A stretch of DNA of 64,000 bases from Mesostigma viride. Its lineage: Eukaryota; Streptophyta; Mesostigmatophyceae; Mesostigmatales; Mesostigmataceae. The position numbers were made by a program, and so were the translations under genes. Where the stretch lies: positions 62,001 through 126,000 of the forward strand of contig RPFO01000102.1 in assembly GCA_009746045.1 (NCBI GenBank). The letters run 5' to 3'. Below are positions 1 to 64,000 of this stretch, piece after piece. The notes under the pieces were generated by a model. The model was not told the origin of the DNA. It did no database searches and saw only the letters and a program-made list of their open reading frames with translations. Each line of letters starts with the position of its first letter. Position 1 is the stretch's first letter.

Positions 1-377
1 AACCGGTGGAGCTTGTGTGTGCATACAAGTTCGATTAACATTTAATGTCTTACATAATCTTACACAATCAACCATATTTATTACCTGCAACTGGCTGAGC
101 TCGAAGGCAAAATGTATCGAACCAATGCATAGGACAGCACCTGGACAGCATGGGTTTTTCCACATCCCCGCTGTCGGCCTGTCGCCCACACAGTCACACG
201 CCCATTCATGGGCCGCGGGGTGCCATGCCGCGGGAGGCCGCGGGGTGTCATGCCGCGGGAAGCCGCGGGAAGGAGATCCGTACGATTCCAAAAATCATGG
301 GCAGCAGACCATGTGCGGCGTGCGATTCAACTGGATCATGCCCCATGGAAATCCACATTGCATTAATGGTCCGTGGA

Positions 378-648
378 TAATGTAACATTCTAGAACTTCG
401 GCGGGCTAGCAGCAAGCTACCAAGTAGTAGACTCTTTACCACACGATCAGCCAGGCTGGCTGTATGTACATGTGTAAAGGCTACGCGAGAATGCTCTTCT
501 CTCCCGCCCGATTACTCTCCCACCGATTTACGACGAGCTGTGGATACCTTACCTTACTTACAAGGATCGATTACAGCTGTGCAGACGATTATCCATGGTC
601 CATGGATGAATGTTAATGTAATATTCTAGATCTTCGGCGGGCTGTAGC
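378..648 (+). repeat. Duplicated 30-bp module
   Basis: The segment from 378 recurs from 614 with only a few differences. Both read TAATGTAA, then ATTCTAGA, then CTTCGGCGGGCT. Both are preceded by an ATGGTCC-type sequence, so the duplication may be slightly longer. Function unknown; it could be the remains of a small element. Confidence 0.55.
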
Positions 649-988
649 TAGTAGAGATCACCGGTGGCTGCCTATCAGGTTAGTTACGTTTTGGTCGGTA
701 ATATGTTGTTGCCATTGATCAAGAACTTATGTGCGTTTACTATCGAATTAGCTTAGCTTGTAATGCCGCCGATCTCCAGACGGCTTCCAGCAGCTCACGT
801 ACCCGCAGCACACACAAGCTGGCAGCACGGTAGATGTAACGAAACCCCTTTTTGCGAGTTTACCTGTCCAGTCATTACCTTGACGTCTGGCAGGCTGCAG
901 TTAATTACTTACAACAGAGCATGAAAGCACCCAAATTAAACCAAACCAAATCTGGCTCATACACATGGTCATCATGTCTACATTTTTT

Positions 989-1387
989 TGGGTGGGGGGG
1001 CGGGGGGGGGCAGCTCGCGGTGTGCGCGTACGGCGGGACCAAAGCTTTCGCTCATAATCGTCTTCGACAGTGAATCTTTCCGGCTGTGCTTGGTGTCGCG
1101 AGTGTACCCCGCAGCATTTTGCTATACCCAAAGTATCGTCTCTCTGGCGGGAGCACTGCAGCTGGCCGGCCTGAAAGAAAGGGTCTCGAGGCGGTTGCAA
1201 AAGGTAATGTGCTGACTAACATTTCTCTGCTCATTACATTCTGTCAGCCGTAGATTCTCCTGGCATTTGCCATACTATCAGGCGTGGTTGCTTATTACCA
1301 GTTTGATGGATGGTCCCAGCCAGGACTGCCTTACTTACGCCTCAGGGCCCCCTTTGCCCCTTCCCCCCCCCCCCCCCCCCCCCCCCC
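989..1387. repeat. G and C homopolymer tracts
   Basis: A G-rich run with single interruptions occupies 989-1010, and an uninterrupted run of 25 C occupies 1363-1387. Apparent reading frames crossing them are poly-Gly or poly-Pro artefacts. Tract lengths are prone to sequencing error. Confidence 0.8.
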
Positions 1388-3066
1388 GCTGTCCTGTTCC
1401 GTCCCCCATTCCTATCTTTTCTTGCACACACACAAACGCGACTTGGTTGCTGTCATTGATTGATTGTAAATCAAAAAGCTCTTTTGGTTCTAGTGTTTTG
1501 CGATTTGATCTTTCTCTAAGAGATACGCCCAACTTTACATTGTGCCTAGTTTGATAAAACGCCCTGCATGTATGTGCAATATTAATTGCAGGTTGGCCCG
1601 GCCGCCTCGTCCTGACCCTACTATACACATAGTAGTATGAGACGCGTGACCCATAAATTTCAGAACCCTAATAACAATCTTTTCTTGTTTCATGCCTCCT
1701 GAAACAAAATCGAAATTCTCGTTGGAAAGACATGGAGGCTTATAACCCCCTTTCTCACTCTCTTGATGTGTTGCTTGACCTTAGATTCCCACATCCAGCT
1801 GGTACGTATCTAGAAAAATGGGATCCAGCCACTCGCTTTCTATGGGCTGCCGTGCGAGGCGGTAGATCCTTGGTGTATTCTGCCCCGGCCTCCACCTTGC
1901 CATTCTTGGCTTTGCCATCAATATGTGTCGATCGAAGCCCCATCTCATCGTTAGTTCTGAAATGCATTGCAAAGAATGGCTGGTAGCAAATATTCTGACA
2001 TTGTTCCCCTACGGTCATGAGCTTTGCTCATTTTATAGTTACATGCGGTGCGTGCTTCAACGGGACCTCCCGTAGGTATAGGGTAGCTAGCTCTAGCACC
2101 AGTCACCTGGACACTGCACCGACTGTAAGTGGTGCAGGAATGTGTACCGAACCGAGTAGTAGCCCTTGCATCCGTCAACTGAGTTTGTAACTCACGGTAG
2201 GGATCTAGTGTCAAAAGTATGGCGAGACCTGTACTTGTTTGATTACAATGAGTTTGAAGGTGTGGCTATTGGCTAGGCTACAATAACGAGCCTAGCACTC
2301 AAGTATTGTAATAGATTGGTTCTCATCATGGTAGGGTTTGGTGGTACCCCAACAATCCATAATATGGCTAACTAATCATCCATGCATGCTATAGCTTGTT
2401 TTCCCTGCTGCTGCGGGAGTCGTACAAGAATGATGCAGAAGTAGGTGACTGGCTGCTCTTGCCCCACATGTAACGGTTGGAACCTGCACAGACCTTCCAG
2501 ACTCGCCTGGTGTCAGATACTTGTTTAGTGGGGCTTGTGAGAACTAGGTTAAGTAAGATGACCGCTTGTGATCATGCCTGAGGCGCAATGAGGCAGACAT
2601 CAGCTTGGTGTGCCAGCACCAGGGAGAAAATGCAGGAGACAATTCTTGGCATGAATGGGCCTTCCCCTCTTTTCTTGTTAATGAGGCAATCCTGCTGGAG
2701 GCATTTGTAGTGAAAATGGCTGGGAGCGTGTGGATTATACGCGATTGATGCCGATGTCCTTTCAAGGCAGCCGTGGTGCCTAGCTCCTCCAATGACAGTG
2801 TCTTATTAAGGTTAATAGATACAACAATGCTGTTAAATGTATGATTGCGCACCATGGTTTTCATGCCTTGAGCCCTTGACTGCATGGCAACACTGAGATC
2901 TTGCAGGTGCAGCTGCAAGCTTCCGCCAAGGATCCCTGCATGCAGCACGCACGCTGGTGCTGCGCCCGGCCGCCCGTGCCCCGCCGGGCAGTCCCAAGGA
3001 ATAGATAAAGCTCCGCGCTAGGTTACTTGTTTGGCTGCTCAACAGGCAGCCACGCACGTGTACGCC

Positions 3067-6000
3067 ATGTTCGGCTCAAATAATGATTGGCTGGAGGCCC
3101 TGGAAAACGACGCAGCATTGCAGCGGGTCGTGTCTGTGTTACTGCCGACCTTCACAGGAGAAAACTTTCCCCAGGCAGTGAAGTTGGACGTGATGCATGG
3201 CTTGGCAGCGGCGGAAGAAGGGAAGGTGGGTGAGCCGACTGCGCAGATGTCTGCATTTGATAATATAATCGTTAGAAGTAAGAACAGCAAAAGCAAGGCT
3301 TGATGAAATGAAGACGGAAGACTCCGTTGCTGGTTGATAATACTAGCAACAACATATCGTACAAACCATGCACCAGTTTAATATTAACTTGGGCAGGTTT
3401 CCAAGCGCTAAGTACATCTCCATGCATTGCTGTGAATGTTATTCTCCTCGGTCCACAGTGTCTCTTTCCCATTCTCATCGCTCCTCTTGGCCTTACCCAT
3501 GCATGCAGGGAGATGCAGGGACCTCGCATCCAGATGACAACTAGGCTGCTAGCTAGCCATGCACAGGCTATGCTGCTTACACATCAGGCTTAATGTCTCA
3601 CTATGTGCCAACGACAGGGATTGTTGAAGTTTTAAGTGGATTTCGCTACTTGTGTTGCTGCACGGGTGCATTTGCGCGGTTCGCTGCATGGTTACAGAAG
3701 CTGAGCTGACGCAAGTGCTGCAGTGTACTTCGAAGCCTGTAGCAAAGCAAGTTCGTTACGGTTACCTAATGCCTGGCGATTCAGGTGTACAAGATGAGAA
3801 AGATACGGTGGGAAAGTCTTCGCACTTCTATCTATGCTGACGTGCATTAGTCGCATGATCAAGGCTTTCCTACGTGACCATTGCTGCCCACGACGCTGCT
3901 TGCCAACGAGTATTCTTGCATGCAGTCATGATCATTTTCTGGGCATGTGGTGAGCTCTGCCATCTCTCGAGCGAGCGCACAGTCTGCAAGGAAATGCTAA
4001 CAACGTGGCTTGTACGTGGCCATCCATTCAAACCGGCCCGCCCTCGCGGAGCACCAGCAGGCAAATGGTCTGCTCGCATGGTCACGGCTCAAAGACGCAC
4101 TCGGGGAAATCAATTACCAGCACCTCATGTTTCAAGCCTTCTTGGACACGGATTTTATGGTAAGACGCGGCAGTGTCAAGAAGGCCATTTGTTTGGTCTG
4201 TCATAGTCTTACTCCTTTTGCTGTCACCTGCTTGATCAGCAGACCGCCAAGGGACGCAGAACCGATCACTTGGGCCAGGTACCAATTTCTGACCAAAGCT
4301 AACACCGCAAAGCAGTATAAATCATGGTTTTTCGTGTTGTGAAGTAAACCTACCCATTGCACCAGTTTGGTTAGCTGAATCCATAAAAGATTGTCTGAGC
4401 AGCACCTGTAACCATGTTCTTCACATAGTCATGGTCTGTTTTTGAACGGCATCACTGTCCAATGTTGCAATGCTATGCCCCTTTCGTACGGCCTTGCAAC
4501 GCTCGGCTTGGGTGTCCCGCTGGCAACCAGCATGGCACAACGTGGTACACAGCCCCATCCTGCGTGACTGCTGCTGGGATCTAGCTAATATAGCATCATG
4601 ATGCTGTTAAAATGGTGCAACTGTGAAGATTTAAGTGTCGTTCTTTCGGCAAGACTTAACCTGTGTTGAGGGAAGTGATTGCCTGACATGTGGCCATCCA
4701 ATGAGCTTGTTCACGCCTGCTTGTACGTCTTGACATGCAGGACAACGTGCGTCGAGCCTACGAAGTGGAATCCGGACCCCAGGTGTGTTCAAACATCTGC
4801 GTATCATCTTACGACACTATACTAGACTAATAATGCAGCTGGAATGTTCTAGCAACTTTTAGAGGTTGCTTTTATCCTGACTGTCTGCTAGCTGCTTACT
4901 GAGTTTATAGATCTCTCAAGGCTGTTTGTCCGATTCTTGCTCTTTTGACATTTCTCAGCAAATGTCGTATTATAGTGCTAATTTCAATTATAATCTTCCA
5001 GAAGTATTTGTCCTTAGCTGGCATTAATGAAAGAGCAGCAGGCACCCAGGTATGTTCGGGCATTGCCCTCTTCATGACATCATACTACTAGCCAACTTCG
5101 TAGCATTTTATCGCCAACTTCGTAGACATTTTTTTGAGCCGGAGGTAGTAGTACTTTAGATTATGAAACTTATTTACCACTTCCTCCTTCGCTGTTGGCT
5201 GGCGGGGTTCTCCTTGTTACACAATTCATTTCCGGTGCCACTCTGGTTCTATCACTCTACCGCTCTCAATGTTTGTATGTCATGTCCATTAGCAGCTGGC
5301 GTATACGCATTCAATGGCAGGCTTTCCTGCAACTTTTGCCTGCGTGCTGCGTCACAGGCCGACAGTCTTGCAGGGTCGCGCGGCAAAAGGGCAAACAGCA
5401 GCGGCACTGGCGGCCCCTCGGATGACCCCGGACCCAGTAACAAACGCACCCATTATGCTGGCAGCGGAAGTGGGAGCGGTACTGACGGCAACGCTAGCAG
5501 AGCAAGTGGCAGTAACCGCACTGGTAATCCTGCCTCATCGCCTACGCAACCTGCCTCGGCTTCACAGCCGCCACCGGCACGAGCGGGCTCTACGGGACCC
5601 ACAGCGGCGCAAGCCGCAAATGCAGGTGTTTACATATCTATATTATTATCACAAACTGCCGGTGCGCATCGATGCTATGCACGGATGATCAGCATGTGTG
5701 AGGGTGACAATATGTATGTAGTTTGCTGCTACCCTCCCTGGCTCCAGTCAAGTTCAACTCGCTGTTATGAGTGTAGGGCCCGCACACAGGAGTTGGTGGT
5801 GATGGCACGTACAGAACAGGTGGGGGGTCACCCCTGCGGGACCTAGCGGCCCAGAGTGGTGCTAGGATATTTGTCATGGAGGTTAATCCCTTTGTATTTC
5901 AGTGTTTGCATCATGAAAGCGCATCCTTGTGAGCGCCGGCGGTAGTATGTGTTTTAGTTTACCGCAGCCTCCCACAGGGCCACTCTAGCTTCCCAGGGGT

Positions 6001-9000
6001 TACCAGAAGCAGTTCGAAGGGTTTACATTTAGAGCCCTGCAGCAGCAGCTTGTGCGACCTTGTTGTCTTCATTCTGAGCATGCATATGCAAGATCCATCT
6101 GGCCTTGGATGGAGGGTGGGCGGGTGAGCGCGGTCAGACTTTACAGGAAATGCAGTGCTGCATAGCCACACTCACTTTCAAGCTCTAAGCTTGCAAGCAT
6201 CTTAAACTATTACAGTAATTGTTTTTTATTCCATGTCCAATGCACTTGCTCCAAATGCACCTGCCGCTCTCTTAATGCTCCTCTCCCGTGTTCACCTTGG
6301 ACTCCAATGAATCCCCCGTTAACGGGTGGGCGGGAAGCAGCACCATTGGGACCTCGGGACCAGCGCCGCGTCAAAACCGCGCCCACAGAACGCCCCCCCG
6401 CCAATGCCTCTGCACCTCCCATGTGGTGGGGGGATGACAGCGAGCGACCACACACATGGTAAGTGGATTGCATGTTTCTGCACGGGATCTGCTTGGTTTC
6501 CAGAGAGTCCGTTTCCAGGTGGCCTCGTTCTCAGGCATAGTGTGGAATAGTTAGTGCATTCGTATCTAGGATTTCTTGTGCACCTGTGGTTAATGTTGCA
6601 CCTTCAGCACTTTTCCAACATTATGAGCCACGCCCCCTTTCGATGGCCTGCTTTGTAGAAACCGCATAAAGCTGTTTAGCCGGCGCCTCAACCGTCCATT
6701 CTACAAAGCAGAATAAATTACTTGTGTCTAATGTTGACATGTCAGCTAATTGTGGCAGTTTGAAATAACTTGAAAATGTTGCAGCCAGGATACACAGATC
6801 AATAAGCCTATTCATTCATGGCTTTCTGCTCACCTTCACTGCTCTCTTGGGTGGTTAATGTTAGGACCATGGCCTCAAGAAACTCTGGCGGTTGCCTCCG
6901 CACAGATCCGTGTGGTCTGAGACAAGCTGCATGCGCTATTATAGAACAGAAGTATGGAATACAAAGCAACCACCTTGTTTCTAGAGTGCTTTCTTGCACC
7001 TAGGGTAAATGCCAAAGTGCATCTGCTACGTTTGAAAAAGACTCCAAAAAGTACTGGGTTTCTCTCTGCTTTTCACCTCCTCCAATCTTCATTGGCCACT
7101 CAGTCAAGTCAATTAAGGATCAGGCACTTTTCACTGTCAATCGATGCTTTACAGTAGATGCCAGCCAGATCTGATTCGTCTGCTGTGCACATCGACCCAC
7201 CCTGTCGTTCTCCTTCCAAGCCCCGCACTCCCTTCCTTGTGCCAGTAACTACTTGCATGAGTATGGAGTAGTGCTCCCATTGCTTCCTCTTGTAAGATTT
7301 TGCACTGCGTTGCTTTCGTGTGTGAAAAAACAACAGGAACAGCAATCGTGCCGGTTGGTATGCCAAACAACAGCATGTTGCAGAATTGTAGCCATCAACT
7401 CAGTTTGCTCTCAGCAGGACCCCCATGCGAACTTGGCTTTTTATTTTTTCCTTTTGATATGGCATGCTTTACAGGAATATTTTGTCTCGTCTATCCTGGA
7501 CTCTCTGTTGTTTCTTCTGCGGCAGGGTGCCGACGAACAACTCGTCGCCCTCTGCAGTGTAACAGACACTCCTCAAAGGGACATGTGGTCCGACTCTGCT
7601 TGTATTTCACATAATTACGTGCTTTCAATCTGCAGGACCCCGATGACCGGCTCGCAGCCCTTTGCCTGTGTGCCGCTTACGAGTGACTCGGCAGAATACC
7701 GTACTTGGACTGCCCAGATGATGCTGTCTGGCCTCCATGTTACAGCTGTCACTCGCATCCAGAACCCAAAGCTGTGGGACCGATACGTACTCAAGCGGCG
7801 CCACGTGCTTGGCGACAAAGTCAGCCCGGGTGCACAGCCCGACCTTCCGGTGTTTGATCTCCATGAGGTGAGGTGGCGCTTGTTATCTGGTAACAAACCA
7901 GCAAACAAATTTTTGACACATCCAGTTGGCAGTAATATCTTGAATGAGAATGTTTTTACCCCAATCCATTTCCTCGCACCCTCTGCACGTGGTGAGCCTG
8001 AGGCACCCTGGCTGGCAAGTAGTGCACTGTTTCTGTTGAATAATACCATAGCTAGTGCTGGCTTTCTTTGTGGTATACGGACTCTTGCTCTGAGTATATG
8101 TTGGCAAAGCTGTTATCTACCGCACTCGAACGTTGCTGCCCCTTGTTTGAAGGATTTTTTCGGCCACACCTCCAAGCTTGCTCCCAATGCAATCGCCTTG
8201 CTTTTGTCTTCCGTTGGGTTTCACCCATTGTTGTCGTGGCAAGGGTAAGGTTATGGCTGGGATTCCCATCAAGGCTTATACTTCTATGTTGTTTGGCTGT
8301 TGGGCTCTTGTATGTGCTTTGCAGGCCCTCCTCTACCACTGCAGCAAGGAGCCAGACCACACCAAGATCTGCGGACAGGTGCGCAGTGGAGGACACGTTG
8401 TAACAGCCACCACACGGACATTTTCACAGAGATGCTTCTGCATTAGCCCAGCAAGACGTTTTCCTAATGTGATTTCAAGCCCATTAGCCCAGCAAGACGT
8501 TTTCCTATTGAGATGCTTTGTTGATGGACCTTGTCCAGCATGATTTGTAAACATTTTGGTGGCCACTTTGCTGACTCCTTACGGCTTCAGGCATGATCTC
8601 ATTCAGCAGTTGACATCCAGCTTTTTCTTGCGTTTCGTCTGCCACCATTGGTAGGGACTTGCGTTACTGCAAAATGATTAGGTGAAGCCTCGTATTTGAT
8701 ACATGGCGCTCTCTAATCTACAATGCATGCACCACGCCATGACATGAGCGTTTCTACGAATGCGTGTGCCAGCTTTAGGTGACAAAACATTACTGCTGCA
8801 AGATCAACTGCTTGCGTGACCCCAGCTAGTGTCCGCGAGAGAGAGAGCAAAGACAACGCCTATCGATGACTCTGGAAGGCAACCACCGCCAAGGTCGCGA
8901 TAGTTACCAAACTATGATACTAGATTGGGCGGCCTCGCAGCTTTGACAGTGCCATGCCAGCGTGCCTGTTATTTCCTTGTTCCTCTTCACTGCTAACTCC

Positions 9001-11177
9001 CTTGGGGGGCTGGGGTTTGTCAAGGTGGGGAAGAAGGGGGACTGAAGGGAGGGAGGGAGGGAGGGAGGGAGGGAGGGAGGGAGGGGGAGGGAGGGAGGGA
9101 GGGAGGGAGGAGGGAGGGAGGGAGGAGGAGGGAGGGAGGGAGGGAGGGAGGGAGGGAGGGAGGGAGGGAGGGAGGGAGGGAGGGAGGGAGGGAGGGAGGG
9201 AGGGAGGGAGGGAGGGAGGGAGGGAGGGAGGGAGGGAGGGAGGGAGGGAGGGAGGGAGGGAGGGAGGGAGGGAGGGAGGGAGGGAGGGAGGGAGGGAGGG
9301 AGGGAGGGAGGGAGGGAGGGAGGGAGGGAGGGAGGGAGGGAGGGAGGAGAGCTCGTATTTCAATGTCTCGTAGGGCCAGCCTGTTGCTTTTGGCCATAAT
9401 CTCGCTTAACGCTGTCTGCCCTTCTTGCCACCCTTCTTCTGTTGTCTTGCTGCTGCTGCTGCTGCCATTTCTCTGCCATATATGCCATTACAGGCACGAA
9501 TTGGCTATTCTTAGGTCGTCACCATGCATGTGCAAAGGTGTCCTGTTTTGCACTTGCAAATGCAACATGCATGTGTCCTTCTGTGCTTAGCAGCATCCAT
9601 TGATGGTACAGCCATTATTTGATTCTTCGCAGCCATCTGCTCTTAGGATGTTATAATCCCATGCAGTGGCACTGACCATGCCTTGGACTAGGCTTCTATA
9701 GATGATCCTTATCTTCGATGTCCCAGAAAAAAGGTCTTTTTCTTGCATGAGGATGCATGTTTAACTTAGGCTTTGTGCTCTCGGGACAGAATTCCTGCCA
9801 GAAGGCTTCCAAATTATGCCATCATATCCCGGCTAGCATAGTGGACATGAATGAAGGAGTTCAAATCTCATGACTTATTTGGTCTGTGTGGCGCTCACAT
9901 ATGCAAACATGCAGGGGCTGGATCTGAGGTTAGCAGAGGGAGGCTACTTTGGGTCGGGCATCTACCTGACGGATGACCCGCGCAAGGCAATAACCTACAG
10001 CAACAACACTGGCAAAATCTACGTCTTCGCTGCCATTCTTGGTGATGTGCTGGCAGTGCCGGCGCGGGATACGTTTGCTCCCTGGAAGATGGAGCCCGAG
10101 AAAATTGCCCTGGATCGGCGTACATCGGCCGACATGCATTTCGACTCGCTGGTTGGCAGGCGGGCGTTCCCCCCAGAGGGAACTACGGGTGCCAATGAGT
10201 TTGTTCTGTACGACCACAGCGCAACGTGCCCCATGTACATGGTGGAGTTTGCAAAGAAAGGCAAGGAACGGGTTACGCCCACACCATCCGCACTGTGCGG
10301 CGTGCCTGATTTTGCGTGGAAGAGCGAGGGCGCAAAAGAGGCAAACGTGCCAAACCCATTTGGCGACGTGGCAGGCACCAGCAGCTACGTTGATGACGGC
10401 ACCCGCTGGAACTTTTTCCTCCACACCTTCTACCAAGGAGTTGTCCCAGATGTGGTCAGACCCGAGTGGACGATAGCTATCGGTATGAATGTCATGGCAG
10501 ACGCTGCTAATGCTGCTAATGCAACGACTGTGTGCAAGGGATGTACAGTCACGGAGAAGGTCCTCGCCAAATATCAAGGTTGGAAATGCGTGATGTGCCA
10601 GAATTCCCTAGCCAAGGGCGACATCTGCCTGGTCATGCCGTGCGGCCATGTGAATGGCCACGCCGACTGCTGCCGCCCGCTCATCCAAACGCGCGTCATG
10701 GCGGACGGGGTCACGTCGCAGACCTTCACCCGCTGTGAGGTGTGCACGCGGCGATTCGGCGTGACAGTGGGCAAGCAGCCGCTAAGCGCCCGCATGACCC
10801 ACCAGGTGGTCCCTGACATCACCCTGGCAGGGCACGCACAGGGTGGCATGATAAAGATAACATACTTCATCCCAGGTGGCATGCAAGACCCTGATGGTGA
10901 TGATCCTGGGAAGCTCTTTGCAGGAACGCGCCGCGATGCCTTTCTGCCAAACTCTACCGAGGGTAAGGAAGTGCTCAGGCAGCTGCAGCAAGCGTTTCAG
11001 CAGCGGCTGATTTTCTCTGTCGGCACGAGTCTTACCTCAGGGAGGGACAATGTGGTCATTTGGAACGGCATCCACCACAAGACTGACCTTACGCCGCATG
11101 CTGAGCATGGATACCCAGATGGCACATATCTAACACGTGTAAAGGCAGAAATGCAGCAGGCTGGGGTGGTCGTGTAA
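3067..11177 (+). CDS. PARP - RING-H2 - Deltex (DTC) fusion protein, 9 exons
   Basis: Predicted ADP-ribosyltransferase joined to a Deltex-type E3 ubiquitin ligase, about 760 aa. Exons by splice signal and phase: 3067-3225, 4061-4159, 4741-4782, 5002-5049, 5358-5625, 6341-6458, 7636-7867, 8325-8378, 9915-11177. All junctions keep frame. Residues 1-116 are unrecognised and mostly helical-looking; 117-245 is a Ser/Gly/Pro-rich linker with short basic patches. The PARP domain (about 246-455) has RIQNPKLWDRY, LYHC (H327), GSGIYL (Y357) and NEFVLYD (E435), a complete H-Y-E triad. The RING-H2 uses C565, C568, C583, H585, H589, C592, C614 and C617. The DTC domain (about 640-757) has GTS.TSG, IHHKT and HGYPD; H738 and E752 are 14 residues apart, as I recall for the DTX2 catalytic pair. 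Deltex RING-DTC modules ubiquitylate ADP-ribosylated targets, so one chain could do both steps (inference). The start at 3067 and exon 2 acceptor are the least certain points; an upstream exon is possible. Confidence 0.85.
9047..9348 (+). repeat. (GGGA)n microsatellite, about 300 bp, in the last PARP-Deltex intron
   Basis: About 75 near-perfect GGGA units on the coding strand, with a few GGGGA or GGA interruptions near the 5' side. The array lies in the intron between exons 8 and 9 of the PARP-Deltex gene. The transcript would carry a long run of G triplets able to form G-quadruplexes. Open frames reading Gly-Arg-Glu or Leu-Pro-Pro-Ser repeats here are artefacts of the repeat. Confidence 0.95.
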
Positions 11178-11629
11178 TTGCTAAGGATGACAGCCAGAAG
11201 CAATTGACGCTAAGGCGGCCTGAAGTTGTATAATTACTCACTGGCAGACTTCGTAGTCTGGAGCGATGACGACGATGTAATGCTTATCTCCCTGCATGAT
11301 TCCCTGTCCTAGTCTGAAAGATTTGCCCAGAACCTGGTTCGGCCAACTGAGCCAAGGCTCCGCATGATCATTGTGCTCGGGTGCATGCCCCTCATCCATA
11401 AATTCATACAATTAGTGTTGCGGCTTCTACAATGGGATCTGCCTAGTTTCCCCTCCTGCCATATTGTGTTTGGCCCCCCCCACTGCCAGGTTTTTAGAGA
11501 GTGCAATCAAAGTTGTAAGGGGACGGACTATTTGTCTATAAACCATACCTAGCCATGCGGTAAAACCTTACACTTAGCATGGGCTCAGGCCAGGGCAGCC
11601 CCCCCGCAGGAATTAATTAATAAATAATC
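11178..11629. other. 3' flank of the PARP-Deltex gene
   Basis: This contains the presumed 3' UTR. TGTAA pentamers occur, for example near 11,274; that is the usual polyadenylation signal in chlorophyte algae, but one pentamer proves little. No coding sequence or transposon remnant is recognised before the LINE tail begins near 11,630. Confidence 0.4.
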
Positions 11630-13540
11630 AATTGATAGCATGTGACTGCGTCACGTGAACATAATTCTCATGAAAAGAAAACGGATGTCTATCTAGAAAA
11701 AAGGCTATTCGCGAGTGGCAGGGTTGCGGCCACCGCGTCCGGTGCACACTGTGCCTACTGTACTGGGTGACCCGAGGCACCGGCCCTACGTGCTTTGGCT
11801 TATGAGCTACCATAACATCATGCCACTTCTCCTCACGGGTCATCTTCCGCCAAATGTCCGACAGCCTGGGGGGCGCGCTAGGCTGCATCTGAGTCACCGG
11901 GTCAGGGCCTAGCACATGTTCGAACCTAGCCCTTCCCAGAAGGTGTGCGAGGGAGCACCAGGCCGGCGCGCCTTGCTTTTGGGTCGCCATGTGAGAACAT
12001 ATGGCGCCCTGGCTGAGCGGGCTTGGTGCCAGCTGACCTATCGATCTAGTGTGTCGATCTGATCTGTGAGTGCCAGGTGCCCAGCTAGGCCCAGGCGCCT
12101 GTGTCTAAGAACATTGGAAACATAAGGCAAATCGGCATACAAATCTTTGTTGCTAATGTGCTAGCTGAAGGGAATGTTAATTAAGATCTTTTCGTAGCAT
12201 CTTGATGACGGCGCCGTAGAGTCGGTCCTCAAGCTCCTTGGTCAGTGCCCAGGTCTCCCTCCCGTAGGTGAGGATGGTCAGGACGACGACCTTAGAAAGG
12301 TCGCGTTTGACCACCCGGGGAAGATGCGGGTTGCTCCACCACTGACGGTGGTCGTGGAGATCCGCCCAGGACAGGGTGATCCGGTGCTGCAGGTTGTTGT
12401 CATAGTCTGGGAGCCAGCTGCCAAGCAGCTTGAAGCGGGAGGTGTAGGGCATGGGCGTGTCGTCGAGGAGGCGCAGGTCGGAGGGGGCTGGGCCAGGCCA
12501 ACAGCCCTGGCCTCCGTCTTAGGGCTGATCTCTAGGCCCACTGCGCGTGCTTCGAGGGCCAGGCAATCCAGCCAAAGCTGGATGTGCTCTGGACGTTCGA
12601 GGATCGAGCGCCATGTCGTCTGCATAGATGAGGTCAGAGAGTGAGTACTGGGCATTGGTCGCACCACCTTCCCCTTGCTCATTCCTGATGTCGAGGCCAG
12701 GCGGGCGTTGGGCTATGTAGCTGTGCAAAGCGAGCACGTGCCTGGCGCATAATGTAATCCACTACGATGATGAACAGGTACGGTGACAGGACACAACCTT
12801 GCCAGACGCCTGTCTGCAGTGGGCATGGCAGGGTGGTGCCGTGTGAGGTGCGCACCGAGGCGGTGGTTCCCTCATACAGCTTCCGGATGACAGCAATCAG
12901 TCAGGGGGGTGGGCACGCGCGCGCAAGGATGGACCAGAGAGAAGCCCAGAGGACCGAGAGTCGAAAGCTTTGATGAAGTCGACGAAGAGCAGGATGGCGG
13001 GAAACTCACCAGGGTGCCAGCGGGAGATCTCCTCTAGGACACGGCGCGCGACGAAGATGGCCATGACCGTGTTGCGCCCGGGCCGGAAGCCCATCTCCGC
13101 TTCGCCCAGCTGACAGTCGAGAGCAGAACGCAGACGGTTGAGGATCATGCGCATCAACAGCTTGAGGGCGGCGGGCTCTGGATGCAGACTCCACGGTAGT
13201 ACATACGCAGGATCACTGCCGGGGAGCCCTTGTTCTTGTACAGCATGATACAGAAGCTGTGCTGCCATTCTGGGATGGGCCGTGGGCGGCTCACTGGGGA
13301 GCAGAAGTTGGTTGCATCGGCCGCCATTCGGGGCCCAGCGGCGGGGGAGGCGGGGCAAGCCCAGCAGGCGGGACTGGAAAGAGTACCAGAGGTCCAGCTG
13401 CTGCTGTGGGGTACTAGTTATGCTGAATCGAAATTCAATGCTTTTTTGTAGCAAAAGACTCATGTACATGCTGTCGTTTTGTACTTTCGGTGGAGCAATC
13501 ACAAATATGCTTTTGCCCTCACCCTCGTCAACGCGCAATT
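11630..13540 (-). mobile_element. LINE family A, 5'-truncated and frameshifted ORF2
   Basis: A non-LTR retrotransposon read on the minus strand. From high to low coordinates the RT motifs appear in shifting frames: KLLMRMILNRL and GFRPGRNTVMAI (about 13,160-13,060), LLFVDFIKAFDS (about 12,985), LIYADDMAL (about 12,630) and LTYGRETWALTK (about 12,250). The 3' end at 11,630-11,700 has a conserved hairpin and an AATTAATTAA-type tail. Stops and frameshifts show it is dead. It faces the host PARP-Deltex gene tail to tail. This copy serves as the reference for the many shorter family A pieces in the window. Confidence 0.85.
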
Positions 13541-15532
13541 ATTTGCGTCAACGAATCTTCGTCAACAACCTACGTGGAATGGATTCTTCTAGAACCATCT
13601 GCAGTTACCAACTATTTGGTACTGCAGATACTTGGCGCATGCAGAGACTTTGCGCCAGATACACTTGTACGGTGGGAAACAACTGAACTGAACTGAACTG
13701 AACACTTGTTTGGTGCGTGCAGCACAATTAATGTCTAATCACCAAGAAAATGTCCTCAAATGAGGACATTTTCTAGCATGGATACCATTTGTAATAACTA
13801 ACACATGTCAACACATCCACGGGTACGGCATGGAACCATGTTCATTTATGATATGTTCAAGAGTTGCAATGCTTAACATCCATGAAATATGCTCATTGTA
13901 TAATTGTTTACGATTTATGAATGCAAGGGGGTCGCTACGCGAGTGACCAAATAGCACTCAAGTCAACAATATGCCAAGAAAGAAGGCATGGCCAGGTCAT
14001 GGCTGGTCCTGAAAATGCACCCATGGTGCCCACAACATGTCTATGTTACACCATCGCAGTCCTAGACCCTGCAGCCTGCCAGGGGGGGGGCACAAAATGA
14101 ACTGGCAGCCAGGGACCCTGGTGCAGGCCAAACAGCAGGTGTAAAGCTAGCTCAGTCCAGAGAGTGAAATATGATGCAAATACTTGCCAAGGTTAGGTCC
14201 ATGATCGTTAGTAGAGGCTTGGCTGCCACCACGGTGCTAAACCATCATGTTGAACCCTTACGTTATATATGAAACATAAACTGCAAAGAGGCACAAGTTG
14301 TAACACAAGCACAATGTAAACATGACAAGCTCAAGTTTCCAAGCCAGTCTTGATCACTTGGACATGAGTTGAAGCATTAGAAACATATGGGCAACATACC
14401 AGCAAGCCTTGAAAAACTTCTCAGCAACAAGGCAGTATATGTGATGAATCAAACTACCACATCGCAATTAAGCACAGCGACTTCTACTTGCTGCTGTTTT
14501 GATAACGCAAGGCCGTTTACCTTTTCACTGACGCAACGGGAAAAGAAAGTACCGCCCAGCAAACTTCCGTTATCCCCCGGACATAAACGTAATCAAAACC
14601 ACGAAGTTGGGCATTGAAAGCAACCGGAATTATCACGTCTGCGGGAGTTATAGGTTACAATCCGCTTAACACGCTTACTTAGAAGGATGCGGTTGAGAAT
14701 GACAGCCGGATCCTTGTTCTTTACGTGCGCCCAGGCCGCCAGCTGCGCGGGCCAGCTCAAGAAATATATATTAAAGGACGGTGACGCGTGGGAAGCACCA
14801 AGCCTTGCGGCAAAAGAAAAATATGGCTCGCGCTCGCCCTGGTTTTCGCCAGGCGCGACTGCGACATCACGACGAAAAAATAGAGACTCTTTGACGCATG
14901 CAACTGCCCAGGTCCCTCTTCTCCCCATGTCGCCCATAAGCCCAGAAGCGTACCATAACCCATACTCGCGATATCCGCAGCGCCTGGGCGGAAAAAGAAA
15001 TTGTAAAACCGAACTGCGAACTGACCTATCATGCGATCTACGTAGCTTTCAGATTTTCTTCAACAATGCCAAAATCCGTTCATGAACAAAATTTTCGACA
15101 TATACAAAGCACCTGCACGTGAAGAATAGCATCTTCGAAATCACTAGATGACGATCTAAAATGATGTCTTCGTCCGGGGCAAAATAATGCCCTATAACAT
15201 TCAGGCAAGCCTCGGAACTGGCACGACCCCATAGCCGCCACTCGACAAAACACTCGATTGCATTGCGATGTTCTTGCTGTTGTAGGTACTTTTCGTCGCC
15301 TCATATTTTCCAGGTACGGTCGACCCCTGTCGACCCCAGGGGCTTGGCGCGCTCGGTACCTGTCCCAGTTTCGCGCCAAAACCCACCAAGTGACCCTAGG
15401 ACCAAATTTGGCGCCAAAACCGCGCCCCTGACCCCCCCCGTCTCAAACGAGGACTATGTCCTCAAATGAGGACATTTGGTTTTTGGACATTAACATTGCA
15501 TTAGAAGCACCGTAACTACTAAGAATAATATG
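13541..15532. other. Non-coding segment bracketed by two related palindromes
   Basis: No credible coding sequence. Perfect palindromes lie near both ends: 13745-13774, with 14-bp arms AGAAAATGTCCTCA around AA, and 15456-15475, sharing the core ATGTCCTCA-AA-TGAGGACAT. Just left of the second, a diverged tandem copy of the core is seen (15440-15453). The segment could be an uncharacterised transposon of about 1.7 kb, but I could not find a target-site duplication. Confidence 0.4.
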
Positions 15533-16278
15533 TATTCATTGAGAATGATAAGTTACGGAGGTGAGATTGGCATGCAACATAAGGAAAACCCCGAAAAGAA
15601 GAAGAACCCTGAAGAAATTAATAGGAATCTGACACGGACATCCAAGGATCACTCCAGCTGCACAAAGTACAACTACATCACAAAACTACGGCACGCATCA
15701 ACATTGCTGCCGGCCCACCATGCAGGCCTGGGAGGGATCTAGACCGCATGGGTCTCGACAAAGTCGGCCCGGGTGCGGCGGAATACACATCAGCCACGGG
15801 GTGAGTGAGGGCGAGTGACAGGCGCTGCCGCCAATACGAGGACCACGTGCGGGCAGACCACGGGGCGGTCTTCACGGCGCTGGCAGCACTCGTGGAAAAA
15901 CTCCGCTGTCTTGGGGCCCATGGCCCCGAACTCCTCAAGGACAAAGGGGACGACCCGGTGGGGCCCCACATTGCCGTAGGAGGCAAACTTGTTGCGCTCA
16001 GCCACAGCGGCAGCAGCGCCGGCATCCACAACCGCCCAGAGGATGTGGCGACCGGAGAGCGGCCGAGCCACGGAGACATCGATGAGCAGGTGGCAACCCT
16101 GCCTGTCATAGTCAAGCACGGTAATGTCGGGGCGGTGGTTGGGTGAGTAGAGGGCGGCCCCATCCGTGTCCTTGCACTTGATGGTGGAGTGGGAAAGACC
16201 GACCGAACCATGGCACACACCACCCGGAGGAGAGCGGTATGGAGATAGAGGAATCAGTTCTGGTTCTGCTGGCCACCC
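15533..16278 (-). pseudogene. LINE family C, R2-like endonuclease domain, inverted copy
   Basis: Minus-strand copy of the sequence at 16,663-17,440. It encodes the same RPDITVLDYD and LLIDVSVARPLSG stretch and continues to an outward-facing 3' end at 15,533. Lengths differ by about 30 bp because the other copy has small insertions. With the plus-strand copy it forms an inverted repeat with arms of about 750 bp and a 385-bp spacer. The frame is disrupted, so no protein is expected. Confidence 0.75.
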
Positions 16279-16379
16279 AATTCAGCAATAATATATATTC
16301 AGCACGCCCGGCCTGTCCACTGTCCTCAGTCCTAGTGTCTGCCTGCCTGCGTTCATGAAAAACAACAAAAGACCTACGC

Positions 16380-17440
16380 GGGTATACTACACTGCGGTGC
16401 CGACTGGATGGGTCTGCATGGGACCTTGAACGATCCGGGGAAGGCTTGGCTTCACTCCGTTTCCCTTTAGGGGAGCGTGGGGGCCGCATTCCTGCGCGCC
16501 CTCGATACCCATGAGCCCTCTGTTCACGCTGGTGCCGGCCCTTTACGTCATCGCTCTCCGCCACCAGCTGTTTGCCCCGCAACCTCTCATCATGGCAGGT
16601 GCGTCCTGCGGCAGCTGCGGGCTTGCTCTCGATACTACTGGGACGCACTACATCGCGTGCATGGGTGGCCAGCAGAACCAGAACTGGTTCCTCTATCTCC
16701 ATACCGCTCTCCTCCGGGTGGTGTGTGCCATGGTTCGGTCGGTCTTTCCCCACTCCACCATCAAGTGCGAGGACACGGATGGGGCCGCCCTCTACTCACC
16801 CAACCACCGCCCCGACATTACCGTGCTTGACTATGATGGGCAGGGTTGCCACCTGCTCATCGATGTCTCCGTGGCTCGGCCGCTCTCCGGTCGCCACATC
16901 CTCCGGGCGGCTGTGGATGCCGGCGCTGCTGCCGCTGTGGCTGAGCGCAACAAGTTAATTGCCTCCTACGGCAATGTGGGGCCCCACCGGGTCATCCCCT
17001 TTGTCCTTGAGGAGTTCGGGGCCATGGGCCCCAAGACAGCGGAGTTTTTCCACGAGTGCTGCCAGCGCCGCGAAGACCGCCTCAACCTCGAGGGTCAGAC
17101 CGCCCCGTGGTCTGCCCGCACGTGGTCCTCGTATTGGCGGCAGCGCCTGTCACTCGCCCTCACTCGCACCGTGGCTGATGTGTATTCCGCCGCACCCGGG
17201 CCGACTTTGTCGCGACCCATGCGGTCTAGATCCCTCCCAGGCCTGCATGGTGGGCCGGCAGCGATGTTGCTGCGTGTCGTAGTTTAGTGATGTAGTTATT
17301 TGTACCTTGTGCAGCTGGAGTGATCCTTGGATGTCCGTGTCAGATTCCTATTAATTTCTTCAGGGTTCTTCTTCTTTTCGGGGTTTTCCTTATGTTGCAT
17401 GCCAATCTCACCTCCGTAAAGTTATCATTCTCAATGAATA
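16380..17440 (+). pseudogene. LINE family C, C-terminal part with CCHC finger and R2-like endonuclease
   Basis: An open frame at 16,511-17,287 (258 aa) begins after an AAFLRAL segment typical of the end of such RTs. It shows CGSCG..H....C, then RPDITVL with LLIDVSV downstream and a K-containing helix (AERNKLIASY). This CCHC plus RPD/DV...K layout is that of the restriction-like endonuclease at the C-terminus of R2-type LINEs and related plant and algal elements. There it nicks target DNA for target-primed reverse transcription. The RT itself is missing. The 3' end is near 17,440. Confidence 0.7.
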
Positions 17441-17819
17441 TCTATTCAGATTGGATAGCGGCAATCGGGCTTCTACTAATAATTGTACTATCGTACGGAT
17501 GCCAATACTCTTTCAACGCTGTACTAATTTGTACTACGTTGGAATCTGATTTGAGCCAATAATCCTGGCTCAACAGTCCAGCCCACTTTTTTAAAGTGTG
17601 AAATAAGACCTGCATGAGAGATGTATTGGGAGGTGTTTAGACCCCCATCGGCCGCATCGATATGACGGGCTTAGTTCACATCTAGTGAAGCTGCTTTCCT
17701 GCACTGGGCAGGCACGCTTTGTGAACGCAAAACCTGGCCCAGGAGGAGACGGCCAAAACCTTTGATAGGGAAAACGGCAAGGCCGGGATAAAAACCTATC
17801 CGCTGGGGCATTAGGCAAG
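17441..17819. other. Intervening sequence, nothing recognised
   Basis: AT-mixed DNA between the LINE-C 3' end and the copia-like RNase H relic. It may be 3' sequence of the copia-like element, since that element runs in this direction, but no LTR was identified. Confidence 0.3.
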
Positions 17820-18245
17820 GCCCATGGCTGGTCGTGATCTAGCCCATGCAAACGGGACCGCGCCCATTCATCATGAGCTCCCTAAGCAGACCATAGGCTG
17901 CGACAGCCTTGGTGTATGTTTTACTCAGGGCATCAGCCACATTGAGTCGGCCCTCGATGTGCTGGGTTTTAACACCTTGGCTCAGTTCTTTTGCCATGCG
18001 ATGTAGTCTAAGTCAGGGCTAGCAGCACTGTCCTTGTTCACGAAGCTGACCACATGCAAGTTGTCGCACAAGACAGTGATGGAGGAAGAGGACCGTCCTG
18101 CAGAGCAGCAGGAGTAACCTGAAGGATCCAGTGGAGGAGTTCGCGAACATACATATGGATGTGTGGACGGCCTCAGCCGATAGGCCCGGCATTCTGCAGT
18201 GTCAATGCCCTCTGCTGCTTGAGCTGTGCTCCCGTTTTGAACGTA
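17820..18245 (-). pseudogene. Copia-like element 2, RNase H relic
   Basis: Minus-strand reading in several frames gives TAECRAY, then ITVLCDNLHVVSFVNK, then LDYIAWQK, and finally KTQHIEGRLNVADALSKTY. These are the ordered landmarks of a Ty1/copia RNase H domain (AEC/E, the LYSD strand and the NxADxLTK end). Internal stops and shifts mark it as dead. The upstream part of the same domain lies beyond the LINE inserted at 18,246-19,730. Confidence 0.7.
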
Positions 18246-19730
18246 ACGGAAAATGGCTGACGGCGGTATATGGCTGACGGCGGAGCTCAGAACTTTTGCG
18301 TCTGAGCCCCAAATTCGGTCAGACCACTTGCATTCGATGCGCCTTTTTCAGACGCACGCGCCAGTATAATCGGTTACGGCTGATACGCAGTATCGACAAA
18401 GTTACGCACGTGACAAGCAGCTATGACGACTCCAAAAGCAAAATGGGGTTTGGAAAAGGAGCTTTACGGCTCCCTGGCAGCCCAACCCACTCGCCATCGT
18501 CCTTGCCCAGCCGCCTGCTGGGCTCGCAAACCCATCGCCAGTAGCAAACCCATCGCCAAGCGCCTCTCAGCGCCAAAGAAACCCTGCCACGACCACAAAT
18601 GGAGCCATCACCTCCCAGGCGACAGAGCATTTTCCTTCTATCAATGGCTGGCCCTGACGAAGGAAGAATGCGCCGACATCATCCGGTTCTTAGCCCAGGA
18701 ACGCAAGCTCATGGGGCCCAACGGGCCCATTCCCTCCGTCCACGTGGAGGCGTTCTGATCGCCAGGCCAGACAACCGCCTCGCTATCCTGTGCAGCTTCT
18801 TCCAGCTACCTGTCCACGACATTGTCGCTAAGCTCCAAAACCCAGCCCGGCTTGCGCAGCCGGCAGCCACATCGGCTCCCTCCCTCTGCAAGGATGATCT
18901 CCAAGCAGTGCTGGAGGATCACGTGACCTGGCCGTTGGCCGAGAAGCTGACCTCGCTACACACGACGCTCAACACGGTGGAGGCCCGGGTCTCCAATGTG
19001 GAAACCAAGGTCGTCCACAAGCTCCAACCCCATGCAATTCACGGCGCTGCACTACCGCGGCGCAGGCATCTGAGACGCACGCTGCACTTGTCTCTCGCCT
19101 AAACCAGGTGGAGGGCAAGTGCGGCGTGCTCATGAAGAAGCTTGAAGCCATCACCACCCACACCGAGGCCATGGCCTCACAGGTCCCAAAGATAGCGGAG
19201 CAGACGGCCACCATCGCATCCCAGCCACCCCGGCTGGATGCTGGCGACCTCCCGCCCCTTTCCTATGCGGACCTGCTGCGGACAGCGACCGGCGCCTCCA
19301 CCATGCACCGACGCCATTGCTACAAAACTCCAGGAGCTTGAAGACCTTCGCCAGGCACATCAACAGGAGGCCACCGACCGCGCCCGCCGTGACTGGGCAC
19401 CGGGTGGTGCTGCGTCGTTTCCCCCATGCAGAAGCCACATGAGACGTCAACCACCCTTGCCGACGAGCTCAAGGACCAGCTCCTTACCCTCATGGTGGGC
19501 CTGGCCAGTACTAGGTGGTAGAACTGCGTGGGTGCCACCGCCTTCCCCACTCACGGGATCGTTAGCATGTCCGTTTAGCTAGCGTGCCCGCATGCAGCTG
19601 TGGCATGCCTTTGGCATGAAGGAGACTGGGGGTCTCCGCCCTTTCTCCTATTGTGCACACACAGGGATTATTAGCACTTCGGTGCTCCGTGACTCCCCAA
19701 CGGGAGCACGAGTTTCATTAATTAATTATA
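18246..19730 (+). mobile_element. LINE family B, ORF1-only copy inserted in copia-like element 2
   Basis: The 5' end carries two tandem ATGGCTGACGGCGG units (18,253 and 18,274), shared with copies at 63.0 kb and, in reverse, 32.1 kb. ORF1 starts at 18,421 (MTTPKAK) and is frameshifted. Recognisable parts are YQWLALTKEECADIIRFLAQE and a coiled-coil-like segment, VEARVSNVETKVV. No RT is present: about 130 bp after the ORF1 region come the CTCCCCAACGGGAG hairpin motif (about 19,693) and an ATTAATTAATTA tail (19,716-19,729). It splits the RNase H domain of the copia-like relic, so it is younger than that element. Confidence 0.65.
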
Positions 19731-20490
19731 AATGCCCTCAAAGACTTTTCTCTGGAGATAGCTATACCAGGCTACTGCAGAGGGAATACCTGCAGTGTTG
19801 GCGACAGTCACAACGACCCTGGGCAGCAGCCCTTGCTCTGACTCTATCGATCTGGCGGGATTCTTGGCTGCTTTCGGAGTATGTGATAATCTGAATCGGC
19901 TTGTTCCAATCAATGCCTGACAAAACAAGCGGGGGCAAATCCTCAATATAGTTCATCAAATTTTTTATCCCCGTCGTTATCAAGATTTCATCAGGCATTC
20001 GGGCATTATGACCGCCAAGTCAGGGTTTATGGTTACTGCCATCCGGCTCAACCTCGATCCCCGAAGCTTGGGACAATCATTGGGCGTAAGACGTCCAGAT
20101 TCTTTAAGGCTTTTCAGTAGGCTGTCTTTATATGCTCTATAGTAAGTTGCATCTTGAGATGCCATCCTGTCTCATGCTCTCTTGAACAGGGTCAAGTCCA
20201 TGCCACAATAGGGTACAGATTGTTGGAATGCCAAGTCCATTCTTCTCCCAATAGGGATGGCTGCATTATTAGCCTGCTGGGTATGGATTTCATTGACCCA
20301 GTTACATAGCCTCTCCCATGAGGAAGGTATCATCCCCATAGTAGCATTAACACTGCAGGATTTCCTTTAGCCTTTCTCACAAACAGGCTAGGACATAATG
20401 TACTCACTGTGAAGCCCAACTCTTTCAAGAATGGCTCCAATGTCTTCCTCCAAATGGCTGGACTACTGGTCGGGCCTTCTGCCCCTTATA
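19731..20490 (-). pseudogene. Copia-like element 2, RT and start of RNase H relic
   Basis: Minus-strand landmarks in order: AIWRKTLEPFLKELGF with SLFVRKAKG and LLWGDD-like sequence near 20,340-20,460, matching the RT palm of Ty1/copia elements. Then VVVTVANTAGIPSAVAWYS with LQRK near 19,740-19,830, the first strands of RNase H. The frame changes several times. The rest of RNase H resumes at 18,245 across the inserted LINE. Confidence 0.6.
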
Positions 20491-20509
20491 GAATTCGCAT
20501 ATGACTTGT

Positions 20510-20900
20510 CATGAGCCAGGATTATTGGCTCAAATGTACTGCATGGGCAGCGTCCGGGGCACCGGCCGGCCACCGCCGGCGGGAAGCTGGGCTTGTCGGA
20601 GGCGAACCCAGGCATACCTGCCGTGGCGGGCGGCGAGGTGGTCGAAGTGCTCGCAGGACGCAGATGTACAGCTCCTCTTGCTCACTCATGGCGTGCCGGA
20701 TGGCTGAGTGATATTCTGCCTTCTTGAGGTTGGCGTACATATCGAGCTAGTGGGTTCCTGGCCGGTTCGGTCCCGCAGCGCTTGCGGCGATGACCTCCGG
20801 GATCCGGTGCAGGCTGGTGTACGTAGCGGGGGGGTTGCCGGCGGGCCCCCCCGGCATGTCCGTGCCTAAGGCGACTCATCACCCGCAATTAAAGCCAAAA
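20510..20900 (-). mobile_element. LINE family A fragment (endonuclease-RT linker)
   Basis: Minus-strand translation includes LKKAEYHSAIRHAMSE and PRQVCLGSP. These match the corresponding part of the longer family A copy at 33.4-33.7 kb (LKAEYHSAVRHATSE, PRQVCLAGP). Only a few hundred bases survive, in mixed frames. Confidence 0.6.
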
Positions 20901-21430
20901 GTGGCATGATATTTTGGTAGCAACCAAGCCCAAGCCGGTATAGGGCCGGTGGCTAGTGGGTTACGCGGTACGGGCGGCACAGTGCTTCTGGCCGCAGTCT
21001 GAGCCCACGACCCTGTTAATTGTGGCTAGCACAGGCTGGAATTAAATAGCATAGACAGCAGTTATATAGTGTGATGTAGGCATTCCATTCCTTCATCATT
21101 CATGACGATTATGCTCATGTGACTCAGTGACCAATGTGAAAAAAAACAAATGATAATTGGGGATCATAATAAATACAATGTTTGGATGATTCTCTGACGT
21201 GCACTTGCCGGCGGGGGTACCTACCCCCTCTATGTGTCCGTAGACACATGGTGCCTGGGCCTAGCCTGGCACCTGGCACGCACAGATCAGGTAGATACGT
21301 TAGTCAATAGGTCACTGGCACAGTCTGAGCCTGCCCAACCGGGGCCGCGCCACGCCCTCACGTGGCGGCCCATAGGCCGGGCGCGGCCAGGTGCCTCATC
21401 GTATACCCTCCGTCATCTGGGCTAGGGTAA
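20901..21430 (+). mobile_element. LINE family A 3' fragments, plus orientation
   Basis: 20,905-21,130 aligns by eye with the family A 3' UTR (GTGGCATGAT..., GGTAGCAACCAAGCCC..., ATGCTCATGTGACTCAGTGA). 21,234-21,425 aligns with the part encoding HLARTDQVDTL and the following region. The two pieces are out of order and separated by about 100 bp, so they are independent insertions or rearranged. Confidence 0.55.
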
Positions 21431-21469
21431 CTTGGGCATTGATTAACCATGACTATAACTAACTACCTA

Positions 21470-21870
<401 letters not shown>

Positions 21871-21894
21871 CAACTACTTAGTTCTGGACACATC

Positions 21895-22850
21895 CTCACC
21901 TACGGTGGGGAGACCTGGGCTCTGGCCAAGGAGCTGGAGGACCGACTTGACGGCGCTGTCACCAAGTCTATGCTATTCCCTTCATGCAGCCAGCACATTA
22001 GCAACGAGGATTTGTATGCCCATTTGCCTTATGTTTCAAAGCTTCTTAGACACTGGGCCAGGCTGGGCACCTGGCACGCACAGATCAGGTAGACACGCAG
22101 TAGATAGGTCAGCTGGCACCAACAAGCCCGCCCATCATGCAGCCAGGGCGCCATGTTCTCACATCGGGCGACCCACAGGCAAGGCGAAGCCCGGCGCACA
22201 CCTTCCGAGACACACCAGGCTTAGACATATAGTTTACCCACGGAAAGACGGGTGCCAGCCCGGCCAGCGAGCCCCTTGGGTTGCATGTCTTTCATTTGGC
22301 CGACTCAGATGACCAATGTAACAAGGCACGGTGTGATGAAAGCTACCACGCCGGACGGCCAGTCGGGTAGGTGCCTCGGGTCACGCGCTATGCATGGTAG
22401 GCACAGTGCAACCGGGCGTGGTGCCCACAACCCAGTTACTCGTGCGTAGCTCGTTAGGCTTTTCTAGATTAAGATAGACCTTCCATTTCCATATCAGTCA
22501 TTCTCAGATGAGGATTATGCTCACGTCAGTCTCGCAGTGTTGTGCTATTAATTAAATAAAGCGAGCCCCTTGGGTTGTCTTTCATTTGGCCGAGATGACC
22601 AATAAGGTAACAATGCACGGTGTGATGAAAGCTACCACGCCCGACGGCCAGTCGGGTATGGGTGCCTCGGGTCACGCGCTATGCATGGTAGGCACAGTGC
22701 CACCGGGCGTGGTGCCCACAACCCGGTTATACTCGTGCGTAGCTCGTTAGGCTTTTCTAGATAGACCTTCGATTTCCATATCAGTCATTTTCACATGTGG
22801 ATTATGCTCACATCTCGCAGTCACGTGCTATTAATTAATCACCGATTGAT
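21895..22850 (+). mobile_element. LINE family A 3' end with tandemly duplicated terminus
   Basis: Plus-strand copy beginning with LTYGGETWALAKELEDRL coding sequence (about 21,897) and continuing through HISNEDLYAHLPYVSKLL (about 21,995). The terminal part appears twice head to tail: 22,267-22,560 and 22,561-22,850. Each starts GCGAGCCCCTTGGGTTG and ends in an ATTAATTAA tail. The terminal hairpin is degraded in both. Confidence 0.65.
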
Positions 22851-23103
22851 TAATTCTGGACACATGATACTCCAACAGATTCGTGAAAGGTCTAGAGTAG
22901 TCGCCCCCGCCGGGAGGAAGGGCGTGATAACTGCGGATCAAGGTCGCGTTGCTGTCGGTTGGCAGATCTTCGCGGAGGAAGAATGGCGAGTACGGAAAGG
23001 TTGACTGTGTGGAGGATATAATACTTATGCTAATACCAATTCTTCGTCTTCTAATCATAATAATGGTAGTATAAGACAAATAATTATAATTAATAGCACT
23101 GTC
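22851..23103. other. Unassigned spacer
   Basis: AT-rich sequence between the LINE tail and the Penelope-like fragment. A short GC-richer patch at 22,900-23,000 can be read as a 40-codon frame ending VAVGWQIFAEEEWRVRKG, but I do not recognise it and see no support for a gene. Confidence 0.3.
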
Positions 23104-23660
23104 ATCTGAACCCTGTTATGCCAGATCTCCTTTGCGGACGTTCCGAGCTTGGCACTGGATTCGTTGTCCACATCGTCGCGTCGCTGCAGCAACACGATGT
23201 TTTCTGGCATACGCGGGCTTTTAGTTCCCGCCGCACATTTGAACGTGCTGTCCTCCGGAATTTTTGCCTTTGCACCGTGTGCAGTTCTTGGACGTTTGGA
23301 ATCATGGCATGGCTAACGTAATGACTGACTAGCTAGACCTTTTCAGTGGTTTTCCATTTGCGGGTATTTCCTCGTAAATGGTGGGAGAGCGATCGCAGCA
23401 ATGGTGCTCACCACTAGACACTCCCGGCCAGTTAGGCTCGAAACACACGCCCTGCAGCTGTCAGATCAAGCAAGCTGTTTCCGGCCCCACCGTCTAGGTC
23501 ATCTAGTCGCTCTGCACGTAAGCCAGCCATAATTTCAATGCACAAGGCTACACATTTCCATCTCCATTCATATTGATCATCCTGAACGACTCGAAAACGC
23601 GGACAAGATAACGGCAGGCTCGAGCTACCATGGTCCGGATTCTCCCGATTTCTGGCCTGC
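23104..23660 (+). mobile_element. Penelope-like element, 3' fragment
   Basis: Near-identical to 51,077-51,640, the 3' half of the Penelope-like element on the right. Both begin CATCTGAACCCT, share the LGTGFVVH..SLQQHDVFWHT frame and end with GGATTCTCCCGAT and TCTGGCCTGCGCTGG. The RT portion is missing here. Confidence 0.6.
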
Positions 23661-23689
23661 GCTGGAACCTTGTCTCCTTGATAATTAAT

Positions 23690-25000
23690 AGCACATGTCC
23701 ACATGACTGTGTCGATCACATGAGCATAGTCCTAATGAAAAAGGTGGATAGAAATGAAGGGTCTGTCTAGAAAGAGCTATACACCCGGTAATAACAAACT
23801 ACTAATGCGAGGGCCTCGCATTAGTAGTTTGTTATTAGGGGTCAATTTTTGCCGTATTTGCATTTTGAATAACCCTGGATTGTTTGTTGGGAGCCAGTTA
23901 GAGTCCCGGGTTCTATATTATTTAATCAAAACCTTTTGTTTGTTTGTTTGTCCTGCAGCCGTTCAAGGCACATGGGTACTTATTTAATGACATGGGTTTA
24001 TGAATGCTTAATGACTATGAATGCTGAATGCCTAATGACAAGGGTTAATGAATGATAATCAATTTCTTTTGTTTGTTTGGTAGATATCGTACACGCTGTC
24101 CCCAATTCGGCCGGCAATCCGGCCCGGCGGCCCCCCTTCGGCGGCCATAGGCTAGAGTCAGTGGAGGTCAGTGATACCCAGAGCCCACAGGAGTTAATTA
24201 ATTTAATTTTGTTTGTTTGTTTGTTTAGTCCAGTCCTCAGCCCCCGGAGTTAATTAATTAATTTTCTTTTGTTTGTTTCCTGGTTTTCAGCCAGAACATT
24301 TTACAGAAGCTAATTATTTACATAAAACTACTAATGCGAGGGGTGTATGCACTGTGTAACTGCTATGTACTCACGGGTAACAGGATTGTGGGCACTACGC
24401 CCGGTGGCACATGCAGACTGTGCATGCCTACAATAGCGGGTACCCGAGGCACTGGCCCTACTAGGTCGGGCTTGGTTACTAGCTATCATAATAACATCAT
24501 GCCACTTCTCCTTGTGGACCATCTTCCGCCAAATGTCTGACAGCCCGGGGGGCTGGCTAGTAGGCTGTAGCTAGTTAGTCTGCGGGTCAGGGTAACACAT
24601 GTCCCAACCTATAGCCTAGTGTGGAAGGTACTGCGAAGGAGCACCTGGCTGCGCCTTGCCTTTAGGCCGCCATGTAAGGACATGGCGCCCTGCCTGGGCG
24701 GGCTTGGTGCCAGCAGATCTATCTAGCGTGTCTACCTGATCTGTGCGTGCCAGGTGCCCGGCTACTAAGGCCTAGGCGCCTGTGCCTAAGAAGCTTTGAA
24801 GCATAAAGCAAATCGGCATACAAATCTTCGTTGATATTAAATGTGCTGAAGAGAATGTTAAAAGATTTACGTAGCATCATTGGTGACGGCGCCGTCGAGT
24901 CTTTGCTCCATCTCCTGGGTCAAGCGCCCAGGATAAGACCTTGGATGAGGATATCAAGGCGGTCAAGTTGCATGTGTCTAGCGAGGCACTGGATCCCGAT
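23690..25000 (-). mobile_element. LINE family A 3' end, minus, split by a 550-bp AT-rich insertion
   Basis: The tail with a degenerate hairpin is at 23,690-23,720 and family A 3' UTR sequence follows to about 23,788. The element resumes near 24,345 (GGGTAACAGGATTGTGGGCAC) and runs to about 25,000 with ACGTAGCATCATTGGTGACGG, the complement of the LTYG-ETW region. The intervening 23,789-24,340 is foreign: it starts with a long palindrome and contains repeated TTTTGTTTGTTTG motifs. Confidence 0.55.
23789..23837. repeat. Perfect 49-bp palindrome
   Basis: Arms of 24 bp (TAATAACAAACTACTAATGC followed by GAGG) pair perfectly around a single central base. The arm motif AAACTACTAATGCGAGG recurs once more at about 24,329-24,345, at the other edge of the insertion in LINE-A. 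This suggests the palindrome is the terminus of the inserted element. Confidence 0.8.
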
Positions 25001-26028
25001 GTGAGACAGGATCTTCATTGCAAAAGTGCCCTGGACAATGGCTTCCAGCACATCAGCCTATAGCTGAATTACTTAGTTTTACACGTATGCCTATCAACAT
25101 GACTAGGCAGCAAAAGACCGTTGCTTCTTATGTGTCAAACGCACCGTGGTGCTGGCTTCTTATAATGATTGAGAAAGTGAGACACGATGTTGCAAACCGC
25201 GGATCACATGAAGGTATAGCTTTGAAGCATGGTCGGCACCCGCAAACCCACCACTCGATCATTACTGATAATGTTTAGTTGGATAGGGGTTGCGCCCACG
25301 CGGAATCCGTTCCGCGTGGTGATTAACCTAATGCGAACAGATTGCGCGGACACGTATGAACTTGTTTAGCTTCGAATATATAATATCACGAACAAGTACG
25401 AGATCATGGATGAGAGAACTATACAAGTTGGGTCCGGTTGCGTGTGAATTGTGAGCTGCCCTTGCACCACGATGGCGGCGGCTATATGCCTCGTAGTGCA
25501 ATGGTCCTACGTGTAGGGTACAATCCCTGCCGTAGGATACGAACAGACACTTCAGAATCGGACGTGCCATAGAGCGGGTAGTACCGGTCGTTGATAACCG
25601 AAAACCCTGGAATCTATTGTCCACAGAATAAGGATCAGAGCCTCGTGGGCTTCTGATCTCGAGTGACTGACAAGGATCCTTACAACTCTTGATCCTTCCC
25701 AAGAGTCACGGTGGTCACTCTGACTTTAAGTCACCCGCAGTCAACGACCGCCGCCGGCCCGGGGCTCCCAATCGGGACCCCATAACTTTCCATAGACTTA
25801 ACCAAATGGAGCGGTCTCAACGGCTATGTAAATGACGTACGTAACCCAGAAGACTGTGACGTAAATTGAAACGCATGGCGTAACAATATACAACTGCATT
25901 ACTGAGATTCCAGCTAGACAGCTTGTGAGCTTGCCCCTAACTCTGCCACCACTCTCACTTTCAAGAGATTTATAAACACCTGACGCTGTCACATGCACAT
26001 TCATCTGCATGTGCATCATTGTCTCTAA
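25001..26028. other. Unrecognised sequence with one strong hairpin
   Basis: No convincing coding sequence. A perfect hairpin at 25,296-25,319 has 10-bp arms CCACGCGGAA and a TCCG loop. A frame of about 120 codons on the minus strand (25,328-25,702) has no recognisable domain. The region may be unique flank or an old element. Confidence 0.35.
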
Positions 26029-26032
26029 TTAA

Positions 26033-27731
26033 CCCCTAAATGGTCTGGCTGCCGATTTTCCGCCTAAAACTGAGTTACAGCCGACACGTCGGCCCCTTCT
26101 CGGGGGACCAAATGCCGCCAAAACTATTGAGAATTAGGAAACGTTTAGCTGAGAAGATCGAAAGTTTATAATTTTCCTCACAGCATGGTACTAGGGTTTG
26201 CATACTTCTGACAAAGTTATAGAGGTGTTCTGGTCGGTCAAAGTACAAGGGGTCAGGGTACTTTTTCGCGTACAACGTGCATTCCGGAAAACGACGACCT
26301 GGCCATGGCGGCTTGCGCCCACGCATGGCATTTACGTTTTCGTTCGAATTTTCTGACCAAACTCAGGAAATTGATTTTATACGTCCTAAAGATGATACAG
26401 GCCAATTTTTGGTTCGCGGGAATGCCATTTGATAGGTGTCGGCAGCGTCCTTGCTGGAAAAAACTGCGATCAGGCCGGACGATAGAAACCTTGACAGCAA
26501 TACCTTTCCGGCGTATTTTAAAGGATATATTGGTTTCTTTGTACTTTTTATGATACATAGTAGTCGTAAACGTGCAAGGGTGGCCAGAAATCGCCGAATC
26601 CAGCGACCATGCTGCACAACTTTGGTGTGCCGAAATGCGCCATTTTGCGGCCACCGCCTGGGCCAAGGTAACGCCATCCATGCCTGGTAAAGCTGAGTTA
26701 TCGTTTTCCTATCGATGTTTGACGTTTATATATACGTTCTAGCTTGTGTAGCACATTCTTTTTGCATTATTCATGCTCTTTCTTGAGCCTGGCCTGGCCC
26801 CTTTCTAAAACACCCTTCTTAGATGCTTCCATCAGTCAGTTGACCTGCCACAGGGTGATGGTGATAAGTTTTAGAGGCTGTATGGGTTTGAATACCTCCA
26901 TATATGTTTGTTATACTTTTCCCACACACATATTGCATGAGTGTGAGGCAGTTGGCTGGTCTCTGTGGCATCATCAAGCATGTAACCGGTGAGTAGAAGC
27001 TTCCCATTGTCAGCATGTGCCACCAGGTGTGCTGGCCATCACCTGGCAAGCTATAGCAGCTTAGGCCTAGTTTATGCTTGCTAGGGCAAGCTGAAATAGG
27101 CTTAAAATCACTAGTTTGTTGGTGGCTGCCTCCTAGAATGCATGCCTTGCGTAGGGTATCCGTACCACGTTACCTACGTGCATGGACAAGGTGGCACCTG
27201 CACATAGGTGTCATGTAAGGGCAGTGTGATGATGCAGTTATGTTTCCCCATCATTGTGGAAGGGAAATGTACTGTGTGGCATGGTTGGGGGCCATATTAG
27301 TAGGTATTAGTAGGTAGTATGCCCACTCCTACCCCCTTGGTTGCTTTTTACCAACGGTACCCCTATGGGCTGTACTGGGTGTAACTGCTGGTATACCCAC
27401 CCAAATGATGACCCCAATGGCTCAAACTGTTCAGCAACTAATTGTTTATCATCCCTGAAGTGGTAGGTGCCTAGCTCTTACAACATAATTCAAAATGCAC
27501 ATTCTACCAAAAATGAAAACGCTCGTCTTGACCCCCCTGACTTTGACGGCAGTAATACATGGCCTACCCTGCATATATGTAAGGTTGTGATATACCAACC
27601 CGAAGGGCAACTCATGGACATGCTTGGCCCCCAAGGACAGCCATTGGATATGGGTGGGTTGGATGGCATCTGGTTTGCAAAATTGTGAAGTTACAGCCGA
27701 TGCATCGGCAGTATTTCTGCCCATTTAGGGG
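26033..27731. mobile_element. piggyBac-like non-autonomous transposon, copy 1 (1.70 kb)
   Basis: Ends are CCCCTAAATGG and CCATTTAGGGG, flanked on both sides by TTAA (26,029-26,032 and 27,732-27,735). A second copy in opposite orientation is at 34,342-36,042. A C-rich terminus next to a TTAA duplication is the signature of the piggyBac superfamily. No transposase is encoded. Moderate frames (about 142 codons on the minus strand at 26,253-26,681) are conserved between copies only as expected for young duplicates, and I do not recognise a domain. Confidence 0.75.
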
Positions 27732-27735
27732 TTAA

Positions 27736-28627
27736 GTATAGCACGTGACTGCGTCATGCAAGCATAATCCTCATGTGAAAAAAGACTTATGGAGTCATGG
27801 AAGGTCGATCTATCTAACGAGAGCTATGCACGAGTAACAGGGCTGCATGTGGGCACCACGCCCCGCCATTGCGTGTTGGCACTGTGCCTACCGTACTGGC
27901 CACTGGGTGACCCGCACCTTCCCGACCGGGTCGGGCTTGGTAGCTTTCATCACACCGTGCCATGTTAGTAGGTACCTTATTGGTCATCTCCCTCCAAATG
28001 AAAGACAAACCACGGGGCTCAGTGGGCTGGCGCCCGTCGACGGAACTTTGATCTTCCCCGGGTAAACTATGTCTAAGCCTAACCTGTCGCGGAAGGAGCA
28101 CCCATGGCCGCGCCTTGCCTTTGGGTTGCCATGTGAAGACATGGCGCCCTGGCTGAGCGGGCTTGGTGCCAGCTGACCTATACTACCTAGCGTGTCGATC
28201 TGATCTGTGCGTGCCAGGTGCCAGGCTAGGCCAATTAAGGCGCCTGTGTCTAAGAAGTTTTGAAACATAATGCAAATCGGCATTATTACAAATCCTCGTT
28301 GCTATGATGTGCTGGCTGAAGGGAATATTAAGAGCTTTACATAGCATCTTGGTGACGGCGCCATCGAGTCGCTCTTCCAGCTCACTTGGTCAGCGCCCAC
28401 TCCCCACCGTAGGTGAGAAAATTGGTTAGAACGACGACCTTGAAAAGGTCGCATGTGACCACCCAGGGGAGATGCGGGTTGCTCCACCACCGACGGTGGT
28501 CGTGGAGAGCCGCTCATGACAGGGCCTGGTGTTGCAGGTCGTCGTCGTAGTCGGGGAGCCATGCAGCTGCCAAGCAGCTTGAAGCAGGAGGTGTAGGGCA
28601 CGGGCGTGTCGCCGAGGAGGCGGAGGT
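27736..28627 (-). mobile_element. LINE family A, 3' part, minus
   Basis: The terminal hairpin region (GCACGTGACTGCGTCA at about 27,741) is followed by the family 3' UTR. Upstream coding sequence lies at 28,330-28,620, including the complement of the RT C-terminal segment. It is cut at its 5' side by the hAT-like element, whose 8-bp target lies in the GCCGAGGAGGCGGAGGT stretch of the LINE. Confidence 0.7.
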
Positions 28628-30138
28628 CAGAGTTCCATTATACGGCGTATTATACGGTATTATACGGTAGAATACGCGTTATACAAGGTCGAGCGGATAA
28701 TTTTTATCCGTTTTATACGATTCGCGTATTTTTACGTATAATACGGCGAATAATTCGTATAAGCGCGCGTATAATGGGGTTTTCGCGCTCATCCGAGGTC
28801 CGGCAGCCAAATTTTTCGGGCGGGAACTAAGGCGGGAATGCAAGGGAACTTAGAAACACTACGGAAACCATCCACTGGTTGACATTTGGCGACCGTGAGA
28901 CACAAGGATCTTACAAGCAAGCTACACTGTAGCATGGCAAGTTGGCAACCCAAGTTGGCAACCCTCCATGCTGTTTAGGTCTCTGCCCTTGCCTCTCGGG
29001 CAGCCATGCACCGAATATTAATGTAAGTCATACAGAAAACTGACTGGTACGAGAGCATGGCCGCTTTACATTTTCAATCTGTAGGCATGATCCTTAGGTC
29101 TTGAAAAGCTTATATCCTTGGCCAGGCAACGTTTGGATGTGCGCAGATATGTCTCGACCTTCTGCTCGATGCGGCAACCTCGTTTCAGCAACCAGGTGGC
29201 GACCGTGCATGTGCTAACTGTTGATAGGCGGGAAATGCTCCTACATTTGAACGCGGATAGATGTTTCACGTTATTCCTTACATGATTTATAAGCGACGAC
29301 GGCCAGGAAAGGCTCGCAGCTACGTCCATCAGGTGGGCATGCTGGCTCCGTCAAGAAAGGTAATATGCGGTTTTGATCTGGTACGTGCTATCCTGTTCAC
29401 GTGTTCATTGTACTGTATCAAGTTGTTGGGTGGATTGTAAAATAATCGTAGACCTGTAATGGAGGTTTCCTGCTTGTCTGTTGGTTGCTTTACTGCCTCT
29501 ACGCATTATTGGCTCGTGATGGTTGGGGAATACCACTACGACATGCAGATTTTGGACCAGATTTGTCTGCTATTAGCTTATGCTTCATCGAAAGCAGTGA
29601 CGTAGTGCTTGGCATTGTTTATAAATATGATAAGCTTGATAACGCGATGTTTTTTCTTGCTAAAAACATCTCGAAACAAGTGGTTTTCTGGCCAGATCTA
29701 GCCACTATTTCTTGTTTTGCTCGCCAAAGTCAGCCTTCTTCTTGTGTGCTCCTCATGCATACAAGAAACATGGAGATGCCCAGGACCTGCTTGCATGGAA
29801 GCATAGCCATCTTACTTCTTTTGCTTTTTTCATCTTTCCATTTCATTTGGCGTTGTTTTTTAGGCTATAATGCATAGGTAATCTAGCTCCTCGTGAACCC
29901 CGGTTTACACGTCCAGTGTTCCCAAGCACTGCTGAGCAGTGGCAACCCATGTATCATGTGTAATTTAGTGTCAGAAACATGTGGACTGCTTGAAATGATA
30001 TCAAAATGCATGAAACAACCCCAAAAACGATTAAATCCAGTATTTGCGTATAATTTCCGGATAATACCGTATTATACCGTATTATCCATTATACGGACCC
30101 CGCGCGTATAACCGCGTATTGCGTATAATGGAACTCTG
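28628..30138. mobile_element. hAT-like non-autonomous transposon 1 (1.51 kb)
   Basis: Terminal inverted repeats start CAGAGTTCCATTATACG and are matched in reverse at the right end. The element is flanked by a perfect 8-bp duplication, GCGGAGGT (28,620-28,627 and 30,139-30,146). An 8-bp duplication with CAGAG...CTCTG termini is diagnostic of hAT elements. Both ends carry several subterminal CGTATTATACGG-type repeats, probably transposase-binding sites. The interior (AT-rich, frames up to 130 codons) has no recognisable transposase. Confidence 0.85.
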
Positions 30139-30146
30139 GCGGAGGT

Positions 30147-32130
30147 TGAATTGAATTGAATTGTAACATAACTCCGTTGGGAGTATATGTAGCACATAGC
30201 CCTTGAGAGGGGGCATATGGCCTATCATACATCCTAAGCTACTTCCTGCAAGGGTGGGGATGTAAAGGACCCTTGCTCTAGGTGCACCAGGGCACGTGCA
30301 TCCCCATGATCTTCAAGCTATGCCCAGCGAAGGGGGAGCCTGTCATGGGGGGGAAGATCAGCATAGCTATGCAAAGGCTAAAGCGTGGCTCTCAGCAGAG
30401 AGTGACTCCCTGCATGGGCTCAACATAACTAAATAAAGCTAGGCATCATCTGGAGTGTGGCTCATCATACCTGCACACATGTACATGATTAAATAAAGCG
30501 CGTGGCTTAGCTGGGATAGTGCCTCTAGGAGGCGTACATGTACATGGCCACGGTCTATCTATTCTACACTACTACTGCTGTATTCCCCTAAGCTGGGGCG
30601 TCTGGAGTCGCTGGGGCCGCGGGGGGGGGGTGTCGCCTGCCAGGGCTTGTGGCCGACGTAGATGGCCGCCCCCTTCCAGTACACCGGCTGGCCCGCCTTG
30701 GTCTGCCGGAGCTGGAGGTAGATCGGCCATAGCTCCCGTCGCCGTTGTTGCTGCGCCAGGGTCAGGTCGTCATCAAGGGTGAAGAGAGTCTTCGCGAGCC
30801 GCTTGCGGCGTCTGAGAAAAGAAATCTTGTCCGCCGGGGTCTTAAAGGTGAGAAGGAGCGGGGGCGGCCCTGCCTTACCCCGCGCGCGGGGAAGGCGGTG
30901 GGCGGCCAGCTCGATCTCACCAGTAAGGCCCATGCGATCAAGGATTTCTCTCTCAAAAGCACGCGCAAGCTTCTCGGAATTCTCACCTTCCTCCATCTTG
31001 AGATTCTTGACAATGACGTTAAGGCTGCGCTTGGCGAGCTCGGCCTCCTCGCGGAGGTCAAGCGTCTGCCGTTGGAGCTGGGCTGCGACGGCGGAGGTGG
31101 TGGAGGTGGTGTGTTGCTTAAGCATGTCCGCCCAGGTGGTGATGGGAGGAGCATCGCCGACCAGGCCAGCCGGGGCTGGCTTGGCGGCAATGTCCTTCAC
31201 CGCCTGGGCGGTGAGGCCTGCGGTGTTCTGCAGAACCTCGATAGCGATGGCGTTATCCTTAAGACGCTGGTCGATGTCGCGGAGCTGGGCGGTGATGGAG
31301 TCGGTGGAGGCGGAGGGGGGGGGGTGGAGGCGAGGAGGGCGGCGGTGGCGGTGGGGATGGTGGGGAGCTCAGCAGCCAGCGTGCGCACATTGGCAGCAAT
31401 GGGCGACACGTGCTGTGAGAAGGCGTCGTGGAGGTGGCGGAGGAAGGTGGATTCGGTAACGGGGCAGGGTTGCAAAAGGTCGAAGGCCGAGCGCTGAGTG
31501 ATGGTAAAGAGAGCTGCGAGCTGAAGGCGGGGGCGAGGCCAGCCGGCCATATTGGCCGAGGTAGGGGCGTCAGCTGGGCGTTCGGGAAACCGGCCGTCAG
31601 CTCCGTTGCGGAAAAGGTGGGTTCTGGAATGGAACTGCTTGCACAGGGCCAGCAGTGAGGCGTGGGACCCGTAAAACACGAGCTCCAGTAACTTGGAGCA
31701 ATGAATTTCGAAAAAGGCAAGCCTGTTGATGTCGAAGGTGGCAAAAAGCCGATCAACGTCAATTTCTCGCTCAGACCAGCCAGGTTCGTCTGAGCGACTG
31801 CGCTTGGGATCAGGCGAGGCTGAGGGCGAGGCAGGAAGCCCGGGAGGGTGCTGGGCGACTACCAGTGCGTGACTAGTGTCACTGCCGCCTGCCGGACCTG
31901 ATGGCGAAGCTGCAGCCGGAGCTGCAGACGTATTTTCATTGCCGAGCGCAGCCGTCAGGCTGCGTTGCGTCGATGGGCGTTTGCTCATCGTATATTGCGT
32001 AATAGCGTCGGAAAATTATATCAGCATGTGCGTCTTAGAAAGACGAAGCGATTGTGATATTCACGACTAAATTCGGTGCTCAAACGTGAAAGTTATGAGC
32101 TCCGCCGTCAGCCATGGCTACCTCGTGGCT
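30147..32130 (-). mobile_element. LINE family B, ORF1-only copy, minus
   Basis: Read on the minus strand, the element starts with ATGGCTGACGGCGGAG (about 32,115) and the same kind of leader as the copies at 18.25 and 63.04 kb. It encodes ORF1 (31,988-30,559), has about 400 bp of non-coding sequence, and ends with the CTCCCAACGGAG hairpin (about 30,170) and an (AATTC)n tail at 30,147-30,166. There is no endonuclease or RT, so it is a non-autonomous derivative or an internal deletion. Confidence 0.65.
30559..31988 (-). pseudogene. LINE family B ORF1 protein, one frameshift
   Basis: Minus-strand frame from ATG at 31,988 (MSKRPSTQRSL) reads about 220 residues. It then shifts at a run of G (plus strand, about 31,313-31,323) into the frame that continues to 30,559. 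The C-terminal part has the RRM-like landmarks of L1-type ORF1 proteins: RSLNVIVKNLKMEEGE, EIELAAHRLPRARG, PPLLLTFKTPADK and YWKGAAIYV. A helical, coiled-coil-like stretch (DSITAQLRDIDQRLKDNA) precedes it. Such proteins bind element RNA in a cytoplasmic ribonucleoprotein. If the homopolymer length is a sequencing error, the protein (about 475 aa) would be intact. Confidence 0.7.
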
Positions 32131-32149
32131 CGTGGCTCGGGGTTAATGG

Positions 32150-34200
32150 TCCATGGAAATGCCTCTGGAAAGGCGGAGGTTGGGAGGGGGCTGGGCCAGG
32201 CCGACAGCCATGGCCTCCGTATTAGGGCTGATCTCTAAACCGGCTACTGCGCGCGCTTCGACTGGGCCAGGCAGTCCAGCCAAATTAGCTGGATGTGCTC
32301 TGGACGTTCGAGGAGCGTGATGTCGTCCCGCTTAGTAGGTGAGGTCAGAGAGTGATCGAGTACTGGGCGTTGTTCGCGCCGCGCCGTGCCCCCGCTCATT
32401 CCTGATGTCGAGGCCACTGAGGCGGGCGTTGGGCTAGCTGTGCAAAGCGAGCACGTGCCTGGCACATAGCGTAATCCACTACGATGATGAACTGGTACGG
32501 TGACAGGACACAACCTTGCCAGGCCTGTCTGCAGTGGACTGATGGCGGGGTGGTGCCGTGTGAGGTGCGCACCGAGGTGGTGGATCCCTCGATCATACAG
32601 CTTGCGGATGACAGCAATCAGTCAGGGGGGTGGGCGCGCACGCGCAAGGATGGACCATGCAGAGAGAAGCCCAGAGGACCGACGAGAGTTGAAAGCTTTG
32701 ATGAAGTCGACGAAGAGCAGGATGGCGGGAAACTCACCAGGTTGCGAGCGGGAGATCTCCTCTAGGATACGGCGCGCGACGAAGATAGCCATGACCGTGT
32801 TGCGCCCGGGCCGGAAGCCCAGCCAGCTCAGTTTCGCCCAGCTGACAGTCGAGAGCAGAACGCAGGCGCTTGAGGATCATGCGCATGAACAGCTTGAGGG
32901 CGGCCGGCTCTGGATGCAGACTCCACGGCAGTTTGCAGGATCAGCGGTGGACGGCCCTTGTTCTTGTACAGCATGATACCGAAGCTGTGCTGCCATTCTG
33001 GGATCCATGGGTGGCTCGCTGGGGAGTAGAAGTTGGTTGCAGACGTCGACTCAGGAGGAAACCGCGCAGTGCTTGCAGCTTAAATTAATCACGGGGGCGG
33101 GGATCGTGTCGGGCCCGACGGTGCATGCATGGCGTAGTAGAAGCGGAGTTGCTTGGCGTCGTCTTTCAGCTCAATGGCGATGGTTGAGGGCCGGCGGCAT
33201 CTCGTTGGGGTCCTCCCGGCCGCGGGGGCCGTCCAGCGGTGGGTATGCGATATGTCAGTAGTCGCACTCCGTAATGGGCGGGGTGTGCGGCGCAGGCACG
33301 CCCACCGCGGGGTCCAGGCGGGCGGCTGCCATCGGGCCCAGCGGCCTAGCTGAGGGGAGGCGGGGGCGAGCCCAGCAGGCGGGACTGGGAAGAGTATCAG
33401 AGGTCCGGCTGCTGCTGTTGGGTACCGGGCATGCAGCAGTCCGGGGAGCCGACCTGCCGCCGCCGGCTAGCTAGGACTGCTGGGCGTGACGAAGTCGGAC
33501 CGGCCAAGCATACTTGCCGTGGCGAGCGGCCGAGGTGGTCGAAGTACTCGCGGATGTGCCGCTCCTCTCGTTCACTCGTGGCATGTCGGACAGCTGAGTG
33601 ATATTCGGCCTTGAGGCCGTGGGCGTACCGAGACTGTGGGGTCCTGCATGGTTGTCCCGCAGCGCCTGCCGAGCGGCGATGCGGACCCGCCTCCGGAATC
33701 CGGTGCATGCAGGCTGCATGGTGTAGCGGGGGCGTTGCCGGCGGGGCATGCGTGTGCCCGATGCTGGATGGTAAAGTCCCGCGAGCGTCCGCATGGCTGG
33801 GGTGATGCCCGGGGTCACTGGGGACTTGGTCGTGACAGGTGGACACGTCCAGGTCTTCGACAAACTCCTCGGCAGCCTCCTTGTCAGCGAGTCCTTGTGC
33901 GGTGAGCTTGTCGTCAGGCTGTTCCAGAAGAAGTAGTTTCTGCAAATCAGGATCTGCCACGTGCTTGCGCTGCTCGGAGCGCAAGCGAAGGCGGATGCGG
34001 GCGGTCACCAGGCGGTGATTAGAGCTGATGAGGGGGGTTACGTGCGAGCGGGCATGCAGCAAGTACAGATCCACAGAAGGTCTTGCGAACTACAACATTA
34101 TTACATAGTCGAGGCAGCATTGAGAGGTGCCAGTTGGCGAGACATGGATGACCAAGGCATCATTGCAGTGGGGGAAGCGGGTGTCGGCGGTGACCAGATT
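32150..34200 (-). mobile_element. LINE family A, endonuclease end to RT palm, minus
   Basis: Minus-strand landmarks: SSNHRLVTARIRLRLR (about 34,015), the end of an apurinic-type endonuclease. Next are the linker with AEYHSAVRHATSE, RT fragments with the complement of RPGRNTVMAIFVARR (about 32,800), and the segment MIEGSTTSVRTSHG with WQGCVLSPYQF (about 32,500-32,600). Many shifts and stops. The 3' end is missing: the copy stops near 32,150, beside the ORF1-only LINE. Confidence 0.75.
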
Positions 34201-34341
34201 GCATGACGTAAGCAAATCGGTAGAAAACTGGTTTTCGCATTTCAAATTTCAAAGGGTGGCGCAAAACTAGCGGGCAAAAGGAAGGTCGCGGGTCCGCGGA
34301 ACAGCGAAAAGGCAACCTATAAGGGCACAAAAGAAACCTAG

Positions 34342-36042
34342 CCCCTAAATGGGCAGAAATACTGCCGATGCATCGGCTGTAACTTCACAATTTTGCAAAC
34401 CAGATGCCATCCAACCCACCCATATCCAATGGCTGTCCTTGGGGGCCAAGCATGTCCATGAGTTGCCCTTCGGGTTGGTATATCACAACCTTACATATAT
34501 GCAGGGTAGGCCATGTATAACTGCCGTCAAAGTCAGGGGGGTCAAGACGAGCGTTTTCATTTTTGGTAGAATGTGCATTTTGAATTATGTTGTAAGAGCT
34601 AGGCACCTACCACTTCAGGGATGATAAACAATTAGTTGCTGAACAGTTTGAGCCATTGGGGTCATCATTTGGGTGGGTATACCAGCAGTTACACCCAGTA
34701 CAGCCCATAGGGGTACCGTTGGTAAAAAGCAACCAAGGGGGTAGGGGTGGGCATACTACCTACTAATACCTAGTAAAAATGTCCCCCAACCATGCCACAC
34801 AATACATTTCCCTTCCACAATGATGGGGAAACATAACTGCATCATCACACTGCCCTTACATGGCACCTATGTGCAGGTGCCACCTTGTCCATGCACGTAG
34901 GTAACGTGGTACGGATACCCTACGCAAGGCATGCATTCTAGGAGGCAGCCACCAACAAACTAGTGATTTTAAGCCTATTTCAGCTTGCCCTAGCAAGGAT
35001 AAACTAGGCCTAAGCTGCTATAGCTTGCCAGGTGATGGCCAGCACACCTGGTGGCACATGCTGACAATGGGAAGCTTCTACTCACCGGGTACATGCTTGA
35101 TGATGCCACAGAGACCAGCCAACTGCCTCACACTCATGCAATATGTGTGTGGGAAATGTATAACAAACATATATGGAGGTATTCAAACCCATACAGCCTC
35201 TAAAACTTATCACCATCACCCTGTGGCAGGTCAACTGACTGAGGGAAGCATCTAAGAATGGTGTTTTAGGAAGGGGCCAGGCCATGGTCAAGAAAGAGCA
35301 TGAATAATGAAGAAAGAATGTGCTACACAAGCTAGAACGTATATATAAACGTCAAACATCGACAAGAAAACGATAACTCAGCTTTACCTGGCATGGCTGG
35401 CATTACCTTGTCCCAGGCGGTGGCCGTAAAATGGCGCATTTCGGCACACCAAAGTTGTGCAGCATGGTCGCTAGATTCGACGATTTCTGGCCACCCTTGC
35501 ACGTTTACGACTACAAATCATCATAAAAAGTACAAAGAAACCGATATATCCTTTAAAATACTCCGGAAAGTTATTGCTGTCAACGTTTCTATCGTCCGGC
35601 CTGATCGCAGTTTTTTCCAGCAAGAACGCTGCCGACACCTATCAAATGGCATTCCCGCGAACCAAAAATTGGCCTGTATCATCTTTAGGACGTATAAAAT
35701 CAATTTCCTGAGTTTGGTCAGAAAATTCGAACGAAAACGTAAATGCCATGCGTGTGCGCAAGCCGCCATGGCCACGTCGTCGTTTTCCGGAATGCACGTT
35801 CTACGTGAAAAAGTACCCTGACCCCTTGTACTTTGACCGGCCAGAACACCTCTATAACTTTGTCAGAAGTATGCAAACCCTAGTACCATGCTGTGAGGAA
35901 AATTATAAACTTTCGATCTTCTCAGCTAAACGTTTCCTAATTCTCAATAGTTTTCGCGGCATTTGGTCCCCCGAGAAGGGGCCGACGTGTCGGCTGTAAC
36001 TCAGTTTTAGGCGGAAAATCGGCAGCCAGACCATTTAAGGGG
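34342..36042. mobile_element. piggyBac-like non-autonomous transposon, copy 2 (1.70 kb)
   Basis: Reverse-complement copy of 26,033-27,731, highly similar by eye throughout. Termini are CCCCTAAATGG and CCATTTAAGGGG. Its flanks are CTAG on both sides (34,338-34,341 and 36,043-36,046), not TTAA. The flanks of the two copies differ in their outer bases while the CCCC/GGGG ends stay constant, so the duplication is four bases long. Confidence 0.75.
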
Positions 36043-36399
36043 CTAGGCGACTATTTGGCGCCGCGTCGGTCGTGACATTGTTTGCTCCATTGGATCTGCA
36101 TCTACGGCGTTCGTGGGTTGTTTCGAAACCCGGTCGATGAATTTTTACGGAAAAGTCGGGTATATACCCAAGCCCAGGAACCTGTCGGTGCATGGTGCTG
36201 AAATTGCTGAAATTGCAGCGAGTGCATAGCTACTTGCTTGTTGCTAGTACGCGCGTGACGGTGTGCCTTTTTACATGCTTTGACAGGATTTTATATTGCG
36301 CGGGAGAAAAGCTGTTAGGGGACAGCCTGGCAGAATCATAAGGTTTAGGGACGGGTGCACTTCCAGAAAGACGCAGAAGAGTGAAGACGCAATTAAAGC

Positions 36400-37060
36400 A
36401 AATAGAGGGTGCGACGTCGGTTCATGTATTGTGCGCTAGGCAATCCTAAAAGAGGCGACCATGCCTATAGAGTTCCAGTCGTCAAAAGGGGAGAGGAGTA
36501 TCAATACCTCCACCTGATTGACGAGGTGGAAAAGACCGTGAGTGGGGAAGACGTGGTAGTCGGCCAGAGGTGGCCAGGCGTGCAAGCTGTGCGATTACAA
36601 GTTCGGCAGGCCTGGCAACTTTAGCAAGGATCGCGCTGTCGGCCATCTCGGCCACATCCCCAACAAGGGAGCCACATCTTGCCAGCAGTCTAGGAATGTA
36701 CGTAGAAGGCCTGATCGGGAGGCTTCAGGCGGCTGAGGCAGCCCGGTTGGAAAAGAAGGAGCAAAAGGCAGTGCTCGGTGCCCGCGTTGCCAAGGCCCTT
36801 CTGCCTGCCGCTGCCCCGGGTGCTGGCCCTTGTGGCTCTGGCAAGGCAGTGCAGAAGACGATTCCACAGTGCTTTTCCAATGCGCAGCTCCAGGAAGTCC
36901 GCCTTGCCCAGGCCTCTTTCTTTTACGAGAATGGCATTCCGTTTCACGTCGCCGCCAGCGCCTCGTGACAAGAACATGATCGCGGCAGTGGCAAAGTATG
37001 GACCTGCCGCAGCAGTGAAGGTCAATTCTGGGTTCATTGCCAATGATTTTATTTTTTAGG
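36400..37060 (+). pseudogene. hAT transposase N-terminal relic (BED-type finger)
   Basis: One frame gives CKLCDYKFGRPGNFSKDR then HLGH, a BED-like C2H2 finger (about 36,581-36,655). A second frame gives KTIPQCFSNAQLQEVRLAQ then FFYENGIPFHV (about 36,860-36,950), the helix and NGIPF motif that precede the catalytic core of hAT transposases. A third gives KNMIAAVAKYGPAA (about 36,972-37,015). At least two shifts separate them, and the RNase H-like core and hATC dimerisation domain are absent. It might derive from an autonomous relative of the two hAT-like elements here, but no ends were found. Confidence 0.6.
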
Positions 37061-37478
37061 GATTCGTGGCATGCACTTGTTGTCATTGTGCAGCGAAGCT
37101 GCCATCTATAGTGCTATGACATCCTCTGCATCGAGGCTGCCAGAGCTCTGGGTGCATTATACCATTCAATAATGTGTTTTGCTGTCAATGATGCATTGTA
37201 ATAAAAGAGACCGGTGTTAGATGGTCATGCAATAGTTTGCATGTCCACAATATACAAATGTACTGGAAGGATGTATTGCAATGTCGATCTAAGTGTGGCA
37301 GGTGGCAAGTCACTGCCATTATGCTCATTAATGAATAGCAGAGAGCATAGTACATAACGTAACATTTGTTGGCTGCAGGGCCACACATCCTTAGAATACC
37401 CCGTACTTAAAGCCTTGGCCTCAATAATACCCCATACTTTTTTACCACAATTTCCAAAATACCCGTATTGCCGTATTG

Positions 37479-37509
<31 letters not shown>

Positions 37510-37599
37510 CCGCGTATTTTTGACCCCTCGCAAAAATACCCGTATTTTTACAGTACGCAAGGGTTTTACCGAGTACCCCTGCCGTACGGACCAACACGG
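37061..37599. other. Non-coding stretch with a 31-base T run and CGTATT motifs
   Basis: No gene seen. 37,380-37,580 contains repeated ATACCCCGTA and AATACCCGTATT motifs and a T run at about 37,479-37,509. These motifs echo the subterminal repeats of the hAT-like elements, so this could be the end of another hAT-type element, but no 8-bp duplication was found. Confidence 0.4.
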
Positions 37600-37705
37600 A
37601 TCCTCACCTACGGCGTGGAGTCCTGGGCGCTGACCGAGGAGATGGAGGAACGACTCAACGGCACCGTCACCAAGATGCTACGTAAAGCTCTTAATATTCC
37701 CTTAA

Positions 37706-40700
37706 GGGGTCCGGACGGACCTGAACCCCCCCAAATTGAATACACATGTTTTGCACTCAATACCCATTCTGGCAATGCAAATTATGATGGGGGGCCATAA
37801 ATATGACCCTTGGGCATGCATCTGGCTACTTTTTGAGTTCAAGGTCCATCACCATACATGTGCACGGAGCTATTTTTAGCGCGCACACCCCCTAAAAGCA
37901 CGGATTGCCTAGGACAACCCCCCCACACTTGTGGACCAAACACCTCATTTTTGTCAAATCCCCACCCAGACCAAAGAATGGAGCTAATTTGCAGCACCAA
38001 AATCGCACGTCTGGGCATACTTATGCAGTTTACCGAAAAATACGTCTTTTTTGTGACTAAAAAAAAAAAATCAAATCAAATACGCATGGGTTGGGCCCAG
38101 GGAGACAAAAATAACTTCCACAGGGTGGGAATATCAATGGGACCAATTTTCAGCTCATTCTGACCACGTATGTGAACAGTTATGTTCTGTTGTATGAAAA
38201 AAAAAAATGCACGAAAATACGGTTTTATGCCAAATGGCTGCACCAATCACAACCTTGCCCACCACAGTGTGGGCCAAACAAGGTGCCAGCAGGTTATTTA
38301 TCATGCAAACTATCTTGGAATCAAAATTCAGGTCATTCTGAGCTAGACTGATGGCATAAACTAGTGTCCTCAACTGCCACCCCTCAACCCTAGTATAGAC
38401 TGGCATGAGCTCAAACATAACCCTTTTCATCACCTGCCCACCACAAATCATCAGAATCCTAACATAGACGGCTGCCAATTGAGTTATACAAACAGCCACC
38501 AAATGCAGGATCAAGCTGAGCATCAGAGTGCAATCATACGCCGTATAATACGGTATAATACGGTATAATACGTAATACGCTGGCTTTGAGCGTATGATTC
38601 ATACGTTATAATACGTTTTAGCGTATAATGACGTATAATACCGTATTATACCGTATGATGCCGTGTTTTCCGCGTTTTTTTTACGTTTTGCGCGGCTAGG
38701 ATGCCAGAACGACAGGGCAACGATTTGAAGCCACAGATTTCGTATCTCTACTATAAGTACTGACCCGTCTGAACTTTCACAATTCGACGCGATCTTATTT
38801 TGACATTGTGGTGCACAGTGCGCGCACCGTGCGGAGGTGGCCATGGCGACGTGCGTTCCGTTAAAATATGGCTAATCCGGCGGGCGACAGGCGAAAAAAT
38901 TAAGCCGATGGTTAAAAGTGATGTTCTATTATGATGTTTCATAGCAAGATCTGCACTATTTGCAAATTCGCTGCCTTTGTTGGTACAGATTTGCACGGGG
39001 GTCTCATCCAACGTCAATTTGGCCGCGATGAATAATCTAGCATGTGTGCCTGCGACGGTAGAACTCGACATTCGTGGGTTATTTTGATGCAGCAAGAGCC
39101 GTTTAGTAACGGACACCATGAAAATAACCTAAGCATCTTCGATCTGCGGCCATTTCCTGTCATTTCTAAAATGATTTCGTTCAGGCCTGCGCGATCCGCG
39201 GTTAATCCATCCATGGCTGGCTGGCTTTTCTTGCGCGCCTGGGTAGGAAATAATGCCGGCCGTGGTACGTTGATTTGCCGCATGTCACCGCCCAGTCTGT
39301 TTGCGCTCTTAATGAACCTGGCATGAAACTTTTTGCGCCGTTTCTGGGTTTTTCTTGCTATTTTGTTCTCCACTTGTTGCAGTTGTGCTATCAGATTTTC
39401 CGCAGCTTTCAATGGTTTTCCTTACGCTGCGTATGCCATGCTTCCTAAAGCTACCCAGAATTGATCGGGCAGTTATCTGGCTTTGCTACGCTTCCTGTAT
39501 GGAGGTTTTCACACGGTAGACATTCTATATTGCGTAGTCAAGGACCCTAGCTGCCTGGGAGCGGCATCACCGTTGCAAGGAGCTGGCGAGCTCATAGACG
39601 CCTGTCATGCTCTTCAGCCTGCTGGAAAACAAGGTTGTTGTATGGAAGGTGAGAATATGTGAGTTACTTATTATCACATCCCCACCTGTTTAGCCATGTT
39701 TAACATGTTGGCCCCTTGCTGGCCCACTGCACGGTCCCCTAGTTATTGCTGGCCTTTTTACCATATATAATTACTTGCATCAAAGTGAAGGCACCCAAGT
39801 AAACATAACCAATATAAAGCCACATATATACAGTTATACACATGCACACAATTATGCATGCGCACGTTTACATTCTCAGTATTACATGCAATATATCGAT
39901 CGTGTCCACAATATCCACCGTATAGAGTATAGCCGAGGGTAGGGCAACCTTGGATTATGTCCAAAACAGTGTTAAAAACATGTGGATTGATGGTGGGTGT
40001 CTTAAAATGTGTAAAATCAGAGTATTCTGAGTGTGTCCGTACGAAAACGTATAATACCGTATTATACCGTATTATACCGTATTATACATTATACTCCACC
40101 GTGACCGTATAACGCGTATAACGTACGATTGCACTCTGCTGAGCATGAGCCTTGAGTACTAGAGAGGTCATTCATAGCATGCAGCACCACACTATGGTAG
40201 CATAGTTGGCAATCTTCATTGGTAATAACAGAAATGTTTAGAGGCCCAAGCAACGTTCAATAGCAACAGAAACATGTGGGATTAGATGGGTGACTCGTAC
40301 ATGCTAGCCACACCCCACACCTCACCATGGTTGTAAACCATGCTCAACAATAAGGTGCATAAACAGCATGCTCATATACACGTGCTATGCTGACTTAGAG
40401 TAGAGGATGATGCCTCAATCAACCAGCAATAATAACACAATGTTCTAACCCTGCAGGTTCACATCACCCCGTTCAAAAACCAACCAACAAAACAGAACTG
40501 TAAGCGCAAACACGAAATACAGCAAAGCCATAAGAGAAATGGCTTGCAGCCATCCTCATAAGCATGGCTAGCATCCTTGAGAGCACATTGATTGTGATGC
40601 ATAGTGGCTGTGATCCACAAATCTAAAGAGAACACACACGTAAGCATAGCTTACACATATACAAAGCATGGCCAGCAAGAGAAGTATAGCCACCTTGTTT

Positions 40701-41587
40701 CCCAGCACGTTGAGACGCACGGTTCATATGCTCGCCAGCTTGTTGCATGCCGCCCTCGAGGCATGCCGGGGTACGTGTTGAATATGCAATATAAGCACTC
40801 TGCCATCCAAATCCTTCCATATATCATTACATTAACGTAGCAGCTTACCTTGATATTAACCAAATCAATCCTAGACAGGATTTCAGAGCTTGCCACGCAT
40901 AACGTAAGCGAATCGGTTGAAAGCTGCCGGAAAACTAGAGACGTGCATGCAGCAAGCGGCGAACAAAACAACGCACCCTTCCAGGAAACCGTGCTGAAAG
41001 CTTAGAATAAAGGGATTTCTAAACGCAATAGACTTCGGGGGTAACCACTGGATAATAGACGTACAATGGCATGCTATCTTTCCTGACAAGGCGCGCAAGA
41101 AATGCCAGCCACCCATGGACGGGTTGACAGCGCATAAAGCAGGACCTGGCGTTTTCTTTCCGAAAATGACGAGGAAAAGTGATAAAATAAAAGGTTCTTT
41201 GACATGTTCAATCTCCCCGTTAATGAACGTTGCTTTCTGCATCGCTAGGGACTAAGAACCTTTGTAATTATCGCTGTAGGCATGTATTGCTGCTTATTCG
41301 TTGCGGCAAGATTTCCGGGCCAGACCCCCTCGCAAACGCGGATGAAAAATGGCATCGATCTCGTCAATAATGCATCTTCGGCTACGCAAGATCATGATGA
41401 AACTTTGATTTGACGCATCTGCATAATTTTCTGCGGTCTTATTGCCATATTACTGCATTTATTACCTAACGCACGTCGCCATGGCCAACTTGGCGCAAGG
41501 GTTACGCGCATCGTGCACCACAATTTCACGTGACGGGTACCGGCGCGAATTTTTTGGCGCGAAATAATTCCGGTCCGTCCGGACCCC
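37706..41587. mobile_element. TTAA-flanked transposon with GGGGTCCGGACGGACC ends (3.88 kb)
   Basis: Left end GGGGTCCGGACGGACC at 37,706 and its exact complement ending at 41,587 form 16-bp inverted repeats. TTAA flanks both (37,702-37,705 and 41,588-41,591). The interrupted LINE reads through once the insert and one TTAA are removed, apart from a single base that differs from other LINE copies. This fits piggyBac-type integration. Without the nested hAT-like element the transposon is about 2.26 kb and encodes no recognisable transposase. Confidence 0.8.
38524..40138. mobile_element. hAT-like non-autonomous transposon 2 (1.62 kb), nested
   Basis: Ends CAGAGTGCAATC.TACG and the complement at 40,138 form inverted repeats with one mismatch. 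They are flanked by a perfect 8-bp duplication, CTGAGCAT (38,516-38,523 and 40,139-40,146). The subterminal regions carry multiple GGTATAATACGG repeats, as in the element at 28,628-30,138. The terminal TIR sequence differs after CAGAGT, so the two are related but distinct families. No transposase is seen. Confidence 0.85.
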
Positions 41588-42118
41588 TTAAGCTAGCACA
41601 TTAGCGACGAAGATTTGTACGCCGATTTGCCTTATGTTTCCAAGCTTCTTGGACACAGGTGCCTGGGCCTAGCCGGGCACCTGGCACGCACAGATCAGGT
41701 AGACACGCTAGGTAGGTCAGCTGGCACCAAGCCCGCCCAGCCAGGGCGCCATGTTCTCACATGGCGACCCAAAGGCAAGGCGCGGCCAGGTCCTCCTTCG
41801 TACACCTTCACTTCTAGGCTAGCGGTTGGACATGTGTTACACCGACCTGGTAACTAAGATGCAACGTAGCCGCCCGCCGGGGTATCTGACATTTGGCGGC
41901 AGATGGGCTGCAAGGAAATCCGGCATAAGGTTATGGTAGCAACCAAGCCCGAGCCAGTAGGGCCGGTGCCTCGGGTGACCCTCTACGGTCGGCACAGTGC
42001 CTCCGGACGCGGTGCCCATAACCCGGCTACTCGCGAATAGTTCTTTTCTAGATAGACATCCATTTCATTCATGAGGATTATGCTCACGTGACGCAGTCAC
42101 GTGCTATTAATTAATTAA

Positions 42119-42690
42119 TAAAATATTTGCAGAACAAAGGCATGCATAAGTACTACATTGCACCTGATGAGCATGGGCCGGCGTCATCAAGAGTCGTAGC
42201 TGGTTTGATCCTGGCTGGGCAATTCGCACGTTCGAAGGGAGAGCTTTCCCTGTGCATTGGAAACATCGGAACTGTGGAGGTGCGGGGTCTACTCGACCGC
42301 CATCTGTACCTGCGCCATTTGGGAGCTGCCGCATGGCATTGGTGGCATTTCGTAACCGTAAATTAGTTTCTAACCCGGCAGGTATGCTAACAAGCGGGTG
42401 TGGGGTACTCCTGCTGCATGGACCATGTTTGCCTGTACATCATCTTGCTCGGGCTGGCGATGCAAGTAAGATCAAACGTTAAGTGATGTAAGATCAAACG
42501 TTAAATGCCTCTGCCATTGCCGCTTGCAGCAACCCAGCAAGTGAAACTCACTTTCCTTGGCAGCTTCATCGACCAGGTAACATCCTCGTGGGTTCTCTTT
42601 GAACCCGTCGGAGGGTCAGAACTGGTTTTATATGTGCCCGAGGAACCAAACTGGCTTTATTTGTGCCTGCCATTGTGGGCCGCATCCCCC
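42119..42690 (+). other. Possible exons of an unidentified plus-strand gene, or calpain 3' flank
   Basis: Directly after the LINE tail, TTTGCAG (about 42,126-42,132) looks like a splice acceptor. It is followed by an open stretch reading KYYIAPDEHGPASSR and LILAGQFARSKGELSLCIG, with a possible GTGCGG donor at about 42,281. A second acceptor-like TTGCAG at about 42,525-42,530 precedes QQVKLTFLGSFIDQ and a GTAACA donor at about 42,576. Neither piece resembles a family I know. If real, the gene converges with the calpain gene and its upstream exons are hidden among transposons. Treat as tentative. Confidence 0.25.
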
Positions 42691-45600
42691 CTAGTGCTTG
42701 GCTCGTTTGGAGCCACCACCCTTGCAAAGCCTCGGCTCCGCCTGTTTCTCTGCTTCTTGTAATGACTCAGCCAACCCAATCGCCAGCATTAGTTCGTCGT
42801 CCTCGTCCACCACGTGCACTTTCTTGCCATTCGTAGCACTTCTTCCCGCAGTTGAAGTATTGTTGGACGTCCTATGAGGCGTAATAGACTTTGGAGGTGC
42901 AACAGTCTTATCAAGAAGTGTGGCAGTCTCAGTGGAAGGTGTTACAGTCTTAGTAGGAGGCGTGACAGTCTTAGAGGGTGTTGCACTCGGGTGACCTTCC
43001 AGAGACGCAGCAATGGCTCCCGAAAGCTCCACAGCGTCGTTCTTGCCCGCCGGAATGCCATCACAGTCCCTCACCGATGCCGCTAGCGCGGCAGCCAGCG
43101 CAGCATCTTCCAGCAGCGCGGCGGCCGCGTCGTGCGCCGATGGATGGCCAGCAACATCCACAGTGTGCCGATCCTGCCTCATGTGGCGAGCAGAATCCAA
43201 ATGGTCCAGCAACACCGCCAGGTCATCCAGCAACGGCACCGGAGAAAAGAGGCCGTTCTGCGGCCCCGACGGCCCCGCGCTGCATGCCGAGGACACGGCT
43301 TTCGCGCCGCCACCTGAGCCCCTGGTCGATCGCCCAGGCAGCTGGACAGGTGGCGCAATGCTGGGCCCCACGCCACGTGAGCCTTCGTGAACGATGTGTG
43401 CCGTGAGCTTACCCAGTTTGTAGTCCCCCCCGGTGGCTACCAGCAGCAGCGCCAGGCATTGGTGGCCCGCGCAATTGCTGGCGACTGGGCGCTGTCCTCC
43501 TGGTGGTACATTGGGGCGTCTGCCAGCAGCAACAGATGCACACGCACCGCCACCCCCAGCCCCCACATCGTGCTGCGTGCCGGGGATGGTTACCGTGTGG
43601 CGGAACCGCTCCCATTTCATCCAGTTGAACCCCCCGTCAGCAGGGGCCAGAGGTGGGCCTGGTGGGGCTCTTCCGGTTGGGTGTTGTTTTGGGTTGGGCT
43701 CGTTTGGAGCAGATGCATCAGGTTGGAGCAGGCCACTGTGGGACCCCCTGGCAACCATCCCCTTGGCGTTGGCACAGACCTGCAAGAAAGGCACACCCAG
43801 TAGAGCACCCAGTAGAGCAGAAGAAGACACAGGGGAACGTTACAGGGGGAAAGGGGGGCTCGATGGGCCGGATAAGTGAATTGCTGTACAAAGAAGACGA
43901 AAATGTTAAGCCAGAAGTATAAGCTGAGGCCAATGACAGCATAGTGTAACACTATATAACAGTCTCTTAAGACATGGTCATAAGGGCCCCCTGCTAGCCT
44001 ATAAGGGAAGTGGAAGGCGCATGGCGGCTCATGGTGCCTTGGCCAAGAGCCGCTTGCCGCCTGCATCGTGCCTCGAGCGCGACGGACCATGTCTCTCCGC
44101 ATCAAGGCAGCGCTAACGCTCAACCAAGGATCTCAGACTAACAAGTTCTTCCTTTAAAACAAAGCTGCTCGACATTACCTCTTTGACCCCCCTTCGAGTA
44201 GATGGGGTTGTCTCATGGCTATACGCTTTGCATTTCAATCCACAAAGGGAAGTGAGAAGATATCCATTGGTAAAGCAATTTCCATGGGCGGCTGTGCTGG
44301 TGCCCCAAAGGATCGGGGTAGTTCAAGCATGTGCATGAACTTTTACAGCCCATCCACCTAGGTTTTTCTTCTTCATTTCCCCTCTCTTTTGTTTTTGTAC
44401 AGCCAGGTGGCAAGCCAAACAGTGGGCAGTAACAGTTCCGGCGGTCATCCCATCGGCTTCATCATGCTGTCTGCTCCACCGTGAGGTCTACTTCATGTGG
44501 CCTGCCCGGTCACACATCCTGATACGTCACCACGTCGCGACAAAACCCCCAAATGTAGTAAACCCTTCCATTGGACACACCCAGCTGGCAGCAGAAACAA
44601 CACCGCTGCCACCATAGACACAAAAATTGCCAGCATAAACACAACGCGGATGCTCCCCAAGACACATCCCGAAAATACATGCGCAAACATGCAGAAGGGG
44701 GGTACCTCTGCCTTACTTCCACTTTTCCTGATCAGACAGATGCTGCCAGCTTCTGACTAGGTGGGCGGGAACCTGTTTATTGGGATGCACAAACGCCTGA
44801 AGAGAGACAGTGCCAACGGCCCGCAAGATAGACAGTGCCACCCCCCCGCAAGAGAGACAGTGACAGCCCACCGCAAGAGAAGCAGTGACAGCCCCTCACA
44901 AGAGAAACAGTGACAACCCCTCACAGGAGAGACAGTGCCAAACCCCCGCAAGAGAGACAGTAACACCCCCCCGCAAGAGAGACAGTGCCACCCCCCCGCA
45001 AGAGAGACAGTGACAGCCCACCGCAAGAGAAGCAGTGACAGCCCCTCACAAGAGAAACAGTGACAACCCCTCACAGGAGAGACAGTGCCAAACCCCCGCA
45101 AGAGAGACAGTAACACCCCCCCGCAAGAGAGACAGTGACAGCCCACCGCAAGAGAGACAGTGACAGCCCACCGCAAGAGAAGCAGTGACAGCCCCTCACA
45201 AGAGAAACAGTGACAACCCCTCACAGGAGAGACAGTGCCACCCCCCGCAAGAGAGACAGTAACACCCCCCCGCAAGAGAGACAGTGACAGGCCCCCAACA
45301 AGAAACACCTGCGCAACTGAGACACGAAGATGCTCCCTGGATTTTGAGCCCTAGATATCAACACCAACAGCCGTAATAGAGAGGCACCACACCAGTGGGG
45401 AGATGCTAGCAGCCGTACGTGAGAGGAACGCACATGCCTTGCTGCTCGTGACCCAATCGGTCCATGTTGCGACGACTGCCTATCTCAAAGCATCGTACCA
45501 GGCCGTTTTGCTGATGAACGTTGCGTGGCAGTCTCTGAAGAAAGGTCTCATAGGAAACGCGCATCTGCCTGCATGTGGGTTGGACCGTGAACAGCCCAAC

Positions 45601-48600
45601 ATGTGACTGTCCATGCCACATGTGCTGCGTGGATATCCTGGTACGTGCTGCGGTTCCGCAAATTTGAATATCTGAATGGCAATGCCAACCCTCAACCAGC
45701 GAACTGCAGAAATGATATTCTAAGCGAATACACACTAGTTCTACCCGTCTTAGTAGCATGAACTCCACCATCACCTGCTAACCCCCCCAGAGCTACGAAT
45801 CTGAAAACAGGGCAGGCTACCTTAAGACCCCCCGGCCTAGGCTAGCGCCACCCGCCCAGTGCTACCAGAAATGGGAGGACTTCAAACCACCCTCATCCCT
45901 CTTAAATCCTTCCCTATGCAAACCTCAGCAACCATTTCGCCCTCCTACCCCCCCCCCCCCAAAAAAAAAAGCACTCACCTCTACATGCACTGCATGAGGC
46001 CCTCGGTTGACCACCAAGCACCCGACGACGCCCTCTGTCTGCACATCCACGAGCAGGACCTGGCCACTGCTGCGCGCAACCTCTCTTGTTGAATGTGATG
46101 GCCTACCCGCCGCCCCCTCTTTCCAAGGGGACGCCCCACTAGCTGCAGGGACCCGTGTGGGACGAACACCTGCTGACGCTAGCGGGCTCCAATGCCAGCG
46201 GACGCGGGGGTGGACGATGGCACAAGGATCCCACCTGGGCGCGTGCCTTCCCATGCTTGTGCCAGCATGAGCGTGCGAGGCTGTTTCCAGAATTATCTGC
46301 TGACGCCGCCTCTCTTCCTCGCAGCGCAGCAGGTACAGGAGTCCCTGGTGAAACGCCGTCAGCAGGCGACAAGTGTCGCAATCGGACCATTCCCGGAATG
46401 GGTGCTGCGTGACGACCAGTGGCGCGCTGGCAAAGAAACGTACAGTGAATGGCGCGCCCTGAGTGACCTCCGCCGCCAACGGCCCCGTGCCCAGGTTGAA
46501 CGCTATCACCAGGTAGTCGCTGGCAGGGTCGTCCAGGGTGGCGACGACAGGGCGTCGGCTATTTCGATTGCCCGCACCGTGCAGCCCGCCGCCCACTACC
46601 TCGGCGATGTTCCCATCGGGGTCCAGCCGGGCCACCAGCAGCGACAGGTCGCCCGGCCTGTAGCTCTTCTTGCGGTCGGCACGGGTGTCCGCCCCGCGGC
46701 TGGCCGGCTGGAGTGCCATGAGGTAGAGCAAGGTGGGCTGGGTGGCCTGCACACGGTATGTGTGCTGGCACACGCGCCAGGGTGACGTCGGCACGCAGAA
46801 GGCGTTGGGCAGGGAGCGGGCGTGCCAGTCCTGGAAGGCGAAGCAGACGTCAACGATGGAGAAGCCCATGACAAAGTGGGTCAGGTCCATCCAAAAGGTG
46901 CCGTCATTCACACCCGTGCGTTGTAGACCGGATGGGGAGAGCAGCGTGGCCCAGCTGGAGGAGGCATCGCTCCATGCTCCGCTCCACTCGCCGACACCTG
47001 CATGGATGCGTAGTGGGAAGGAAGACAGCCCAAGTGTGCAAGGGAAGGTGGGGAATGCAGGGAAGAGGAGAGCCATGGATGGGGGCTGAAAAAAATATGT
47101 GAAATACAGCCCTTTTGAAGCTTTTTATACCATCACTGGCCAACAGCAGACAGGGCAAGCAGAGTGCACGGTCAACCAAAGGTGTAAGCCCACTTGAAAC
47201 AAAGGGCCAACTGAGCAGGGGGGCAATATGCAACCGGAAAACAGAGGATAGGGCAGGCAGTATGGGGGGCCCCTGAAAGGAGAATTAGGAGATAGGGCAG
47301 GCAAAACGGAGATGACCACAAGGATTGATTGCACACTCGTCCGAGAATAGAGAATCTCCTGTGCACTTTTTGCAAACATAATCCACCCTGTTTCAATGCG
47401 CGCACACACGCATGCATCTTTAAAGCAATGCACACATGTGGACAGTGTATTATGGTAGATGGTTGAAAATGACCCAGTAAGAGTAGAGACTACCGAAATC
47501 AACACAGCCCGAGACATTAACATTCATTGCAAGTCATTGGTGCAGTCCGGCCGGTGCAACGTCATCGCAACATCATTCACACACGGTGCCGGTTCACCCA
47601 TCTGGTTCAGGCATCGCATGCATTTATGCTGGGCATCGCACCGTGGGGGTTGCGTATCCGCAAAAGTCGCACGTAGTTCCCGCGCTGCGCCGTGCCACCC
47701 GCGCCATTCCTTGCATTGCCTCCGCCACCGGCCCCCCCCCGACCCCCGCATCTGCCCTCCTTGAGCTGCACCTCGCGACACTCAAGGATGGAGTAGGCGT
47801 GGTTGCCCACCAGACCCATCTCTTCTAAATGTGGGTTCGGCGCCGTGGCACAGCCCATGGGAAACTTCTGGGACTTGAAATAGACCAGCTGCGCCCACAG
47901 AGCGTCCAGCGAAAAACCAGGGTAGTCCATCTCCACCGTGAACACGGGCGCCCCGGTTAGATCCAGTAGAGCCTCCGCCACCTGGCCTCCCGCAATCGCA
48001 CGGTAGGACCCGTGGGCCTTGGCGTAGGCCTTCTCGAGCAGCGGGGCCCACAGCTGCTGATGATCCGCGCGGGAGAAGGCCAGAAAAGTGTCAAGCGAGG
48101 GACCCCCGAGCGCTCCCTGGGTGCCGCGGTGCCGTGGCCGGTTTGTGATTGGCAACTGGGCGTCCACGAGGATGGAGCGCCAGTCACCGTCTAAAAATAG
48201 CCGCACGAGGTAGCAACCGGCCGCGTTCGGCGCGGTGTCGGCGAACAGTTTCGCGATCAGGTCGCCTCGTTCCGCCACCACAGCAAGTGCGGACAAGAAC
48301 CAGCAGTCGCCCACGCCGCCTTGCTGCAGGTCCGAGGCTTTGAAGCCAGTATCTGTCACCACCACATACTGGGGGAAACGGCTCCATGCAAAGGTGGACC
48401 ATGGGGTGGCCTGGCTGTTGGCCCAAGCGAAGAACCCACAGCGACGTGCCGCACAGTAGTAATACTGGCATTCGGTGTCTGGGGGGTCCTTCTTCACAGT
48501 TGTGCGCGCACAAGGGACGTTGCACCTACAGGAGACCACGCGGCGGGTACTAGCGGCCGGCACTGCTTGTCGTGCGGACGCGCCCACCGCCAGGTTCTTG

Positions 48601-49490
48601 CCTTCCAGTGACCGACTGTCTGCAGCATGCCGCAACGTGACAAGGCAGCAAAGTGCCGCGTTAGTGATATCAGACCGACTGCACGGGCATTGAAAGAGGC
48701 ATGGAAATGAGGGCAAGGAAACGACGCCCCCTTGTGACCTGTGATTATCTAACCGAGAGAACTCAGTAACTAAGTTACTTGCGATTGACAACAAAAGACA
48801 ACATTGAACGTCTGGGCATGGATTGCACTCTGGGAAGCTCATTAATTGTACACGGCACAAGAAGACGTAGAAGATACACTCTTTAGAGCTTCATTGAGAA
48901 AGGAATTGCCAACTGCTTCGTCTCCTTCTCATGGCAAAAACCGCGTAGTTTAGCATGATGATTCTCGAGGTAGAAAACTAAAAGAGGAAGACGAAATATC
49001 TTTTTGTATCTCGCCTTTCTTGCCTGAACGTTTGTTATACAATCAATGTCGTTTTGCTCTTCTTACAGGACTTCTTGATCATTCTCCTCAAGCTTAATCG
49101 TACCAGAAGGAGGCAGTTCGCTAAAAGATTGCTCCAAGCGTTGGATAATGGAGCAGCCCTCCAACATCCCCTTCCTGCACTGCCGTTTGTCCAGCTCTTT
49201 CCATGACCCGTTATGAACAACTAGCATTATGAAACAATATGGTGGCCCAAAAAGTCATCAGTATACCTCGCATGGTCACTCCCGGGGCAAAAAAAATAGA
49301 GAAGTAAGCAATTGTACATTCTATAGAGTTAGATAAATTCGTTTGCGTACGTAGGTACGTACGTACCGGGTGGAAACGCGTCATCGGACCATGGAATGCC
49401 ACTTTTACGAATCTCATTCCAACGAGACGTGAGGCATTCATCCTCCGGCATATGTTCGCCTTCCAAAACGTATACTACGCACTCAGCCAT
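42691..49490 (-). CDS. SOL/calpain-15-like protease with GRF zinc finger and UIM-like motifs, 4 exons
   Basis: Predicted cytosolic or nuclear cysteine protease, about 1,069 aa. Exons on the minus strand: 49490-49367, 48619-47642, 46997-45979, 43779-42691; all junctions keep phase and have GT-AG ends. The start is in a good context (GACCATGG). The calpain domain begins with DDAFPP-S-SL, then is interrupted by a GRF-type zinc finger (about 71-109: CRC, TVKKD, C97, C102, FFAWAN). It resumes with QGGVGDCWFLSALAVVAER (C147), GNHAYSI (H315) and RIRNPHG (N365). EWSGAWSD and DGTFWMDLTHFV follow in exon 3. The order and the AVVAER and EKAYAKAHGSY segments resemble SOL/calpain-15. Three UIM-like helices lie at about 931-945, 955-969 and 1032-1051, and the C-terminus GSKRAKH is basic. 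RNPHG replaces the usual RNPWG. GRF fingers bind single-stranded nucleic acid and UIMs bind ubiquitin in known proteins; substrates here are unknown. Confidence 0.85.
44805..45300 (-). repeat. 25-bp minisatellite with 150-bp higher-order period, in calpain intron 3
   Basis: About 20 units of 25 bp with the core CAAGAGAGACAGTG and a C-rich half. Six distinguishable units form a 150-bp block; the GTGCCACCCCCCCGCAAG unit at 44,835 recurs at 44,985. The later part is rearranged. The array lies in the 2.2-kb intron between calpain exons 3 and 4. Long Gly/Ser/Leu-rich frames across it are repeat artefacts. Confidence 0.85.
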
Positions 49491-49985
49491 GGTCACAGGC
49501 AAAATTTGCAAATCTGCCCAACCGTTAACTGAAAATCATATACAAAGCAAACTCAGTTACTCTGCGTTCTCGTTGCAGGTAGCATCACCGCAACCAATTG
49601 TAATGCCACTAACGTAAAACCCTTTAATTTAATTACGTAGCGAAACACTTTGTGGTATACTGTCTATATATTGGGTAATTCTTTTTGTCTATGTAAAGTT
49701 TTCCATGACTGTATCTATTTGCGGTACAGTACAGTACAGTGGGTACTGGGCAGCCATGGCTGCAGCAGGACGAGCTGGCCCCCTCAGGCAGTCAGGCAGT
49801 TACTAGTCAGTTCGTTCCTTATTCAGCTGGCCGGAAGCGACTATTTGGGCGGTGAAGTCGCGATCCGTAATGCGTGGGCTCCGGGGCACCGCGGTGTACA
49901 GTAGTATGATAAGTTCGACGCGGCACCACGCCACGCCGCGCGGGCAAGCGCGGGAAACCGGGCATGCTGCTTGTTGTCGGTGCTC
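49491..49985. other. Upstream flank of the calpain gene
   Basis: This should hold the calpain promoter on the minus strand. I see no clear TATA box or known element. A short tandem GTACAGTACAGTACAGT is at about 49,726-49,741. No coding sequence is recognised. Confidence 0.4.
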
Positions 49986-50237
49986 GCGGGAAATGGGAAA
50001 ATTATAAGACGGATTCTCCCGATTTCTGGCCTGCGCTGGTTGTCTCCTTGATAATTATAAGACGTGTTTCCTCATAGTCTTGTAAATAGCACTGCGTCAC
50101 GTGAGCATGATCTGTCCACATGTTAATTAAAAGATGATGGCCTATGGAGATGAGTCGAAGAACTCCTAGATCAGTGGATGAAAGAACAAACTCCGTCTAC
50201 TCGCGTGTGACAGGATTGTAGGCACTGCGCCCGGTCA

Positions 50238-51655
50238 GTATTTCAAGGAGACAACCAGCGCAAGCCAGAAATCGGAAGAATCCGGACCGACCACGGTAGC
50301 CCGAGCCTGCCGTTATCTTGTCCGCGTTTTCGAGTCGTTCAGGATGATGAATATGAATGGATGAATGTATGTGATTGTATTGGTGGCAGCACGATTTGAC
50401 AGCTCGATTAGATAGCCTCCTTACTCGTCTGTATGCACGTAGGCCTCACGGGCGAAACCACCTGCACGTGTGTGTTTCTCAGACCAAGCCCACGGCAACG
50501 TGGCTCTCAGGGGTTGTGGCAGGTGCTATCGTGCGGGATGCTTATAATTATATCATCACGAAGGCTGAACTTGTTCATTGGATCTCTTATCTTGTTGATA
50601 ACACCTTCATTTGTTTTGCGGGTGATGTATACCAACAAGATATCGGCATCCCTATGGGCACTAACTGTGCCGGGCTCCTTGCAAACCTCTATCTATACAC
50701 TTATGAGCTTGCATTCATGGAGAATCTCATTGCCTCCAATGATGATGTTCTCATCAGGCGTTTTATCCACACATGTCGATACATTGATGATGTCATTGCT
50801 TTCGACAACCCTGATTTCGCAACCCATTTGTATATCACAGCTGGTCTGCCTGGCATCTATACCCGCAAGCGTCCCTCACATTAAAGCTCACGTCGGAGGC
50901 TCTTGTTGAACTCTTGCATCGTTTGTTGGTCAAAGACTATGACCCAGCGAGACATTATGCTCCGTCAAGTCCGGTGTTTTTTGCAACGTCACCCACATCT
51001 GTTCGGTGCTGCCCCTTGGCACAAGCTCTACAAACAGGTCGTGGACCGGCTGGATCGCGTAGTATCTCCGCACATCTGAACCCTATGATGCCAGATCTCC
51101 TTTGCGGCCGTTCCGAGCTTGGCACTGGATTCGTTGTCCACGCCGTAGCGTCGCTGCAGCAACACGATGTTTTCTGGCATACGCAGGCTTTTGGTTCCCG
51201 CCGCACATTTGAACGTGCTGTCCTCCGGAATTTTTGCCTTTGCACCGTGTGCAGTTCTTGGACGTTTGGAGACATGGCAAGGCTTACGTTATTAATGACT
51301 GACTAGCTAGACCTTGTCAGTGGTTTTCCATTTGCTGCGGGTATTTCCTCGTAAATGGTGGGAGAGCGATCGCAGCAATGGTGGTGCTCACCACTAGACA
51401 CTCCCGGCCAGTTGGGCTCGAAACACACGCCCTGATCAAGCAAGCTGTTTCCGGCCCCACCGTCTAGGTCATCTAGTTGCTCTACACGTAAGCCAACCAT
51501 AATTTCAATGCACAAGGCTACACATTTCCATCTCCATTCAAATCCATCATCCTGAACGACTCAAAAACGCGGACAAGATAACGGCAGGCTTGCGCTACCA
51601 TGGTCTGGATTCTCCCGATTCAGTTCTGGCCTGCGCTGGTTATCTCCTTGGTATT
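50238..51655 (+). mobile_element. Penelope-like retroelement with inverted terminal repeats
   Basis: A frame at 50,375-50,884 encodes an RT segment with DVYQQDIGIPMGTNCAGLLA, NLYLYTYELAFM and RYIDDVIAF (YIDD catalytic box). This is the typical core of Penelope-like RTs, which lack LTRs and relate to telomerase. Downstream the frame breaks; no GIY-YIG endonuclease is recognised. About 100 bp at the left (50,238-50,345) is an inverted copy of 51,545-51,655. Another end-like piece is at 49,990-50,050. The 3' half is duplicated at 23,104-23,660. Confidence 0.7.
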
Positions 51656-51779
51656 GGTGGCAGCGACCGCGACCGCCGGGAGTCGGTGCCGGTGGCGCTG
51701 TGCCTACTGACCGTACCAACTGTAGCGGGTGACCCAAGGCACCGGTCCTAATCTACCGGGTCGGGGCTTGTTATCTAGA

Positions 51780-52757
51780 TATCATACATCATGCCACTTG
51801 GAGGCGCGGGCGGTGGGGTTGGAGATTAGTGTCAAAGCTGAGGCGATGGTGATTGGGGCTACCAGTCGCCCGCCGCTGCCGCGGCTGCTAGACGGGATGG
51901 AAGTCCCGTTCTGGGATCGCTTCAAACTGTTGGGGAGCATGCTCCCCGACACCGCCGACGATGTGGACATCCGCATCGGCCTGGCCTGGGCTAGGCATCG
52001 TTCGCTCAACACCTACTAGCGCTCGAAGGACCTCCAGGGGCCGTGGGCGAGCACCGCAAGCGAATGCTCTTCAAGACCTGGTCCTCACGGTGCTCACCTA
52101 TGGCGCCGAGGCATGGACGCTCACCCGTGGACACGCTGGCCACACGGCTGAACAGCACCGGCGCTAACCAGGATGATCCTGAACGTAGGGTTTTCCACAC
52201 ATAGGTCTTGAGAATCTTTGTACCAGGGTATGCCTCGCATTTCGGACGAGATTAGACAGCGTAGGATAGCATTCGTAGGACATCTTGCTCGCACCAGTCA
52301 GGTAGACACCGACCTCGGTCTGGCCGGCCCCCAGCGGCTTGGCCAGCCAGGGCGCCAGGTATGTCCTGACCTGGCCTGGCCCCAAGGACATTCCTAGAAA
52401 GATGGGTAAACATGCCATGACCCGTATCCACAGCAGTTGCTGGCTGACCTAGTGGTCCCAGCCCCGTTTGAACATCGCATTCACTCCCTCTCTCTTGCTT
52501 GGACTGCTATGCAGAACAAGAAGAGGTGGAAGACGATTGTCCAGGCCCACACGCCAGCCCGCTGTGGGCAATTACCCCCCCCCCCAAGAGGAAGGGGCGC
52601 TTTGCTGGGTAGAGTAGTTCGGGTTTTCTAGAGTAGATTAGCTTAGAGTTAGATTAGTTCGGTTTCGCGGCTTCGCCACCTCCATCCATCCAGCAAGGGA
52701 TTACGCGCTACATGATCTCCCAACGGAGTCATGTTATAATTTATTTTTTAATTTAAT
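51780..52757 (+). mobile_element. LINE family B, C-terminal RT region and 3' end, plus
   Basis: Plus-strand frames give LEARAVGLEISVKAEAMVIG, then FKLLGSMLPDTADDVDIRIG (RT palm/thumb), LTYGAEAWTLT, PRISDEIRQRRIAFVGHLAR and LSLAWTAMQNKKRWK. The 3' terminus has the CTCCCAACGGAG hairpin (about 52,717-52,728) and a TTTAATTT-type tail ending near 52,757. It is 5'-truncated with stops. Confidence 0.7.
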
Positions 52758-54020
52758 CATGCCACTTCTCCTTGCGGATCATCTTCCACCAAATATTTGG
52801 ACAATCATGCCGGGTCGCTCGGCTGGCTAGGCCGGCTGTAGCTGCCCAGTCAGCTTGTCCGGCGGGTGACACATTTATTAGTTCATTATTAATAGCACGA
52901 GACTGCGTCACATGAGCATAATCCTCATTAAATTAAATTAAATTAAATTATAACATGACTCCGTTGGGAGATCATGTAGCACATATTCCTTGCTGGATGG
53001 ATGGAGGTGGGCGCGGAACCAAACTAAGCTAATCTAGTCTAGTCCAACTCTAAGCTAATCTAGTCTAGTCTAGAAAAACCCTAACTACGCTAGTAACTCA
53101 GCAAAGCGCCTCTTCCGCTTGGGGGGAGGGGGCTTGCCCACAGGGGCTGGCGTGTGAGCCTAGACCTCGTCTTGTTCTGCATAGCACTTAGCAGTCCAAG
53201 CAACAGAGAGGGAGTGAATGCGGATAATGCTCATGGCGGATGGAAATGATTAATTAATTAATTTAATTAATTCATTAGTGGAAATGAGATGAATAAAAAA
53301 GGAACCTAGCTAGCTCTACTCGCATGAAACATGTTTGTGGGCACCGACCGCGCCTAGTACCGCCGTAGCGGATGACCGGCCGCGGAGGCACTGGGCCAAG
53401 GTTACCAGGTCGGGCTTGGTAGCTACTATAACATCATGCCACTTCTCCTTGCGGATCATCTTGGAACCGTTCCACCAAATGTTAAAGATAGCCCGGGGGG
53501 CTGGCTGGGCTAGACTGTAGGGCTGGCCGGGCTAGACTGTAGTCCACATGTCCGGGTAATTAATTAATGAATAGATGTCCGGGTAGCACATGTCCAACTT
53601 GGCACCAGACCTGAGCAGCCAGGGCGCCATGATGTCCTCACATGGCGACCCAAACGCACGGCGCGGCCTGGTCAGTGCTCCCTCGCACACATTCCGGGAA
53701 AGACTACGTTTGGACATGTGATACCCTGACCCGGACACTCAGATGCAGCCTAGGGCACCCCTTGGGCTGTCCACCATTTGGTGGAAGATGACCCGTAAGG
53801 AAAAGTGGCATTATGCTATGGTAGCTAATCAGCCGAAGCCACTGAGTAGGGCTACCTAGGGTAACCCGCTACGGCAGCTAGGCACAACGCCACCGGACGA
53901 GGTGCATGCCCCCAATCCGGCGACCCGGGAATAGCTCTTCTTTTCTAGCTCGAGACATTCATGATTGTTTGTCTTCTCATGATGATTATGCCCACGTGAC
54001 GCAGTCACGTGCAATTAATT
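52758..54020. mobile_element. Mosaic of LINE family A and B 3' ends
   Basis: From left to right: a family A fragment in minus orientation (52,758-52,870), a family A hairpin tail (about 52,895-52,925, ACTGCGTCACATGAGCATAA), and a family B 3' end in minus orientation with a (TTAAA)n tail (52,926-53,225). Then come another family A minus 3' end (53,250-53,565) and a family A plus 3' end (53,575-54,015) finishing with CACGTGACGCAGTCACGTG. No coding capacity remains. The cluster shows repeated insertion into LINE tails. Confidence 0.6.
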
Positions 54021-54429
54021 CATTAATTTAGCATAATTTGTCTCCAGGCTTGATACATTCACATGGGCGTGAGCCACGTTGGCTACTAAGCCTTACTAAT
54101 ATTCTACACTAGTGTTATATCCCGCTAGTAAGTAAGTACTTGCGTGTCATGTGCATGGGCATGCCACGGAGTACTATGCTAAATAATCTCAATAGAAAAA
54201 ATAATTATACACGAAAGTTACATGCAAATATCGCCTGCATCATGGTCTTTTGTGTTCGCCGCTGGCAGTTGCTAGCCTCAGCACGCTTAAGTTTCTAACC
54301 CCACGCCTTATGGTAGCACATTTCACCTCCCGTCGAGGGGCGGTCTAAGCACCACCTCACGGTGGGGGTGGGCTACGCACCCCATAATAGTGGTCTACCT
54401 GAGTTGGAACGCCAGCAGTTCTTCGAGTC
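54021..54429. other. Spacer, nothing recognised
   Basis: AT-mixed sequence between a LINE-A tail and the LINE endonuclease fragment. No gene or repeat motif was identified. Confidence 0.35.
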
Positions 54430-55366
54430 CTTGCATGCATAGCCTTGAGGGGGTCACTCCGGCCCGCCACTTTTTGGTTATGCTGCTCGACGCCAATGCC
54501 ACGCTCCCCGCCGTGCATGGGCACTGCTGGCAGTCGCTTTGCGCCTGCTGACACGGCTGCTAACGACAACACTCCCCTGTTTTATGCCTTTTTGCGGGAT
54601 AATATAGCGGGATGGTTGCTGTCAACTGCCACTTCCAACGTCCCTCACAGGACTTGGTCACTTTTCGTGGCCCTAACGGCCGTCAGGCCTGTTTGGACTA
54701 TACGTGGTGGTACGGCAGCCCAGGTGCACCTCGGTTCTGGACACCCGAGTGTTTGACACGCCCACGGTGTGCTCTGACCATGCACCGGTTGGTGCGCGCG
54801 ACCATTCGGCTCCGGTTCCACGTCCCCGAGCGCCGCGCCCCAGTGGTCCGCCCTGACTGGTCTGCTCTACGCCCGGTCCGGGGAGATCCTGAGGACTGGA
54901 CGGACGCCGAGCACGCGCGGAACCGGTGCCGACTGGAGTACCTGTCGGCCCTGGACGCCCGGGCGGACGTCGACGAGCTGGACCAGGGTGCTCCCAACGC
55001 CTCCATTTTTGCGGGCTTTGCGGCCCGTGCCCCGTTGCTGGCGGCCCGGCCGGCCGGCACCTGCCGGTCATGCCCCGCCGCCGCCTTGGCCCGCTCTACC
55101 GCCGGGACCCCAAGGTCTTAGCCGCCCGGCACCGCCGATCAAGCGTAACCGGGACCCGCTGCAGAAACCAGTGCTCAAGGCCGCCCTCGTGGAGGCCTAC
55201 GAGCACGCTCAGGACGCGGAGGCGGCCCAGTCGCATCGCAGATGCCAAGGCCTGCCAAGCTCGCAACCAGGGCAAGGACATGTGGTACCACCTCGACCGG
55301 CTCGGCGGCCGGCGGCAGCGCACCCCGGTGCAGCGCGCACACGGGGGACGGCACGGCGCCGGTCAG
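54430..55366 (+). pseudogene. LINE endonuclease C-terminal fragment, interrupted by copia-like element 1
   Basis: Plus-strand frames give DLVTFRGPNGRQACLDYTWW followed, in another frame, by VCSDHAPVGA. This is the end of an exonuclease-endonuclease-phosphatase domain of an APE-type LINE (the SDH motif). A basic GC-rich linker follows. The continuation, the start of the RT, is found at 62,598-63,010 on the far side of the copia-like insertion. Frameshifts show it was already decaying or has decayed since. Confidence 0.65.
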
Positions 55367-56657
55367 AGTTAGGAAATGAGAAATGAACGACGTGGTATAT
55401 TGCTTGAGAACACGGTGTGCTGAGAGCAATGAATTGCTTGGTTCATTAGAAAATAGGTTTACCCTTTATCAACGTTCCTCTCACCGGCTGCGCCGCCAGT
55501 GACCGTTGGGTGCACACCGTTGGCCCGAGGCCGCACGATGACAGGTAGCAGTCTAGTCACTGCATCGTGTGATCACAGATCAATGCACGCTGCAGTACGG
55601 TCCCTATCTAGGATACTCTAGTACCGTCCAATGACAGGACACTACGTATACTGGGTACTGACATCTGTCACGTACCCCAGTACCCAAAGTACCTATCTAG
55701 GGAAACGTATGCGACTCGACTAGCATTCCTATCTGCATAGCCCACGTGGTATTTATATTCACATACCAACGTAGGTTTACAAGGCTTATATTCATACGTT
55801 GTATTCACAATGCCTTTGAGACTTAGTCTACAGCAAAGCATGGAGACTAACTCCAGTATTGTTTTATTATTTATTTCTTGATGCAGGTCTGCACCCCCAA
55901 CATTATTGTTATTGTTTTTTGTGAAGGGGTGGACGTTATTGTTTTTTGTGAAGGGGTGTAAAGTGAAGGGGTGGACGACGTCGTTGGTGGCAAGGCAGCC
56001 CTCCTGCAAGGCGGGGACTTGGTAGTCTGCGGCCGAGAAGGGGGGCGCTGGCGGCGGCGGGGGTCCGGCAACCCCGAGGCGGGCGGCCGTCTCGGGGTGA
56101 AGCGGCGGGGGGGGGGCGCGAGCCCCACCGGTCAAGGAAACATTGTGGGCCAACCAGCGGTCAAGGCTGACAGTTAGTCTCCATGCTTTGCTGTAGACTA
56201 AGTCTCAAAGGCATTGTGAATACAACGTATGAATATAAGCCTTGTAAACCTACGTTGGTATGTGAATATAAATACCACGTGGGCTATGCAGATAGGAATG
56301 CTAGTCGAGTCGCATACGTTTCCCTAGATAGGTACTTTGGGTACTGGGGTACGTGACAGATGTCAGTACCCAGTATACGTAGTGTCCTGTCATTGGACGG
56401 TACTAGAGTATCCTAGATAGGGACCGTACTGCAGCGTGCATTGATCTGTGATCACACGATGCAGTGACTAGACTGCTACCTGTCATCGTGCGGCCTCGGG
56501 CCAACGGTGTGCACCCAACGGTCACTGGCGGCGCAGCCGGTGAGAGGAACGTTGATAAAGGGTAAACCTATTTTCTAATGAACCAAGCAATTCATTGCTC
56601 TCAGCACACCGTGTTCTCAAGCAATATACCACGTCGTTCATTTCTCATTTCCTAACT
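55367..56657. repeat. Palindromic pair of 486-bp LTR-like units
   Basis: Units at 55,367-55,852 and 56,172-56,657 are reverse complements with no difference I could spot by eye, separated by 319 bp. The spacer has GAAGGGGTGGACG-type repeats and a GC-rich 210-bp part also present next to the third unit at 62 kb. Such a pair would extrude as a large hairpin and is a typical site of assembly trouble. Confidence 0.8.
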
Positions 56658-56737
56658 TGAATTTTATGGCGCCCAGCAGCTATCGCTGTGGTAGGGGGGT
56701 GTGGTGGTTGTGTACTGAGCTATGGCCAGTCATTTAT

Positions 56738-57298
56738 TCAAACACTGACTCTGATATCATAGGGGTTCATGTTCTGAAAGAGGAGCTGGTACTGTTGGCC
56801 AGCAGCATCCCGCAGCTTCGTTAGAGCGTCTGCTGGGTTGTCCTCATCATCCACATGAGTCCAGCTGGAAAAATAGGGGGCCTCCTGTTTGAGGATCACC
56901 CAATCCAGGTCAGTGTGGACAGCAGTAGAAACAGATTTCTTGGTTAGAAAACTGATCACAGAGTAGCTGTCAGTATAGAGATGTGAGATGACATTGCATG
57001 TGCTGCCTGCCTGGTTTGGTAGCCAGGTGAGCATGTGCTGCAGGGAACGAGCATGCAATGCAGCAGACACCACAGCACGACATTCAGCTGAGTTGCTGCT
57101 GCCAGGTTTTCTGCGGTGTAGCCTGCTGTACCAGGAAGTGAGGGACATGTAATCTGACCTGTTGGTGAGAAAAAACAGCCCTGATTCCCGTGCCCCCATC
57201 TGATTGATTGTTCTGCTCTCCATGGAGCTGTCCATGACACTTGGATGTGGATGTCTTCCATCAGATTCAGGCCATGGAGGATGAGGGGGGGCAGTCAT
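56738..57298 (-). pseudogene. Copia-like element 1, RNase H domain
   Basis: A 186-codon minus-strand frame with NSAECRAVVSAALHARSL, LYTDSYSVISFLTKK, HTDLDWVILKQEA and HVDDEDNPADALTKL. These are the ordered landmarks of a Ty1/copia RNase H, ending in the characteristic ADALTK. It is separated from the RT frame by about 300 bp of shifted sequence, so it is not translated in phase with it here. It ends 70 bp before the inverted repeat. Confidence 0.8.
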
Positions 57299-57590
57299 TG
57301 ACCAACTTCCTGATGTGACTGCATTTGATCTTGACTAGAACATCATGGGTGACCCTGCTGATGACAGCTAAGGGAGCCCCACAGATGGCTGACCACCACC
57401 CCAGTTTGCCCTGAACAGTGGCACACATGTGTAAGGGGAGGTAGTGTGTGCAGCAGATCTAGACAATCTTGGAATATATTCTGCAGGAGGAGAGAGAGAG
57501 CAGACCCACTGATCTGGCTGCCTGTGCAGCTGCAACATGATGCCACAGAACTGGATGGGGGTTGTGCTCAATTCCACCTGTTTGCCAATC

Positions 57591-60083
57591 TCATATGATT
57601 CCTGGACCTGCTGAATAAATTTTCCACCTCAGCTCTAGGCCCACAAATGAGTTGGTCATCTCCATGCCACACAAAGAACAGCAGTCCAGAGGGGGTGGGT
57701 ACAACAAAAAAGCATGGGTCCAGGTCATCATACGTGGCCTTGAGCTTTTTGAATACTTCCTCTGCTGAGTCTCTGAAAATTTTGGGGCACTGACAAGCCC
57801 TTCCACCCCAATGTTGATGATAAGGTGGGGCTCATCAATGTAAGGTTTCCACACAGCTGGGGTGTCTACCACGTACACCTTCCCTTTCCACACAGATTCA
57901 GCCTTTTCTGGGTCCCCCCTGAGGAAGGCCCTTTTAATATCAGTGGCTTTGCAGACATAGTCTTGGCCTGCATTGAGGTTGTGGAGGAATAGGGAGAGCA
58001 TGATCCTGAGTGAGGTTTGTTGCAGCCCAGGTGTGTAGGTTTCCCCTTTTGGCAGTGTGGATGTCCCCTTTAATTCTGTGACACATGGTCTGGCATGGAA
58101 GATTGGGGAGCCCACTTTTTGTGGTTTTTGTTTGAGAACAAATTTTAATCTGAGCTTTTTGGCTCCCTCTGGCACGTCCCATGAAGGGGTGACAGGAGGT
58201 TTGTATTGAGGGTTTTTGGGGTTGGGCAGGACCCATTCCTGCCTGGCTTGGTGGACAATGGCCATCAGCCACTTGGTAAACCCTTTTTGTGTTTTGCATT
58301 CTTGTATGACGTGGGAGATTTGGTGGGGTGAGTGCATGGCTATGTCCCACTTACCCAGCCCAAAGGCTGAGGGATGGAGGAACTGGCTGTGCACTAACTT
58401 GTCCAGATCAGGGATCTCCCCTGGTGCATACTGAGTGTTGACTGCCTTGATGACAGCATCCATACCAGGGACAATACTGGAGAGAGGGATTTTAAAGTGG
58501 TCCAGAGGAACTGCACCCACCCCTGTGACACTGAGCTCATTAGCTGAGATAAGCACCCCAGGATAGGATACAAAAGGTTCCCCCAACAAGGTGTTACCAG
58601 AGTACCCCTCCACCACCTGGAAGGGTGTCTGAATACCAAGTATAGGGAGCATCACCTGTCCCACTACATCCAGTGAGCTTTGGCCTGAGAAATCCTGCAC
58701 CCGTGCCCAAAATGAAGGTGCAATCTCAAGACCAGGGATGGCTTGTGCACTGATCACACTGACCTGTGCCTGAGTGTCTATTGCCAGGGTCCAGGGGTCC
58801 TGACTAGTGCACACAGCTGAGACTTTTGCCAACCCTTCGGCCACAGCAGCTTGTTGCTTATGTGACCTGTGTAATGCTTGCAAGGCGACTGCCAATCTTG
58901 ACCTCAGAGCGGGAGGGTTGGCAGACAATTTGGTGCCTTGGGGCTGAGCTAATGCTTCCAACCCAGCTACCTCGTGCCTGGTTAAGCAATCCCCAGGTTG
59001 TGAAGTGGGCCTGGCTTCACTGAGGGTGGAAGGGTTCACAGAGGGTGCTGTGGTGCTGTCAACAGCAGTAATTGGTGGCTCAGGGCTACTGCTGGGCATG
59101 CTGGAGTTGCCAGATAGAAGTAGTGAGTCCATGCTTAAAGACTCTTCCCCAGGCACGTCTGCCATGGGAGAATAATACTTCTTAATTCTATGACAGCTCA
59201 CCCTGTGACGCTTCCCATTGATATTGTGCTTGACCTCCACGGTCTTGCTGTTTTTGGTAAATCCACGGATGGTAACTGGACCTAGCCAAGTTCCAACCTT
59301 ACCAAAGCTGTTTTCCTTGTAATAGAGAACTTGATCACCTTTTTGGAATACTGGCCTGGGATGGGTTTTATCTTTTTCTGCCAGTTTTGCTGAGGTTTGT
59401 GCACGTGCAGTGTTGTACAGTGCTATCACCTCTGGGGGATATACACCTGCCTGCAGGCCTGCTGGGATTACTTCACCCCACTTGGCATGCAAGACAGGTC
59501 TCATGTTTAGGGTTGTGCACATTTCATGACACCAGAGTGCCCTGTCACAATAGACCCCTGAAGTAGCATCCTTGGAAGGATTTTTGGCTAGTAGGGTTTT
59601 GACAGATCTGATGGTTCTTTCAATGACCCCCTGACCCTCATGATCTTCCAGCCCAGCAATCTCTATTGCTTCACACCCTTCCAGGTCAGTCAGACAAGAA
59701 AATTGTTGATCAAGCAAAATTCTGTCAACTGGGTAGAATCTGGGTAAAGCAATCATGAGTGCAACACGTAGCTGCCCTGCAGACATGCCAGGTAGGGGTT
59801 CCATTACTGTGAACCTGGACCATGAATCTTTTAGGATCAGGTAGGGTTGGACATCTTTGTTGATGTGCATCACATCCCCCACTATCATGCCTCTAGTGGT
59901 GGAAGGAGTTGCAGTATGCCATTTTTTAGGTTTGGGGCTGTTAAACTGACATTCTTGACAGTGTTGTCTAGCCAGTTTTACTGCATTCCTGAGTTGTTTT
60001 CCCATGCTACTACCCCCCAGCCGTCTGGCCAGTTCCTCAGCCACTGTTTCATGACCCATGGCTAGGCAGCAGCTGATGAGCAA
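57591..60083 (-). CDS. Copia-like element 1 polyprotein: integrase - protease - RT
   Basis: An 830-codon minus-strand frame. The integrase has a zinc-binding region (H11, C42, C45) and D70, D125 and E155 (GDVMHINKD, LLDQQFS, GVIERT). A chromodomain-like tail ends in HRIKKYY. Near 58,750-58,790 follows a retropepsin-like segment, LAIDTQAQVSVIS, with GNTLLGEPFVSYPG later; DTQA replaces the usual DTGA. The RT begins with KLRLKFVLKQK and has KATDIKRAFLRGDP. Near 57,790 the frame shifts by one base. The catalytic box WHGDDQLICG and the preceding GLLFFV are in the other frame (about 57,640-57,690). Canonical copia order is protease-integrase-RT-RNase H, so the protease position is unusual. The element is probably inactive. 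Confidence 0.8.
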   Translation of the reverse strand: MLISCCLAMGHETVAEELARRLGGSSMGKQLRNAVKLARQHCQECQFNSPKPKKWHTATPSTTRGMIVGDVMHINKDVQPYLILKDSWSRFTVMEPLPGMSAGQLRVALMIALPRFYPVDRILLDQQFSCLTDLEGCEAIEIAGLEDHEGQGVIERTIRSVKTLLAKNPSKDATSGVYCDRALWCHEMCTTLNMRPVLHAKWGEVIPAGLQAGVYPPEVIALYNTARAQTSAKLAEKDKTHPRPVFQKGDQVLYYKENSFGKVGTWLGPVTIRGFTKNSKTVEVKHNINGKRHRVSCHRIKKYYSPMADVPGEESLSMDSLLLSGNSSMPSSSPEPPITAVDSTTAPSVNPSTLSEARPTSQPGDCLTRHEVAGLEALAQPQGTKLSANPPALRSRLAVALQALHRSHKQQAAVAEGLAKVSAVCTSQDPWTLAIDTQAQVSVISAQAIPGLEIAPSFWARVQDFSGQSSLDVVGQVMLPILGIQTPFQVVEGYSGNTLLGEPFVSYPGVLISANELSVTGVGAVPLDHFKIPLSSIVPGMDAVIKAVNTQYAPGEIPDLDKLVHSQFLHPSAFGLGKWDIAMHSPHQISHVIQECKTQKGFTKWLMAIVHQARQEWVLPNPKNPQYKPPVTPSWDVPEGAKKLRLKFVLKQKPQKVGSPIFHARPCVTELKGTSTLPKGETYTPGLQQTSLRIMLSLFLHNLNAGQDYVCKATDIKRAFLRGDPEKAESVWKGKVYVVDTPAVWKPYIDEPHLIINIGVEGLVSAPKFSETQQRKYSKSSRPRMMTWTHAFLLYPPPLDCCSLCGMEMTNSFVGLELRWKIYSAGPGII

Positions 60084-60540
60084 GCTCCTTGATATCTATG
60101 GAGTTGTCAACAGTGGGGGTTAGTGCTTTTATGTAAGGTTCCAGTACAGGGTGTTGGGAGGACAGTAAGGTTGCTGCCTCAAAATCAATTATGCCCTGGC
60201 TGCCATCCCCAATGGTAATGAGATCATCATCCTCAGAGTAAGCAAGGTGAGAGAACTCACATTGATTTGGGTAGCGAGGCCTGTTGCAACGGCTGCCTGG
60301 AGCTGGCCAGGTTGTGCCTCGTGTAGTGGCAGCCTGGGCAGAGATCCACATTGTTGACCAGTGTAGGGTTGTGGTTGCACTGGTTGCGGCTGTGCCCCGT
60401 CTGGAAGCACCTCAGGCACCTGACCCTTCCAGGGTTGCCAGGTTGCCTATTGTTGTTGTTGTTGTTGTTGTTGTTGCCCTGTTGGGGCCGGTTGTTGTTG
60501 TTGTTATTGCCCTGTGAGGGCCTGTTGTTGGTATTGTTAT
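60049..60540 (-). pseudogene. Copia-like element 1, gag C-terminus with zinc knuckle and pol start
   Basis: Minus-strand frame with poly-Asn tracts encoded by (CAA/AAC)n, then VRCLRCFQTGHSRNQC, a perfect CX2CX4HX4C zinc knuckle. A second CPGCHYTRH motif follows (about 60,400-60,320). This frame stops near 60,255. A different frame continues as FSHLAYSEDDDLITIGDGSQ and overlaps the start of the integrase frame in yet another register at 60,070. The shifts could be decay or, at the gag-pol junction, a translational frameshift; I cannot tell. Confidence 0.7.
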
Positions 60541-60588
60541 TGTTAATTAATTAATCGCAGCTTTTCTTGTTTGTTCATTGTATTGATT

Positions 60589-60870
60589 GAGAGGACAGTA
60601 TCTTTGCTGCCTCAAAACCCACCATGGTTTGGTAGCATTTTCGTTTGTTTGCTTGTAATGAGAGGACAGAAGCTGTGCTGCCTCAACACCAACCATGGTT
60701 TGGTAACAGTTTCGTTTGTTTGTTTGCAGTGAGAGGACAGCATCTGTGCTGCCTCAACACCAACCATGGTTTGGTAACAGTTTCGTTTGTTTGCTTGTAA
60801 TGAGAGGACAGCATCTGTGCTGCCTCAACACCAACCATGGTTTGGTAACAGTTTTGTTTGTTTGTTTGTT
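60589..60870. repeat. 71-bp tandem repeat, four copies
   Basis: Copies start GAGAGGACAG at about 60,589, 60,660, 60,730 and 60,801. Each contains TGTGCTGCCTCAACACCAAC (with variants) and a GTTTGTTTG stretch. The array lies upstream of gag on the minus strand, in the leader of the copia-like element. A diverged GAGGACAG...GCTGCCTC copy also occurs inside the coding part near 60,160. Confidence 0.8.
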
Positions 60871-61892
60871 TTCTGTTAGTGTTTCTTGTTATTGCCTCCC
60901 GGTGCTGCTTGAGCGTTAGCACCAGCCATGTCTTTACCCGCAAGTACATGCGTTTGGTAATGGCTTCTGCCACTACTGCATGCGTTATTGATTATGTGCG
61001 GCGGCTGGGCAAGCTCCATGTCTAGGGAGTTGACAGCAGTGGGTTTGATTAAGGGCCCTCAGCCCTGACATAGAGAGGATCAACAGTCTCCCTAGAGGGT
61101 AGAGGCTGTGCTGCCAAGAAAGCAACAATACCCTTACACTCATCCCAAATAAAATGGGGAGATCTGCGTTCAAAAGACATGACATTCATTCAGATAAGTC
61201 ACGTTGGGGTGGACGGAGATACTTGTCTCGTTTGCATATGCCGTCCAGCCCAGGCCGCCCACCGCCGGCGATGGGGATAGGCCAGGAGTGCTTTTATCAC
61301 ATAACAGCTGGAGCGTTTCTATGCTCCTCATGCTGCAGCGATAGCTTTCTGTTTGGTTATGATATGTTGAAAAGATAGCCACCGCTCTTGAGCATTATAT
61401 CAGAGCATGCATGAGGAAAGAAAGCAACGGACTTGCTTACGCTGGAAGCCCCAGGGGCCGGCGCGGGGCCGGTGCCTCCTGGGGGGTTGTTTTCCTGCCG
61501 CATTGCCGCCGCCATGGCTGCTCCAGCAGTGGGTGCTGCTGTCGCAGCCGCCGGGGAAGAGGGTTGGTCGGTGCCCCGTAGGGGAACCGGCTCCGCCACC
61601 GGCTGGCGCACAGGGGAGGGGGGTTGTTCGGACTGCCTCGCGGCAGCCGGACCCTCCACCTGGCTGGTATTGTCATGGTTGTTCTTTTGTTTTCTTTTTC
61701 TTTGTCTTCTTTTTGTTTTGTTGTTATTGCATGCAGGCGCACCGACATCAGCCGGTGCCCTGTTGTCTGGCGGACGACGCTGATCATCATCGTCGTCCCC
61801 AAGATATAGTTTCTTTTTTTTTCTTTTTTTTTTTTTTTTTTTCCAGTGCCGGTTTGAACCGTTGTTGAGTTTGATGTTGCTGAAGAGCGTTT
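60871..61892. other. Copia-like element 1, presumed leader/gag region without clear protein
   Basis: Between the tandem repeat and the right inverted repeat. A GC-rich patch at 61,440-61,660 has frames in several registers, rich in Ala, Pro and Gly, none convincing. A T run of about 20 bases with interruptions lies at 61,812-61,841. Gag N-terminal sequence would be expected here but was not recognised. Confidence 0.35.
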
Positions 61893-61902
61893 ATAAAATT
61901 CA

Positions 61903-62597
61903 AGTTAGGAAATGAGAAATGAACGACGTGGTATATTGCTTGAGAACACGGTGTGCTGAGAGCAATGAATTGCTTGGTTCATTAGAAAATAGGTTTACCC
62001 TTTATCAACGTTCCTCTCACCGGCTGCGCCGCCAGTGACCGTTGGGTGCACACCGTTGGCCCGAGGCCGCACGATGACAGGTAGCAGTCTAGTCACTGCA
62101 TCGTGTGATCACAGATCAATGCACGCTGCAGTACGGTCCCTATCTAGGATACTCTAGTACCGTCCAATGACAGGACACTACGTATACTGGGTACTGACAT
62201 CTGTCACGTACCCCAGTACCCAAAGTACCTATCTAGGGAAACGTATGCGACTCGACTAGCATTCCTATCTGCATAGCCCACGTGGTATTTATATTCACAT
62301 ACCAACGTAGGTTTACAAGGCTTATTCATACGTTGTATTCACAATGCCTTTGAGACTTAGTCTACAGCAAAGCATGGAGACTAACTGTCAGCCTTGACCG
62401 CTGGTTGGCCCACAATGTTTCCTTGACCGGTGGGGCTCGCGCCCCCCCCCGCCGCTTCACCCCGAGACGGCCGCCCGCCTCGGGGGTGCCGGACCCCCGC
62501 CGCCGCCAGCGCCCCCCTTCTCGGCCGCAGACTACCAAGTCCCCGCCTTGCAGGAGGGCTGCCTTGCCACCAACGACGTCGTCCACCCCTTCACTTT
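61903..62597. repeat. Right inverted repeat with third LTR-like unit
   Basis: The 484-bp unit (61,903-62,386) lacks two bases present in the other two units (near 62,325). It is followed by 210 bp of GC-rich sequence (62,387-62,597) that is the reverse complement of 55,960-56,171. The inner edge ATAAAATTCAAG is also mirrored at 56,655-56,666. Confidence 0.8.
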
Positions 62598-63010
62598 GAA
62601 GGAATAGGACGGCGCCCTTGCTCGCCTGCGGTATGATGCGGCGGTCGGTGCATGCCGACCACCTTTCTGCTGAGCTGCTGAAGACCTCTGGTCCGGCGGT
62701 TAGGGATCAGACTTCTGCTGGCGTTCTGCAACCGTGTCCTGCTCTCTGACGAGCCTCCGCCTGCTGAGTGGCAGACGGCCATCCGCGTCATGCTGTACTT
62801 AAGAAGGGCTCTGCTGCTGACCCCCGTAACTACCGGGGTGTCTGCCTCCAGAGCGCCGCGCTGAAGGTCTTCATGCGCATGATGCTGCACAGGCTCCGCG
62901 CCGCGCTGGACCCACACCTGGGTGAGTCTCAGATGGGTTTCCGTCGTGGTCGTAACACTGTCATGGCTGTGATTGTCGCGCGCTGGTTGATGGAGGAGGT
63001 GCTACTATAG
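62598..63010 (+). pseudogene. LINE RT N-terminal fragment (continuation of 54,430-55,366)
   Basis: Plus-strand frames give HADHLSAELLKTSGPAVRD, then EPPPAEWQTAIRVMLY. Next comes KGSAADPRNYRGVCLQSAAL with KVFMRMMLHRLRAAL and MGFRRGRNTVMAVIVAR. These are consecutive N-terminal motifs of a LINE reverse transcriptase. The piece breaks off at about 63,010, before the catalytic YADD region. Confidence 0.75.
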
Positions 63011-63037
63011 GATGATAGGTCATACTGACTGATTGAC

Positions 63038-64000
63038 GAAAATGGCTGACGGCGGTATGGCTGACGGCGGAGTTAATTCAGATCTTTTGCGTCTGAGCCC
63101 CAAATTCGGTCAGACCACTTGCATTCGATGCGCCTTTTTGAGACGCACACGCCAGTATAATCGGTTACGGCTGAAACGCAGTATTGCCAAAGTTACGCAC
63201 GTGACAAGCAGCTATGACGACCCCAAAAGCAAAACGGGGTTTGGAAAAGGAGCTTGCCGGCTCCCAGCCCAACCCACTCGCCATCGTCCTGGCCCAGCCT
63301 TCTGGGCTCGCCAATCCATCGCCAGCAAACCCATCGCCAAGCGCTTCGCCTGAACCCAAGAAACCAATTGCCACAACCACAAATGGCGACAGTGCATGGC
63401 TACCCGATTACGACCGCTTTTCTTTTCAGCACTGCATGGCTGCAGCTTACCACAGAAGAATGCGCCTAAATAGTGCGTTACTTAGCACAGGAACGCAAGC
63501 TCCATGGGGCCACAGGCGGGCCAATCCCCGATGGGAACCTGGAGAGGTTCTTTAACAGGGGAGACCACCGCCTCGCTATCCTGTGCAGCTTCTTCCAGCT
63601 ACCCCTGGACAAAATCGCCGCCAACATCCGCGCCCCAACCCATGCAGCCTGCGCAGCCGACAGCCACATCGGCTTCCTCCCTCTGCAAGGATGACATCCG
63701 AGCAGTGCTGGCCGGAGGAGCACGTGACCTGGCCGTTGGCCGCGAAGCTGACCTCGCTGAACATGACACTCAACACGGTGGAGGCCCGGGTCTCCATGCA
63801 TGTGGAAACCAAGGTCGTCCACAAGCTCCAACCCCAGTTAACGGCGCTGCACACCGCGGCACAGGCATCTGAGACGCACGCTGACTTGTCTCTCGCCTCA
63901 ACAAGGTGGAGGGCAAGTGCGGCGTGCTCATGAAGAAGCTTGAAGCCATCACCGCCCACACCGAGGCCCTTGCCTCACAGGTCCCAAAGATAGCGGAGCA
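63038..64000 (+). mobile_element. LINE family B 5' end and ORF1, cut by window end
   Basis: Starts with tandem ATGGCTGACGGCGG units (63,041 and 63,056). ORF1 ATG is at 63,214 (MTTPKAKRGLEKEL, similar to the copy at 18,421). Later parts in shifted frames include DHRLAILCSFFQLPLDKIAANI and the coiled-coil-like LNTVEARVSMHVETKVV. It closely resembles the ORF1-only copy at 18.2-19.7 kb. Whether an RT follows is not visible. Confidence 0.7.

Follow-up and report, generated by a model that had tools for sequence, protein, structure and literature searches.

Gene structure of the locus

All coordinates refer to the window, a 64,000-nt stretch of contig RPFO01000102.1 (assembly GCA_009746045.1) of the freshwater green alga Mesostigma viride, and to its plus strand. 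The gene consists of a chain of eight exons, in which all introns are of the GT-AG type and whose translation is identical to P0001 (jgi/Mesvir1 Mv13512-RA; 744 aa).

3067..3225, +: exon 1 (residues 1-53), initiator Met followed by the first half of the all-helical N-terminal domain; exact match to P0001
4061..4159, +: exon 2, N-terminal helical domain; GT-AG, matches P0001
4741..4782, +: exon 3, end of the helical N-terminal domain; GT-AG, matches P0001
5002..5049, +: doubtful extra 48-nt exon of the sequence-only reading; AG/GT borders, in frame
5358..5625, +: exon 4, low-complexity linker; pLDDT <50
6341..6458, +: exon 5, linker with the terminal sequence WWGDDSERPHTW; matched at paralogous loci
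7636..7867, +: exon 6, N-terminal PARP portion (TRIQNPKLW..Y); paralogous stretch at 9/9 other loci
8325..8378, +: exon 7, 54 nt, ALLYHCS.., AG..GT borders; corresponding exon at 9/9 other loci
9915..11177, +: exon 8, a single open frame running through the C-terminal PARP half, linker, RING and DTC to the stop codon

The sequence-only reading had described nine exons and a protein of 760 aa, whose numbering equals the Mv13512 position plus 16. Eight of these exons match Mv13512; the ninth, an open stretch of 48 nt (5002-5049) encoding KYLSLAGINERAAGTQ, does not occur in the JGI model. Its peptide gave no match at E < 0.05 in 18 paralog stretches, a weak test given that the query comprises 16 residues and that just two of the 18 yielded the adjacent N-terminal exons. 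We thus consider this exon unsupported rather than disproved.

The open frame at 9855-11177 contains the whole last exon. As this exon alone holds half of the PARP domain (with the Tyr and Glu of its triad), the RING and the DTC domain in frame, the fusion is independent of splicing; consequently, the proposed transcript test for whether exons 7-8 and exon 9 belong to separate genes is unable to part the PARP Tyr/Glu from the DTC domain. The architecture was read from the genome sequence and the JGI gene model, and distinct PARP and Deltex genes could in principle have been joined wrongly. We regard such an artefact as extremely improbable: a single open frame encompasses PARP Tyr/Glu, RING and DTC both in the window and at seven or more other loci, and the fusion is repeated at ten loci in all. 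Indeed, with E-values of 4.5e-42 for DTC and 1.1e-10 for PARP and recurrence at nine paralogous loci, the architecture is beyond chance.

Upstream of the PARP domain, structure prediction placed six helices between residues 5 and 97 (pLDDT averaged over ten residues: 70-94); the domain that they form matched nothing in Pfam and no PDB sequence at E-values of up to 10. PARP and RING are connected by a low-confidence stretch of ~90 residues that is probably disordered. Mean pLDDT was 58.4 for the first structure model and no better (55.4) for one built with more paralog rows. The Pfam list for P0001, which extends to E 10 but from which filters dropped most matches above 0.1, is devoid of macro, KH, WWE, UBCc and RST domains.

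PARP domain

Pfam assigned residues 260-436 of P0001 to PARP (PF00644; 41.9 bits vs. a cut-off of 26.7). The catalytic triad proposed from the sequence alone (H327, Y357, E435) was borne out as H311/Y341/E419 of P0001, and His, Tyr and Glu are conserved at 10/10 loci.

8337-8339, +: triad His311, in exon 7; the next residue is Cys312 instead of Gly
9963..9965, +: triad Tyr341, opposite the tankyrase-2 GIYF Tyr in the alignment; Y at 10/10 loci
10197..10199, +: triad Glu419 (ANEFVLY); E at 10/10 loci

The alignment of Glu419 with the Glu of tankyrase-2 EYVIY lies solely within an HMMER stretch below the threshold (score -3.3). A profile of eight PARP domains matched PARP12 (E = 1.4e-11) and tankyrase-2 (2e-9); used as the sole query, the PARP domain of one paralog, L015, had no PDB sequence match with an E-value of 0.01 or lower. 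Exon 7 begins with a phase-0 intron boundary four codons before His311, and a phase-0 intron position just 5' of the His codon has been reported for all but two human PARP genes (PMC1266365).

At nine of the ten loci, the window included, Cys takes the place of the Gly following the triad His. In PARPs, this His usually precedes Gly (HG), a residue outside the H-Y-E definition. HC had been considered as a universal trait of the family, and was rejected on account of L015, which carries HGT together with every other key residue; its HGT exon adjoins a second, HCS-encoding copy that bears a stop codon. The notion that both active sites are intact therefore holds for H-Y-E and for the DTC His/Glu (see below) but not for the post-His Gly.

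We consider PARP activity of the window protein likely. A silent PARP, with HC instead of HG, could alternatively act as a scaffold or as an NAD+/ADP-ribose sensor on a Deltex ligase, comparable to PARP9 beside DTX3L. In line with this, PARP10 is inactivated by Gly888Trp, at the same position as judged from the printed primer (PMC9659153), and the partner of DTX3L, PARP9, is inactive (PMC13224862). However, all ten loci have unchanged Tyr and Glu, residues that an inactive enzyme could dispense with, L015 has HGT, and the C-terminal part of the domain has a dN/dS of about 0.23. Besides, P0004, a protein devoid of DTC, still possesses the PARP H, Y and E, suggesting that the PARP domain is worth retaining by itself. 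Taken together, we judge a silent PARP unlikely.

RING finger and DTC domain

10584..10745, +: RING finger, residues 548-601; C3H2C3 ligands 549, 552, 567, 569, 573, 576, 598 and 601
10770..11168, +: Deltex C-terminal (DTC) domain, residues 610-742
11073..11075, +: His711, equivalent to the DTX2 catalytic His582 by alignment with 6y22 and 6y5n; number 727 in the sequence-only scheme
11106..11108, +: His722, equivalent to DTX2 His594 of the ADP-ribose pocket by alignment; H738 in that scheme
11148..11150, +: Glu736, equivalent to the DTX2 catalytic Glu608 by alignment; E752 in that scheme

The RING finger stands directly before the DTC domain. While its Pfam score (zf-RING_2, 18.3 bits) lies below the cut-off of 27.3, the alignment contains 8/8 zinc ligands and the RING-DTC module matches DTX1/2/3L structures in a fold search, whose listings were occupied by PARP and Deltex entries; the RING claimed from the sequence is hence present. 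The DTC domain itself scored 143.8 bits (PF18102; cut-off 25), in agreement with the same reading.

The catalytic pair of DTX2 comprises His582 and Glu608, and His594 has an important part in ADP-ribose binding by the pocket (PMC11460948); H594/E608 was accordingly rejected as the catalytic pair. This shifts the earlier assignment of H738 and E752 to the DTC active site: E752 is catalytic, whereas H738 is the pocket residue and the catalytic His is found at 727. By alignment, the window copy thus harbors the Deltex His/Glu pair as H711 and E736.

Paralogous loci

A genome search yielded 13 DTC matches, ten of them full-length, and all ten full-length matches fall within PARP-RING-DTC genes; the 14 control genomes of this search contained no DTC match. 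The fusion in the window is not isolated but belongs to a family of about ten fused genes. All eight RING ligands are kept at 9/10 loci, the DTC catalytic His at 8/10 and the catalytic Glu at 9/10.

Across eight loci, the median pairwise dN/dS (NG86; 28/28 pairs) amounted to 0.236 for PARP-C, 0.231 for RING and 0.279 for DTC, and to 0.419 for the linker (27/28 pairs computable). Excluding the locus with the stop codon, the medians were 0.227, 0.222, 0.275 and 0.434, respectively. Purifying selection acts on PARP-C, RING and DTC alike.

The copies are broken to differing degrees. Contigs C1580 and C335 bear three copies apiece, DTC-less neighbours adjoin three of the fused copies, and DTC or its catalytic residues seem to have been lost from some copies. 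Such copy number and decay might be explained by a fast-turnover family of conflict effectors (e.g. antiviral or anti-symbiont), against which it speaks that dN/dS was below 1 in every computed pair, the highest value being 0.706. This scenario, possible albeit doubtful to us, does not exclude a dual-writer chemistry.

The uneven retention of catalytic residues—triad at 10/10 loci vs. DTC catalytic His lost in two—would also fit a conventional ADP-ribose-directed E3, in which PARP is active (mainly on itself), DTC serves purely as an ADP-ribose reader and RING ubiquitylates lysines, i.e. a NAD+-regulated, self-limiting ligase and single-chain analogue of tankyrase-RNF146. Recruitment of ADP-ribosylated substrates by Deltex RING-DTC fragments, followed by their PAR-dependent ubiquitination, is indeed documented (PMC11460948). 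Yet the window copy retains the exact His/Glu pair required for ubiquitylation of ADP-ribose, and dN/dS of the DTC domain only slightly exceeds the value for the PARP part, so we assign the conventional ligase a low probability.

Relatives beyond Mesostigma

Three protein searches, each scoring only ~8,000 word-sharing candidates, returned 21 distinct proteins, of which five combine PARP and DTC (P0001, P0002, P0003, P0013 and P0014). P0013 and P0014, from metagenomic data with the source code lgn and perhaps of protist origin, represent a second, distant PARP-RING-DTC family. They have the domain order in a single chain in common with the Mesostigma proteins, but differ by a zinc-finger-like region at the N-terminus, by Ile/Phe at the position of the triad Glu (judged by eye) and by a PARP part whose pairwise similarity to that of Mesostigma is undetectable. 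Scans with few short patterns, and therefore of weak reach, revealed no confirmed relative in viral (P0013: 16 matches; A3: 145) or bacterial/archaeal contigs (A3: 63 matches).

The literature matches listed, among which subscription papers and supplements are sparsely or not represented, include no description of a PARP-DTC fusion or of the Mesostigma family, consistent with the initial impression of an architecture lacking a good prior description. "Deltex" is absent from the main text of two eukaryote-wide PARP surveys (PMC2964712, PMC4245714), and neither "Mesostigma" nor "Deltex" was found in a 2025 plant PARP phylogeny (PMC12785305).

Proposed mechanism and significance

Starting from the observed fusion, gene family, residues and selection, we infer both activities of the window protein, their order and its targets. 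It may be a single-chain writer of a ubiquitin-ADP-ribose hybrid mark that acts in cis, a proposal in which our confidence stands about midway. Deltex RING-DTC chemistry and a two-chain version with tankyrase are published biochemistry (PMC11460948, PMC12407064). The H-Y-E PARP would move ADP-ribose from NAD+ onto itself and/or targets, for whose selection the N-terminal helical domain might be responsible. E2~ubiquitin would then be brought in by the tethered RING, with the ADP-ribose seated in the DTC pocket, and His711/Glu736 would render the adenosine-ribose 3'-OH reactive such that ubiquitin is joined to ADP-ribose. Through the ~90-residue linker between PARP and RING, RING-DTC could reach the PARP product, possibly between molecules too. 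The protein might thereby act on its own or other targets free of a partner; E1 and E2 are still required for ubiquitylation.

More broadly, this streptophyte alga may possess self-sufficient single-polypeptide writers in multiple copies—ADP-ribosylating, then ubiquitylating the ADP-ribose, with every full-length DTC found fused to PARP—a view that we hold with somewhat less than even confidence. If true, the green lineage would possess the hybrid mark, and gene fusion would have fixed the coupling of PARP to Deltex on perhaps two occasions, the other being in the P0013/P0014 lineage. In the animal systems considered here, the mark is produced by PARP and Deltex as separate proteins (PMC13224862, PMC12407064). 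A naturally fused protein that carries the catalytic residues of both links the two steps physically, indicates that these activities were united by evolution outside animals and offers a one-protein system for reconstituting the mark; if active, it would bring this chemistry into the plant lineage. Natural variation among the ten paralogs (HG or HC; DTC His present or absent; DTC missing from some neighbours) could help separate what each of the two active sites contributes.

Comparison with known systems

Vertebrate PARP9-DTX3L (and PARP14, which is active and able to modify DTX3L; PMC13224862) resembles the Mesostigma protein in pairing a PARP-type domain with a Deltex RING-DTC module. PARP9-DTX3L, however, consists of separate chains, with an inactive PARP9 as well as macrodomains and KH domains, whereas the Mesostigma protein is one chain with an H-Y-E PARP, for which Pfam lists no macro, KH or WWE domain. 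Tankyrases are composed of ankyrin repeats and a SAM domain besides PARP. Following their self-modification, DTX2/DTX3 ubiquitylate the mono-ADP-ribose (PMC12407064); this takes place in trans, while the Mesostigma ligase is fused C-terminal of PARP.

PARP-UBCc proteins likewise unite PARP and a catalytic domain of the ubiquitin pathway in one chain, and are known from fungal Clade 6A and reported for Chlamydomonas and moss (PMC1266365, PMC2964712, PMC4245714). Their partner domain is the E2-like UBCc, in contrast to RING-DTC in Mesostigma, whose Pfam list contains no UBCc. Human members of the Deltex family (DTX1, DTX2, DTX3, DTX3L and DTX4) are described with WWE, proline-rich or KH N-termini where Mesostigma has a PARP catalytic domain, and P0006 and P0010 (one animal and one metagenome match) have macrodomains instead of PARP. 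Plant SRO/RCD1 proteins are also of the plant lineage and contain a PARP-like domain, but carry WWE/RST, the latter without a match in the Mesostigma Pfam list; no SRO was found in the algal genomes searched in that study, and its available text mentions no RING (PMC2848248). Among the literature matches listed, the nearest systems are the PARP-UBCc fusions on the one hand and the two-chain PARP9-DTX3L and tankyrase-DTX2/3 on the other.

A PARP-RING-DTC gene family in Mesostigma viride

PARP-RING-DTC in the green alga Mesostigma viride (Streptophyta) is a family, not a single gene. A DTC search of the 440-Mb assembly, with 16 of 16 candidates scored and 0 of 14 control genomes positive, returned 13 matches (ten full-domain, three partial), the window lying at C1580:62001–126000. 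In DNA around the window and nine other loci, RING and PARP coding stretches preceded all ten full-length DTCs. The ten loci are found on contigs C1580 and C335 (three each) and C446, C2089, C1418 and C299 (one each); by eye, the database proteins P0002 and P0003 correspond to the paralogous loci L013 and L017, respectively. Eight of the ten share the window's single-last-exon pattern; L009 and L014 harbor an extra intron inside the PARP C-half, with PARP Glu, RING and DTC still in one frame. The PARP-to-RING linkers of these two loci are very long and of low complexity (open frames 1141 and 1374 codons long). L013 (G000:C2089:417500–427000) additionally contains a second, partial DTC of ~91 codons (oriented 8360–8635) shortly past the fused gene's stop.

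Mesostigma PARP-RING-DTC gene models are already public as unnamed predictions. The window gene bears the label jgi/Mesvir1 Mv13512-RA (P0001), a 744-aa protein to which the queried part was 100% identical in the protein search, and a chain of eight exons, all introns being GT-AG, reproduces P0001 letter for letter. The sequence-only reading had proposed nine exons: eight stand exactly, whereas the additional one, a 48-nt stretch at 5002–5049, is missing from the JGI model. This stretch keeps the frame and has correct borders; searched against 18 stretches of paralogous DNA, it matched none at E < 0.05, though a query of 16 residues makes that test weak. Residue numbers in that reading equal P0001 + 16. 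Further features of the window are as follows.

3067–4782: N-terminal six-helix domain (residues 1–97, exons 1–3), predicted with fairly high confidence
~9040–9350: long array of the tetranucleotide GGGA, within the intron that separates the His-exon from the last exon
12278–13538 and 57591–60095, minus strand: open frames, by eye resembling reverse transcriptase/integrase-type retroelement pieces
42691–48890, minus strand: three long open frames
47607–48890, minus strand: one of these three open frames, by eye presumably calpain-like (GDCWFLSA motif)

The N-terminal domain (residues 1–97) lacks a Pfam or PDB sequence match and is common to the window gene, P0002 and a further database protein, P0004. 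P0004-like copies with PARP exons and no DTC match adjoin three of the ten loci (L010, L012, L016). In a FastTree phylogeny of the PARP C-half (midpoint rooting), the DTC-less sequences, namely P0004 and the copies beside L010 and L012 (n = 3; the copy beside L016 was left out), formed one group with support of 0.985, in a tree whose root is uncertain and several of whose other nodes have very low support. As this group is nested among the fused genes, its position suggests loss of the DTC.

Catalytic residues and selection

The PARP triad His, Tyr and Glu are each present in 10/10 loci, and the PARP Pfam score exceeded the cut-off in 9/9 scanned copies (L010 left out). RING ligands are complete in nine loci, with Asp at one ligand in L013; in L016, two extra residues separate the first two RING cysteines. 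The DTC catalytic His is retained in 8/10 loci (Gln in L016 and L017) and the DTC Glu in 9/10 (Ala in L016), while the position equivalent to pocket residue His594 of DTX2 is His in six loci (including L009), Tyr in two (including L014) and Phe in two. The first PARP exon of L010 (G000:C1580:1003500–1012800), which is the window gene's closest paralog, ends in an in-frame stop. From these residue losses and the L010 stop it follows that triad, RING ligands and DTC pair coexist with stop-free PARP-to-DTC exons in six of ten loci (window, L009, L011, L012, L014, L015). Reverse-strand RING/DTC fragments lie downstream in L010.

Pairwise dN/dS values (Nei-Gojobori, last exon) indicate that the PARP and RING-DTC halves are both kept as proteins. 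Medians were 0.236 for PARP-C, 0.231 for RING and 0.279 for DTC (28/28 pairs each) and 0.419 for the linker (27/28 pairs), these being simple pairwise values from non-independent pairs to which gene conversion may contribute. The set comprised 8/10 loci, L009 and L014 being omitted because their last exon is split and their linkers are very long. The highest single-pair value was 0.706, in RING. For the window–L010 pair, the values of 0.433, 0.489 and 0.328 (PARP-C, RING, DTC) lie above the medians, as expected if L010 is decaying; without L010, the medians were 0.227, 0.222 and 0.275, with 0.434 for the linker (21, 21, 21 and 20 of 21 pairs).

A candidate dual writer

One Mesostigma chain combines a candidate writer of the ADP-ribose mark with a candidate writer of the ubiquitin mark. 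The Deltex His/Glu pair is described as strictly conserved among family members (PMC10810221), and DTX2/DTX3 ubiquitylate mono-ADP-ribose of tankyrase in cells (PMC12407064). Given both candidate writers in one chain and this published Deltex chemistry, our preferred reading, at about even odds, is that the protein is a cis-coupled dual writer. One main rival is an ADP-ribose-directed lysine ligase; the other, a silent PARP, turns on the residue after the triad His, Cys in 9/10 loci and Gly in L015 (LLYHGT). The sequence-only reading had called both active sites apparently intact, and triad and DTC pair are indeed kept in the window gene, but with Cys at this position. The Cys is the strongest doubt about the dual writer, because PARP10 Gly888Trp, at the equivalent place, has been used as a dead mutant (PMC9659153). 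Yet Cys is far smaller than Trp, and the HGT copy in L015 means that the standard form is also present in the family. L015 (G000:C335:5186000–5195500, minus strand) carries two His-exon copies ~100 nt apart, at oriented positions 5116 and 5219; a stop interrupts the HCS-type copy, and the HGT-type copy is open.

Comparison with other fusions

Among the matches listed, 5/21 distinct proteins combined PARP and DTC. Two of them, P0013 and P0014 (source code lgn), are 86% identical to each other, and the other three come from Mesostigma. A single P0013 chain carries RING and DTC together with a PARP match that is partial (29.8 bits vs. a Pfam cut-off of 26.7) and, N-terminally, matches of zinc-finger-like type. 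The alignments of P0015 and P0016 with P0013 reach 99–100% coverage and 52–54% identity, with PARP absent from their Pfam list at E up to 10. Since the PARP parts of P0013/P0014 and Mesostigma have no detectable pairwise similarity, the two fusions may be independent. P0005 (labeled Attheya septentrionalis, 440 aa) shows, by eye, two DTC-like stretches flanking one RING.

In the accessible portions of the literature on PARP with Deltex or Mesostigma, we found no description of PARP fused to RING-DTC. Known proteins in which PARP is joined to other ubiquitin-pathway domains are PARP-UBCc from fungi, Chlamydomonas and moss and U-box-PARP from Dictyostelium (PMC1266365, PMC2964712, PMC4245714). 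The Mesostigma fusion makes cis coupling of the ubiquitin-ADP-ribose hybrid mark directly testable, and shares with PARP-UBCc and the Dictyostelium U-box-PARP the union of PARP with a ubiquitin-pathway domain.
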